Program-made: the position numbers and the translations under genes
Assembly: GCA_028874195.1 (NCBI GenBank)
Contig: JAPPLM010000075.1
Location: 1-37,105 of the forward strand
Length of the DNA stretch: 37,105 nucleotides
From: Chloroflexota bacterium
GTDB taxonomy: Bacteria; Chloroflexota; UBA11872; VXOZ01
Direction of reading: 5' to 3'
Part shown: positions 1-37,105 of the stretch, one piece after another
Layout of the letters: each line of letters starts with the position of its first letter
Numbering within the stretch: the first letter of the stretch is position 1
Notes under the pieces: model-generated
Database searches by the model: none
The model's input: only the letters and a program-made list of their open reading frames with translations
Told to the model about the DNA's origin: nothing

Positions 1-172
1 CCTTAGCAAAGTGTTGCACTTCGTTTGTGAGTCTAGGGAATCCATCTTCATGCGGTGCGAGAATAGGGCGCTGCACAGCAAACCATCATAGATGCAAAAC
101 GGTATCTTTGTCAATCGTCTTTCTTCCGCCTGTGAGGAGCAAAACGCGAGAGAATACCTCACGAAACGCTTG

Positions 173-199
173 AGATTCCTCGCTTCGCTCGGAATGACA
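173..199 (-). repeat. Palindromic repeat, solitary half
   Basis: This matches the reverse complement of the GTCATTCCGAGCG-type repeat seen elsewhere in the window (for example 13532 and 33067, and the inner arms of the miniature elements). It carries GATTCCTCGC and CTCGGAATGAC around a short GC-rich centre. The rest of 1-216 shows no gene that I can support. Confidence 0.6.
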
Positions 200-216
200 T
201 TAAGTGTGAACACGCC

Positions 217-489
217 CTAGTCGAGCGCAGCGACGATCCTCTCGGCGGCCATCAGTGTCGGCAGGTTGGTGTTGGCTCGAGGGACGGTGGGCATGATCGG
301 AGCGTCAACGACGTGAAGGCCGGCTATGCCGTGCGCCCTGCCCATCGCACTGACAACGGCGTATGGGTCGGATGCCGGGCTCATTTTGCAGGCGCCGACC
401 GGATATGAAGTAGTGCCGGCTCTTGCGGCGCAGATCATCTGCATCCAGTCGCAAACTAAGTCCTGTACCGAAGGGTTGCACATTGCCAA
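217..489 (-). pseudogene. GMC oxidoreductase, C-terminal remnant
   Basis: The open frame encodes only the last ~65-90 residues of a glucose-methanol-choline (FAD) oxidoreductase. Visible family features are the YPVGACKM segment (HPVGTCRM in most members), the HGIAGLHVVDAPIMPTVP stretch and the closing ANTNLPTLMAAE helix that contacts FAD. Full-length members are about 500-550 residues. The N-terminal FAD-binding domain should lie at higher coordinates, but the acyl-CoA synthetase gene ends there, 34 bp away. The usual His of HPVG is Tyr here. I infer a 5'-deleted, non-functional relic; the open frame suggests recent loss or a domain retained by chance. Confidence 0.75.
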
Positions 490-522
490 GCGGAGACATG
501 CGAACGGATCTTTGGTGAATCT

Positions 523-2043
523 CTACCGCTGCGCGCCGGTCTCCGCCAGCAAACCGTCGCGCAGCTCGCGTTTCAGCACTTTGCCCATGGTGTTGCGGGG
601 CAATTCGTCCACGAAGTAGACGTCGCTGGGCACCTGGTAGTCCACGCTGCGTTCGCGGCAAAAGTCGCGGACATTGCGGGGCGTAGCCTCCGTGTCAGCG
701 GCGGGGTCTTTCACCACCACGGCCACCACCTTCTCGCCGCGCAGGTCGTCGGGCAAGCCGAACACGGCGGATTCTTTCACGCCGGGGCAATCGTTGAGCA
801 CGCGCTCGACCATGGGCGGATAAACGTTGAAGCCCTTGGTGATGATGAGGTCGACTTTTCTCCCGATGAGGGTCAGGTAGCCCTGTGGATCCACAAAACC
901 GAGATCGCCGGTGGCGAAATAGCCCTCGTGGGCGAACGCCTCGGCGGTGGCTTCCGGCCGGTTCAGGTAGTGGTCGAAGATCACCGGGCCTTTCACGTGC
1001 ACCTCGCCCACGGCGTGGCCGTCCTTGGTGGTGGAGCCGTCCTCGACCATGGTCATTTCGATGCCGTCCAGCGGCAGCCCCACCGAGCCCTGCACACTGG
1101 GCTGATCTATGGGCAAGCTGGCGATAACGTGGCTCTCGGTCATGCCGTAGCGGTTGATGAGCGGATTCCTTAAAATACCTTCCAACTCTGGTAGCACTTC
1201 CGGACGAATTGGCGCGGAACCGCAGGTGAAGAGCCGCACGTGCGACCAGTGTTTGGCGTGTTCACGAAACTCCGGCCGCCCGAGAAATTGGTAGTACATG
1301 GGCGGAATGGCCATGAAGACCGTGGCGCGGTCGATGAGGTCCAGGGTGCGGATGGGATGGAATTGGTCGGCCATGAGCATGTGCGCGCCGGTGAGGAAAT
1401 TCACGTGGCTGGCAAACGAAAGGCCGTGAATATGGAAGAACGGCAGCACGTTCACGAGCACGTCGTCCGGCGCAAACGCCCAGCAGTCGGCGAGCGAACG
1501 CACGGCCGCCCCGAGATTGACGTGGGTGTGCACCACGCCCTTGGGCTGGCCGGTGGTGCCGGAAGAGTAGAGCAGCAGCGCCCAGTCCGCGGCGGTAGAA
1601 TCCGGCAAAGGGGCCGTGGCTTGCGGCTCTAGCGCCAGGAAGTCGTCGGCGTGCAAGACACCCCGCAGCGGAGTCTCCTCATCTTCTACCAGCGCCTGCA
1701 GCACCGGCAATTCGGCATCACCCCCCACCGCCAGCACCGCGCCGCTATCCCGCGCGTAGTATTCCATCTCACGCGGCGTGAACTTGAAGTTGAGCGGCAG
1801 CGAGACACCGCCGGCCCGTATCGCCCCCAAATGCGCCAGCAGCAGCGCGCGCTTGTCCGCCGTGTAGAGTATGACGCGCTCGCCGGGCTCCAAGCCCTGT
1901 TTCTGCAAATACCCCGCCGCCGCGCGCGTGCGGGCGTCCAGCTCGGCGTAAGACCACGTCGCGTCCTGATACGTCAGCGCCGGCCGCGCCGCAAACTGCG
2001 CGAACGCCGCTTCAAGCTGCGTACGAAATGACTCATACTCCAT
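523..2043 (-). CDS. Acyl-CoA synthetase (AMP-forming), MatB-like
   Basis: This ANL-superfamily enzyme would activate a carboxylic acid as acyl-AMP and transfer it to CoA in the cytoplasm. The sequence shows the P-loop-like motif [11 protein letters not shown] near residue 160, the aromatic/Thr motif INRYGMTES, the hinge region YFATGDLG...[16 protein letters not shown], and the C-terminal catalytic lysine in [13 protein letters not shown]. Its length (506 residues) and the [12 protein letters not shown] and [10 protein letters not shown] segments resemble malonyl-CoA synthetases (MatB/ACSF3), but medium- and long-chain ligases share them, so the substrate is open. I chose ATG at 2043; an in-frame TTG lies two codons upstream. 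It is divergent from the HTH-nuclease gene, with an 81 bp shared upstream region, and the GMC remnant lies just downstream. Confidence 0.9.
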
Positions 2044-2074
2044 CGGCAAATCCCTTTATGCCAAGACCAGCAAA

Positions 2075-2113
2075 TATCCTATTTTGGGATACCAAGTTTA
2101 CTCAAGGTATGCT
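2075..2113 (+). promoter_or_regulatory. Promoter with overlapping inverted repeats upstream of HTH-nuclease gene
   Basis: A possible promoter is TTGGGA (2084-2089), an 18 bp spacer and TATGCT (2108-2113), placing the transcript start only a few bases before the ATG at 2125. Two inverted repeats overlap it: TATCC-N7-GGATA (2075-2091, over the -35) and ATACC-N12-GGTAT (2089-2110, over the spacer and -10). The downstream gene begins with an XRE-type HTH, so autoregulation through these sites is a reasonable inference. No clear Shine-Dalgarno sequence is visible. Confidence 0.4.
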
Positions 2114-2124
2114 CTTGTCTAACC

Positions 2125-2973
2125 ATGAAACTGCCTCTATCCGAATTCTACGTGCGGTTGCAGCGACTACTTGTCGCGGCGCGGCGAGCCAATGGCTTGA
2201 AACAGTCGGAGGTAGCTGCCCGCCTTCAGGTACCTCAGTCTTTTGTCTCAAAGTACGAGCGAGGCGAACGACGACTAGACGTGATTGAGTTCTTGCAGGT
2301 CTCTCAAAGCCTAGATGTGGACGCCTGTGAGCTTCTGATGAAAATCGGTATTGGTCGAGACTCTTCGAAGCCTCCCAATATTCTCGAACGATTATATCTG
2401 AGTGCAGACAACTTGACGAAGCTCGTCGATGCAAACCCTAGCTTATGGGGCATGCTACTGGGTTATGTGGCAGAGCATAAGCTACAGGAGCTATGGCTTT
2501 CGGGAAGTGAAGTCAAGTATCTTGGTAAGTCTGATGACCACGACCGATCCAACAAAGGAGATCATATCATCGAATACCAAGGTGAGCAGTTCGTTATTGA
2601 GAGTAAGTCTCTGCAATCACGGATGGTTCAAAGAGAAGGGAACACCTGGTATGGCAAAGCACAAGTAGACGCGAGCGATCGCCGTACTGTCACCCTAGAA
2701 GACGGAACTCAACTTGAGACTACACTGCTAATGGTCGGAGAATTTGATGTGCTCGCAGTGAATTGCTTTGCATTTGAACAAGAATGGAATTTTGTCTTCG
2801 CCAAGAACTCTGACCTACCAAGAAGCACCTATAGGAAATACCCCGAACGAGTTCGTGGTCAATTACTTGCTAGCCTTGTATCCGTTACATGGCCTCCTGA
2901 GCCACCTTTCACGGAAAACTTACTGGAGGTTCTCGATCAACTGCTAAGCGAACGCAGATCCGCGAGAACTTAG
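2125..2973 (+). CDS. HTH (XRE-type) fused to PD-(D/E)XK nuclease, probable restriction endonuclease
   Basis: Residues 10-75 form an XRE/Cro-type helix-turn-helix ([25 protein letters not shown]). The remainder looks like a PD-(D/E)XK nuclease: GD at 145-146, then a hydrophobic strand ending in E159-S-K161 (FVIESKS), with a possible helix glutamate near E117 or E122. A strand containing [13 protein letters not shown] follows, then [14 protein letters not shown], as in several HTH-containing restriction-type proteins. Its stop lies 9 bp from the stop of a convergent DNA methyltransferase, so a Type II-like restriction-modification pair is the best reading. The fused HTH may play the part of a separate controller (C) protein. 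GC content is visibly lower than in flanking housekeeping genes, suggesting acquisition. The recognition site is unknown. Seen: motifs and pairing. Inferred: cleavage activity. Confidence 0.75.
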
Positions 2974-2982
2974 GGGAGTCAA

Positions 2983-3705
2983 TTATCTTTGCGTGGCTTT
3001 AACGAACACCAAGAAGTATGAATGGTTCTTTCTCGCGTGAACCTGCTTCTTCAATCGGGAAATCACTGGTTTGTTGGAACGAACTACAACGAATAAGTCC
3101 TTTGTGTAAAAGCCCATAGATTCGTAGTCGTTGACAATCTCAACGTGTGTTAACCACTGCTTGCCAGCGCTTACTTCGTCCTGACATTTGACAATCAGGA
3201 CGCCGTTGGTTCTGAGAACTCGATAGGCTTCCCGTCCTGCCTCTCTGTAGAGTTCGGTCACAGCCGCATGCCACTTCGATTGACCGGGTCGTTCGTCCCC
3301 ATTCGAATAGTGCTCTCTAAATGCTGAGTGACTACCTCCTCCAGCCTTTTGGTTTGCTTGATTCCTATAGAATCCTTCCATGTATGGTGGGTCAAGCACT
3401 ACGCAGTCGATTTCACGATCTGCGTAAGGCAGATCTCGACAGTCTACCCCCATAGCAATGTCGGTGGCCCTGATGTCGTAAAGACCCTGATGTACCTTCT
3501 GCCAGAAAACACCCTTCCCCCACGTGACATCGGCTACGATGGCCCCTTCGGGAACATGCAACCGAAGGATTTGCGCAAATACATCCGCATTCCCGCTGAC
3601 ATGCGCAGACAGGATCGCATTGCTCGTACTAACGCCGCCTTGGACTCTGCGCTTATTCTGCTCTGACGCGACAACTTCATGTGGAATAAGAGATTTCATT
3701 CCCAT
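2983..3705 (-). CDS. DNA methyltransferase (DPPY motif), R-M partner
   Basis: This 240-residue SAM-dependent methyltransferase has an atypical motif I (VADVTWGKG, residues 57-65) followed by catalytic motif IV, DPPY at 105-108. The order I then IV excludes the beta-class arrangement. The C-terminus ends in [10 protein letters not shown], a signature I associate with small bacterial DNA N6-adenine/N4-cytosine methylases. DPPY favours adenine N6. No separate target-recognition domain is obvious; specificity may lie in residues 115-145 or near the C-terminus. It converges on the HTH-nuclease gene with only 9 bp between stops, so its likely role is to protect host DNA from that enzyme. I kept ATG 3705; another ATG lies two codons in, and no strong ribosome binding site is seen for either. 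Its GC content is as low as its partner's. Confidence 0.8.
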
Positions 3706-3939
3706 TTCCCGATGTCATCATCCGAATCTCACTAAGCATATTGCCTATTAGATTCGCTTAACAGTTACTCTATCTTGTACCAAAGACAATGAATGTTCAA
3801 GCTACGATAAAGCCAATTCAGAGTCTGACAGGGAATTCTTCATCGGGGGCAGGGCGTTGTGATCACGAAATGGCTGAACTGCCCTCGTTAACATCGCCTT
3901 CACTGCCTATGGCATGCCTTTTGTGTAGTACATTGGCAG

Positions 3940-4410
3940 TCACCGCAGGTCCCAGCCGGGTAAGGCGGCGGCTTGCCGCACCCACTCGGCAAACCGCTCC
4001 TCGTCGAAGGCGTCCTCGTAGATGTCGTACCAGCGCGCGTCCGGGTCCTTGCCTGAGCCTGGCGGCAGCGGCTGCAGCGCCGCGCCTTGGAAGAAGGTCA
4101 CCTTCACGTAGCGGGTCATGACGTGGACATTCAGGAACCAGCCCATGCCCTCCACGCCATAGAAAGGCGAATTCCAGCGCACGCACTTTTGCACGCCAGG
4201 CACCTCGCGCTCGATGAGGGCATCCATGCGGCGACCCAACTCGCTCTTCCAACCCGGCATGTACTTAATATACTTCTGCACGGGGGCATCGCCGTCGGCC
4301 TTGGCGATCTGCGGATTGCCGCCGGATAGCAGGGCTACCTTTCCGTCAGCCGACCTGGGTAAGGGCTTCTTTGCGGCTTTCTTTGGCTTCTGAGCCGTCT
4401 TGCCGGGCAT
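3940..4410 (-). CDS. DUF1801 family protein
   Basis: The 156-residue product has a Lys-rich N-terminal tail (about 25 residues) and then a DUF1801 domain, shown by GNPQIAKADGDAPV, the MPGWK...RMDALI helix, KCVRWNSPFYG, the GWFLNVHV strand and YVKVTFFQGA, ending with FAEWVRQAAALPGW. The family is small, cytosolic and of uncertain biochemical function (YdhG/YjhX-type fold, sometimes proposed to bind iron or ligands). The start is well supported: AAGGAG sits 6 bases before the ATG at 4410. It stands alone, with 147 bp to the next gene and about 230 bp of featureless sequence (3706-3939) between it and the methyltransferase start. Confidence 0.85.
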   Translation of the reverse strand: MPGKTAQKPKKAAKKPLPRSADGKVALLSGGNPQIAKADGDAPVQKYIKYMPGWKSELGRRMDALIEREVPGVQKCVRWNSPFYGVEGMGWFLNVHVMTRYVKVTFFQGAALQPLPPGSGKDPDARWYDIYEDAFDEERFAEWVRQAAALPGWDLR

Positions 4411-4557
4411 TGCGTTCTCCTTGATTTTCGCTAAGCTCAGTCGTACCGGTTGTCAAGTTCGAGAGTCAGTTCCGTGAACTGTCTTGGGGCCACCTCGCCA
4501 TGCGTCAATCTGCGAGCCCGAACGCAAGCGTCAACACACTCCCCGCACATATTGAAG

Positions 4558-5193
4558 CTACGCGATTACCTTCTCCGGATCCGACGGGGGATTCTGATGC
4601 GGAGGCGGCGCATCGTAGCGGATGACCTGGTACCACCCGGAGCCGAAGATGAGGCCGTCGTGCTTGACGACCCAGGCGTGCTTGGTTTCCAAGAAGCCGC
4701 CTCTGGCAGGGTTCTCGAAGACGTAGCTCACCCAGCTACCCTCCTTGGTCGCGGCCAGCATAGCGGCGCCGAAGTTGAAGCCGTCGGCGTCAATCCCAAG
4801 CGGCTCTTTGACGAACAAGCCGACGTTCTCCGGTACGGCGGAATGCGCCAGTACCTGGGCGTCCTCCCCGATGACAAAGAGGTACCACTCGCCGTCCACG
4901 CTCTCCGGGGTGTTGTAGTAGGCGAGCGTAGCTTCACGCCCCTCGGAGTCGTAGCGCCGGATGGCTTCCGCCACGAAGGCCCTGGTGTAGAGACCCGGCT
5001 CCGCCTCCGGGGAGATGGCATCTAAGCTTGGCAGCGCGGGTGCCGGCGGCTGCTCCGGTTGCGGCTGCGGTTGCGTTTGGGTCGGTACGGTGCTGCACGC
5101 GACCAACACAAGCATTGCCGCTACCACCACGACACGAGTGACTATCCGACCGATCATCCGGCGACTCCTTTGTCCCGTAGTAGGCTGGACCAT
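4558..5193 (-). CDS. Lipoprotein with Cache-like sensor domain
   Basis: The product has a signal peptide with lipobox LVAC, a Gln/Pro-rich tether of about 20 residues, then a ~140-residue domain resembling a single Cache (extracellular ligand-binding) fold: helix RAFVAEAIRRYDSEGR, strands WYLFVIGEDAQVLAHS, a GFNFGAAML segment, WVSYVFENP and the closing FGSGWYQVIRYD. It is probably a membrane-anchored extracytoplasmic solute sensor or binding protein; no transmembrane signalling partner is adjacent. Two starts each have a good ribosome site: ATG 5193 (GGAGG 8 bases before) and ATG 5157 (GGAG 7 bases before). The second gives a compact 21-residue signal peptide and may be the real one. The Cache assignment rests on pattern only. 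Confidence 0.7.
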   Translation of the reverse strand: MVQPTTGQRSRRMIGRIVTRVVVVAAMLVLVACSTVPTQTQPQPQPEQPPAPALPSLDAISPEAEPGLYTRAFVAEAIRRYDSEGREATLAYYNTPESVDGEWYLFVIGEDAQVLAHSAVPENVGLFVKEPLGIDADGFNFGAAMLAATKEGSWVSYVFENPARGGFLETKHAWVVKHDGLIFGSGWYQVIRYDAPPPHQNPPSDPEKVIA

Positions 5194-5328
5194 CTAATCG
5201 TCCTCCCTTTTAATACAGTATAGCACCGCAACCTGCGCGCTCAGTGCGACTCCGATTGCCGCGCTTAGGCCGTTTGACGGCTGCCTCTCGTCCCGACGCA
5301 AAGCGCCCGCATTTGTCACTCAGCAAAA

Positions 5329-5380
5329 TGTGTAACCCATCAACCCGAACAAGTGTTACCAATCAACCCGGTCTATACAT
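5329..5380 (+). mobile_element. Possible solo end of an IS21-family element
   Basis: Two direct repeats, GTGTAACCCATCAACCCG (5330-5347) and GTGTTACCAATCAACCCGG (5353-5371), lie 23 bp apart and begin with TGTG. IS21-family insertion sequences have ends made of such spaced GTGTTACCxAT-type repeats. No istA/istB transposase gene and no inverted partner end was found in the window, so this could be a leftover end or a chance similarity. It lies in the otherwise gene-free 5194-5500 interval, where I see nothing else. Confidence 0.4.
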
Positions 5381-5500
5381 CCCAGGGAGAGGGAGTATTC
5401 ATTGTGCCTCACATGCAGTTGCGCGAAGGTCTCCGTTGAGGGAGAGGGATCCCTTTGCCTACATCGAGGTTGCCAAGTGGTCAGTCGGGGCAGACGTCGG

Positions 5501-6232
5501 CTACGGCACGTCGAGCACGAAGGTGAATTGGGCCTGTTTACCCTCCGCCGCGTCCGTAAGCTCCACGAGCAGCGCGGGATCAAAGATGCCGTCACCCTGA
5601 TTGCCCGATTCGCCGGGGAAGTAGAGTTGGGTGGTCAGGATCGGTTGGTTGGGCGCTTGCACGCGCACGTGGATGTGGCGTGTCCGGCCGGGATAGATGC
5701 CGGGCACGATGGTCTCCAGCGTAAAACGCCCTTGGTCGTCGGCGAATTGATGACCGCGAAAGGTGTAGCCCTCGTTGTCGTATTCGCCGACGTCGTTCGT
5801 GTGCCAGAAGTCAAGCAGCGCACCCGCAATCGGCGCGCACCGCGTGGAGAGCACCTGGCCCGAGAGGAGCAGCCGCGTCCCGGCGAAACCGGATTCTAGC
5901 AAAGACGTGCGCAGGGGCGTGTTCGGCGTGTAGAACGGCCCCGCGGTCTGGGGCGGCGTGGGGTCGTCGTCATCTTCGCAGGCCGGTGTGACTGGTAACG
6001 CGGTCGCCGCTGCCGGCGGGGTCGAGTCAGATGATTGCGTCGTTGTCTGCGTCGCGGAGGACGGTGCCTCAGACCTCTGGGAAGCGGCCGCCCCCTGAGT
6101 AGGCGACGCTGCTTGCTTAGTCTCGCTCCGTCCTAAGGCGCTACATGCCGCCAGCGCCGCCGCCAGCGGCACGAGGAGCGTCCTCCGCCAGAGCAAGCGG
6201 CGCGAAAAGCTCAGTACCGTTCTTGAGTCCAT
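5501..6232 (-). CDS. Secreted intradiol ring-cleavage dioxygenase-family lipoprotein
   Basis: From the ATG at 6232 the protein has 243 residues. The signal region has a twin-arginine-like SRRLLWRR and lipobox LAAC (Cys30), then a Ser/Thr/Ala-rich linker of about 60 residues, then an intradiol dioxygenase domain. The expected non-haem Fe(III) ligands are all present: Tyr151 (VGEYDNEG), Tyr180 (GIYPGR), His186 and His188 (RHIHV). The motif TAGPFYTP opens the domain. Classical enzymes (catechol 1,2- and protocatechuate 3,4-dioxygenases) are cytosolic; this extracytoplasmic class is widespread but its substrates are mostly unknown. A GTG three codons upstream overlaps the GGGAG ribosome site, so ATG is preferred. 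It is divergent from the HD hydrolase gene. Confidence 0.88.
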   Translation of the reverse strand: MDSRTVLSFSRRLLWRRTLLVPLAAALAACSALGRSETKQAASPTQGAAASQRSEAPSSATQTTTQSSDSTPPAAATALPVTPACEDDDDPTPPQTAGPFYTPNTPLRTSLLESGFAGTRLLLSGQVLSTRCAPIAGALLDFWHTNDVGEYDNEGYTFRGHQFADDQGRFTLETIVPGIYPGRTRHIHVRVQAPNQPILTTQLYFPGESGNQGDGIFDPALLVELTDAAEGKQAQFTFVLDVP

Positions 6233-6558
6233 TTGCGGCACTCCCTACACGCGCAAAGTCCCTACCTCTTCACTGTAGAACTATTGCGGGATTCATTCCA
6301 GTTGACGGCTTGGCTTGAAAACTCTTCACCCACCGCTAAGTGTGGGCAGCCTCGCCGCGACCGCAAACCCACAGGCAGAGTGTTGCGTCTAGGCTGCAAA
6401 GCTCACGTTCGAGGCTGTCTGCGACCGTGCGGTGCTCCTGCTACACTGCAAACGAGGCTTGTCATGCATTACCTCAATTGCAGATTCTAGCGTACACCCG
6501 TTTCTGGAACTGGAATGGGACAAGTAGCGGTACGTGAAAGCACTGACAGGAGCAAACA
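6233..6558. other. Divergent intergenic region, no gene seen
   Basis: This holds the upstream regions of the dioxygenase lipoprotein (leftward) and the HD hydrolase (rightward). An AGGAG ribosome site precedes the ATG at 6559. I could not place a convincing -35/-10 pair for either gene and see no repeat or hairpin. Confidence 0.5.
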
Positions 6559-7110
6559 ATGACGCGCGAAGAAGGCATGGAACTCGTCCACGAATTGCTC
6601 AAGAACAAGAATCTCGTGAAGCACTGTCTCGCAGTGGAGGCGTGCATGCGGGAACTGGCGCGGCACTTTGGTGAAGACGAAGACCTGTGGGCGTTGGCGG
6701 GACTGATGCACGACGCCGACTATGAAGCCACGGAGAAAGACCCGGCCCAGCACACGCTGCTGATGGCCAAGCTGTTGCGAGAACGCGACTGCGACCCCCG
6801 CGTGATCCACGCCGTTCAGGCCCACAGCGACGAGCACGGCGTGCCCCGCGAGAGCTTGATGGATAAGGCGCTCTACGCCTGCGACAACCTCTCCGGCCTC
6901 ATCATCGCCTGCGCCCTGGTGCGCCCGGACAAGAAGCTGGCTTCTGTGACGCCCAAGTTCGTGATGCGCAAGTACAAGGAAAAGGCCTTCGCCGCTTCCG
7001 CCAAGCGCGAGGAGATCGAGACGTGCAGCGGGATTGGCTTCACGCTGCCGGATTTCGCCGCCATCAACCTGACGGCGCTGCAGGGGATTTCCAACGAATT
7101 GGGGCTCTGA
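6559..7110 (+). CDS. HD-domain phosphohydrolase (HDIG-type)
   Basis: This 183-residue protein has a complete set of HD metal ligands: His22, His51-Asp52 (LMHDADYE), His89 (QAHSDEHG) and Asp109 (YACDNLSG). Such small HD proteins are cytosolic metal-dependent phosphohydrolases acting on nucleotides or phosphate esters; the sequence does not fix the substrate. The HD domain covers about residues 15-125, followed by a helical tail (VTPKFVMRKYKEKAFA) seen in many HDIG-type proteins from environmental bacteria. The start is supported by AGGAG just upstream of the ATG. The gene stands alone; the nearest downstream gene is convergent, across 289 bp of repeat-containing DNA. Confidence 0.88.
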   Translation: MTREEGMELVHELLKNKNLVKHCLAVEACMRELARHFGEDEDLWALAGLMHDADYEATEKDPAQHTLLMAKLLRERDCDPRVIHAVQAHSDEHGVPRESLMDKALYACDNLSGLIIACALVRPDKKLASVTPKFVMRKYKEKAFAASAKREEIETCSGIGFTLPDFAAINLTALQGISNELGL

Positions 7111-7207
7111 ACGAGTCTTCCAAAGGTATCGCGCGCATAAGCCACGTTATTGGCAACACGTAGTAGCCAACTCTTCGCCCACAATGATGTTCACTACTCG
7201 CGGCGAG

Positions 7208-7233
7208 GAGCGGGGGACAAGCCCCCGCGCTAC
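7208..7233 (+). repeat. GAGCGGGGG-type palindrome, copy 1
   Basis: A 26 bp unit built on GCGGGGG-ACAAG-CCCCCGC. Identical copies lie at 8619-8644 and 35766-35791, and a reverse copy with one difference near 33164-33189. All are intergenic. A perfect 7 bp stem could form in RNA or single-stranded DNA. Confidence 0.85.
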
Positions 7234-7245
7234 GGCAGAGCGACC

Positions 7246-7270
7246 GTCATTCCCGCGCACGCGGGAATCC
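7246..7270 (+). repeat. GTCATTCCCGCG/GCGGGAATCC palindrome, copy 1
   Basis: A 25 bp unit whose arms GATTCCCGC and GCGGGAATC-like sequences face each other. A second near-identical copy lies inside the start of modB (20693-20717). Partial copies flank two of the miniature elements. Confidence 0.8.
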
Positions 7271-7399
7271 ATCTTGTCCGCATGCCACCTATTCCCTGAT
7301 TCTCCGGCGAACGGCAAGCCGAGCACTAGCCCTCGCGCTGCGGCGTTTTTGCGAAAACTACGCTTACACCGGGAGGAAAACATTGACCGGGCGAGATGC

Positions 7400-8356
7400 C
7401 TAGAATGGCAGTTCCGTTCCAATCCCCTGCGCCTCGGCTTTGCGCAACACGTGCACGGCGGCGTAGAGGTCTTCCGCGGCGATGCCCTGGGATTCGTAGA
7501 CCGTAATGGCGTCGGCGGGACGATCATTCACCGGATGCCGTCCTGCCACCACCTGTCCGATCTCGACCACGTCCTCCCATTGCACGATGCCTGGCTCCAC
7601 CGCCGCCAGCAGATCACCGCACTCGAGCTTTGCGCCCTCCAGCGAATCGGTCGTGATGAGCCAGGCGCGCCGGAAGACCTCGGTGTCTAACTCCTGTTCC
7701 GCGAGCATGTTGTTGCCGGCGGCGTTCACGTGAGCGCCGGGCTTGAGCCACGCGCCCGCCAGCAGCGGCTGCTTGCTGTCCGTAATCGCCGCCACTACGT
7801 CAGCCGACTCCACCGTCTCTTGCGCACTGCCCGCCGCTGTCACCGGAATGCCGAGGGAGTCCGCCATCTCTTCCGCAAATGCTTTGCGCCGTTCCGCGTT
7901 CCGGCTGTAGACGAGCACTTGCGAAATCGGCCGCACGGCGCAGACCGCCTGTATCTGCGTCGGCGCCTGACGCCCCGTGCCGAGCACGCCGAGCACCGCC
8001 GCATCCGGTCGTGCCAGGTATTTCGCGGCAATGCCGCTGGCGGCGCCGGTGCGAATGGCGCCAAGCAGACCGGCTTCCAGCACGGCAAGCGGCCGCCCGT
8101 CCTCCGTGCTGTAGAGCGTGACCAGGAATTTTGCGCCCTTCCGCGTGGTGGTATAGACCTTGTGCCCAAAGACGCCGAGCCCCACGTCGCCAGCCGACAT
8201 AACGTGCATCATGCCATCTGGCAAGCGAATGCGGCGGCGCGGCTGGTTGCGGGCAGCGCCGGTGCCCAAGGCATGGAAACAGGCCTCCACTTGTGCCAGC
8301 GCCTCATCCATGGGCAGCAACTGGCGTACATGGTCTTCCGTAAGAAACCGGGCCAT
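7400..8356 (-). CDS. Ornithine cyclodeaminase / mu-crystallin family enzyme
   Basis: This 318-residue cytosolic NAD(P)-dependent enzyme covers the whole family length. It has a substrate-binding lid with RRRIRLPDG and the conserved Lys66 (GHKVYTT), the IRTGAASGIAAKYLA helix, and the Rossmann motif GVLGTGRQA around residues 123-131, followed by the ITDSKQPLL segment and the VNAAGNN loop. The family includes ornithine cyclodeaminase (ornithine to proline plus ammonia), alanine dehydrogenases and ketimine reductases; the exact reaction cannot be called from sequence. The start is supported by AGGAG 8 bases before the ATG. It is a single gene with no operon partner; a repeat-rich gap lies upstream. 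Confidence 0.9.
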   Translation of the reverse strand: MARFLTEDHVRQLLPMDEALAQVEACFHALGTGAARNQPRRRIRLPDGMMHVMSAGDVGLGVFGHKVYTTTRKGAKFLVTLYSTEDGRPLAVLEAGLLGAIRTGAASGIAAKYLARPDAAVLGVLGTGRQAPTQIQAVCAVRPISQVLVYSRNAERRKAFAEEMADSLGIPVTAAGSAQETVESADVVAAITDSKQPLLAGAWLKPGAHVNAAGNNMLAEQELDTEVFRRAWLITTDSLEGAKLECGDLLAAVEPGIVQWEDVVEIGQVVAGRHPVNDRPADAITVYESQGIAAEDLYAAVHVLRKAEAQGIGTELPF

Positions 8357-8667
8357 CGAAAGGTCTCCTGTATTCCTTGGATGTGAAGTTCAATTATATT
8401 CTACTACTGGAAGATTCCAGCAGTATGCTCACCGTCGCAACCACTCCCAGTCCACCACCGCAGCGATCCGCGCCTCCGCCGCCAGTGTTTCAGGGCGCCA
8501 GCAACAAGGACCCGCCGCTGACGGTCAACCCGTCTCGCGCCGCATACCGCCCCTGACAGCCGAAGAGTGTCTTGCCCCTTTTGGACCTCTCAACGAGCAG
8601 TTCATCATTCGTGACAAGGAGCGGGGGACAAGCCCCCGCGCTACTGCCTGGCGTCCGTCATTCCCCC
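8357..8667. other. Intergenic stretch with a short coding-like fragment
   Basis: On the minus strand a frame of about 55 codons ends at the TGA at 8429-8431 (last residues AVVDWEWLRR). It has no plausible start and no match I recognise, so it may be the 3' end of a lost gene. It is followed on the + side by the second GAGCGGGGG palindrome and a truncated GTCATTCCC repeat that abuts the miniature element. Confidence 0.35.
8619..8644 (+). repeat. GAGCGGGGG-type palindrome, copy 2
   Basis: This is identical over 26 bp to the copies at 7208 and 35766. It lies 24 bp before the first miniature inverted-repeat element. Confidence 0.85.
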
Positions 8668-8917
8668 TGTAGATGTCAGGTAATTCGTTGACAGAATCTC
8701 CCTTTCATCGGACAGTGGGACAGTTCATGTCATTTCGAGCGCAGCGAGAAATCTAGGGCCATGCTGTACGCAGCCTAATGGGATCAACACTAGATTCCGC
8801 GCTCTTAGCGACACTCCGCTACGCTCCGTTCGGAATGACATGTTATGTAGTCAAGAGCCACGCGAAAGCCACCGATTATTTCTACCAAATCTGTCAACGA
8901 ATTACTCAACACTTACA
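8668..8917 (+). mobile_element. Miniature inverted-repeat element, copy A (250 bp)
   Basis: The terminal inverted repeats are 26 bp (8668-8693 and 8892-8917) and match at 21 of 26 positions; the inner 14 bases GTAATTCGTTGACA are perfect. A second, inner pair of arms starts with GTCATTTCGAGCG (8729) and ends with GTTCGGAATGAC (to 8839). No open frame is credible. Copy B (11910-12161) shares the ends and a nearly identical ~50 bp central block. The GTCATTCC repeat directly before it and CCCGCG directly after suggest insertion into that repeat. It is presumably moved by a transposase encoded elsewhere. Confidence 0.8.
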
Positions 8918-9072
8918 ATCCCGCGTAAGCTCGCCCCCGCCCGGGGGCGCGGAATCCATTCTCTCTCCGTCCTTTTGCAGACTACCTGCATTTGCGGAAC
9001 TGGTCGACATACAACCCCGCGCTGTGCCAAGCGCCTCGCCCAAGATGATACTCATCTGATCGCATTGGCGCC

Positions 9073-10344
9073 TTAGCGCCTTGGGCCGCTGGCGAGACGG
9101 AGCGGCTGCCAGCGCAGGTACGTCAGCGTGCGCCAGAGCCATTCCACCGGGCCGAACTGGAATCTTCCCATCCACCACATGCTCAACGGTATCTGAGCGA
9201 TAAAGATGACAAGCGTGAGCAGCAAGCCGAGTGCAGGCCCAACCTGTCCGAAAAGGCCGAAACCGTAGCCATAGAAGATGGTCGTGGCAACCAGAGATTG
9301 CAGCAGGTAGTTGGTCAGTGCCATGCGCCCCACCGCGGCCAGCGGACCCAGCCGCGCCCGCCAGGCGTCATGTTGCAGCAGCAGAGTCAGCCCGGCGATG
9401 TAACTGAGCGCGAGCGCCGGCGAGCCAAGCGTGCGCGCAGTGTCGGCGATCAAGTCGAGCCAGGTTGGCAGGGCAAGCTCTGGTCCGTGGCTCACCATCG
9501 CGTGGGCAAGATTACCGCTCACCCCTAGCGCAAGACCCCACCAGAATAGCTTTCTGAGCAGTGGCGTGTGCGCCGAGATGTTCTGAAGCATGCCGCGGCG
9601 ACCGACGTAGAGGCCGAGGAGAAACATGCCGAAGGCATTGAAGGCCAGGAAGATGGCGACGCTATACATCAAGCGCAGGTCGCTCAGCCGCTGGAGAGTG
9701 ATCTCAGCAAATGATCCGGTAGCGTAGACGAGTGCGGCCTGCGTTGCATCGGCGCGCAGCCCCACCTCCGATTCGGCAAAGCTTGCGCTAACCTCGGCTG
9801 CGCCGGCAGGGGTGAGTTTTGCGAGCAAAGCCAAGCCGCTGAGACCGACAGGCAACAAGACGGATATCGCCAGAAAGACTCCTGTCCATATCAGGAGGGT
9901 CCGTGGCGAGCGTTTGCGAAAGAAGAGCAAGAGAATTGCACCGAGCAGAGCATAGAGCACCAGAATGTCTCCCACCCAGATGAAGACGGCGTGCGCCGCG
10001 CCAATGAGCAAGAGTATGAACAGCCGTCGTAGATAGAACGGCACAAAGCGCGTACCGCGTGCCTCAGCGCGCTGTATCTGCAGGGCAAATCCCAAACCGA
10101 AGAGAAACGAGAAGATCGGATAAAATTTTGACTCAGCGAAAACCTGAATTCCCCAAGCAGCGATGCGATCGATTAGCGGCCCACTCTCTTCGCTCCCGAT
10201 GAGCAACTCCTGCGCCGGAAAACCGAAAAGGTGCATATTTACCAGCAATATGCCGAAGAGGGCGAATCCCCGCAAAATGTCTATGCTTGGTATACGCTTC
10301 GAAAGAGGTACTGGCCCTCCCCTCTCGACCGCCGGGTCGTTCAC
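9073..10344 (-). CDS. DUF418 / YeiB-like integral membrane protein
   Basis: This 423-residue polytopic membrane protein has about ten hydrophobic segments. It opens with RIPSIDILRGFALFGILLVNM, the signature of the YeiB/DUF418 group related to acyltransferase-3 and heparan-acetyltransferase-like proteins. The SKFYPIFSFLFGLGFALQ segment and the C-terminal DUF418 part (AVGRMALTNYLLQS, GPVEWLWRTLTY) are also present. Function is unproven; a role in acyl transfer across the membrane is proposed for relatives. The start is a GTG at 10344 with a GAAGGTAG-like ribosome site about 11 bases before; no in-frame ATG fits better. It is a monocistronic gene facing left, with miniature element A just downstream. 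Confidence 0.9.
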   Translation of the reverse strand: MNDPAVERGGPVPLSKRIPSIDILRGFALFGILLVNMHLFGFPAQELLIGSEESGPLIDRIAAWGIQVFAESKFYPIFSFLFGLGFALQIQRAEARGTRFVPFYLRRLFILLLIGAAHAVFIWVGDILVLYALLGAILLLFFRKRSPRTLLIWTGVFLAISVLLPVGLSGLALLAKLTPAGAAEVSASFAESEVGLRADATQAALVYATGSFAEITLQRLSDLRLMYSVAIFLAFNAFGMFLLGLYVGRRGMLQNISAHTPLLRKLFWWGLALGVSGNLAHAMVSHGPELALPTWLDLIADTARTLGSPALALSYIAGLTLLLQHDAWRARLGPLAAVGRMALTNYLLQSLVATTIFYGYGFGLFGQVGPALGLLLTLVIFIAQIPLSMWWMGRFQFGPVEWLWRTLTYLRWQPLRLASGPRR

Positions 10345-10823
10345 CGTTTGTTTCTACCTTCCATGCAAAGTCACACGTTTTACGCTACGTTCGGCACACT
10401 ACCAGCGCACAGCGACATGCGCCGATTGCTTCACTAGCCGTTTCTGCACCCGCTTCCGCAGGCATCACTGACGAAAGCCATCACGTCTCCGTGTGGGTCG
10501 CGCGCTCTCCTATCTGCGCACAGGCATTGTAGCGGGTTTTATGAGTCTATTTGGTATGATCCAGTGAGAGCGCAGTGAATTATCCTATCTTCTCTATCTT
10601 GCATGTATTCTCCTATTCGGGGTGCTGTGGACGCTCTAACCGAGTCAGGCACAGCTATGGCAGTGGGAGTAGCCACTTCTTCATCAAGCGAAGCGCCCCT
10701 CCGCAAGAAACGCGCCAGTTTGTGCCTTCATCCGTCATCATAGAGAAGAGACAGCATAACAATAGCCTGGAATTGTGAATAAAATATGAATTCCGTGCAG
10801 GAATGAATAAGGAGTCGACTGCG
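10345..10823. other. Long divergent intergenic region
   Basis: This lies between the YeiB-like gene (leftward) and a small unknown gene (rightward). It is less GC-rich than its surroundings in its right half. I looked for tRNA, SRP RNA and riboswitch signatures and found none. AAGGAG precedes the ATG at 10824. Confidence 0.45.
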
Positions 10824-11126
10824 ATGGATATAGAGGTCAAGCCACGTGCCGTGCCCAAGGAGGTGGACAACCTGCTCAAAGGCATGGCCGCGGAACTGCC
10901 GCCGGGCGCGGCGGCCATGATGCTGTCGAATGTTGCCAATCGCGCGACGGCGGTTCTGCACAAGCTGGCGCGCGAACAAGGCAACGCGACCAAGGGTCAG
11001 CCGAATTGGGGCCGCTGGGCCAGCCTCACCAACGTCTCCCGCGACGCCGTGTTGCGTACTGCCACCTGCCGCGATACCGCGACGCAACTCTATCAGCAGG
11101 AAGCTGCGCAGGAGACCGAGGGCTAA
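10824..11126 (+). CDS. Small conserved-looking hypothetical protein
   Basis: I do not recognise this 100-residue protein. It is predicted to be soluble and mostly helical: an N-terminal charged segment with VPKEVDNLLKGMAAEL, an Ala/Met-rich helix (GAAAMMLSNVANRATAVLHKLARE), then NWGRWASLTNVSRDAVLRTATCRDT and an acidic tail. I chose the ATG at 10824, which has AAGGAG 9 bases before it; an in-frame ATG at 10803 has no such site. Codon composition (G/C at third positions) supports real coding. It precedes rpsT by about 330 bp in the same direction, but no link is implied. Confidence 0.55.
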   Translation: MDIEVKPRAVPKEVDNLLKGMAAELPPGAAAMMLSNVANRATAVLHKLAREQGNATKGQPNWGRWASLTNVSRDAVLRTATCRDTATQLYQQEAAQETEG

Positions 11127-11457
11127 GGAGGGCATAGTACACGTATGTTCGCGCTCGTGCGGTGTGCTCTGGGCGAATTTGCCGGGTAAGCGGGTGTGGA
11201 AGTGGACTGGTGTGTGGCAGGTACAAGCCCCGCCTGCACTTCGACCCTTCGACCGGCTCAGGACAGGCAAGCTCAGTGCGAACGGAGTTGTGGCACTTGA
11301 GCGGGGTCGCGACTACTGTCACAGCGGCGTGCTCGGGCGAGTACCGCCGAGGCAATACGCAGGTCTGGGCATGGCGCTGCGGAAGTTGGTATAATGGGCG
11401 CAATGAGCGTAATAGTCCGCCGCACCATGGTGCAGAGAGCCGAGGAGACGCGAGAAA
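11127..11457. other. Gap with TTCGAC-type palindromic repeat, upstream of rpsT
   Basis: Around 11237-11285 lies a copy of the repeat carrying CTTCGACCGGCTCAGGACAG and GTGCGAACGG; relatives are at 18417, 19649 and 35699. The region ends with the probable rpsT promoter. No gene is supported. Confidence 0.5.
11366..11395 (+). promoter_or_regulatory. Probable rpsT promoter
   Basis: A perfect TATAAT is at 11390-11395, with a weak -35 candidate TGGGCA at 11366-11371 (spacer 18). It lies about 60 bases before the rpsT start, a normal leader length. S20 is autoregulated in E. coli through its leader; no comparable structure could be judged here. Confidence 0.5.
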
Positions 11458-11724
11458 TTGCCCAAGAAACGTGCAGACCTCAAGCGAGCCCGCCGTCAGG
11501 AAGAGCGGCGCCTGCGCAATCGTTCCGTGCGCAGCAGCTTGAAGACTTATAGCCGCAAAGCCTCCGACGCGATTGCGGATGGCGACCAGGAAACGGCGCA
11601 GGAAGCGGTAGCCTTGGCATGCGCCCGCTACGACCGCGCCGCCCGCAAAGGCATTATCCATATCAACAACGCCGCCAGGCATAAGTCCCAACTCACGCGC
11701 CAGTTCAATCAGGCCTTTAGTTGA
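11458..11724 (+). CDS. rpsT: 30S ribosomal protein S20
   Basis: This 88-residue basic helical protein binds 16S rRNA early in 30S assembly. The sequence is typical: an Arg/Lys-rich first helix (KKRADLKRARRQEERRLRNRSVRSSLKTY), a middle helix, and the C-terminal KGIIHINNAARHKSQLTRQFN, which matches the family signature KGxIHKNxAARKKSRL. The start is TTG at 11458, since no ATG exists in frame nearby; a GAGGAG site sits about 11 bases before it. A strong terminator follows 49 bp after the stop. The facing gene across the repeat-rich gap is holA, a neighbour of rpsT in many bacteria. Confidence 0.97.
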   Translation: MPKKRADLKRARRQEERRLRNRSVRSSLKTYSRKASDAIADGDQETAQEAVALACARYDRAARKGIIHINNAARHKSQLTRQFNQAFS

Positions 11725-11772
11725 GAAAGGCTACGTAAGCCGGGCCGCGCACAATCGGTCTTGAAAATAACG

Positions 11773-11811
11773 CCTCGCGCTAACCGATCTACGGATAGCG
11801 CGAGGTTTTTT
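11773..11811 (+). terminator. Rho-independent terminator of rpsT
   Basis: A perfect 10 bp stem is formed by CCTCGCGCTA (11773-11782) and TAGCGCGAGG (11796-11805), with an inner CCG/CGG extension, followed by six T residues (11806-11811). It is ideally placed downstream of rpsT. Confidence 0.93.
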
Positions 11812-11909
11812 CTATAGCTCCACCCCAGAATCCGGTGACACCGGCAAGAGACCTGATTGATGTTGCTATAGAACCAAGAAAGCGGCGATTCCTAGGATTC
11901 GTCATTCCC

Positions 11910-12161
11910 TGTAAATGTTGAGTAATTCGTTGACAGTATCTCCTGTCCACTAGACAGTCTTGACAGCTTATGTCATTCCGAGCGGAGCGAGGAATCTAGT
12001 GCCATTCTCTACGCAGCCTGTAGCCCCAGCACCCGAGATTCCGCGCTCTTAGCGACACTCCGCTACGCTCCGTTCGAAATGACATGTGATGTGGTCATAC
12101 ATGACGTTGAAACCGCCGATAATTCCTAGCAAAAGTGTCAACGAATTACCTGACATCTACA
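11910..12161 (+). mobile_element. Miniature inverted-repeat element, copy B (252 bp)
   Basis: The terminal inverted repeats are 26 bp (11910-11935 and 12136-12161) and match at 22 of 26 positions. The right end, read inward, is identical to the left end of copy A. The internal arms GTCATTCCGAGCGGAGCGAG and CGTTCGAAATGAC fold back on each other. Immediately left is CGTCATTCCC and immediately right is ATTTTCCGCG, the two halves of the common short palindrome. No coding capacity is seen. Confidence 0.8.
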
Positions 12162-12189
12162 ATTTTCCGCGAAAAGCCTGCCCCGTACT

Positions 12190-12221
12190 CGATACAACGT
12201 ATCGCACGATACGAAGTATCG
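12190..12221. repeat. Twin CGATAC/GTATCG palindromes
   Basis: Two perfect hexamer inverted repeats stand side by side: CGATAC-AAC-GTATCG (12190-12204) and CGATAC-GAA-GTATCG (12207-12221), 2 bp apart. They follow CCCCGTACTCGATAC, related to the repeat at 21596-21616. They lie right of miniature element B in the gap between rpsT and holA. The rest of 12222-12478 holds another short palindrome (CTCCGGCTTCCGCCGGAG, 12265-12282) and no gene. Confidence 0.7.
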
Positions 12222-12478
12222 ACTGATTTGGGGTGGGAACCCATCTTTGCTGTTTCCCTGGACTCCGGCTTCCGCCGGAGTGACGGGCCCTTTGCCTCAC
12301 TTCTTTCACGCCAAACGATATGGAAGGGTACTGGCGGTGAACCCAATTTCGCATGACTTTCTGTAGGGTGACTCTGCTTGATCTCTCAGTTCACTTTCTA
12401 TCGTCTCGAAAAATGATTAAATCCTCACGGCAATGGCATCCCATCCTCCGTTAAGGCGTTCGCGCGTCTGCGCGTTCT

Positions 12479-13453
12479 TTACTGCCGGCTGGCAATGGAG
12501 CAGAGGCCTACGACGAGCAGGTCCAGCGCCGTGGCCGGGTCCAGCCTGCTCCGCTTGATGGCAAAGTCGGTGCGGGCAATATGGGCATGAATTGCTGCCA
12601 GTTGGTCGACGCTGAAGCGGCGGGCTTGGGAGATGACGCGGTTGACGGCGCGCGGCGGCGCGCGGGTGAGGCCGATTGCTCGTGCCACCTCGTTGGGCGC
12701 CTGCTCGCTGCGCAGAGCGTGCTTGGCCTTCAGCACCAAGCGAAACTGGCGGGCAATCATCACGAGCACGTAGCCGGGTTCCTGGTTGGGGAGATCGTGC
12801 AGAAGCGCGAGCGCTTGCCGCCGTCTGCCATCGGCGACCGCGTCTACAAAGGCAAAGATGTTCGATTCCCGTGATTGCGGCACGAGCAGGTGCACGTCTT
12901 CTTCGCTGATCGTGCCCGTGCGGTTGCGGTAGTGCGCTAACTTGGTGAGTTCTTGCTCGATGGTGTCGCGATCCGGCAGCATCGCCGCCAGGTGCTCCGC
13001 CGCGCGGTGGGTTATGCCGCAGCCGAAGCGCGGCGCGTTCTCCTCGATCCAGGCCACCTGCGGTCGGCCCCGGCGTTGGTCGGCGGTATCCACCGTGGCG
13101 CCCGGCAATTCGCGCAAGGCCTTGGTCAGCGCGGTGGTCTCTCTGCCCCGGGGCAGCGCGTCATCCGCCAACACCAGCGTACAGTGCTCAGGCAAACCGG
13201 GCAGATACGCCAGCAGTCCCTCCCGCAGCGGCTTCTCCTTGAGACAGCGGCTCAAGAAACCGCGAACGATGACGAGCTTCGCGCCGCCCAGGAACGGCAG
13301 GGTGTCGCAATGCACCTGCAAAGTCTCCATGTCGATCACGTCGCCGTCCAACACCACGCGGTTGAGGTCGGCAATGGCTTCACCTCCCGCTGTGATTTTC
13401 GCGATTTCCGCCTCGACGGTGCCCTTGCTATGGCCGATGAAACAGCGAATCAT
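12479..13453 (-). CDS. holA: DNA polymerase III subunit delta
   Basis: This 324-residue clamp-loader delta subunit opens the beta sliding clamp within the DnaX complex. The sequence shows the N-terminal AAA+-like domain with GDVIDMETLQVHCDTLPFLGGAKLVIVRG (the strand-helix that contacts the clamp), the LVLADDALPRG strand, and the C-terminal collar helices ESNIFAFVDAVADGRRRQALALLHDL, PGYVLVMIARQFRLVLKAK and RTDFAIKRSRLDPATALDLLVVGL. Length is normal for the family. The start at 13453 (ATG) directly precedes the first strand (MIRCFIGHS), as expected. It faces rpsT tail to tail. The element-rich 12162-12478 gap separates it from copy B. Confidence 0.95.
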   Translation of the reverse strand: MIRCFIGHSKGTVEAEIAKITAGGEAIADLNRVVLDGDVIDMETLQVHCDTLPFLGGAKLVIVRGFLSRCLKEKPLREGLLAYLPGLPEHCTLVLADDALPRGRETTALTKALRELPGATVDTADQRRGRPQVAWIEENAPRFGCGITHRAAEHLAAMLPDRDTIEQELTKLAHYRNRTGTISEEDVHLLVPQSRESNIFAFVDAVADGRRRQALALLHDLPNQEPGYVLVMIARQFRLVLKAKHALRSEQAPNEVARAIGLTRAPPRAVNRVISQARRFSVDQLAAIHAHIARTDFAIKRSRLDPATALDLLVVGLCSIASRQ

Positions 13454-13531
13454 CGCCGAATGCTTCCGGTATTCGAATCTTGTGGAGTACGTATCTTGTC
13501 TGTGCCTCTTGCCCAGTGCCGCATTTTACTG

Positions 13532-13575
13532 TCATTCCGAGCGTAGCGTCGAACAGGGTTCGCGGAATCTAGGGC
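13532..13575 (+). repeat. GTCATTCCGAGCG-type palindromic repeat
   Basis: The sequence runs GTCATTCCGAGCGTAGCG, a short CGAACAGGG centre, then CGGAATCTAGGG. It lies in the 204 bp between holA and the HAD gene and is related to the inner arms of the miniature elements. Confidence 0.65.
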
Positions 13576-13657
13576 CCTTATTGTTGTCACCCCTTGGATT
13601 CCAAGGGTCGTAGGGTAAACAGTCTGTTCAAAGTGAGCCTGCCGAGAGCATGGAACG

Positions 13658-14395
13658 TCATCGCTCGCTTGGAAACCCATCAACAACCAGGCGCGGAACG
13701 TCTGTGAGGTCGGCAACGGTGAGCGCCGCGACCTCTTGCCTAGAGCCGTCACGGTTCAGCCAGATGGCATGCCAATCGGCCTGCATGGCCCCAAGCACAT
13801 CGTTCTCAGGATTGTCGCCAATAAAGAGCAGTTCGTTGGGTGGCAGGCCCAGCTCTTCGGCGCTGCGCGCGAAGATCTCTCGCTGCGGCTTGGCGACGCC
13901 CACGTCACCTGAGATAACCACGGAAGCAAAGCGCCCCGCGATGCCCGTCCAGTCCAGCTTCTGCCGCTGTTGACGGCCGTCACCGTTGGTGATGATACCC
14001 AGCGGATAGGCCGCTAGCGCCGCAAGGCAGGGCATCGAGTCGGAATAGAGCGACCAGCTCTCCTCATACAAAGTGAGGTAGCGATCGAAAATGACGCTCA
14101 CGTCTTGCTCTGTGAGCGGCTGCCCCCCGGCTACGGACTCATCCTGCAGGGACATTACCTGCCGTACCCGCCATGCTCGCTGTTCCTCAAAAGACAACTC
14201 ACCTTCCACGTACCGCTGCCAGCCGCGCTCTGCCGCATCGTGCCACGCGGCGGCAAAATCCGAGAAGGGTAGCCACTGCCGCGCTTCAATATCCCCTTCG
14301 AGTAGCGTTGGATAGAGTTTGGTCAGCGCCGCATATTCCGCGCCGTCATGGTCAAGCAATGTGCCGTCTAAATCAAAGACAATTCCGCGTATCAT
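13658..14395 (-). CDS. HAD-superfamily hydrolase
   Basis: This 245-residue haloacid-dehalogenase phosphatase has every catalytic motif: DLDGT with nucleophile Asp8 and Asp10, motif II GIITNGD, motif III lysine in GVAKPQREIF, and motif IV FIGDNPENDVLGA. A helical C1 cap (about residues 20-105) suggests small-molecule substrates, as in YjjG nucleotidases and phosphoglycolate phosphatases; the substrate cannot be assigned. The HADxxD-type loop ending AMQADWHAIWLNRDG is typical of subfamily I. The start at ATG 14395 places DLDGT at the expected residues 8-12. The gene is alone and lies divergent to the HD/YwgA operon across 220 bp. Confidence 0.92.
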   Translation of the reverse strand: MIRGIVFDLDGTLLDHDGAEYAALTKLYPTLLEGDIEARQWLPFSDFAAAWHDAAERGWQRYVEGELSFEEQRAWRVRQVMSLQDESVAGGQPLTEQDVSVIFDRYLTLYEESWSLYSDSMPCLAALAAYPLGIITNGDGRQQRQKLDWTGIAGRFASVVISGDVGVAKPQREIFARSAEELGLPPNELLFIGDNPENDVLGAMQADWHAIWLNRDGSRQEVAALTVADLTDVPRLVVDGFPSER

Positions 14396-14618
14396 CGCAT
14401 CACCATTAGGTCCGAGTTCGTTTAGAGGATTTGAATTCCAAAGGAACTCTCAAATGAAAGCACACTCCTGCCGTGTTCGGCTCTCTGTGCAGGATTCATT
14501 ACAAATACGGCACAATAGAAAGAGGCTCATCGGCATTTCCGCAAAATGAGAGCATTCCTCAGTATGGTACTTTCTGTCGTATCGCAGTTACAAGCCCGTT
14601 CTTCAGACAAGAGCTTTG

Positions 14619-15941
14619 ATGGCGGAACCATTTGAAATCCGCGACCCCATTCACGGTTTCATCGAATTGGATGAATGGGAGCGGGACATTGTCAACCATC
14701 CGGTCTTTCAGCGACTCCGCCGTATTCGCCAGCTTGGACTCACGGATATGGTCTATCCGGGTGCAACACACTCGCGCTTCGAACACTCGCTGGGCGTCAT
14801 GCATGTTGCAACGAAGATGTTCGACGCAATCGTCGGACGCCGGCGCGGCTTCCTAGTCGATACGTACAACTACGATGAGGAAGGGGCAGGGCTCGCAAAG
14901 GATAGAAGGATTGTCAGACTAGCGGCATTGCTGCATGACGTTGGTCATGCCCCATTCTCTCATAGCGGTGAGGATCTGATGCCGGAGGTTGGAAAGGGAA
15001 GACGATATAAGCATGAGAATTACTCGGCAAAGTTAGTCGCTGACTTGATGACGGACGTTATTGAGAAGCATCCACTCAATCAGAACTATGACATTACTGC
15101 TCAGGACGTTGCAGATTTTATCGAGGGCAAACCAGCGGATTCCCTAGAAGGCAAGTCGTCTGCGGGTCGTCGCTTGTTCTGGAGAAACCTGGTATCCGGT
15201 CAACTGGACGCTGATCGTGCCGACTATCTCTTGCGCGACTCGCACCACATTGGCGTAGCGTATGGGCACTACGACCTGGAACGGTTGCTGACAACGCTAA
15301 CGGCTGTTGAGGACCCGGAGACCGGATCTCCCACTTTGGCAATCGAAGAAGGCGGTCTTCACGCAGCCGAAGGACTCATCATTGCGCGGTATATGATGTT
15401 TACGCAGGTGTACTTTCACCATACACGGCGTATCTATGATCATCATTTGGTTGAGGCTATGCGGTCTTTGCTCGCGCAATCCAAGGGTATGTTTCCTTCC
15501 CCTATCGACAAAGAAGGACTAGAAGAATATCTTAAGTGGGACGACTGGCGCGTGGTAGGGCGCCTTGCCGCCGGAAACGGAGGCACACATGGGGAGATCA
15601 TATTGAACCGGCGCCATGACCGGCGCGTTTACGAAACTCCTGAGTTTCCAGGGCGTGATGATTTGCAGCGTCTTGAAGCTGCTCGTAAAGCTTTGGGCGA
15701 AAGAGTGATCTTTGAAGATAGGGCGCAGAATTCTTGGTATACGATTGACAGCACAGACATACCAATTGTTCGGAAAGCTAAACTCGATCAGGAAGTTGTC
15801 GCAAGGCTCTCTGAACGGTCCACTGTAGTCAGTGGGCTTAGAGCAGTAAATAGGCGCCGTATCTATGTGCCGATTGGACAAAGTGAGGAGTGTCGGAGGA
15901 TAGTTGCTCAGATGCTGAGCAGTCAGGAGTCGGATGGATGA
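14619..15941 (+). CDS. SAMHD1/YwfO-like HD phosphohydrolase (dNTPase-like)
   Basis: This 440-residue protein resembles the SAMHD1 dNTPase core and Bacillus YwfO. Conserved features are DPIHGFIEL (residues 9-17), the FQRLRRIRQLG helix, and FPGATHSRFEHSLG-type sequence with His56. Next come His106-Asp107 (LLHDVGH) and GQLDADRADYLLRDSHHIG, with the fourth metal ligand at Asp197 or Asp199. Such enzymes hydrolyse dNTPs to nucleosides and triphosphate; activity is inferred. ATG 14619 is preferred to an overlapping TTG at 14616. Its stop overlaps the next start as ATGA, which implies translational coupling to the YwgA-like gene. GC is lower than in housekeeping neighbours, as in other accessory genes here. 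Confidence 0.9.
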   Translation: MAEPFEIRDPIHGFIELDEWERDIVNHPVFQRLRRIRQLGLTDMVYPGATHSRFEHSLGVMHVATKMFDAIVGRRRGFLVDTYNYDEEGAGLAKDRRIVRLAALLHDVGHAPFSHSGEDLMPEVGKGRRYKHENYSAKLVADLMTDVIEKHPLNQNYDITAQDVADFIEGKPADSLEGKSSAGRRLFWRNLVSGQLDADRADYLLRDSHHIGVAYGHYDLERLLTTLTAVEDPETGSPTLAIEEGGLHAAEGLIIARYMMFTQVYFHHTRRIYDHHLVEAMRSLLAQSKGMFPSPIDKEGLEEYLKWDDWRVVGRLAAGNGGTHGEIILNRRHDRRVYETPEFPGRDDLQRLEAARKALGERVIFEDRAQNSWYTIDSTDIPIVRKAKLDQEVVARLSERSTVVSGLRAVNRRRIYVPIGQSEECRRIVAQMLSSQESDG

Positions 15942-16543
15942 CAAAGGACATGCACTTTCCCTGGCATCAATATGCCCTTATTGTGAAACTAGCAGAGTGC
16001 CTCAACCATAGGCCTCGGTTACGCGCGGGTTCCAACAGCAGTTACCCGCAATTTGGCAAGACGGCGCTGCAAAAGCTGGTCTACCTACTGCAGGCAGTGT
16101 ACGACGTAGAGTGCGATTACGACTTTAGCCTTTATACGTACGGGCCGTTTACGTCAGAACTACTGCAAGACCTTGATCTCGTCGAATCGATTGGCGCAGT
16201 GCAAGTGCTCCCTGTACGTAAGGGGATGGATGGCTACGCTATTAAGCCTTATGAGAACGCTGCATGGGTCACTACGCAAGCAAAAGAGTTTCTTGAAGCG
16301 CACAAGTGCGCGCTAGGCAAACTGATCGAGGAGTATGGTCACTATTCAGCCAAAGAGTTAGAGATACGTGCGACGATGATCTATGTGGAACGTGAGATGA
16401 AGGGGGATGGCAAACCTGTGTCCCTAGACGGACTCGTGCGGGTGGTCCATGACATCAAGCCTTATTTCCCCAGAGATGAGATCAAGTCTGTTGCCGAAGA
16501 ACTTCAAGCGAAGGAACACGTAAAGGTGGCGGCTGATGGATAG
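15938..16543 (+). CDS. YwgA-like protein, partner of HD phosphohydrolase
   Basis: This 201-residue protein has the YwgA/Panacea-like opening: GKTALQKLVYLLQ, then the YDFSLYTYGPFTSELLQDLDLVESIGAVQV segment, matching the K-LQK-Y ... FHFYGPYSEEL pattern of Bacillus YwgA and of DUF4065-related antitoxin domains. In B. subtilis ywgA sits beside ywfO, an HD phosphohydrolase, so the pairing here repeats a known neighbourhood. Function is unproven; a regulator or antidote of the HD enzyme is a fair inference. The start ATG overlaps the upstream stop as ATGA, with AGGAG about 8 bases before; a longer start at 15890 would overlap by 52 bp and is rejected. The stop overlaps the next gene by 8 bp. Confidence 0.75.
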   Translation: MTKDMHFPWHQYALIVKLAECLNHRPRLRAGSNSSYPQFGKTALQKLVYLLQAVYDVECDYDFSLYTYGPFTSELLQDLDLVESIGAVQVLPVRKGMDGYAIKPYENAAWVTTQAKEFLEAHKCALGKLIEEYGHYSAKELEIRATMIYVEREMKGDGKPVSLDGLVRVVHDIKPYFPRDEIKSVAEELQAKEHVKVAADG

Positions 16544-18311
16544 TAGGCTTACTGGCCAGTCTGCGGCGTTAGCGATTGATACGCTTATGCCTCCGCCGCA
16601 TTGGGCGTTGTTGGAGCGGGAGTTGTTGCGGGCGCAGGAGGCGGCGTGCGCGGCGTTCTATGCCAAGTACTTCGACGACCGCGGCTACTTGCTCTGCATT
16701 CCGCGCTGGGGTGGCAACGACGGGCCTGACGATGCCGGTGAAAACCTGCTCAACTGGCCTATGCTCCACGCCCTCGGCGCAGCGGACGACGTCTTGGCCA
16801 TGTACAAGCACGGGTGGGACGGCCACTTGCGCCAGTATACCGAGGCGAAGACCGAGTACGTGCCCATGGCCCGTGAGGGCATGTACTACAAAGAATTCTC
16901 CGTGATGTTCGATTGGATGCACCACGGCGAGTGGATTTCGCCCTTCATCCTGGAGCCGCTCAGCAATCCCAATGACGCTACGTATGAGCAACGTATCCGG
17001 CGCTATTCCGGCTTTTACATGGATGAAGACCCCCAAGCGCCGAACTACGACCCGGAACACAACGTGATCCGCAGCATGTTCAACGGCAGCCGGGGGCCTA
17101 TGCTACGCAAGTCAACCGCCCTCGACTGGGCGGGTGATCCCATCGAGGTGGCGGGGCGCTTCGACGCCAAACACGGCGAGAACAGCTTTGCTCAGATGCT
17201 CGATCACTTCCGTGACTACAACGACGTAGCCGGCGACCACCCCCTGAACCTCAGCACGACCACCGTGGCGCTCACTGCCTATGCGCTCACCGGCGAAGCC
17301 AAGTACCGCGATTGGATTCTGCGCTACGTGGACGGCTGGGTGGGTCACACCAAGGCGAACAACGGCATCGTTCCCACCAATATCGGGCTCGACGGCACCA
17401 TTGGCGGCGCCTGCGACGGCAAGTGGTATGGCGGCGTCTACGGCTGGGGGTTCTCCGTCATCGACCACAACACCGGCAAGCTCGCGCACCGGCCAGCATG
17501 GCAGCAACGCGCCGTCTACGGCTTTGGCAATGCGCTGCTCCTGACCGGCGACCAGAGCTACCTCGGTGTCTGGCGCGAGATGCTCGACGCCGTGAACGCC
17601 AATGCCAAAGAGACTGGCGGCACGCCGACCTATCCCCACATGTACGGCGACACCTATGGTGAGGAAGGCTGGTACGACTTCCGACCGGAACCGTTCGCGG
17701 CAGGCGCGCACGAAATGTACTACTTATCCATGGATCCGCAGGACCTGGCACGCGCGCCCCACGACCCGTGGTACGAATTCCTGGCTGGCAGGAACCCCGG
17801 CTATCCCGTGGAGGCGCTGCAGCGCGACTACGCCGTGGTACGGGACCGCAGCGAGAAGATGCGCCAGGATACCACCACCCCGGATACGCGGTTGTCCGAC
17901 GACATGAACCACATAAATCCGGCGACCATCGATGCGCTCACGCGGCTTACGCTGGGCGGTTTTCCCACGGGACGCGACGGCGGGCCGCTGCTTTGCCGCC
18001 TGCGCTACTTCGATCCCGCCCGCCGCCGTGCCGGGCTGCCGGAGGACGTGGCCGCGCTAGTGGATCACCTCACGGCGGCAGAGGTTGGCGTAACGCTGGT
18101 GAACCTCAACCCCGTAGCAGAACGCACGCTCATCGTGCAGGGCGGCGCGTACGCCGAACACCAGTTCATCAGCGCCACCACCGGCGGCATCACAACCGAG
18201 GTCAACGGACCGCATCTGGTCGTGCGTCTCGCGCCCGGGGCCGGCGAGCGCATAACCCTCACCATGCAGCGCTATGCCAACCAGCCCACGCTCAGCTTCC
18301 CGTGGGTGTGA
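16536..18311 (+). CDS. Large unknown protein, (alpha/alpha)-barrel-like, glycosidase-type fold suspected
   Basis: I cannot name this 591-residue soluble protein. It is rich in Trp, Tyr, Asp and His. Repeated helix-turn pieces such as LNLSTTTVALTAYALTGEAKYRDWILRYVDGWV and the RAVYGFGNALLLTGDQSYLGVWREML stretch look like successive hairpins of a six-hairpin (alpha/alpha) barrel, as in heparinase, uronyl hydrolase or dehydratase-type enzymes. Around 520-591 it ends in a beta-rich domain (TLVNLNPVAERTLIVQGG, HLVVRLAPGAGERITLTM). No signal peptide is visible. It starts within the YwgA-like gene (ATG overlapping TAG by 8 bp); an ATG at 16587 is the alternative. Its higher GC suggests that it belongs to the host gene set and that the HD/YwgA pair was inserted upstream. 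Confidence 0.7.
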   Translation: MDSRLTGQSAALAIDTLMPPPHWALLERELLRAQEAACAAFYAKYFDDRGYLLCIPRWGGNDGPDDAGENLLNWPMLHALGAADDVLAMYKHGWDGHLRQYTEAKTEYVPMAREGMYYKEFSVMFDWMHHGEWISPFILEPLSNPNDATYEQRIRRYSGFYMDEDPQAPNYDPEHNVIRSMFNGSRGPMLRKSTALDWAGDPIEVAGRFDAKHGENSFAQMLDHFRDYNDVAGDHPLNLSTTTVALTAYALTGEAKYRDWILRYVDGWVGHTKANNGIVPTNIGLDGTIGGACDGKWYGGVYGWGFSVIDHNTGKLAHRPAWQQRAVYGFGNALLLTGDQSYLGVWREMLDAVNANAKETGGTPTYPHMYGDTYGEEGWYDFRPEPFAAGAHEMYYLSMDPQDLARAPHDPWYEFLAGRNPGYPVEALQRDYAVVRDRSEKMRQDTTTPDTRLSDDMNHINPATIDALTRLTLGGFPTGRDGGPLLCRLRYFDPARRRAGLPEDVAALVDHLTAAEVGVTLVNLNPVAERTLIVQGGAYAEHQFISATTGGITTEVNGPHLVVRLAPGAGERITLTMQRYANQPTLSFPWV

Positions 18312-18416
18312 ATTATAGGCATCGGTTGAAGCGTGATTCGCTCGTGGCTCAATCCTCAAGTGGGCACAATAGAGGCACGATGAGATCGGTTTGGACAAGC
18401 AAGCGCAACGGAGCCA

Positions 18417-18457
18417 ATGTCCGTTCACGCTTCGACAGGCTCAGCGCGAACGGACAT
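18417..18457. repeat. TTCGAC-type palindrome, 10 bp perfect arms
   Basis: ATGTCCGTTC (18417-18426) and GAACGGACAT (18448-18457) pair perfectly around the common CGCTTCGACAGGCTCAGCG core. It lies between two converging genes (the unknown 591-residue protein and plsX), where it may also act as a bidirectional transcription stop. Confidence 0.8.
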
Positions 18458-18482
18458 TCTGCCGCGGCCCATTCGCGCTATT

Positions 18483-19499
18483 CTACGCCGACGAGGTCTC
18501 GGATTCGCTCAGCAGTGCCGCCACGCGCTTCTTAACCTTGCCGGTGACGTCCATGGCCACAGTCCGGTGGGCCAGGAGTAGAGCGTTCGTCATGGCCTTC
18601 GCGCTTGAGCGGCCGTGGGCGATGATGACGGCGTTATTGAGGCCCACCAAAGGCGCGCCGCCGTGCTCCTCGTAGTCCATGCGCGCGCGGACGTGGTTGA
18701 AGGCCGGCTTTGCCAGCAAGGCGCCGAGCACGGTGCGCGGGCTGGCGCGCAACTCCGCCTTCAGCAGCGCGCTGATGTACTCGGCGGCGCCTTCCAGGGT
18801 CTTTAGCGCCACGTTCCCGGTAAACCCGTCGCACACCACCACGTCCACGGCTTCGGAGAGGATGTGGCGGCCCTCGATGTTGCCGACGAAATTGAGCGGC
18901 GCTTCTGCCAGGAGCGCGTAAGCCGCCAGAGAGAGTTCGTTGCCCTTGCTGGGCTCTTCGCCGATAGAGAGCAGGCCGACCTTGGGACTTTCGACACCGT
19001 ACACCTGCTCGGAATAGATGCTGCCCATGAGGCCGAACTGTTGGAGTTGCAGCGGCTTGCAGTCGGCGTTCGCCCCCATGTCGATCAGCAGCGTCGGATG
19101 CGACGCGCGGGCGGGAATGAGCGCGATGAGCGCCGGACGGCTGATGCCGGGTATGCGCCCAAATGCCATGAGCGCCGCCGCCAGGGTCGCCCCGCTGTGG
19201 CCGGCGCTCACCAGTGCCTGCCCTTCCCCCTGTTTCACCAAGTCGCAGGCGACGCGGATGGATGACTCCGGCCGTTGCCGCACGGCGGTGGCGTGGTCGT
19301 GCATGGTGATGACGTCCGGCGCATGATGGATAGAAAGCGGCAAATCGGTGGTATCGTGTTTGCGCAGCTCCGCTTCCAGGACGTCGTGTTGGCCGACCAG
19401 GATGATGGGAAAATTGGAGGAACGCGTGGCCTGCACCGCTCCGGCGACGATCGCCTGCGGGGCATGATCGCCGCCCATTGCGTCGAGTACAATTGCCAA
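18483..19499 (-). CDS. plsX: Phosphate acyltransferase PlsX
   Basis: This 338-residue peripheral membrane enzyme converts acyl-ACP and phosphate to acyl-phosphate for PlsY, the first step of the main bacterial phosphatidic-acid route. Family signatures are all present: VLDAMGGDHAP at the N-terminus, VSAGHSGATLAAAL, LIDMGANADCKP, the GSIYSEQVYGVESPKVGLLSIGEEPSKG block, NIEGRHILS, VVCDGFTGNVALKTLEG and the late HGGAPLVGLNNAVIIAHGRS. Length is standard. The start is TTG at 19499, with AAGGAG 9 bases upstream and no ATG before MGGD. It is not linked to rpmF or fab genes here, unlike in many bacteria. Confidence 0.96.
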   Translation of the reverse strand: MAIVLDAMGGDHAPQAIVAGAVQATRSSNFPIILVGQHDVLEAELRKHDTTDLPLSIHHAPDVITMHDHATAVRQRPESSIRVACDLVKQGEGQALVSAGHSGATLAAALMAFGRIPGISRPALIALIPARASHPTLLIDMGANADCKPLQLQQFGLMGSIYSEQVYGVESPKVGLLSIGEEPSKGNELSLAAYALLAEAPLNFVGNIEGRHILSEAVDVVVCDGFTGNVALKTLEGAAEYISALLKAELRASPRTVLGALLAKPAFNHVRARMDYEEHGGAPLVGLNNAVIIAHGRSSAKAMTNALLLAHRTVAMDVTGKVKKRVAALLSESETSSA

Positions 19500-19648
19500 G
19501 CAAAATTCTCCTTAGCGGTAACCTTACCTCGCAACCGTCGGCACTATTATACTACTAGACAACGCTCGGACGAACTGAGTGTGGCAAACGCCGCAGACTC
19601 TTGGCCAAATAGGTTGGCGCCAGCTTCACACTGGGTCTGGGCCTGTAC

Positions 19649-19713
19649 ATGGATCTCCGTTCATGGTTCGACAAGGGCTTCGCGAAGCCCACTCACCACG
19701 AACGGAGATCCAT
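19649..19713. repeat. Large nested palindrome between plsX and modA
   Basis: The outer arms ATGGATCTCCGTTC (19649-19662) and GAACGGAGATCCAT (19700-19713) pair perfectly over 14 bp. Inside is the perfect 16 bp palindrome GGGCTTCGCGAAGCCC (19675-19690). The inside matches the TTCGAC-type repeat family. It lies between divergent genes, 50 bp before modA. Confidence 0.85.
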
Positions 19714-19764
19714 GCAGACAGTAATGTCGTATAACTCTGGATAGGGCTACTTCAGGAGCGCACA

Positions 19765-20673
19765 TTGCATGACCGACAGTTCTTGAACGCGAGTCGACGG
19801 GAAGCCCCACGCCTGGCATCCCCCCTGTGGCTTGTGTGCCTCTCGCTCTGGTTGCTGCTCTGCGCGCCTGTTCTGGCGACTGGATGCGCATCTCAACAAG
19901 GGGCGACACTTATTGTCTACGCCGCGTCCTCACTCACCGAGGCGTTCACCGCTATCGGTACGGAGTTCGAGGCGCGCCATGCCGACGTGCGGGTGATCTT
20001 CAACTTCGCCGGATCGCAGGCGCTCAGCACCCAGCTTGAACATGGGGCGGTTGCCGACGTATTCGCCTCCGCCGACACCGTACACATGGACCGCTTGCGG
20101 GAGAAGGGCCTGCTGGCTGAGGAGCCCGTCCCCTTTGCTGACAACCGCCTCGTCGTGGCATTGCCCGCGGCGAATCCAGGCAAGATTGGCGACTTGCGCG
20201 ACCTCGCCCGTCCGGGTCTGGCTATCGTCATAGCGCAGGAGAACGTGCCGGTAGGCCGCTATACGCGACAGGCGCTTGCCAACCTGAGCGCCGATGCCGC
20301 GTACGGCAGCGCTTTCCAGGAAGCCGTGCTCGCAAACGTCCGTTCGGAGGAGCTCAACGTCCGCCAAGTGCTGGCAAAGGTGGCGCTTGGTGAAGCCGAT
20401 GCGGGCTTCGTCTACGTGAGCGACGTGATTGCGTCATCTGCCAACGTCGAGACTCTGGAGATACCTGCCTTTGCCAACGTTGAGGCGGTGTATCCGATAG
20501 CGCTCCTGACGGCGTCTACGAAGAAGGAGCTTGCCAAGCGTTTTATTGACTTCGTGCGGTCGCCGGTAGCGCAAGAGATCTTGCACCAGGCCGGGTTGCA
20601 AGCGGCAGCCGACTTCGTCAAAGACGCCGACTTCGTCAAAGACGCCTGCCTCGTCGCAGACACGTCACCATGA
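19765..20673 (+). CDS. modA: Molybdate ABC transporter substrate-binding lipoprotein
   Basis: This 302-residue extracytoplasmic binding protein for molybdate (or tungstate) has a signal peptide with lipobox LATGC (Cys41). The mature part shows VYAASSLTEAFTAIG (the ModA ligand-binding SSL motif), FNFAGSQALSTQLEHGAVADVFASAD, VGRYTRQAL, the VRQVLAKVALGEADAGFVYVSD block and the closing FVRSPVAQEIL helix. The start is TTG at 19765 with AGGAG 6 bases before it; the nearby ATG is out of frame. The tail carries an 18 bp direct duplication that repeats DFVKDA. The stop overlaps the modB ATG (ATGA), so the two are translationally coupled. Confidence 0.93.
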   Translation: MHDRQFLNASRREAPRLASPLWLVCLSLWLLLCAPVLATGCASQQGATLIVYAASSLTEAFTAIGTEFEARHADVRVIFNFAGSQALSTQLEHGAVADVFASADTVHMDRLREKGLLAEEPVPFADNRLVVALPAANPGKIGDLRDLARPGLAIVIAQENVPVGRYTRQALANLSADAAYGSAFQEAVLANVRSEELNVRQVLAKVALGEADAGFVYVSDVIASSANVETLEIPAFANVEAVYPIALLTASTKKELAKRFIDFVRSPVAQEILHQAGLQAAADFVKDADFVKDACLVADTSP

Positions 20674-21530
20674 GTTCCGCGCCGTCTCCACCGTCATTCC
20701 CGCGCAAGCGGGAATCCATCCCCCCGCGCTCAACCGGGAGTGACACTGGCTTGCGCTCCCTTTTTCTGGTGCCGACGGTGCTCTTCGCCATATTCGTCGC
20801 GTTGCCGCTGCTTGCGCTGATCGTGCGCGCCTTCATGACCGGCAGCGTGTTCACCCAGCTCACGCAGCCAATCGTGGTGAGCGCCCTGCGGCTAAGCGCG
20901 CTGACGAGTGTGGCATCGCTCCTCATCATTGTGTTGGTGGGAACGCCTACCGCCTACCTGCTCGCCCGCAGTACGTTCCCCGGCAAGCGGTTTCTGGATG
21001 TCCTCATCGACGTACCTCTGGCGTTGCCGCCGGTAGTGGTGGGTGTTGCCCTGCTCCTCGTCTTCGGCCGTCTGGGCGTGGTGGGACGGTGGCTCCACCC
21101 GCTGGGCATCGAGATTGCATTCACGACACTCGCGGTGATTCTGGCGCAGATTTTCGTAGCCGCGCCCTTCTACGTACGCTCGGCCAAGATCGGTTTTGGC
21201 CGCGTCGACCCGGAGTTGGAGGAAATCGCCGTCACGCTGGGCGCGTCCACCTGGCAGACGCTGCGCTACGTGACCGTGCCCCTGGCGTGGCCCGCGCTGG
21301 TGGGCGGAGCCGTGCTCAGTTGGGCGCGGGCGCTGGGAGAATTCGGCGCCACCATAATGTTTGCCGGGAACTTCATGGGCCGCACCCAGACGATGCCCCT
21401 GGCGATCATGACGGCGTTGGAGTCCGACCTCCAGACCGCCATTGTTCTGGCGACGCTGCTGGTGCTCGCCACGTTCGTCGCGCTCTTTCTCTTGCGTTGG
21501 ATCAGCCGTCGCTTCGGCGACGTGTGGTAG
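20670..21530 (+). CDS. modB: Molybdate ABC transporter permease
   Basis: This 286-residue inner-membrane permease has about five to six transmembrane segments. The cytoplasmic EAA loop, which docks the ATPase, is ELEEIAVTLGASTWQTLRYVTVPLAWPALVGG, and RALGEFGATIMFAGN is the ModB signature. The first 27 residues are abnormal: PPSFPRKRESIPPRSTGSD is the translation of the intergenic GTCATTCCCGCG palindrome (20693-20717), so a mobile repeat lies in frame between the coupled start and the first membrane helix. A TTG at 20751 could start a normal-length protein. No modC follows; the next gene is a hydrolase, so the ATPase must be elsewhere or missing. Confidence 0.92.
   Translation: MSSAPSPPSFPRKRESIPPRSTGSDTGLRSLFLVPTVLFAIFVALPLLALIVRAFMTGSVFTQLTQPIVVSALRLSALTSVASLLIIVLVGTPTAYLLARSTFPGKRFLDVLIDVPLALPPVVVGVALLLVFGRLGVVGRWLHPLGIEIAFTTLAVILAQIFVAAPFYVRSAKIGFGRVDPELEEIAVTLGASTWQTLRYVTVPLAWPALVGGAVLSWARALGEFGATIMFAGNFMGRTQTMPLAIMTALESDLQTAIVLATLLVLATFVALFLLRWISRRFGDVW
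20693..20717 (+). repeat. GTCATTCCCGCG palindrome, copy 2, inside modB
   Basis: This 25 bp unit (GTCATTCCCGCGC, AA, GCGGGAATCC) matches the intergenic copy at 7246 except at one position. Here it is read in frame as residues SFPRKRES of ModB. Confidence 0.85.
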
Positions 21531-21561
21531 GCGTGGGATTCCCGCACTGCCGGGCGTTATT

Positions 21562-21616
21562 CCCTCTCCCGCGGGCGGGAGAGGGTTAGAGCCTGCCCCG
21601 TACTTGATACGGGGTT
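21562..21616. repeat. Two short palindromes after modB
   Basis: CCCTCTCCC / GGGAGAGGG (21562-21585) forms a 9 bp stem around GCGGGC. It is followed by CCCCGTACTTGATACGGGG (21596-21614). There is no T-run, so it is not a textbook terminator, but it may stop modAB transcription. The second unit is related to the sequence beside the twin palindromes at 12181. Confidence 0.6.
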
Positions 21617-21746
21617 GCAAACCTGCGCTACCCTTCACCTACAGTGAGGGCTTGGGTCGAAAATTTGTAATAGGCACAAAGCGAAACCACAATCACCGCG
21701 CGGCAAGCGGCCGCGTGTGCGCCGTAAGTCTAGAGAGGAAGCACCG

Positions 21747-22463
21747 ATGGCAGCAAATGGCATATCGATTACGTGGCTTGGCCATGCCGCCTTCAGCATC
21801 ACGACACCGGAGAACAAGGTCGTGCTCATCGACCCGTTCCTCGAGGGCAATCCGGTGTGTCCTGACGATCTCAAGAAACCCGATACCGTAGACGCTATCC
21901 TCATCACGCACGGTCATGGCGACCACTTAGGGGACACGGTATCTATAGCGCAGCGCACCGAGCCGGAGGCGGTGGTTACAACGGCGGATATATCACGTTG
22001 GCTGGAACAGCAGGGCGTCGCCAACATCGTGGGCATGAATAAAGGCGGCACGATTCACGTGGTGGACCTCGCCGTGATGATGGTGCACGCCGAACACACG
22101 AGCACCATCATGGACGGCGACACGCTAGTACCGGCGGGGGAGAGCGTCGGCTACGTGGTCACATTTTCAAATGGCTTGAAGCTCTACGTGGCCGGAGATA
22201 CGGCGCTCTTCGGCGACATGGCCTTGATCGGACGCCGCTATCAACCCGACATTGCGATCTTGCCGATTGGGGACCACTTCACCATGGGCCCGGACGACGC
22301 GGCGGAAGCCTGCCGGATGCTCGGCGTACAGCGCGTCATCCCCTGCCACTACGGCACTTTCCCGCTGCTCACCGGCACACCGTACGCTTTCCGCGCGGCG
22401 GCACGGGACATTTGTGGCTTGGAAATCAACGAATTGCAGCCGGGCGAGACGATCTGCGTGTGA
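21747..22463 (+). CDS. UPF0173 metal-dependent hydrolase (metallo-beta-lactamase fold)
   Basis: This 238-residue cytosolic protein is of the UPF0173/YtkL type. The zinc-binding motif H55-x-H57-x-D59-H60 (ITHGHGDHLGD) is intact, as are His117 (AEHTS), Asp151 (YVAGDTALFGDM) and His201 (VIPCHYGTFPLL). The LGHAAFSI opening is the family signature. Substrate and pathway are not established for this family. I chose the ATG at 21747, which has a GAGGAAG site 6 bases before; an upstream in-frame GTG at 21717 lacks one. It lies after modAB in the same direction, but the 216 bp gap with palindromes suggests a separate unit. Confidence 0.9.
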   Translation: MAANGISITWLGHAAFSITTPENKVVLIDPFLEGNPVCPDDLKKPDTVDAILITHGHGDHLGDTVSIAQRTEPEAVVTTADISRWLEQQGVANIVGMNKGGTIHVVDLAVMMVHAEHTSTIMDGDTLVPAGESVGYVVTFSNGLKLYVAGDTALFGDMALIGRRYQPDIAILPIGDHFTMGPDDAAEACRMLGVQRVIPCHYGTFPLLTGTPYAFRAAARDICGLEINELQPGETICV

Positions 22464-22540
22464 TGCGATCCGTTTCAAGTGCTGGGGCAATGGACAAGCC
22501 TGTAAACAACACGGCGTCGGCGAGATTAAGTTTAAAACCG

Positions 22541-23782
22541 CTACAGCTCTGGGTCGAGTCTCTCGTCAATACTGCCTTCAATGAGTCTCCTGGCAGCCTG
22601 ATAATACCAAGTGGTCTTTGCTCGCGTTGTATACCTCTTGAGTTCGCAACCGGGCGCGGTTGGTAGAGTTTCTGAATTATATCGGACTACCTTTCGGCAA
22701 TCGAATGCTTGTGTCAGTTTGGCAAAGAACCCTGTGTATTCCTTGCCGCCAAAGAACTCAATCGTCCCTCCATATCCTTCAGGTAATTGACAGAAGTCTT
22801 GATAGCTGTCGCGCTTGCCTCGCCGCTTCCATTTCTCAGCTTGAGAAGAGAATGTGATGTCGTATTGGGGCGTGAGAAACGAAGCGGAAATCAACCCCCA
22901 ACCGCCAGAGAGAATATACACTTTGCCAATGCCTAGGTGACTCACCAATTCTCGATAGATCGATTTTCTATAGAGTTCGAATGCCGGCAACAGGCCAAGC
23001 GGATTCTGCCCCGACCTCTGATATTCCAGATTGTATTCTAACAAGCGGTCTTTCCATGAGACCCCTGTTTCCGATAAATCGTCTGGATGCATGTAGACAC
23101 AATCATCTGATCTTCCTTCTTTCGGCACCAGCCCAGGATTGGCAACAAATCTAACTTCTTTGCCGTTCGCCAGCCTCATGGAACCGGCATAGTCTCTCTT
23201 GCTGGCGGCGCACACAATAACAACAATCACCGACTTATCGTGCTTGCCTGCCATCCCTCGAGTGGATTTTCGGTCATCGTCAGTCGTTTGGAGAATCTGA
23301 AAGTCCTCACCAGTCGTTTCTGATTCCTGTCCCCAGGCATCGGGTTCGTTTACCGAGAGTTCCCTCAAGACTTCACTCTTAGCTGCTAGGACCTTCTGCG
23401 CTTGCTGTTCTGCCGAGACAGCCATGAGGAGCCTCTGGCAAGAGTCAAGCGCCCGGTATGTATCGTCATCCGAAAACTGCTCTTGATGCGCCCAACTGTT
23501 GCGTACATCACGCAATTCATTCACAAAGCTGCGTTCCGAACGACCGAGCGTGTCACGAAACACTTCGTTCCAACACCGGTCCATCACACTGAGGAGAGCG
23601 TGTGCATCCAAATTGCCAAATGGTTGTTGCCAATTGGAGATTCTTGCGCCGAGCAACTGCTTTAGCACCTGCTGGCTGCGCCCCTTGTAATGTGCTGTGA
23701 ATTCCCGCTCTACAAAAGGCACGAGACCTGCCAATAGCAAGTCCAATGACTTGCTAATCAGGTCTCGATTTCTTGATGACAT
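22541..23782 (-). CDS. Swt1-type HEPN protein with C-terminal YaaA/DUF6884-like domain
   Basis: This 413-residue protein has two domains. Residues 1-125 form a Swt1-family HEPN domain: LDLLLAGLVPFVEREF, LDAHALLSVMDRCWNEVF, RSFVNELRDVRNSWAHQE and DDTYRALDSCQRLLMAVSA. The HEPN RNase motif RX4H is intact (Arg94-NSWA-His99). After an acidic linker (about 130-178), residues 183-380 resemble DUF6884/YaaA-type proteins: VIVVIVCAASK, LLPAFELYRKSIYRELV, VYILSGGWGLISASFL and PQYDITFS. Swt1-HEPN domains occur in bacterial defence and stress proteins; RNA cleavage is inferred. The ATG at 23782 is 17 bp after the rpoD stop, in the same direction. GC content is clearly lower than in rpoD and dnaG, suggesting a transferred gene. 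Confidence 0.8.
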   Translation of the reverse strand: MSSRNRDLISKSLDLLLAGLVPFVEREFTAHYKGRSQQVLKQLLGARISNWQQPFGNLDAHALLSVMDRCWNEVFRDTLGRSERSFVNELRDVRNSWAHQEQFSDDDTYRALDSCQRLLMAVSAEQQAQKVLAAKSEVLRELSVNEPDAWGQESETTGEDFQILQTTDDDRKSTRGMAGKHDKSVIVVIVCAASKRDYAGSMRLANGKEVRFVANPGLVPKEGRSDDCVYMHPDDLSETGVSWKDRLLEYNLEYQRSGQNPLGLLPAFELYRKSIYRELVSHLGIGKVYILSGGWGLISASFLTPQYDITFSSQAEKWKRRGKRDSYQDFCQLPEGYGGTIEFFGGKEYTGFFAKLTQAFDCRKVVRYNSETLPTAPGCELKRYTTRAKTTWYYQAARRLIEGSIDERLDPEL

Positions 23783-23799
23783 TTGTTTCGGCCCAACTG

Positions 23800-25134
23800 C
23801 TACAGGTCCAGATAGTCCTTGAGCTTCTGGCTGCGGGCAGGATGGCGCAGTTTGCGCAGGGCTTTGGCTTCGATCTGGCGGATGCGCTCGCGGGTGACGT
23901 TGAATTCGCGTCCCACCTCTTCCAGCGTGCGCGTACGGCCGTCTTCCAGGCCAAAGCGCAGCCGCAGCACCTTGCGCTCGCGATCGGAAAGCGAGTTGAG
24001 CACCGCCTCCACCTGTTCCCGCAGCATCTGGTATGACGCCGCATCCGCCGGCGACATCGTCGCCTCGTCTGGGATGAACTCGCCCAGATGGCTGTCTTCT
24101 TCCTCGCCGATGGGCGTCTCCAGGCTCACGGGTTCCTGCGAGACCTTGATGATTTCGCGCACCTTGGTTTCCGGAATGCCCATCTCGCCGCCGATCTCCT
24201 GCGAAGTCGGCTCGCGCCCTTTTTCCTGGACGAGGCGGCGGGAGATGCGCACCAGCTTGTTGATAGTCTCCACCATGTGCACGGGAATGCGGATGGTGCG
24301 CGCCTGGTCGGCAATGGAGCGGGTGATGGCCTGCCGAATCCACCAGGTCGCGTAGGTGCTGAACTTGAAGCCCTTGCGGTAGTCGAACTTCTCCACCGCG
24401 CGAATCAGGCCGATGTTGCCTTCCTGGATCAGGTCCAGCAGCGACATGCCGCGGCCCACGTACTTCTTCGCCATGCTCACCACGAGACGCAGATTTGCCT
24501 CGGTCAAGCGTTTGCGCGCCTCAATGCCGACAACGACTTCGCGTTCGAGGCGCCGGATCTCCTCCAGGGTCATGCCATCGCGGTTCTCGAGTTTCTCTTC
24601 GGCGAGGGGCCGCCGCTCCATCTGCTTAGCCAGCATGACTTCCTGCGGGGCGGTGAGCAGCGGCACCCGCCCAATCTCACGCAAGTAGGTCCGCACCGGG
24701 TCGTCGAGCGTGCCGGGCTCTTCTTCCGTTTTTGCCGACTTGAGGGCCGCCCGTTCCAGGGCCACCATCTCAGGGATACTAGGGGCGGCAGCTTCCTCTT
24801 CCTCGTCACCGCGGGTGTCAACTTCCTTAGCCGGCAGCACCTCGAGCCCGAGTTCGGAGAATAGCGTGAAGAGCTCTTCCGCTTCTTCGCTGTCGGCCTC
24901 GATGTCCGGAAACGCTTCCAGCAGCTCTTCCTGCGTCAGATGCCCGCGCCGCTTGCCGCGATTGACGAGTTTGCGGATGTCCTCTTCGGTGATTTCAAGA
25001 TCGGTCGCTTCAGTGACGTCAGACTGAGTCGCCGCAGCCTTAGGCGCTTCCTTTTCTCCTTTGTCCTGTACGACGGTTTTGTCCTGGACAACGGCTTTGT
25101 CCTTGACAGCGGTGTCGGTCGTATTCGCAGCCAT
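23800..25134 (-). CDS. rpoD: RNA polymerase primary sigma factor (sigma-70)
   Basis: This 444-residue housekeeping sigma factor directs RNA polymerase to -35/-10 promoters. It has an N-terminal region 1.1-like acidic part, region 1.2 ([12 protein letters not shown]), region 2 ([50 protein letters not shown] for -10 melting), region 3 ([14 protein letters not shown]) and region 4.2 ([23 protein letters not shown] for -35 recognition), ending in the usual KDYLDL. The extreme N-terminus has a short repeat, [14 protein letters not shown] 25134 is chosen because AGGAGG lies 5 bases before; an upstream ATG at 25164 lacks such a site. It follows dnaG by 78 bp in the conserved dnaG-rpoD order. Confidence 0.97.
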
Positions 25135-25212
25135 CTTTCCTCCTTCACAGGCAATGCTGTGCAAACTGTGCGGGATTGAATTTCTTACTTGGCCGACGCC
25201 ATGGCGCGACGG

Positions 25213-27075
25213 CTACGACGTGCGGATGAAGCTCGTTTGCTTCAGCGCGCGGTTAACCTGGCGCAATTGCTCGCCGATTCTCCGAATCTCCTGCCGGATC
25301 TGAGAGCTAAGCGGTTTGTTCTCCGTAGCATGTTCACTTGCCAAGAGCAGTTGCAGGTCTTCGTATTCTTCCTGAACGTTGCGCCGCTTGAGCCGCAAGG
25401 CGGCAGCTACTACGGTTGGACGCAGATATTCTTCATCGATCTGCGGCTCTATGCTGCGCTCCCGGCGCAACCGGTCAAGGAGCGCATGCACGCTTTCCGC
25501 CTCCACTTCCTCTACCGACGCAGCGCCGTTTCCCCCAGCCGCCAGCACGTATTCATACGCCTGCCGGAAGAGCGGTTGATGAAAGTCCTCCGCATCTATC
25601 ACCTCTCCAGCAAGTCCGCGCGCCCTAGGATGCACAATGAGCAATCCTAACAGATACTGTTCAAGCCCATCTACCGCGCGCTCTTGTCCGTTTTCGGAAG
25701 GCTGCTCCCCGCCATTTTGGCGCATGGGCGCCGCCCGTCGTGTCGGCCGCCGCGCGTGCATGAGGTTCATCAGCACTTCGCTCTGAACGCCCAGGTCGAG
25801 CACCTGCGCCAGGCGCTTGAGGTATTGCTGCCGCGCCACGGGATCGCCAATATCGGTGATGAGCGGGGCCAATGCCTCCACGGCCCTGCGCTTGCCCTGC
25901 ATGCTGCTGAGGTCGTGTTGCCGCGCGATCATGCGAAACGCGTAGTCCACAAACGGCACCGCAGTGTCGATGCAATTCTGCCAAGCGCCGTTCCCCTCGC
26001 GGAGCACCTCGTCCGGGTCCTTGTCCTCCGGCAGCACCGCGATGCGAATATCGGCCTCCAGCGTACTCTCCAGACGCATGATGTCGCCGACGGTGACCTG
26101 CGTATCCACGCGGTCGAACGCCCGGCGCGCGACTTCCAATCCCCGCAACGTGGCGGCGCTGCCGGCGGCATCGGGGTCCAGCGCCAAGACGAGGTTCGTG
26201 GTAAGGCTCTTGACCGACTTGACGTGTTTCTCCGTCAGGGCGGTGCCCATGCTCGCGACGACGTTGGTCTCGCCGTGCTGATGCGCCATCATAACGTCCG
26301 TGTAGCCTTCCACGATGATGCACTGCTTGCGCTCGCGGATGGATTGCTGGGCGAGATCCAACCCGTAGAGTAGGCCGCTCTTATCGAAGATTGGCGTCTG
26401 CGGTGTATTGAGGTACTTCGGCTGAATCTCGGCGCTCAGCGTGCGCGCGCCGAAACCGCAAAAGCGGCCCCGCGCGTCCCGAATGGGGAACATGATCCGC
26501 CCGCGAAACCGGTCTAACGGCCCGCGATTGCCCTCGGTGAGGAGTCCCACCGCCGTCAAGTCTTCCGGCGCGAAGCCAAGCTGGACGAGGTGTTTGCGCA
26601 CCGTATCGAAGCGGTTGGGCGCATACCCCAGCATGAAGCGCGCGAGGGTCTCCTGTTCGATGCCACGCTCCGCCAAGTAATCGCGCGCGTGGGCCGCTTC
26701 CGGCGACTCGTTGAGCAAGCGGTGGTAAAGCTGCGCCGCCTCCAGATTGATCTGGGAGAGAATCTGATTGCGGCTACGCTGGCGTTCCTCTTGCTTTGAT
26801 AGTGTGATGCCGGCCTCACGGGCCAGCGATTCGACTGCCTGGACGAAGGGGGCTTTGTCGCGCTCCATGACAAATGAGATCACGTCGCCGCCTCTGCCAC
26901 AGCCAAAGCAGCGCCACGTGCCGCGCTCCGGGAAGACGAAGAATGAGGGCGTCTTCTCCTCGTGAAACGGGCACAGCCCCTTAAGGTAGCGGCCGCTCTG
27001 CTGCAGCCGTACCGCCGCGTTCACCACGTCCACCAAGGGGATCTGCGCTTTTACGTCCTCAACCGGTAAAGGCAT
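25213..27075 (-). CDS. dnaG: DNA primase
   Basis: This 620-residue primase makes RNA primers for replication. The zinc-binding domain has Cys35, His38, Cys56 and Cys59 (CPFHEEKTPSFFVF...WRCFGCGRGGD). The core has RFRGRIMFPIRDARGRFCGFGAR. The Toprim catalytic residues are Glu256 (VEGYTDVM), then Asp310 and Asp312 (ALDPDAAG). The C-terminal third has a Gln/Asn-rich linker near 450-465 and a helical DnaB-binding domain (ending QIRQEIRRIGEQLRQVNRALK). Length and order are normal. It is the first gene of the dnaG-rpoD unit, with the HEPN gene behind them. No rpsU lies upstream. Confidence 0.97.
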   Translation of the reverse strand: MPLPVEDVKAQIPLVDVVNAAVRLQQSGRYLKGLCPFHEEKTPSFFVFPERGTWRCFGCGRGGDVISFVMERDKAPFVQAVESLAREAGITLSKQEERQRSRNQILSQINLEAAQLYHRLLNESPEAAHARDYLAERGIEQETLARFMLGYAPNRFDTVRKHLVQLGFAPEDLTAVGLLTEGNRGPLDRFRGRIMFPIRDARGRFCGFGARTLSAEIQPKYLNTPQTPIFDKSGLLYGLDLAQQSIRERKQCIIVEGYTDVMMAHQHGETNVVASMGTALTEKHVKSVKSLTTNLVLALDPDAAGSAATLRGLEVARRAFDRVDTQVTVGDIMRLESTLEADIRIAVLPEDKDPDEVLREGNGAWQNCIDTAVPFVDYAFRMIARQHDLSSMQGKRRAVEALAPLITDIGDPVARQQYLKRLAQVLDLGVQSEVLMNLMHARRPTRRAAPMRQNGGEQPSENGQERAVDGLEQYLLGLLIVHPRARGLAGEVIDAEDFHQPLFRQAYEYVLAAGGNGAASVEEVEAESVHALLDRLRRERSIEPQIDEEYLRPTVVAAALRLKRRNVQEEYEDLQLLLASEHATENKPLSSQIRQEIRRIGEQLRQVNRALKQTSFIRTS

Positions 27076-27217
27076 GCGTTAGTCGTTATCTCCCTGCGCG
27101 CCGCTGCACGGAAACGCGTGTAGCTCTGAAAGCGATTCGAAACGGAGCAGAGCCTAAAAAGCATCGAATCAGTGAGGATCCCCTTTTGCAAGGAAAGCGT
27201 CACGCCCGGTGCGTACT

Positions 27218-27625
27218 CTAGCGCGGTATCAATTCCAGCGCGGCGAGAATGCCGATCACGACAATGGCCACCCCATACATGTGCAAGCGCATACGCAATT
27301 CCATTTCGCGCAAGTTGGCGCGCACAGCATCTATGTCGGCTTTGGTCTGTTGCGCTAAAGCGTCTATGTCGGCTTTAGTCTGTTGCGCTAAAGCATCTAT
27401 GTCGGCTTTGGTGGACTGCGCTAAAGCATCTATGTCGGCTTTGGTTTGTTGCGCTAAGGCGTCTATGTCGGCTTTGGTAGACCGTGCTAAGGCGTCTAGA
27501 TCGACCTTGGTGGCCAGGGCATCTCGGGATTCGCCCATAGTCTGAACCAAAGCCTCAGCTTTCTCTTTGCTGAAACCCACGGCGGTAAGACGCTCAAACG
27601 CCTCATGGGTGTCCACGATCGCCAT
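27218..27625 (-). CDS. DUF1640-like coiled-coil membrane protein with hendecad repeats
   Basis: This 135-residue protein has three parts. Residues 1-40 (FERLTAVGFSKEKAEALVQTM) match the DUF1640/CCDC90-type opening. Residues 42-101 are 11-residue repeats of the form LAQ(Q/S)TKADIDA, a right-handed or straight hendecad coiled coil. A final hydrophobic helix (MYGVAIVVIGILAALEL) makes a C-terminal membrane anchor with a short tail. At DNA level this is a run of five near-identical 33 bp units (27327-27491) and a degenerate sixth, so repeat number may vary between strains. Relatives are oligomeric membrane-tethered coiled coils of unknown role in bacteria. The start has AAGGAG 9 bases before the ATG. 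Confidence 0.82.
   Translation of the reverse strand: MAIVDTHEAFERLTAVGFSKEKAEALVQTMGESRDALATKVDLDALARSTKADIDALAQQTKADIDALAQSTKADIDALAQQTKADIDALAQQTKADIDAVRANLREMELRMRLHMYGVAIVVIGILAALELIPR
27327..27491 (-). repeat. Five 33 bp tandem repeats (coding)
   Basis: The units start GCATCTATGTCGGCTTTGGT or GCGTCTATGTCGGCTTTGGT on the + strand and differ at few positions. A sixth, diverged unit begins at 27492. Each encodes one 11-residue coiled-coil repeat of the DUF1640-like protein. Confidence 0.95.
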
Positions 27626-28053
27626 CGGTACTCGCTCCTTGGCTCTTCAGCGACGGGCGGCGCGTGCTCACCGGCCCCATTTTCGGTCTCTCTCGTCTTG
27701 CGGTTGCGCGGATGCAAAAGCTAGCGCTTCGGCCGGGAGCGTGCGCATCCTTCGCTCTCACCGGCAGCGCTGTGGGAATGTCTTGCCTTTATCATATCAC
27801 ACGCTACAAGGGAATCGTGATGTGTCAAGAGGACAACATTCGTAAAGCTGGCCACTGGCCCACATGAAGGATGCACCTCCGCGCAACAATTGGCGCTGCC
27901 GGCGCCGGCAGCCGGAGCGGTACGTCACAATGGCTACCCAGCTATGATATGCTCACATTGAATGTAACCGGTGAGCTTCTATAACTCGCAGCGAAGATTA
28001 ACCGTGTCGGGTGTGTGCGGCAGAGCAGGTCTCAAAGGAGCATTTGAGAAACC
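27626..28053. other. Divergent intergenic region, no gene seen
   Basis: This lies between the coiled-coil gene (leftward) and the oxidoreductase (rightward). A TATGAT at 27943-27948 could be a -10, but no -35 matches. AAAGGAG lies about 13 bases before the ATG at 28054, rather far. GCCGGCGCCGGC (27899-27910) is a perfect short palindrome. I see no RNA gene. Confidence 0.4.
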
Positions 28054-29043
28054 ATGATAACACTGGGTGTGATTGGCTGCGGCAATATGGCGCGAAATCA
28101 CATGGGCAATGCGGTGGTCATGGATGGCCTCCGTCTGCACGCCTACGCCGACGTGTTCCCGGAGGCCGCCTCGGGGTTTCTCAACGAATTCGGCGGCGCG
28201 TATGCGACGGCGGAGGCCAACAAGATCCTGGCCGACGACGCCATCGACGCCGTGCTCATTTCCACCCACCACGACACCCACGTGACCCTCGGCGTAGCCG
28301 CGGCGGAAGCAGGCAAGCACATCCTCATGGAAAAGCCCATGTCCATGACGGTGTCCCAGTGCGATGCGCTGGTGGAAGCCGTGGAGCAAGCCGGTGTGCG
28401 CTTGATGACGGGCTTTAAGCTGCGTTTCGCGCCGTTGATTCAAGAGACCAAGTGCCTCGTGCCAGCGCCCTTTCTGTTGGTGGGACAGATGATGTGTAAC
28501 CGCTGGCCCGATACGAGTTGGGCAGCCGACCCGGTCAAGGGCGGCGGCAATATCCTCTCCCAGGGGTGCCATACGTTTGACCTCATCTGCTATCTGGCCG
28601 GTGCGGAGCCGGTGGAGGTCTTTGCCGTCGGCGGCAACTACACCCACGAGAACAAGACCTACCCCGACAATCTGGTGGGAATCATCCGCTTTGCGAGCGG
28701 CGCAGCGGCGAGCATCATCCAAGGGGACGCCGCCGACACCCAGGCAGTTTCTAAATTCTTCTTCGAGGTCTTTGACAACGGTACAAGCGTCCAGCTCTAC
28801 GACCGCCTGCACCGCGCGACGGTCTCCGGCGCGAACGTCACCGACCCCGGCGAGCGCCACGCGCCTGCAGACGCCGACCCGGAGGGACTGCAACAAGAAC
28901 TGGCGGAATTCGTTGCCTGCTTGAACTCAGGCGAACCCTGGCGCATCGGCGCCGATCAATACGCTGGACGGCGCGCGACGGCCCTGGCGCATGCCTTTTT
29001 CACCTCTATCGAAACCGGTCAGCCGCAGGAAGTCTCTCTGTGA
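28054..29043 (+). CDS. Gfo/Idh/MocA family oxidoreductase
   Basis: This 329-residue cytosolic NAD(P)-dependent sugar or cyclitol dehydrogenase has the Rossmann motif GVIGCGNMA (residues 5-13) and the family's catalytic EKP motif at Glu93-Lys94-Pro95. It also has the YADVFPEAA segment, the GGGNILSQGCHTFDLICYLAG helix with conserved Asp and His, and a C-terminal alpha/beta domain. Members act on inositols, glucose-fructose, biliverdin or deoxy sugars; the substrate is unknown here. The start directly precedes the nucleotide-binding strand, as normal. An amidohydrolase follows 178 bp downstream in the same direction, a common pairing in carbohydrate or aromatic-acid catabolism. Confidence 0.92.
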   Translation: MITLGVIGCGNMARNHMGNAVVMDGLRLHAYADVFPEAASGFLNEFGGAYATAEANKILADDAIDAVLISTHHDTHVTLGVAAAEAGKHILMEKPMSMTVSQCDALVEAVEQAGVRLMTGFKLRFAPLIQETKCLVPAPFLLVGQMMCNRWPDTSWAADPVKGGGNILSQGCHTFDLICYLAGAEPVEVFAVGGNYTHENKTYPDNLVGIIRFASGAAASIIQGDAADTQAVSKFFFEVFDNGTSVQLYDRLHRATVSGANVTDPGERHAPADADPEGLQQELAEFVACLNSGEPWRIGADQYAGRRATALAHAFFTSIETGQPQEVSL

Positions 29044-29221
29044 AGAATGCGTTCTCTCTAGGGCAGCCATCAGCACGTTGCAGGGTGCAAGCAGGAGCGG
29101 GATCTGTTAATCCGGTAAGGTAGTTGGTGTAGAGCGCAGCGATACCTTATTCGTAGCGATCTCTTGGTACATTCGTCTGTTGATCCGGCCGAATAGCCTG
29201 GGCTAGAAAGGAAGCGCAAAA

Positions 29222-30118
29222 ATGCCGATTGATTTTCATCAGCACGTGATGGTGCCGACGGAGCATGACGCCGGCAATCCCCGCATCGGTGAGCACATCA
29301 AGGCGCACATCGACGCCCACGGCGGCGGCAAGGCGGTGGTCCTACCCATCGACGAGGGCAACAGCACGGCCATGGCCAAAGAAAACTGGGGCAAGCGCCA
29401 ATCGGCCATGCGCACCGACCTCGCGCTACAGTCCTACGACCGTTTTCCCGACGTGGTGATTCCGTTTTGCCACGTGGACCCCTTGCACCCCGACGTTCTC
29501 AACGAAATCCGCCGCTACCACGAGGCCGGCTGCATGGGCTTTGGCGAGCACAAGGTGCGGCTGCCCGTTGACCACCCCGACAGCATGGACATCTACGAAC
29601 TCTGCGGCAAGCTGGGCTGGGTGGTGCTGCTCCACTTCGAATACCGCAACTACAACTACAACTTCGAGCAATTCGACCAGGTGTTGGAGGCGTTCCCGGA
29701 TACGATCTTCGTGGCGCACGCGCAGGCGTGGTGGGCGAACGTCAGCGCCGAGGTGCCCCGCGACTGGCGCGCCGAGGACTACACCAGCTATCCGCCGGGT
29801 CCGGTGGTGCGCGGCGGTCTGAGCGACCAGTGGCTGTCCAAGTACCCGAACCTCTACGGCGACCTGTCAGCCGGTTCCGGCCTCAACGCGATCTCCCGTG
29901 ACCCTGAGTTTGGCGCCGAATTCGTGAACCGCCACTGGAAGCAGTTGCTCTGGGCCACCGACTGCCACTGCCTGGACGGCAAGGGCAACTGGGAAGGCAT
30001 AAAGCCCCGCCCGTGCTTCGCCTCACAGTCGCTGCCCCTGCTGAAAGAGTATTGCGACTCGGACGAGAAGTACCACGCGATCACGCAGGGCAACGCCGAG
30101 CGGGTCCTGGGACTGTGA
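29222..30118 (+). CDS. Amidohydrolase-family (amidohydrolase 2) metal-dependent hydrolase
   Basis: This 298-residue TIM-barrel protein belongs to the amidohydrolase-2 group. Metal ligands are visible: His6-x-His8 (DFHQHVM), His138 (VVLLHFEY), His166 (FVAHAQAWW) and Asp247 (LLWATDCHC). The group includes decarboxylases (gamma-resorcylate, ACMSD) and lactonases such as those in uronate and rhamnose pathways, so hydrolysis of a sugar lactone or decarboxylation are both possible. AAAGGAAG lies about 8 bases before the ATG. The upstream neighbour is a Gfo/Idh/MocA dehydrogenase, and a KdgD-like dehydratase lies 2 kb further on, which fits acid-sugar breakdown. Confidence 0.85.
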   Translation: MPIDFHQHVMVPTEHDAGNPRIGEHIKAHIDAHGGGKAVVLPIDEGNSTAMAKENWGKRQSAMRTDLALQSYDRFPDVVIPFCHVDPLHPDVLNEIRRYHEAGCMGFGEHKVRLPVDHPDSMDIYELCGKLGWVVLLHFEYRNYNYNFEQFDQVLEAFPDTIFVAHAQAWWANVSAEVPRDWRAEDYTSYPPGPVVRGGLSDQWLSKYPNLYGDLSAGSGLNAISRDPEFGAEFVNRHWKQLLWATDCHCLDGKGNWEGIKPRPCFASQSLPLLKEYCDSDEKYHAITQGNAERVLGL

Positions 30119-30174
30119 GTCAGGTATTCCATTCCTAACGCGGGCCCAAAGCTGACATAGAGCCGCCGCGCAAT

Positions 30175-30621
30175 CTACTTGCTAGATACCGAGGCTAGAA
30201 CGCGAACTTCCAATACAAGCTCGCTGCCTAGTATGTGGAGTGCTCTGCCTATGCTCTCCGTGTCGGAAACCTGACGTGGATCAAGCATGCGGGTAACAGC
30301 TTGCGTGTCCATGCTAAGAATGCCCGCTAGCGCCCCAAGCGAGAGATTACTGCTTCGGCAAGCGAGCACAAGCGCAGCTTTTGCCGCTATGTCGGTAGGC
30401 ACAGCGACACTGTATTCATCTCTTCGCCGTTGGCTCGGCTCAGGGATGGGTTCGTTGTCATCAATCCGTCCCGCGATTGCTTCTGAAAGCGCGTCTTGTG
30501 CTTCAGCAATGGCCTCGGCGTGGTTACTCCCGGCCGTCCTACATTCTGGCAAATCGCGAAAGGAGACGACTATTTCATCGTCGCAAACTCGCTTTAGTAG
30601 TGCAGGATACGTAAACCTCAT
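30175..30621 (-). CDS. hicB: HicB-type antitoxin
   Basis: This 148-residue antitoxin has a HicB N-terminal domain that folds over HicA: a strand FTYPALLKRVCDDEIVVSF, then DLPECRTAGSNHAEAIAEAQDALSEAI. Then follows a C-terminal helix-turn-helix (NLSLGALAGILSMDTQAVTRMLDP) that should bind the operon promoter. It lies 18 bp after hicA in the same direction, the standard toxin-first order. It neutralises the mRNA-cleaving HicA by binding. The stop is 56 bp from the amidohydrolase stop, so the two converge. Confidence 0.9.
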   Translation of the reverse strand: MRFTYPALLKRVCDDEIVVSFRDLPECRTAGSNHAEAIAEAQDALSEAIAGRIDDNEPIPEPSQRRRDEYSVAVPTDIAAKAALVLACRSSNLSLGALAGILSMDTQAVTRMLDPRQVSDTESIGRALHILGSELVLEVRVLASVSSK

Positions 30622-30639
30622 ACTGCAATCCCTGCCTAT

Positions 30640-30855
30640 TCACCTGAAATCTTCCCGATCAAGACCAAGTTGGCGGACCATACTAGATAGCAATCCGGCA
30701 CCGATTTCCTTGCGGCGGTCTTTCATCACAGTTTTCCGATTTCCATAGTACAGGGTGACGTGGCTACCCTTGCCTCGCTTGGCATCGATGCGGACTGGAA
30801 TACCACGCTTACTTCCAATCTCTGACACTCTCTCGATGAACTCTCTTCCGGTCAT
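30640..30855 (-). CDS. hicA: HicA-type mRNA interferase toxin
   Basis: This 71-residue dsRBD-like toxin cleaves mRNA when freed from HicB. The N-terminal helix TGREFIERVSEIG and the catalytic GKGSHVTLYY segment, with His32, are clear, followed by IGAGLLSSMVRQLGLDREDF, typical of HicA. ATG 30855 or an in-frame GTG at 30861 may be used; neither has a ribosome site, and a TATAAT lies just 6-7 bases upstream, suggesting a leaderless transcript. hicB follows immediately. The toxin histidine is intact, so it is likely active. Confidence 0.88.
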   Translation of the reverse strand: MTGREFIERVSEIGSKRGIPVRIDAKRGKGSHVTLYYGNRKTVMKDRRKEIGAGLLSSMVRQLGLDREDFR

Positions 30856-30862
30856 AACCACA

Positions 30863-30868
30863 ATTATA
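30863..30868 (-). promoter_or_regulatory. TATAAT at hicA start, leaderless promoter
   Basis: On the minus strand a perfect TATAAT ends 7 bases before the hicA ATG, where transcription would start at about the start codon. The -35 region is weak. The lack of any Shine-Dalgarno sequence agrees with leaderless translation. Confidence 0.45.
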
Positions 30869-31009
30869 GAGCAGGAATACTTGCTGAAGAAGAGTTTACG
30901 AGGACTTCAGCATTCAAGTAATAGATCGAATCTCAAACGTGAACACAGACTCTTGCGAAGTGCGTCGCCAGTTTCCCGACCAATCAAGCTACTAGCCAAA
31001 TTCGCAACG

Positions 31010-31041
31010 AGAAGAGGGCGCGACTTGCCGCGCCCTCTTCT
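31010..31041 (-). terminator. 13 bp hairpin downstream of yceI-like gene
   Basis: AGAAGAGGGCGCG (31010-31022) and CGCGCCCTCTTCT (31029-31041) form a perfect 13 bp stem with a 6 base loop. It lies 66 bp after the stop of the YceI lipoprotein gene. No T-run follows on either strand, so termination is likely but not certain. Confidence 0.55.
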
Positions 31042-31107
31042 AATGTGATGCCCGTTGCGCTGTGTGCGCCGCCGCGTGTGATTTGGTTAGACTAGGGCGA
31101 GAATCCT

Positions 31108-31830
31108 CTATTTTTCACGCACTACCGTGAAGTCGATTTCCAGCCGGATCTCGTCGACAACGCTCAGGACAATAGCCACGCTCGGTTTGGTCATGCCGTA
31201 TTGATCGAAGGTAATCTGCGTCTTGGCGAGGCCTGTTGACTCGCTCGGGCCGGCCTGGATGACCGTCTCCCACATCACCTCGCGCGTCTGGTCCTTGACG
31301 GTCAGATCGCCCACCATCTGCACGGTGACTTCTCCGGACGTCGGCAATGGCCACGGCAGTCCCTGCATCTCCCGCACTACGAACGTGGCATTCGGGAACT
31401 GGTCCGTCTGCAGCGTTCTGCGCCTGACGTAACCGTCACGCCGGTCGGAATCGCTGGTCAAGCTGTCCAGTCCTACCACGATCTGCGATTCTCCAGCTAC
31501 CACCTTCCCATCTGCGTCGAGCACGATGGCGCCGGTAACGTCCATGGTCTCGCCGACGGCGTCGTTAGGCAGTTCCCGATTGGCAAGCTGTTCCTTGATG
31601 AGGTAGCGCGCGGTGGAGCGCGCCGGATCGATGGTAAAGACGGTCTTGGCGGGCGCGTCGCCCTCTTTCTGTTCCGGTGCCGCCGTTGTCTCCGGTTCCG
31701 CCGTGGCTGCGGGCGCTTCGGTTGCCGCCGGGGCTGCCGTAGGCTCCGGTTCGGCCGGCTCGTCGCCGCCGCACGCCACCAGTCCCAACGTCACTGCAAG
31801 TACGAGGGCAAGTACAAAGAATCTTCGCAT
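31108..31830 (-). CDS. YceI-family lipoprotein
   Basis: From the ATG at 31830 (AGGAG 5 bases before), the protein has 240 residues: a signal peptide with lipobox LVAC (Cys20), a Glu/Pro/Ala/Thr-rich tether of about 45 residues, then a YceI-like lipocalin-type beta-barrel. Seen are FTIDPARSTARYLIKEQ, the VVGLDSLTSDSDRRDGYVRRRTLQ loop, FPNATFVV and a final EIRLEIDFTVVREK. YceI proteins bind polyprenyl or fatty-acid-type lipids in the cell envelope. An upstream frame extending to 31959 lacks a signal peptide and is rejected. It is divergent from the dehydratase gene. Confidence 0.88.
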   Translation of the reverse strand: MRRFFVLALVLAVTLGLVACGGDEPAEPEPTAAPAATEAPAATAEPETTAAPEQKEGDAPAKTVFTIDPARSTARYLIKEQLANRELPNDAVGETMDVTGAIVLDADGKVVAGESQIVVGLDSLTSDSDRRDGYVRRRTLQTDQFPNATFVVREMQGLPWPLPTSGEVTVQMVGDLTVKDQTREVMWETVIQAGPSESTGLAKTQITFDQYGMTKPSVAIVLSVVDEIRLEIDFTVVREK

Positions 31831-32073
31831 GCCTGCTCCTTCCGCTGTCTGGCTCACTCTATTACATGATCTCCTATTATATGCGCTTAGCTTAGGAATA
31901 TCTGAGAAACGGACCTGCTCCATCATCCAGTATTCATAAAATCCCAACGAGCGTGCCACTCCCCGATAATTGGAAATTGCCTGCCCTCATTGGTACGATA
32001 AGCCATGATGTCTAAGAAATCGTGAAGATCTGAGAGCTTTTCCACATATTTTGGTAAGGAGTTGATTCTCGTG

Positions 32074-32994
32074 ATGAGTCCTGCGGAATTGCGCGAACGC
32101 CTGCGCACCGTGATCCCGTTTCCCGTAACCCCGTTTCATGACGATTATTCCCTCGATCTCGACGGCCTGCGCAGAAACGTAGATTTCCTCGCGCGTGAGG
32201 GTTCTCCCGCGGTGCTGGCGGCCGGCGGCACCGGCGAGTTCTTTTCGTTGACGTTCACCGAGTGGCAGGACGTCGTATCCGCCACCGTGGAGGCGGCAGA
32301 CGGACGCTGCCTCTTGCTGGCGGGCGTGGGCGTGAACCCGGCCGTGGCTGCGGAAATGGCGCAGTTCGCCGAGAGCGCCGGCGTGGACGGCCTGCTCATC
32401 ATGCCGCCGCATTACGGTCAGGCCAGCGACGAGGGCTTCTACCAGTATTACAAGGCCATTGCGGATTCCACGAGCCTAGGCGTCTTCCCGTACGCCCGTG
32501 ATCACGCGAAGCTCGGCCCGGCGCTGGTCGACCGCCTGGCGGACGTGCCCAACATCGTAGCATTCAAAGACGGCCAGGGCGACGTGCGCATGTTCCAGCG
32601 CATCCGTTCCTACGTCGGCGACAAGCTGCTTTGGCTGGCGGGCGTCGGCGACGACATGGTGCACGCGTACTTTGCGGCCGGCGCCGAAGGCTATACCTCC
32701 AGCAACGCTAACTACAACCCCAAATCGGCCATCGAGGCGCTGGAACTGGCGCGGGATGGCAGGTTCAGCGAACTCCAGGCAAAGATCGAGCGCGAGACGC
32801 TGCCCATCTACGACATCCGCTACAAGGTGCGCGGCTACGAGGTCACCGTGATGAAAGAGGTCATGATGGCTATCGGCCTGGCCGGCGGACCCGTCCGCCC
32901 GCCCCTTGCCGAGCTCTCACCGGACGACAAAGCCGCCGTGCACGCCGCCATCGCCAAGATCGGCCTGCGCGAGACGGTCGCCGCCCACGTGTGA
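32074..32994 (+). CDS. kdgD: Dihydrodipicolinate synthase family, probable 5-dehydro-4-deoxyglucarate dehydratase
   Basis: This 306-residue class I aldolase-type enzyme has AAGGTGEFFSLT, the phosphate/carboxylate-binding GGTGE at 51-55, Tyr140 (GVFPY) and the Schiff-base lysine Lys165 (IVAFKDGQGD). The FKDGQGD and GLLIMPPHY contexts favour 5-dehydro-4-deoxyglucarate dehydratase (KdgD, giving 2,5-dioxovalerate) over DapA. ATG 32074 is kept; GTG 32071 is equally near the AAGGAG site. It may work with the nearby Gfo/Idh/MocA enzyme and amidohydrolase in sugar-acid catabolism. Alternative: another N-acetylneuraminate-lyase subfamily member. Confidence 0.82.
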   Translation: MSPAELRERLRTVIPFPVTPFHDDYSLDLDGLRRNVDFLAREGSPAVLAAGGTGEFFSLTFTEWQDVVSATVEAADGRCLLLAGVGVNPAVAAEMAQFAESAGVDGLLIMPPHYGQASDEGFYQYYKAIADSTSLGVFPYARDHAKLGPALVDRLADVPNIVAFKDGQGDVRMFQRIRSYVGDKLLWLAGVGDDMVHAYFAAGAEGYTSSNANYNPKSAIEALELARDGRFSELQAKIERETLPIYDIRYKVRGYEVTVMKEVMMAIGLAGGPVRPPLAELSPDDKAAVHAAIAKIGLRETVAAHV

Positions 32995-33375
32995 GGCCGG
33001 ACTCACCGGTTAAACCGCCCAAAAAGAACTCAAACACCCGAGTCCCGGCAGCACTGCCATTGATTGTCATTTCGAGCGTAGCGAGAAATCTAGAACATGC
33101 CACAGCACCGACATGGCCGCCCAGTTTCTCCCGTCCCTCGCCCACTAGAGCGCACGTCTAAGCGTAGCGCGGGGGCTTGTCCCCCGCCTCTTGGGACGTA
33201 GCGCGCTCGGACGGAAGAGAAGATGGATTCCGCCCCCGACACGGGGCGCGCGTGCGCGGAAATGACGGGAATAGCCGCAATGCTTGTAAGCGTGAGGGTG
33301 GCGGGCACATAATTGGTTCGTGTGGTCTAAGCGGAGTGCGTCCCCGTTCTACCTAGGGCGAAGGAGAAAGAGCGC
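32995..33375. other. Repeat-rich gap upstream of ABC exporter
   Basis: This holds a GTCATTTCGAGCG half-repeat (33067-33094), a reverse GAGCGGGGG-type palindrome (33164-33189) and a degenerate pair GATTCCGCCCCC / GGGGCGCG further right. No gene is supported. The ATPase start at 33376 has AAGGAG upstream. Confidence 0.6.
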
Positions 33376-34239
33376 ATGAGCGAAGAAGCCATTCGCGTTG
33401 ACGGTGTCAGCTATGCGTACGGCGACGTGAAGGCGGTGGATGACATCAGCTTTAGCGTTGCCCAGGGTGAGGTGTTGGGCTTTCTGGGGCCGAATGGCGC
33501 GGGCAAGTCCACCACCATCAAGCTGCTCACCGGCCAGATGCGCCCACAAACCGGCGACATCGCGATACTGGGCATGAACGTGGCCAAGGAGCGCGACGCC
33601 ATTCAGGGCCGCATCGGCGTATGCTTTGAAGAGAAGAACCTCTATCTCAATCTTTCCGCCAAGGAAAACCTGCACTTTTTCGCCAGGCTCTTCGGCATTC
33701 GTGACTTTGACCCCACGCCGTTGCTGCAGCGGGTGGGACTTGCCGACCGCGCCGACGACCGCGTGAAAGGCTACTCCAAGGGCATGCAGCAGCGGCTTAT
33801 GGTCGCCCGGTGCCTGCTGAACAATCCCGACATACTCTTCCTCGACGAGCCGACCGATGGGCTTGATCCGGTCTCCTCGCAGGCCATCCGCCGCGTGATA
33901 GAGGAAGAAGCCGAGCGCGGCGCGGCCATCCTGCTCACCACCCACGACATGGATGAGGCGGACAAGCTCTCGGATCGCGTGGCGTTTATCAACGACGGCA
34001 CAATCGCGGCCCTCGATACGCCGGAAAACTTGAAGCTCGCCCACGGCCAGCGTTCCGTGCGGGTGCGCACCCGAGAGAACGGCGAGATCCGTGAGCAGGT
34101 GGTGCCGCTCGATGCCAGCGACACCGGCGACCAACTGAAAGCAGTGGTGGGCGCGGAGGGCTTGCTGACCATTCATACTGAAGAGGCCACCCTGGAAGCC
34201 GTTTTCATCACCCTCACGGGCAGGGGACTGCAGGAGTAA
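33376..34239 (+). CDS. ABC transporter ATP-binding protein (ABC-2 exporter type)
   Basis: This 287-residue ATPase has Walker A GPNGAGKS (38-45), a signature region YSKGMQQR (133-140), Walker B LFLDEP with catalytic Glu158, and the switch His190 (LLTTHDMDE). The C-terminal about 60 residues (VRVRTRENGEIREQVV ... FITLTGRGL) are typical of NatA/CcmA-like exporters of drugs, sodium or lipids. It is followed by two membrane subunits in the same direction, making a complete ABC-2 exporter; the substrate is unknown. A copy of the miniature element lies between it and the first permease gene. Confidence 0.94.
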   Translation: MSEEAIRVDGVSYAYGDVKAVDDISFSVAQGEVLGFLGPNGAGKSTTIKLLTGQMRPQTGDIAILGMNVAKERDAIQGRIGVCFEEKNLYLNLSAKENLHFFARLFGIRDFDPTPLLQRVGLADRADDRVKGYSKGMQQRLMVARCLLNNPDILFLDEPTDGLDPVSSQAIRRVIEEEAERGAAILLTTHDMDEADKLSDRVAFINDGTIAALDTPENLKLAHGQRSVRVRTRENGEIREQVVPLDASDTGDQLKAVVGAEGLLTIHTEEATLEAVFITLTGRGLQE

Positions 34240-34283
34240 CAGGCCGGGGAATTAAGAATCCACTGCCAAAGAGTTGCAGGAAT

Positions 34284-34506
34284 TGTAGTTTTGACTAATT
34301 CGTTGACAAAATCAGCCATCTGTACACCTGCCTGCATGAGCCATGTCATTCCGAGCGGAGCGAGGAATCTGGAGTCTACGTTCCACGTAGCTGGATTGTC
34401 TAAGGACTCTAGATTCCTCGCTCCGCTGCGCTTCGCTCGGAATGACAGAAACTGCCAACGCTCTCTAGCAACAAGAGACTCTGTCATGAATTTGTCAAGA
34501 CTTACA
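34284..34506 (+). mobile_element. Miniature inverted-repeat element, copy C (223 bp, diverged)
   Basis: The left end (34284-34308, containing TAATTCGTTGACA) and right end (34482-34506, containing GAATTTGTCAAGACTTACA) are imperfect inverted repeats like those of copies A and B. The inner arms are a strong fold-back: GTCATTCCGAGCGGAGCGAG (34345 on) and CTCGCTCCGCTGCGCTTCGC to CGGAATGAC. It fills most of the 293 bp between the ABC ATPase and permease genes. No open frame is credible. Confidence 0.7.
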
Positions 34507-34532
34507 GGCATGACAGGCGGAGGATCCCACAA

Positions 34533-35645
34533 ATGAGCGCCCAGGTCTCGCGCGCCGCCATCGTCTGGGCAATAGTCCGCAAAGACCTGCGCGAGTACAG
34601 CCGCGAGCGGTTCTTCGTGGTGATTACGGTCATTAGCATTCTGGTCTACGGCATCGCCTTTTGGCTGATGCCGAGCAGCGTGGACGAGTCCTTTGCCGTT
34701 GGCATTCACCAGACCGGCATGGACGACATCTTCGCGGCGGCCATGGAAGACCAAGGCGTAGGCATCGAGCTTGTGCAGTTTGAAACGGTAGCAGCGCTGG
34801 AAGCGGCGCTCGGCATGGGCGACGCGGAGCCGGAAGAGCCGCTTGCCATAGGGCTGGCTTTCCCCAATGACTTTCTGCAGCGTGTCGCCGCCGGACAGCA
34901 AACGACCGTCCGTGTCTACGTGGATGCCAACGTGCCCGTGGAGCTGCAGCGCGCCATGGAGAGTTTCGTGCGCGAGATCGCCTACGCCTTATCGGGCAAT
35001 CCCCTGCCGGTGGCCGATCCCAATCGCGAGGTGATCGTACTTGGCGAAGACCGCGTCGGCGCTCAGGTGCCGTTTCGGGAAAAGATCCGGCCCCTCTTTG
35101 CGTTCATGGCGCTCGTCATCGAGACCTTCGCCCTGAGTTCGCTCGTAGCCACCGAAATCCAAGCGCGTACGGTGACGGCCGTGCTCGTCTCGCCGACGCG
35201 GGTCTCGGACTTTCTGGCGGCCAAGGGCATCCTGGGCACGGGCATGGCTTTTGCCCAAGCAGTGCTCCTGTTGCTCATTATCGGCTCGTTCGCCAATCAG
35301 CCCCTCATCCTGCTGTGCGCAGTCTTGTTGGGCGCCGTGCTGGTGACCGGCTGCGGCCTGATTGCGGGCGCGGCAGGCAAGGACTTCATCGAAACGCTCT
35401 TCTACGGCATGGCTTTCATGATCCCGCTTATGATTCCGGCAATTGCGGTGCTCTTTCCCGGCTCGGCCGCGGGGTGGGTGCAGGTCTTGCCCTCATACGG
35501 TCTGGTCCAAGCGGTCGTGCAAGCCAGCGCCTATAATGCCGGCTGGCTGGACGTATTGCCGCACCTTGGCACGGCGCTGGGGTGGTGCGGTATCGCCTTC
35601 GCGGTGGGGCTGGTGATTCTCAAGAGGAGAGTAGAGACGCTCTAA
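34533..35645 (+). CDS. ABC-2 type transporter permease, subunit 1
   Basis: This 370-residue membrane protein has an N-terminal transmembrane helix (ERFFVVITVISILVYGIAFWL), a large extracytoplasmic domain (about residues 50-185), and five to six C-terminal helices starting around FAFMALVIETFALSSLVATE. The RTVTAVLVSPTRVSDFLAAKGILG amphipathic segment is the ABC-2 coupling region. Topology matches NatB/YhgE-type exporters. GGAGG lies about 9 bases before the ATG. It pairs with the upstream ATPase and the next permease. Confidence 0.9.
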   Translation: MSAQVSRAAIVWAIVRKDLREYSRERFFVVITVISILVYGIAFWLMPSSVDESFAVGIHQTGMDDIFAAAMEDQGVGIELVQFETVAALEAALGMGDAEPEEPLAIGLAFPNDFLQRVAAGQQTTVRVYVDANVPVELQRAMESFVREIAYALSGNPLPVADPNREVIVLGEDRVGAQVPFREKIRPLFAFMALVIETFALSSLVATEIQARTVTAVLVSPTRVSDFLAAKGILGTGMAFAQAVLLLLIIGSFANQPLILLCAVLLGAVLVTGCGLIAGAAGKDFIETLFYGMAFMIPLMIPAIAVLFPGSAAGWVQVLPSYGLVQAVVQASAYNAGWLDVLPHLGTALGWCGIAFAVGLVILKRRVETL

Positions 35646-35698
35646 GATAGGAGTGAGGGGCACGCTTACGGGGTGTATCCCTAGAAGTGGAATGGTAG

Positions 35699-35731
35699 CC
35701 GTTCGCCCTGAGCCTGTCGAAGGGTGAACGG
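35699..35731. repeat. TTCGAC-type palindrome
   Basis: CCGTTCGCCCT and AGGGTGAACGG face each other around GAGCCTGTCGA; the core matches the family seen at 11237, 18417 and 19649. It lies between the two permease genes. Confidence 0.8.
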
Positions 35732-35765
35732 CGGGAGCAGCAATAGCAAAGAGAAAAATAGGTAA

Positions 35766-35791
35766 GAGCGGGGGACAAGCCCCCGCGCTAC
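35766..35791 (+). repeat. GAGCGGGGG-type palindrome, copy 3
   Basis: This is identical over 26 bp to the copies at 7208 and 8619. It lies 27 bp before the second permease start. Confidence 0.85.
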
Positions 35792-35818
35792 ACGGATTGA
35801 GCGGAAAGGCGAAGAGCA

Positions 35819-36886
35819 ATGATCGGAACACACGCGCTACACCTGCTGCGCAAAGACCTGGGCGTCGGGCCGCGGTCGCCTATCTTTCTCTACGCCATCG
35901 CCCTGCCCGTGATTCTCACGCTGCTCATTCGCGTCGTATTCGGCAGTCTCTTCGATCCCGCGCCCCGGCTCGGCATCGTGGACGAAGGCGAATCGCAAAT
36001 CACCCGGAATGCCCGCGACATCGACGGCGTTCAGGTGAAGTTTCCGGAATCCGCTGCCGCTTTGAAACAGATGGTGGAGAACAACGATCTGGACGCCGGG
36101 CTCGTGCTGCCCACGGGCTTTGACGGCGCGTTACAGGCCGGTCAGATGCCCAACGTGCAGTTCTTCTTTGGCGGCCAGAGCCTGGCCTCGAACCGCGTGG
36201 TGCTGGGGGTGACGATGATCGACCTCATCCGCGAGGTGGCGGGTTCGCCCGCGCCAATAGAGGTTGAAACCGTCACCGTCGGCGACGGCGAGTCCGTGCC
36301 ACTTGTCTCCCGCCTGCTGCCGTTGATCGTGCTCATGGCGGTGCTCATCGCGGGGGCGCTGACCCCGGCGACAAGCCTGGTGGAAGAAAAGGAAAAACGG
36401 ACTCTCACCGCGCTGCTCGTCACACCGACCCGCCTGGGCGACGTCCTGCTCGGCAAAGGCGCGTTGGGCTTCATCCTGGCCATGGCCACCGGCACGGTCA
36501 CGCTGGCGCTGAACGGCGCGCTCGGTACCAACACCGCCGCGCTGCTCCTGGTGCTCGTGCTGGCGACGCTCATGGCGGCGGAGGTCGGCCTGATGCTCGG
36601 CTCCTTCGCCAAAGACACCAAGGCGCTTTACACCATCTGGAAGTCCGGCGCCATCGTGCTGCTCGCCCCGGTGATCTTCTTCATCTGGCCCAACCTCCCC
36701 CAGTGGATCGCCAAAGTCTTCCCCACCTACTACTTCCTCTCGCCCCTGTTCGACATCGCTATCCGCGGCGCGGGCCTCGCCGACGTGTGGGTGGAACTCG
36801 CCATCGGCTTCGCCATCTGCGCCGCCTTCCTCCTCGGCGTCACCGCCCTCGGCCGCCGCATGGAGGCTACCCTGACCGCGACTTGA
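35819..36886 (+). CDS. ABC-2 type transporter permease, subunit 2
   Basis: This 355-residue membrane protein is of the same architecture as subunit 1: a first helix (IFLYAIALPVILTLLIRVVFG), an extracytoplasmic domain (about 45-155), then helices from LLPLIVLMAVLIAGALTP. It has the coupling segment KEKRTLTALLVTPTRLGDVLLGKG, which parallels that of subunit 1, so the two arose by duplication. With the ATPase it would form a heterodimeric exporter. It is the last complete gene in the window. Confidence 0.9.
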   Translation: MIGTHALHLLRKDLGVGPRSPIFLYAIALPVILTLLIRVVFGSLFDPAPRLGIVDEGESQITRNARDIDGVQVKFPESAAALKQMVENNDLDAGLVLPTGFDGALQAGQMPNVQFFFGGQSLASNRVVLGVTMIDLIREVAGSPAPIEVETVTVGDGESVPLVSRLLPLIVLMAVLIAGALTPATSLVEEKEKRTLTALLVTPTRLGDVLLGKGALGFILAMATGTVTLALNGALGTNTAALLLVLVLATLMAAEVGLMLGSFAKDTKALYTIWKSGAIVLLAPVIFFIWPNLPQWIAKVFPTYYFLSPLFDIAIRGAGLADVWVELAIGFAICAAFLLGVTALGRRMEATLTAT

Positions 36887-36941
36887 TACACTTGGACACC
36901 GACGGCGATTTCGTACCCGCAAACTTGCTCCATGAGGTGCC

Positions 36942-37105
36942 GTGTTGAACTATAATCAAGACATACTTCACGGAATAAACCTGATTCCTCGCCGCAGCCG
37001 TTGGAAAGTTCGGAGATCTATTCGACTCGCCAAAGAGCTAAGAATTGAAGTTGGAGCAATGACAGCCAGACTTGCACGGCACATGACGAAAGTTTTGGGA
37101 CTATT
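36942..37105 (+). CDS. Possible start of a truncated gene at window edge
   Basis: From a GTG at 36942 a frame runs open to the end of the window with about 54 codons, rich in Arg and Lys (RRSRWKVRRSIRLAKELRIE). I do not recognise it. A TATAAT at 36951-36956 lies just inside this frame, so it may instead be the promoter of a gene starting further right. Confidence 0.25.
   Translation, partial: MLNYNQDILHGINLIPRRSRWKVRRSIRLAKELRIEVGAMTARLARHMTKVLGL

Follow-up and report, generated by a model that had tools for sequence, protein, structure and literature searches.

The window, by which we mean the whole 37,105-nucleotide stretch of DNA analyzed here, very probably carries a horizontally gained Type II restriction-modification system, a fused form within the NruI/Sbo13I family, with TCG^CGA as its expected site and with self-binding of the nuclease at positions 2075 to 2091. 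In the mechanism that we propose, the cassette would have arrived by horizontal transfer as an NruI/Sbo13I-family system. A single 282-aa protein, joining a C-protein-like helix-turn-helix (HTH) to a PD-(D/E)XK nuclease, would cut TCG^CGA, and a convergent gene with its own promoter would supply the protecting amino-methyltransferase. The fused protein would bind as an HTH dimer to 2075-2091, over the -35 element of its own promoter, and the nuclease would thereby sense and set its own dose. Relatives would often use tandem sites at the controller promoter and a further site on the methyltransferase side, and the window would be down to one complete site. The evidence comprises gene content, homology, a predicted fold, a conserved operator and an insertion, from which we infer cutting, methylation, the recognition sequence, and the binding and sign of the operator.

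The fused controller-restriction endonuclease (REase) gene lies at 2125-2973 on the forward strand, was called from its open reading frame and homologues, and holds both domains within one 282-aa frame. A first-pass annotation of this DNA had placed an XRE-type HTH at the N-terminus of the nuclease, and Pfam HTH_3 indeed matched residues 18-70 (E 4e-11). The surrounding domain (residues 7-74; 2143-2346, forward strand) had fold matches to 3f6w (Z 14.0), C.Esp1396I (12.0), C.EcoT38IS (11.6) and C.BclI (11.4) and also resembles C.AhdI, an XRE fold like that of the canonical C proteins C.AhdI, C.BclI and C.Esp1396I. AlphaFold2 modeled the whole protein with a pLDDT of 92.1. Because HTH domains filled the whole-protein fold search, the nuclease domain (residues 85-282; 2377-2970, forward strand) was also predicted alone (pLDDT 92.9, pTM 0.88). 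Its top structural match was I-Ssp6803I (2ost; Z 12.4, rmsd 4.2 over 140 residues, 11% identity), with the Holliday-junction resolvase Hjc clearly below it (Z 8.8). I-Ssp6803I, which we take to be of the PD-(D/E)XK class, is like the fused nuclease in the fold of this domain. It is, however, a homing endonuclease outside any restriction-modification pair, whereas the nuclease at 2125-2973 is paired with a methyltransferase.

The structure prediction that the first-pass annotation had proposed as a check therefore returned a predicted PD-(D/E)XK fold, with D...(E/Q)xK on adjacent strands. The GD...ExK core read earlier from the letters was recovered as G145-D146...E159-S160-K161, in which the putative catalytic residues are D146, E159 and K161 (2560-2607, forward strand). 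In the model, D146 stands at the start of strand 146-151, and E159 and K161 lie on the adjacent strand 154-163; D146 and K161 were invariant, and E159 was at least 90% conserved, across 33 aligned rows. The 2010 paper on NruI and Sbo13I, in its accessible text, predicted a catalytic DD-X21-EVK (PMC2890505). By count, the Asp of that motif corresponds to D137 here, and since D137 is likewise invariant, the catalytic Asp may be either D137 or D146.

Searches of Pfam, NCBIfam, PHROGs and PADLOC named no family for the nuclease domain beyond a weak Pfam NERD match (E 0.083), and PDB sequence searches with the nuclease gave nothing useful, with no PvuII chain at E up to 1. PvuII was not among the listed fold matches either, an absence that leaves PvuII orthology possible; homology to Sbo13I would place the nuclease outside the PvuII orthologues. 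The related nuclease of Vibrio cincinnatiensis (L054:6197-6964), which sits on a very long branch, has about 50 extra residues between the ExK strand and a conserved Q-x-D-x-S-D motif.

The partner gene (2983-3705, reverse strand) converges with the nuclease gene, with nine bases between the two stop codons. It encodes a 240-aa amino-methyltransferase of the M.NruI/M.Sbo13I type, matching phrog_24333 (DNA methyltransferase; E 1e-74) and Pfam N6_N4_Mtase. Motif IV, DPPY at residues 105-108 (3382-3393, reverse strand), was invariant in 22 of 22 rows. Convergence with a DPPY methyltransferase had been described correctly at first pass, but the motif I that had been called unusual is the norm of the family: D59, T61, G63, G65, V66, F67 and W68 were invariant in all 22 aligned methyltransferases. 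With motif I followed by motif IV, these enzymes form a distinct DPPY subgroup.

The family assignment comes from a Shigella boydii plasmid, pSB13 (5,424 bp), which carries a small HTH gene, a nuclease gene and then a methyltransferase gene in reverse. The window proteins were 56% identical to those of pSB13 over 192 aa for the nuclease, 70% over 223 aa for the methyltransferase and 41% over 66 aa for the HTH. Sbo13I is described as sitting on a resident S. boydii plasmid of 5.4 kb, where sbo13IC and sbo13IR run the same way and sbo13IM runs against them (PMC2890505). Since the size, origin and gene order of pSB13 fit this description, we presume that it is the Sbo13I plasmid, going by name, size, species and gene order rather than by a published accession. 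The window thus has a nuclease homologous to R.Sbo13I and oppositely directed nuclease and methyltransferase genes, and this homology to the NruI/Sbo13I system bears out the restriction-modification pair proposed at first pass. Sbo13I and NruI share with the window their homologous convergent genes, DPPY and motif I. They differ from it in their controller, which is a separate gene in Sbo13I and goes unmentioned for NruI in the accessible text, whereas that of the window is fused.

Sbo13I and NruI, the latter in use as a laboratory enzyme, both cut TCG^CGA (PMC2890505), and the identity between them is 46% for the REases and 49% for the methyltransferases (PMC2890505). Because the window pair is closer to the pSB13 pair than NruI is to Sbo13I, TCGCGA is the expected site, and the fused nuclease would by homology be expected to cut TCG^CGA. 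The methylated base is not predictable here because M.NruI and M.Sbo13I differ, the signs being of N6mA for the former and N4mC for the latter (PMC2890505). Avoidance of TCGCGA was dropped as evidence of specificity, as the nine sites in the window, against 15.0 expected, are too few to inform. No model of PADLOC-DB 2.0.0 matched the pSB13 nuclease (L101:3794-4465), and REases of the NruI/Sbo13I type may escape defence-system annotation as a family.

The same genome holds a second M.NruI-type methyltransferase (L116:4972-6191; G000:C69, about 6971-8190) that is 56% identical to the product of 2983-3705. It overlaps a 171-aa protein that hit type II REase models of PADLOC (E 4e-12) and, by BLAST, has no relation to the fused nuclease. 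Four genomes of the same genus keep this pair at 81-90% with the gene context unchanged, and G025 keeps it at 53-74%. Such a pairing of a family methyltransferase with an unrelated REase-like protein would fit a window system of the same family that has another specificity or is inactive, as would the broken frames of five relatives (L028, L047, L050, L052 and L053) and the fact that the isoschizomer argument is drawn from identity. We nevertheless regard this as unlikely, since the identities to pSB13 (56% and 70%) exceed those between NruI and Sbo13I (46% and 49%), and since both frames of the window (2125-2973 and 2983-3705) are intact and keep the conserved residues.

Homologues of the fused protein were collected from named genomes, and the best 80 of 366 relatives were kept; 37 held the nuclease domain and 43 the HTH only, the latter standing outside the co-occurrence count. 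A methyltransferase homologue adjoined the nuclease in all 37 nuclease-bearing loci among these best 80 of 366, in convergent orientation in 36 and in tandem in one (L055), and all three plasmids with the nuclease also carried the methyltransferase. Co-occurrence had been the other check named at first pass, and it came out in favor of a pair. A reading of the protein as an ordinary XRE regulator, or as an unrelated nuclease placed by chance next to a solitary methyltransferase, could draw on the abundance of HTH-only relatives (43 among the best 80 of 366) and on the viral methyltransferases that often stand without a nuclease. It is nearly refuted, however, by the 37 named-genome loci in which the nuclease domain is never without a methyltransferase, and by homologues on pSB13 that match a system for which restriction and modification are reported as demonstrated.

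Elsewhere (METHYLTRANSFERASE), the methyltransferase had a wider distribution than the nuclease. It is encoded at 34 loci in viral contigs, and at least four of these (L142, L152, L154, L163) also encode the nuclease, several of the stretches being short. In a phage collection, 12 records matched the methyltransferase and none matched the nuclease. Mycobacterium phage Wheeler (L144) and its relatives (H21-H26) carry a methyltransferase of about 61% identity without the nuclease. Phage copies of this kind could possibly act as counter-restriction genes, protecting against NruI-type restriction.

The controller is fused to the nuclease in only part of the family. Among the 37 loci, 13 had an intact fused gene, one (L028) a fused gene with an internal stop, and 21 a split arrangement, defined as a separately terminated HTH frame immediately upstream; in the remaining two (L035, L055), no HTH was detected within 1.5 kb. 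Because split homologues exist, the controller and REase parts of the fused protein are separable. A nuclease-domain tree with 14 fused rows (including the window) and 19 split rows (including two plasmids) needed seven changes of the fused/split label, at least four of them forced by well-supported branches, with states set from gene structure when an earlier tree was already known; that earlier tree, with cruder states, needed eight. The alignment (A1) left out four broken nuclease frames (L047, L050, L052, L053), the first tree left out a fragment (L002), and the second also left out L055, which has a very long branch, and kept L028 (fused, internal stop) and L035 and L103 (no HTH found upstream) without a state. 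A single origin of fusion, with all fused forms in one clade, was rejected (AU test, p 2e-7). Fused and split forms are interspersed on the tree, and the changes could be fusions or fissions.

Fused forms occur in Chloroflexota, Cyanobacteriota, Planctomycetota, Nitrospirota and Acidobacteriota, and L021 and L022, both from Dehalococcoidia, form a group with the window at a support of 100/100. The 2010 paper aligned a protein of Corynebacterium matruchotii whose annotation names an XRE HTH (PMC2890505); this protein is probably a fused member of the NruI family that was in view then, though undiscussed in the accessible text. In the same phylum as the window, a decayed copy (L002:811-1926; G074:C9) has a methyltransferase with a broken frame and, next on that strand, a truncated nuclease, for which we found no HTH.

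Upstream of the fused gene, the first-pass annotation had marked inverted repeats at 2075-2110. The first of these, TATCC-N7-GGATA at 2075-2091, stood up: it is a perfect 5+5 palindrome of 17 bp, a symmetrical, operator-like control site that is conserved in relatives across phyla, and nowhere else in the 37,105 bases does the family motif score 10/10. The second, ATACC-N12-GGTAT at 2089-2110, is off the family spacing and may be a chance occurrence. We scored the family motif upstream of 38 C or fused genes, namely that of the window, those of 35 named-genome loci and those of two plasmids. Of the 38 upstream regions, 34 reached at least 8/10, where the remainder of these loci predicted 1.1, and 20 reached 10/10, where that background predicted 0.14. 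About 387 kb contained 17 further 10/10 sites, every one at the 5' end of a methyltransferase gene, which makes the latter expectation a conservative one.

The palindrome overlaps a pair of promoter-like hexamers (2084-2113, forward strand), TTGGGA at 2084-2089 and TATGCT at 2108-2113, separated by an 18-nt spacer and placed alike throughout the family. The -35-like hexamer falls inside the first palindrome copy, and a second site, where present, falls in the spacer between -35 and -10. A -10-like hexamer of at least 4/6 lay 15-18 nt beyond the -35-like one in 29 of the 32 loci scored. A generic sigma-70 scan did not report a promoter at 2084-2113, the hexamer pair being weak alone. The ATG follows the -10-like hexamer by 11 nt, which would leave the transcript with little or no leader.

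In relatives, the operator often recurs. A second copy of at least 8/10 starting 15 bp downstream was found in 20 of 39 loci, a count with a slight bias toward tandem pairs because the choice of the first site was weighted partly by the second, and a site of at least 8/10 lay near the methyltransferase start in 27 of 39 (10/10 in 17 of these). The window lacks the tandem arrangement of canonical C proteins, its second-copy position scoring 4/10, with 4/10 and 5/10 at the corresponding positions of L021 and L022. A complete operator was also sought before the window methyltransferase; the best match was 6/10, and a methyltransferase-side operator in the window was dropped on that score. In overall layout, with the first copy as the one complete site, L021 and L022 resemble the window.

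An operator far above chance expectation, at a fixed position over a promoter-like pair, argues for self-regulation, and with such conservation the fused gene is probably under the control of its own product. The first-pass annotation had gone further and proposed that the nuclease represses its promoter; the self-regulation is supported by the conserved palindrome, but the same evidence does not establish repression as its sign. A lone site placed on the -35 points to repression, though activation is also possible, and autorepression in a single-site form is our preferred reading. A plausible competitor, to which we give somewhat less than even weight, is that the fused protein works as an activator-repressor of the canonical C type, which would first turn its own promoter on, giving a delay in a new host, and turn it off at high dose, after the manner of PvuII-type systems and CR.NsoJS138I. 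Its HTH fold is closest, among chains of known function, to C.Esp1396I, C.EcoT38IS and C.BclI, and tandem sites are common (20 of 39 loci). CR.NsoJS138I, moreover, cuts DNA and activates its own promoter, raising a reporter 23-fold (PMC3850674). By contrast, a conserved site on the -35, with any second site in the spacer between -35 and -10, fits more easily with repression, and the second site of the window scores only 4/10.

Autorepression from a single site could also extend beyond the window. We tentatively suggest, as a doubtful extension, that the NruI family went through repeated fusion or splitting under one cross-phylum operator, and that in the Dehalococcoidia-like clade the lone -35 site would leave the nuclease purely self-repressing and without control over the methyltransferase. 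We found neither the NruI-family operator nor its repeated fused/split changes in print, in a search in which most subscription papers were out of reach. A survey from 2009 reportedly covered C proteins and their sites.

The cassette (approximately 2036-3938) has a GC content of 48.3% compared with 59.3% for the whole window, and the transfer that the first-pass annotation had read from its low GC was corroborated by genomes of the same genus. Two of five (G004 and G005) keep the flanking genes side by side, 87 and 71 nt apart, and homology to the window ends at 2019 or 2035 and resumes at 3939; this empty site marks the cassette as an insertion. The DUF1801 gene has a different location in G001 and G003, and in G002 the insertion spot is filled by other DNA, about 1.2 kb long. 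The nuclease was not found in any of the five genomes, of which G005 is only 69% complete. The spot in G002 (L136:264-1022; G002:C64) holds a different gene of 252 aa, by eye of the endonuclease III type (HhH, iron-sulphur), and the site may be an insertion hotspot.

The first-pass annotation had also taken the controller of known C-protein systems to be a separate small protein, which the literature contradicts. Five PvuII-type controller-REase fusions were described in 2013, with activity shown for CR.NsoJS138I (PMC3850674), and a 2025 review, in its accessible text, repeats their existence (PMC12707154). As far as the accessible text goes, these fusions resemble the window in carrying a controller HTH at the REase N-terminus and symmetrical upstream sites, and some are convergent. 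Their REases are PvuII orthologues, whereas that of the window is of the NruI/Sbo13I type with another operator sequence. CR.NsoJS138I sets the precedent of one fusion protein able to cut as well as to regulate; this dual role is reported as demonstrated for NsoJS138I, whereas both activities are predicted for the window fusion. In Esp1396I, C boxes precede both the C gene and the M gene (PMC4824078), a layout that many relatives of the window system resemble, with sites at both controller and methyltransferase genes. The window differs from that published layout in having no recognizable methyltransferase-side site and a fused controller.

Fusion of controller and REase is thus an architecture already known from the PvuII family, which makes its occurrence in the NruI family a fine illustration, not an unexpected finding. 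The same architecture stands here in another REase family, interspersed with unfused relatives. With a concrete operator and a predicted recognition site, TCGCGA, the benefit of a controller that rides on its own REase becomes testable in pairs of fused and split systems. If the lone -35-site circuit of the Dehalococcoidia-like clade is real, it would be simpler than the C systems with which we compared it.

Follow-up and report, generated by a model that had tools for sequence, protein, structure and literature searches.

We are highly confident that elements A and B, two sequences of about 250 bp in the window (the whole 37,105-nucleotide stretch of Chloroflexota DNA analysed here), are miniature inverted-repeat elements (MITEs) that carry the ends of an IS481-like insertion sequence (IS), lack a transposase gene and would be served by a transposase acting in trans. 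This reading of the sequence is based on the shared ends, the existence of a transposase-bearing element, the copy number, the 5-bp duplications, the target preference and an exact empty site.

Structure of the two elements

The coordinates of A and B, fixed to the exact base by their TGT...ACA ends, are given in Table 1. The first-pass annotation, made from the letters alone, had described two closely matched elements, and they are real: with lengths of 250 and 252 bp, they are identical in 197 of 253 aligned columns. As it had also reported, the left end of A recurs, read inward, as the right end of B (26 nt, 100% complementary), and each element contains a second fold-back. Its description of common 26-bp ends stands insofar as both elements are bounded by inverted repeats of about 26 bp; it needs a minor correction for the two ends within one element, which are not identical, complementarity being 82% (over 28 nt) in A and 85% (over 26 nt) in B. 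Two types of end exist in the family, TGTARRTGTCAGG... and TGTAARTGTTGAG..., and A has them the other way round with respect to its inner sequence. Between copies that are nearly identical elsewhere, in two unrelated genomes, the terminal ~12 nt of both ends can likewise be exchanged or have become alike (examples are both ends of A, L016:1780-2029 and L214:1501-1667), which suggests tip exchange across the common 14-nt core.

Both elements fold far more strongly than their dinucleotide shuffles (z -5.7 for A and -6.0 for B, none of 200 shuffles equalling either). There is no plausible gene within A or B, in agreement with the annotated lack of coding capacity, and an Rfam scan of the window gave zero matches. 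The rpsT and holA-like genes beside B were named from their translations. Two further dispersed repeats were noticed in the window: GGAGCGGGGGACAAGCCCCCGCGCTAC...GTCATTCCC at 8600-8665, directly beside A, and again at 7189-7254 (83%); and CTTCGACCCTTCGACCGGCTCAGGACAGGCAAGCTCAGTGCGAACGG at 11233-11287, which is found in other genomes of the genus too.

Table 1. Positions of the MITE copies and their parts in the window.
Feature	Position	Strand	Remarks
MITE copy A	8668..8917		250 bp
A left terminal inverted repeat, CAGG-type tip	8668..8693	+	
A internal dispersed hairpin repeat (GTCATTTCGAGCGCAGCGAGAAATCTAG ... CGTTCGGAATGAC)	8726..8842		arms 8726-8746 and 8822-8842; common to the family
A right terminal inverted repeat, TGAG-type tip	8892..8917	-	
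Target-type GTCATTCCC adjoining A	8657..8665	+	duplication decayed, 3/5 match (CCCCC / ATCCC)
MITE copy B	11910..12161		252 bp; the flanking rpsT and holA-like genes are convergent
B left terminal inverted repeat	11910..11935	+	
B internal dispersed hairpin repeat	11969..12086		arms ~11969-11989/12066-12086; from the family alignment
B right terminal inverted repeat	12136..12161	-	exact reverse complement of the A left end
Target-type GTCATTCCC adjoining B	11901..11909	+	duplication gone, 1/5
Third MITE of the family, decayed	34284..34506		left end, hairpin and mutated right end; flanks GGAAT / GGCAT

Copies and distribution

Copy counts were drawn from searches and from selected genome stretches. 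Element A used as a query gave 73 matches in its own genome. With up to three mismatches allowed, the end motif occurs 60 times in the host genome and 124 times in the sister species G002, the four remaining species of the genus having 3-9 occurrences each, so that the further copies proposed for search are there; elsewhere in the class, one weak match was obtained among 35 genomes. Of 400 genomes from the phylum, 9 contain the exact 16-nt core of the end: all six genomes of the genus, and three more that gave a single match each. We catalogued 51 two-ended elements, one of them a full IS, and 48 of the 51 measure 200-292 bp.

An IS481-like element with the same ends

The first-pass annotation had suggested looking for a longer, transposase-encoding element bounded by these ends, and one was found in G002. 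This complete insertion sequence of 1,099 bp (L093:768-1866) has the MITE ends, lacks the central hairpin and contains one transposase gene (348 aa). The protein matches Pfam rve_3 (E 5.7e-22), and its best NCBIfam match is IS481 (E 1.9e-53), with 181.8 bits against an NCBI cut-off of 224. Residues D169, D249 and E291 of the rve-type core, invariant in three homologues, are candidate DDE residues whose catalytic role is assigned by motif. A search of solved structures returned remote integrase and IS5376 matches only. The full transposase copy of G002 (L093:808-1854, the only one there) carries two short in-frame insertions compared with its relatives and may be impaired, though G002 holds the most MITEs of the genomes. 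In a genome scan, relatives were detected on an uncultured Dehalococcoidia chromosome (with two copies, the best segment reaching 71%) and in a Nitrospirales, a Chloroflexota and a deltaproteobacterial assembly, and the same end motif lies near them.

In the window's genome, the transposase was seen as a C-terminal fragment only, with no intact gene assembled, and a search of that genome for PF00665 gave none, a result consistent with full IS copies left unassembled. Sixteen of its contigs break just inside IS-type ends, eight per end type, which is what about eight full, unassembled IS copies would give; the genome probably has that many. The inner sequences at these broken ends are GATTTTGCAGGGCTTGAA for the first type and GATTTGGGAGAATGAGCA for the second, C32 and C39, which stop just 4 nt beyond the repeat, being assigned to the first type by their tip. 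The first-type inner sequence codes for the transposase C-terminus (..YLLYYNTARPHQGLKGHTPIQALQNLSTN), whose stop codon falls within the terminal repeat.

Half a MITE adjoins at least 3 of the 16 contig ends that carry IS sequence. The flanks at the C13 and C73 contig ends match the left part of a MITE up to position 70 and the right part down to position 66, the matches being to two different reference MITE copies and the pairing presumptive; if both flank one IS copy, the ATTCC common to them would be the 5-bp duplication. C64 likewise ends in a MITE half. Many breaks in the assembly of this genome are attributable to the IS/MITE pair.

The central hairpin and the origin of the MITEs

In the window's genus, the MITEs consist of the ends and short spacers around a copy of a dispersed hairpin. 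The interior is GTCATTCCGAGCGNAGCGAGGAATCTAG...CGTTCGGAATGAC in most of them and CGTCATTCCCG...CTGGACTCCGGCG...GCCGGAGTGACGG in a second subfamily (L036, L038, L040) with the same ends. Short and long forms of the central hairpin arms are mixed across copies, the insert being GTCGAACCCTGTTCG, its variant with an inverted loop (GTCGAACAGGGTTCG) or GCGCTCTTAGCGAC. The first hairpin is an independent repeat, since it is plentiful, too, in a second genus of the class in which the MITE ends were not found.

That same distribution is what could be said for the central GTCATTCC hairpin being itself the mobile unit, REPIN-like and with its own enzyme, the outer ends then being incidental repeats. We consider this very unlikely: the 5-bp duplication described below sits immediately outside TGT...ACA, the second subfamily combines a different central repeat with the same ends, and the ends occur on the transposase-bearing element without the hairpin, so that for the 250-bp unit the idea is already contradicted.

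Deletion of the middle of an IS with retention of both ends is the usual way in which a MITE is born. A series of IS derivatives is present on the finished chromosome OY282355.1 of an uncultured Dehalococcoidia (stretches L125, L126, L208, L213 and L214), which has two IS copies of 1,049 bp together with derivatives of 778, 557 and 167 bp. The two full copies have the same end motif, the same target and exact 5-bp GGAAT/ATTCC duplications, and the 167-bp derivative keeps both IS ends with the middle deleted. These size-graded derivatives (1049, 778, 557 and 167 bp) offer a ready series for studies of MITE birth. For the MITEs of the window's genus, we infer an origin by capture of the target hairpin between IS ends.

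Insertion sites

An exact 5-bp match between the two flanks was observed for 21 of the 51 two-ended elements, and shifting the register by 1-4 nt reduced this number to 0-1. The duplications are mostly ATTCC; GCACC and ATTGA were also seen. When flank pairs were reshuffled (2,000 shuffles), a mean of 7.8 of 51 matched, with a maximum of 16, as compared with the 21 observed; reshuffled pairs match this often because most flanks are ATTCC. The duplications other than ATTCC (GCACC and ATTGA), together with the empty site, are therefore the stronger evidence for duplication. As for the target, GTCATTCC adjoins 43 of the 51 elements when one mismatch and a distance of up to 3 nt are allowed, the background being 0.4% of window positions. 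The preferred target is ATTCC within GTCATTCC, at the start of the dispersed hairpin repeats, and when the flanks of all elements were joined in search of interrupted MITEs, the join rebuilt a dispersed hairpin in three cases.

Empty sites, whose comparison in related strains the first-pass annotation had recommended, do exist. For the copy flanked by GCACC, G004 has the exact empty site, in which GCACC stands only once, and another copy has a contiguous element-free match in G005. The orthologous rpsT-holA interval lacks element B in four sister species (G001, G002, G004 and G005; G003 was left out of this comparison, the two genes being on separate contigs), and G004 and G005 do not have the region of A either. 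For A and B themselves, the sister species gave absence and no exact empty site, since the intergenic DNA around them has diverged beyond alignment. Because their duplications have decayed, A and B are probably older insertions. Copies, empty sites and a transposase-bearing element that shares the ends having all been found, the identification of A and B as non-autonomous elements is borne out, and the copies are neither confined to the two first seen nor restricted to orthologous positions.

That the copies spread through recombination or as parts of duplicated chromosomal segments, and not by transposition, is extremely unlikely. Several flanks do have rearranged repeat arms, with GTCATTCC on both sides, and end tips have been exchanged between copies, which means that recombination among copies does occur. 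Nevertheless, each site has independent flanks, 5-bp duplications are present and the ends are common to the transposase element; recombination as the main route is refuted by the copy with duplicated GCACC, whose empty site has GCACC just once. Finally, the strong fold and the intergenic positions could fit regulatory or RNA hairpins conserved because they function where they stand, a notion to which we give almost no credence given that no Rfam match was obtained and that B is missing at the orthologous position in four sister species.

Mechanism and comparison with known systems

Mobilisation in trans by the IS481-like transposase is thus, as judged from the sequences, the most likely route for the MITEs. 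A DDE-class transposase encoded by the IS would recognise their ~26-bp ends (TGTARRTGTNRRSTAATTCGTTGACA) in trans and join them to the target, generating a 5-bp duplication. The preferred landing site is ATTCC inside GTCATTCC, the first bases of the scattered hairpin repeats, and, the MITE interior being a copy of such a hairpin, each MITE brings a new preferred target with it. That MITEs carry their own preferred landing site is mildly unusual. They might even be self-seeding, the spread of the target hairpin providing more landing sites and leading to nested insertions, as where IS-bearing contig ends adjoin half a MITE; we raise this tentatively and regard it as rather doubtful. If true, it would constitute a positive feedback that also spares genes. 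The family is a clear example of an IS landing in dispersed hairpin repeats and not in genes; the GTCATTCC repeats are present in several of the genera searched, and in the window's genus they serve as both target and MITE cargo.

The open-access literature (ISfinder being outside the scope of the search) contained no description of this MITE/IS family, and no match for the hairpin sequence or for an IS481-linked MITE with this target. IS-derived MITEs are well known as a kind, and this IS and MITE pair is apparently undescribed so far.

TGT...ACA ends occur in bacterial members of the IS481 family. For eukaryotic members such ends are stated in the literature, which gives duplications of 2-15 bp for the family and lengths including 5 or 6 bp for the IS1202 group (PMC10045372). 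The IS described here resembles the IS481 family, including the IS1202 group, in its DDE transposase with IS481 as best NCBIfam match, its TGT...ACA ends, its length of ~1.05-1.1 kb with a single gene and a 5-bp duplication falling within that 2-15 bp range. It differs in scoring under the curated IS481 cut-off, in duplicating 5 bp where most IS481 members duplicate 6 bp and in strongly preferring ATTCC within dispersed GTCATTCC hairpins. Among MITEs, MITECca01 of Cardinium is derived from IS982 and is 240 bp long (PMC9769881). Like the MITEs of the window (~250 bp), it is short, gene-less, bounded by the ends of its parental IS, multi-copy and lineage-restricted; in contrast, it belongs to another IS family, and the MITEs described here have as their interior a dispersed hairpin of the host in which the IS's own target lies. 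Dispersed repeats of the neisserial dRS3 type (ATTCCC...GGGAAT) are insertion targets of mobile DNA. The likeness to the present system lies in the use of a short palindromic dispersed repeat as a landing site, whereas the hosts and the mobile element are different.

Follow-up and report, generated by a model that had tools for sequence, protein, structure and literature searches.

Background

The gene analysed here shares parts with several described or predicted systems. Toxins of the HEPN-MNT and Abi systems carry an RX4-6H RNase motif, and work on HEPN RNases (PMC3710099) is the background for the RNA cleavage predicted below. Hma systems, which also go by the name of Type-1 BREX-related systems, include HEPN-DUF499 ATPases among their components (PMC12839542, PMC8565338). 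DUF6884 (PF21818) and YaaA (PF03883) belong to the "cantaloupe" fold superfamily: DUF6884 is YaaA-like in fold and has been proposed to read DNA lesions, with CxxxK and LSAxxG named by the Pfam authors as its possible active site, YaaA binds DNA in oxidative stress, and the DUF6884 protein YfjM was found among DNA-lesion binders (PMC11701544). PDC-M57, with its components M57A and M57B, is a computational phage-defence candidate of PADLOC; no paper naming it was found in the literature searched.

A two-domain gene behind rpoD

The window, i.e. the whole stretch of 37,105 nucleotides that was analysed, carries an intact open reading frame of 413 aa with zero internal stops. The gene and its surroundings comprise the following features:

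22541..23782, minus strand: HEPN_Swt1 / YaaA-DUF6884-like two-domain gene, 413 aa (ORF; orthologue in genome G002)
23414..23752, minus strand: HEPN_Swt1 domain, residues 11-123 (PF18731, E 1.9e-34)
23486..23503, minus strand: RX4H motif R94-N-S-W-A-H99 (from the sequence; R and H conserved in relatives)
22571..23227, minus strand: domain 2, YaaA/DUF6884-superfamily long form (M57A-type), residues about 186-404
23198..23212, minus strand: CxxxK motif C191-A-A-S-K195 (C and K invariant in 21 sequences)
22895..22912, minus strand: LSxxxG motif L291-S-G-G-W-G296 (motif alignment)
22709..22987, minus strand: DUF6884-model match, residues 266-358, below cut-off (PF21818, E 6e-4)
23783..23799, no strand: gap of 17 bp between rpoD and the gene, without promoter-like or terminator-like site
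23800..25164, minus strand: rpoD, neighbour, context only

The gene follows rpoD, which ends at 23800, in the same direction and at a distance of 17 bp, and its 3' end is convergent with a gene for an MBL-fold hydrolase. Its GC content of 0.502 (GC3 0.53) lies below that of rpoD (0.618, 0.78) and of the hydrolase gene (0.604, 0.75). Both the position and the lower GC had been noticed in the preliminary description and hold on re-examination. A 600-aa open frame overlapping rpoD was rejected, as the ATG at 23782 is backed by the alignment with G002. No promoter-like site was found in the region, and the terminator-like matches all lie outside the 17-bp gap. With gaps of 17 and 15 bp in the two species that have the gene, and no promoter-like match, expression by read-through from rpoD is a plausible prediction. 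No antitoxin gene was seen adjoining the two-domain gene, and the locus is not inside a defence island.

Two further low-GC pairs lie in the window. At 2125-3705 (GC 0.49) a gene for an HTH_3 protein, possibly a restriction or control gene, is convergent with a gene for an N6_N4 DNA methyltransferase, and the pair looks like a small R-M unit. At 14616-16543 (GC 0.52) the gene of an HD-domain protein (HD_assoc_2, dGTPase-like) overlaps a SocA/Panacea-like gene (PADLOC DarG, E 2.6e-7); the two may form a toxin-antitoxin or defence pair.

The HEPN_Swt1 domain

The N-terminal half had been proposed as a Swt1-type HEPN domain with an intact RX4H motif (Arg94, His99). The profile search confirms the domain, with a PF18731 match that spans the full model (positions 1-115 of 115), and the motif R94-x4-H99 stands in the sequence, its R and H being kept in G002 and in every HEPN relative that covers the motif.

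Among the HEPN sequences found, the closest ones form the N-termini of proteins of ~1,150 aa. The best of them, 53% identical, comes from genome G016; this protein has DUF499 and is assigned by PADLOC to HmaC (E 2e-120). The window gene resembles such HEPN_Swt1-DUF499 ATPases in its HEPN domain (up to about 53% identity) and in the common RNxWAHQ motif, but differs from them and from Hma as it lacks AAA+ ATPase, methylase and helicase and has its HEPN joined to a YaaA-like domain. DUF499 is absent from the window protein, and the methylase and helicase of Hma were not recognised among the adjoining genes; because it has no DUF499 ATPase, the gene is not Hma. With the toxins of HEPN-MNT and Abi systems it shares the RNase motif, whereas neither a nucleotidyltransferase nor another antitoxin gene was seen, and control is presumed to reside in the same polypeptide. 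Going by sequence similarity, the HEPN half comes closest to one defence family (HEPN-DUF499/HmaC), while the other half belongs to another candidate (PDC-M57).

Domain 2, a long form of the YaaA/DUF6884 superfamily

The second domain had been described as resembling DUF6884/YaaA proteins, a likeness that profile-profile comparison supports (hhalign against DUF6884 proteins: probability 96.8, E 2.4e-10, 83 columns). PF21818 matches domain 2 with 20.4 bits against a curated cut-off of 30, and relatives of domain 2 score 24.6 and 25.2 bits; since the cut-off is missed, the domain is filed as a DUF6884 relative and not as a member of PF21818. It has CxxxK and LSxxxG in common with the DUF6884/YaaA superfamily, as well as the partner M57B, but is about 80 residues longer and has the extra motifs YDITFS, GGKDY, YNS and NWHY. 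In the second motif the window protein and G002 have G where LSAxxG has A (LSGGWG).

The AlphaFold2 model of domain 2 reaches a pLDDT of 92.5, and Foldseek returned no match below E 0.1 against the PDB. Searches of solved structures by sequence with the whole protein, domain 2 and M57B gave nothing meaningful, NCBIfam gave 0 matches, and PADLOC yielded two weak matches on the window protein, DpdC (E 7.8e-5) and PDC-M57A (E 0.015).

PDC-M57, a candidate two-gene module

When 84,980 species genomes were scanned with narrow seed patterns, the domain-2 profile matched 25 loci, which belong to Alpha-, Beta- and Gammaproteobacteria, Chloroflexota and Acidobacteriota. The domain is mostly free-standing (215-235 aa), with a C-terminal extension in L046. 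In 19 of the 21 intact loci the domain-2 gene is immediately preceded, on the same strand, by a gene of ~232 aa, often with an overlap of a few bases; this count includes the near-copies L041 and L042, with the upstream gene frame-broken in both, and L043, where it was seen by tblastn. Two intact loci, L028 and L036, lack it; L047 has both genes broken. PADLOC assigns the upstream protein to PDC-M57B (PDLC04714), with E 7e-87 and 6e-81 in the two that were tested. HEPN_Swt1 adjoins domain 2 in none of the 25 loci.

Among 400 Chloroflexota genomes M57B occurs in 11. It adjoins canonical DUF6884 in L104, L112 and L113 (E 1e-46, 8e-46 and 7e-47), and in L109 and L111 it adjoins YaaA-family genes that score above cut-off (E 4e-8 and 1e-8), so M57B is not paired with the long form alone. 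Its partner in L114 is a weaker member of the superfamily and in G001 the long form, and no YaaA/DUF6884-type partner was found within 1.5 kb in L105, L107, L108 and L110. From these pairings we assign domain 2 to the A component of the candidate two-gene module PDC-M57. The window gene has in common with PDC-M57 that domain 2 falls into the superfamily of the A component and that its close relatives directly adjoin M57B (E 7e-87); it differs in that the window genome lacks M57B and has HEPN_Swt1 fused instead, and in that the long form (about 220 aa) matches the M57A model weakly.

M57B was first taken as GIY-YIG. Its motifs GVYFF, VRVGTH, RL..H and IERN fit that family by eye, but Pfam gave no GIY-YIG match, hhalign against GIY-YIG reached a probability of 8.6 (E 0.0039), and Foldseek against the PDB and viral models gave nothing significant, the viral results including three GIY-YIG proteins with E 2.9-8.4. 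Profile and fold searches therefore do not confirm the assignment, and M57B is best called GIY-YIG-like by motif.

Two loci show further arrangements. L046 (6469-8993) has M57B flanked by two divergent domain-2 genes, the second of them with the C-terminal extension of about 110 aa, and L062 of G001 (574-1938) encodes a DUF6884 domain (E 2.9e-38) and, after it, a stretch of about 300 aa that no Pfam model matches.

Genomic context of the relatives

A survey of the neighbourhoods of homologues, proposed in the preliminary description, found Avs2, SIR2-like, GmrSD_N-SLFN, PDC-M01A/B, ArdC and HipA genes beside M57 pairs. The pair of Microvirga (L027) adjoins GmrSD_N-SLFN and PDC-M01A/B, that of Rhodovulum (L035) adjoins ArdC with relaxase-like ORFs near, the Salipiger locus (L044) looks alike, and in a gammaproteobacterium (L041) the pair adjoins HipA. 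On plasmids of Roseomonas, domain 2 occurs without M57B. Taken locus by locus, these surroundings would fit a defence gene that is mobile.

Three loci deserve a separate description. The defence island of Primorskyibacter (L033, 581-10185) has its M57 pair between Avs2 (E 0) and a SIR2-like (SIR2_2) protein. On Roseomonas plasmid L023 (3590-8690) a domain-2 gene without M57B lies behind genes for an RNase_H_2/AAA_12 protein and a 319-aa ORF; the latter has a PD-(D/E)XK-looking DLVIG..ELKK stretch and no Pfam match, and is possibly another effector swap. Roseomonas plasmid L022 (893-8690) has its domain-2 gene beside an IS6 transposase, with DUF1156, MBL-fold and helicase genes beyond.

An abortive or stress-type effector had been proposed for the window gene. 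A role in defence is indirectly backed, because candidate PDC-M57, to which domain 2 contributes the A component, has its loci in defence islands; it speaks against such a role that the window gene itself stands outside an island of this kind.

Distribution of the fusion in the genus

The genus was represented by the window genome (G000, 3.5 Mb) and five other genomes, six in total. In G002 a two-domain orthologue of 383 aa lies 15 bp behind rpoD and adjoins the same hydrolase gene. The two proteins are 58% identical over aligned residues, the flanking rpoD 91% and the hydrolase 86%. Nei-Gojobori estimates for the gene pair are dN 0.29 and dS 1.76, with dS near saturation, and they indicate a protein that is under purifying selection but fast-evolving. 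That a second species has such a gene at the corresponding place speaks against a chance open frame. No match to the two-domain protein was found in G003, G004 and G005, and G001 has domain 2 alone. The rpoD of G004 and G005 is 96% identical to that of the window, closer than the rpoD of G002; as the fusion is missing from these two despite their closest rpoD, its presence is patchy, which may reflect loss in the G004/G005 lineage or separate gain.

What lies behind rpoD varies in the congeners. G004 and G005 have an epimerase-like gene at this place. In G003 (L058, 3453-4514; GC 0.45) it is occupied by the gene of a DUF4917 protein, which is PADLOC's PDC-S21 (E 7e-119) and hints at a spot where defence genes become inserted. 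In G001 (L059, 6212-7804) a gene for a DUF4238 protein (GC 0.46) and a DUF5615-like gene are found. Given this varying content, the position looks like an insertion spot and not like a functional link to the sigma factor.

Beyond the genus, no fusion of HEPN and domain 2 was found in 400 Chloroflexota genomes or in one scan of species-genome contigs with a narrow seed pattern, which leaves two species of a single genus as its known range. Viral contigs gave no relative with the domain-2 profile, and phage records none with the whole protein. On plasmids the matches covered either HEPN alone (DUF499 proteins, Thermus and others) or domain 2 alone (Roseomonas).

The apparent exchange of M57B for HEPN

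M57B (PDLC04714) has no match in the window genome or in G002, so the window gene is a PDC-M57 variant and not a standard member. The tree of domain 2 groups the two fusions, at a support of 94/92, with two M57B-bearing loci, L026 of the same genus and L027, and with L028, which has no M57B; inner support in the clade joining the fusions to L026 is weak (90/35). The simplest reading, its direction included, would be that HEPN replaced M57B in this lineage, with the weak inner support and the lack of M57B in L028 as points against it. New here are the recognition of domain 2 as an M57A component and the apparent exchange of M57B for HEPN. No paper describing the combination of HEPN_Swt1 with a YaaA/DUF6884-like domain was found in the literature searched, in agreement with the initial impression that it is not a described system.

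Proposed mechanism and alternatives

The architecture is well supported. We consider it somewhat probable (roughly 0.55) that the gene represents PDC-M57 in a single-gene variant with a swapped effector, in which a HEPN_Swt1 RNase domain takes the place of M57B and domain 2 acts as a nucleic-acid sensor. Domain 2 would hold the HEPN RNase inactive within one polypeptide until a ligand is met, and would bind nucleic acid in the conserved CxxxK/LSxxxG cleft; the ligand is possibly a base in invading DNA that is flipped, damaged, modified or mispaired. Binding would release or dimerise the HEPN domain, upon which the R94/H99 site would cut RNA, growth would stop and abortive defence would result. 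We infer the RNase activity, self-inhibition, trigger, RNA target and anti-phage function from the conserved motifs, the Pfam authors' proposal for DUF6884, knowledge of HEPN RNases and the loci of the relatives.

YaaA is a housekeeping stress protein, so a role in repair is possible. The gene might then encode a cellular stress or DNA-repair factor with domain 2 reading oxidised or abasic DNA, HEPN tuning RNA turnover in stress and expression tied to rpoD, as would fit the stress- and lesion-binding record of YaaA and YfjM (PMC11701544) and the same place behind rpoD in two species. We regard this as unlikely, since the gene is absent from four of the six genus genomes, among them the pair whose rpoD is closest to that of the window, has low GC, diverges fast (58% vs 86-91% for the neighbours) and has relatives in mobile and defence loci.

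Somewhat less likely still is a domain 2 that is itself an enzyme, base- or nucleotide-processing and DNA glycosylase-like, attacking invader DNA with HEPN as back-up effector or RNA-binding sensor. An active-site role has been proposed for CxxxK and LSxxxG (PMC11701544), the C and K are invariant, and there are weak matches to DpdC, a protein of the deazaguanine DNA system, but no enzymatic activity was found for the superfamily in the literature examined, and the intact catalytic motif of HEPN argues against a role in binding only.

That a solitary HEPN toxin was joined to a domain-2 gene by chance recombination, without selected joint function, would suit a fusion confined to two species with no adjacent antitoxin gene, but is improbable, because both halves keep their motifs intact and evolve under purifying selection in two species that have diverged.

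Implications

Under the preferred reading as a PDC-M57 variant, the replacement of M57B by a known RNase domain suggests that the B component acts as effector, with sensing or regulation left to the YaaA/DUF6884 protein. The fusion, rare as it is, makes this division of labour in PDC-M57 directly testable, and it places a HEPN module resembling that of HmaC-type proteins in another candidate defence system. An immunity role would thereby be added for a superfamily known so far mainly from oxidative stress and DNA-lesion binding. More tentatively, and with the odds rather against it, the YaaA/DUF6884 superfamily may be a general class of immunity sensors for DNA that is damaged, modified or mispaired, and may arm nuclease effectors that can be exchanged for one another, M57B in the common two-gene form and HEPN here. 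If so, the window gene would be a one-protein system turning a DNA signal into RNA cleavage.
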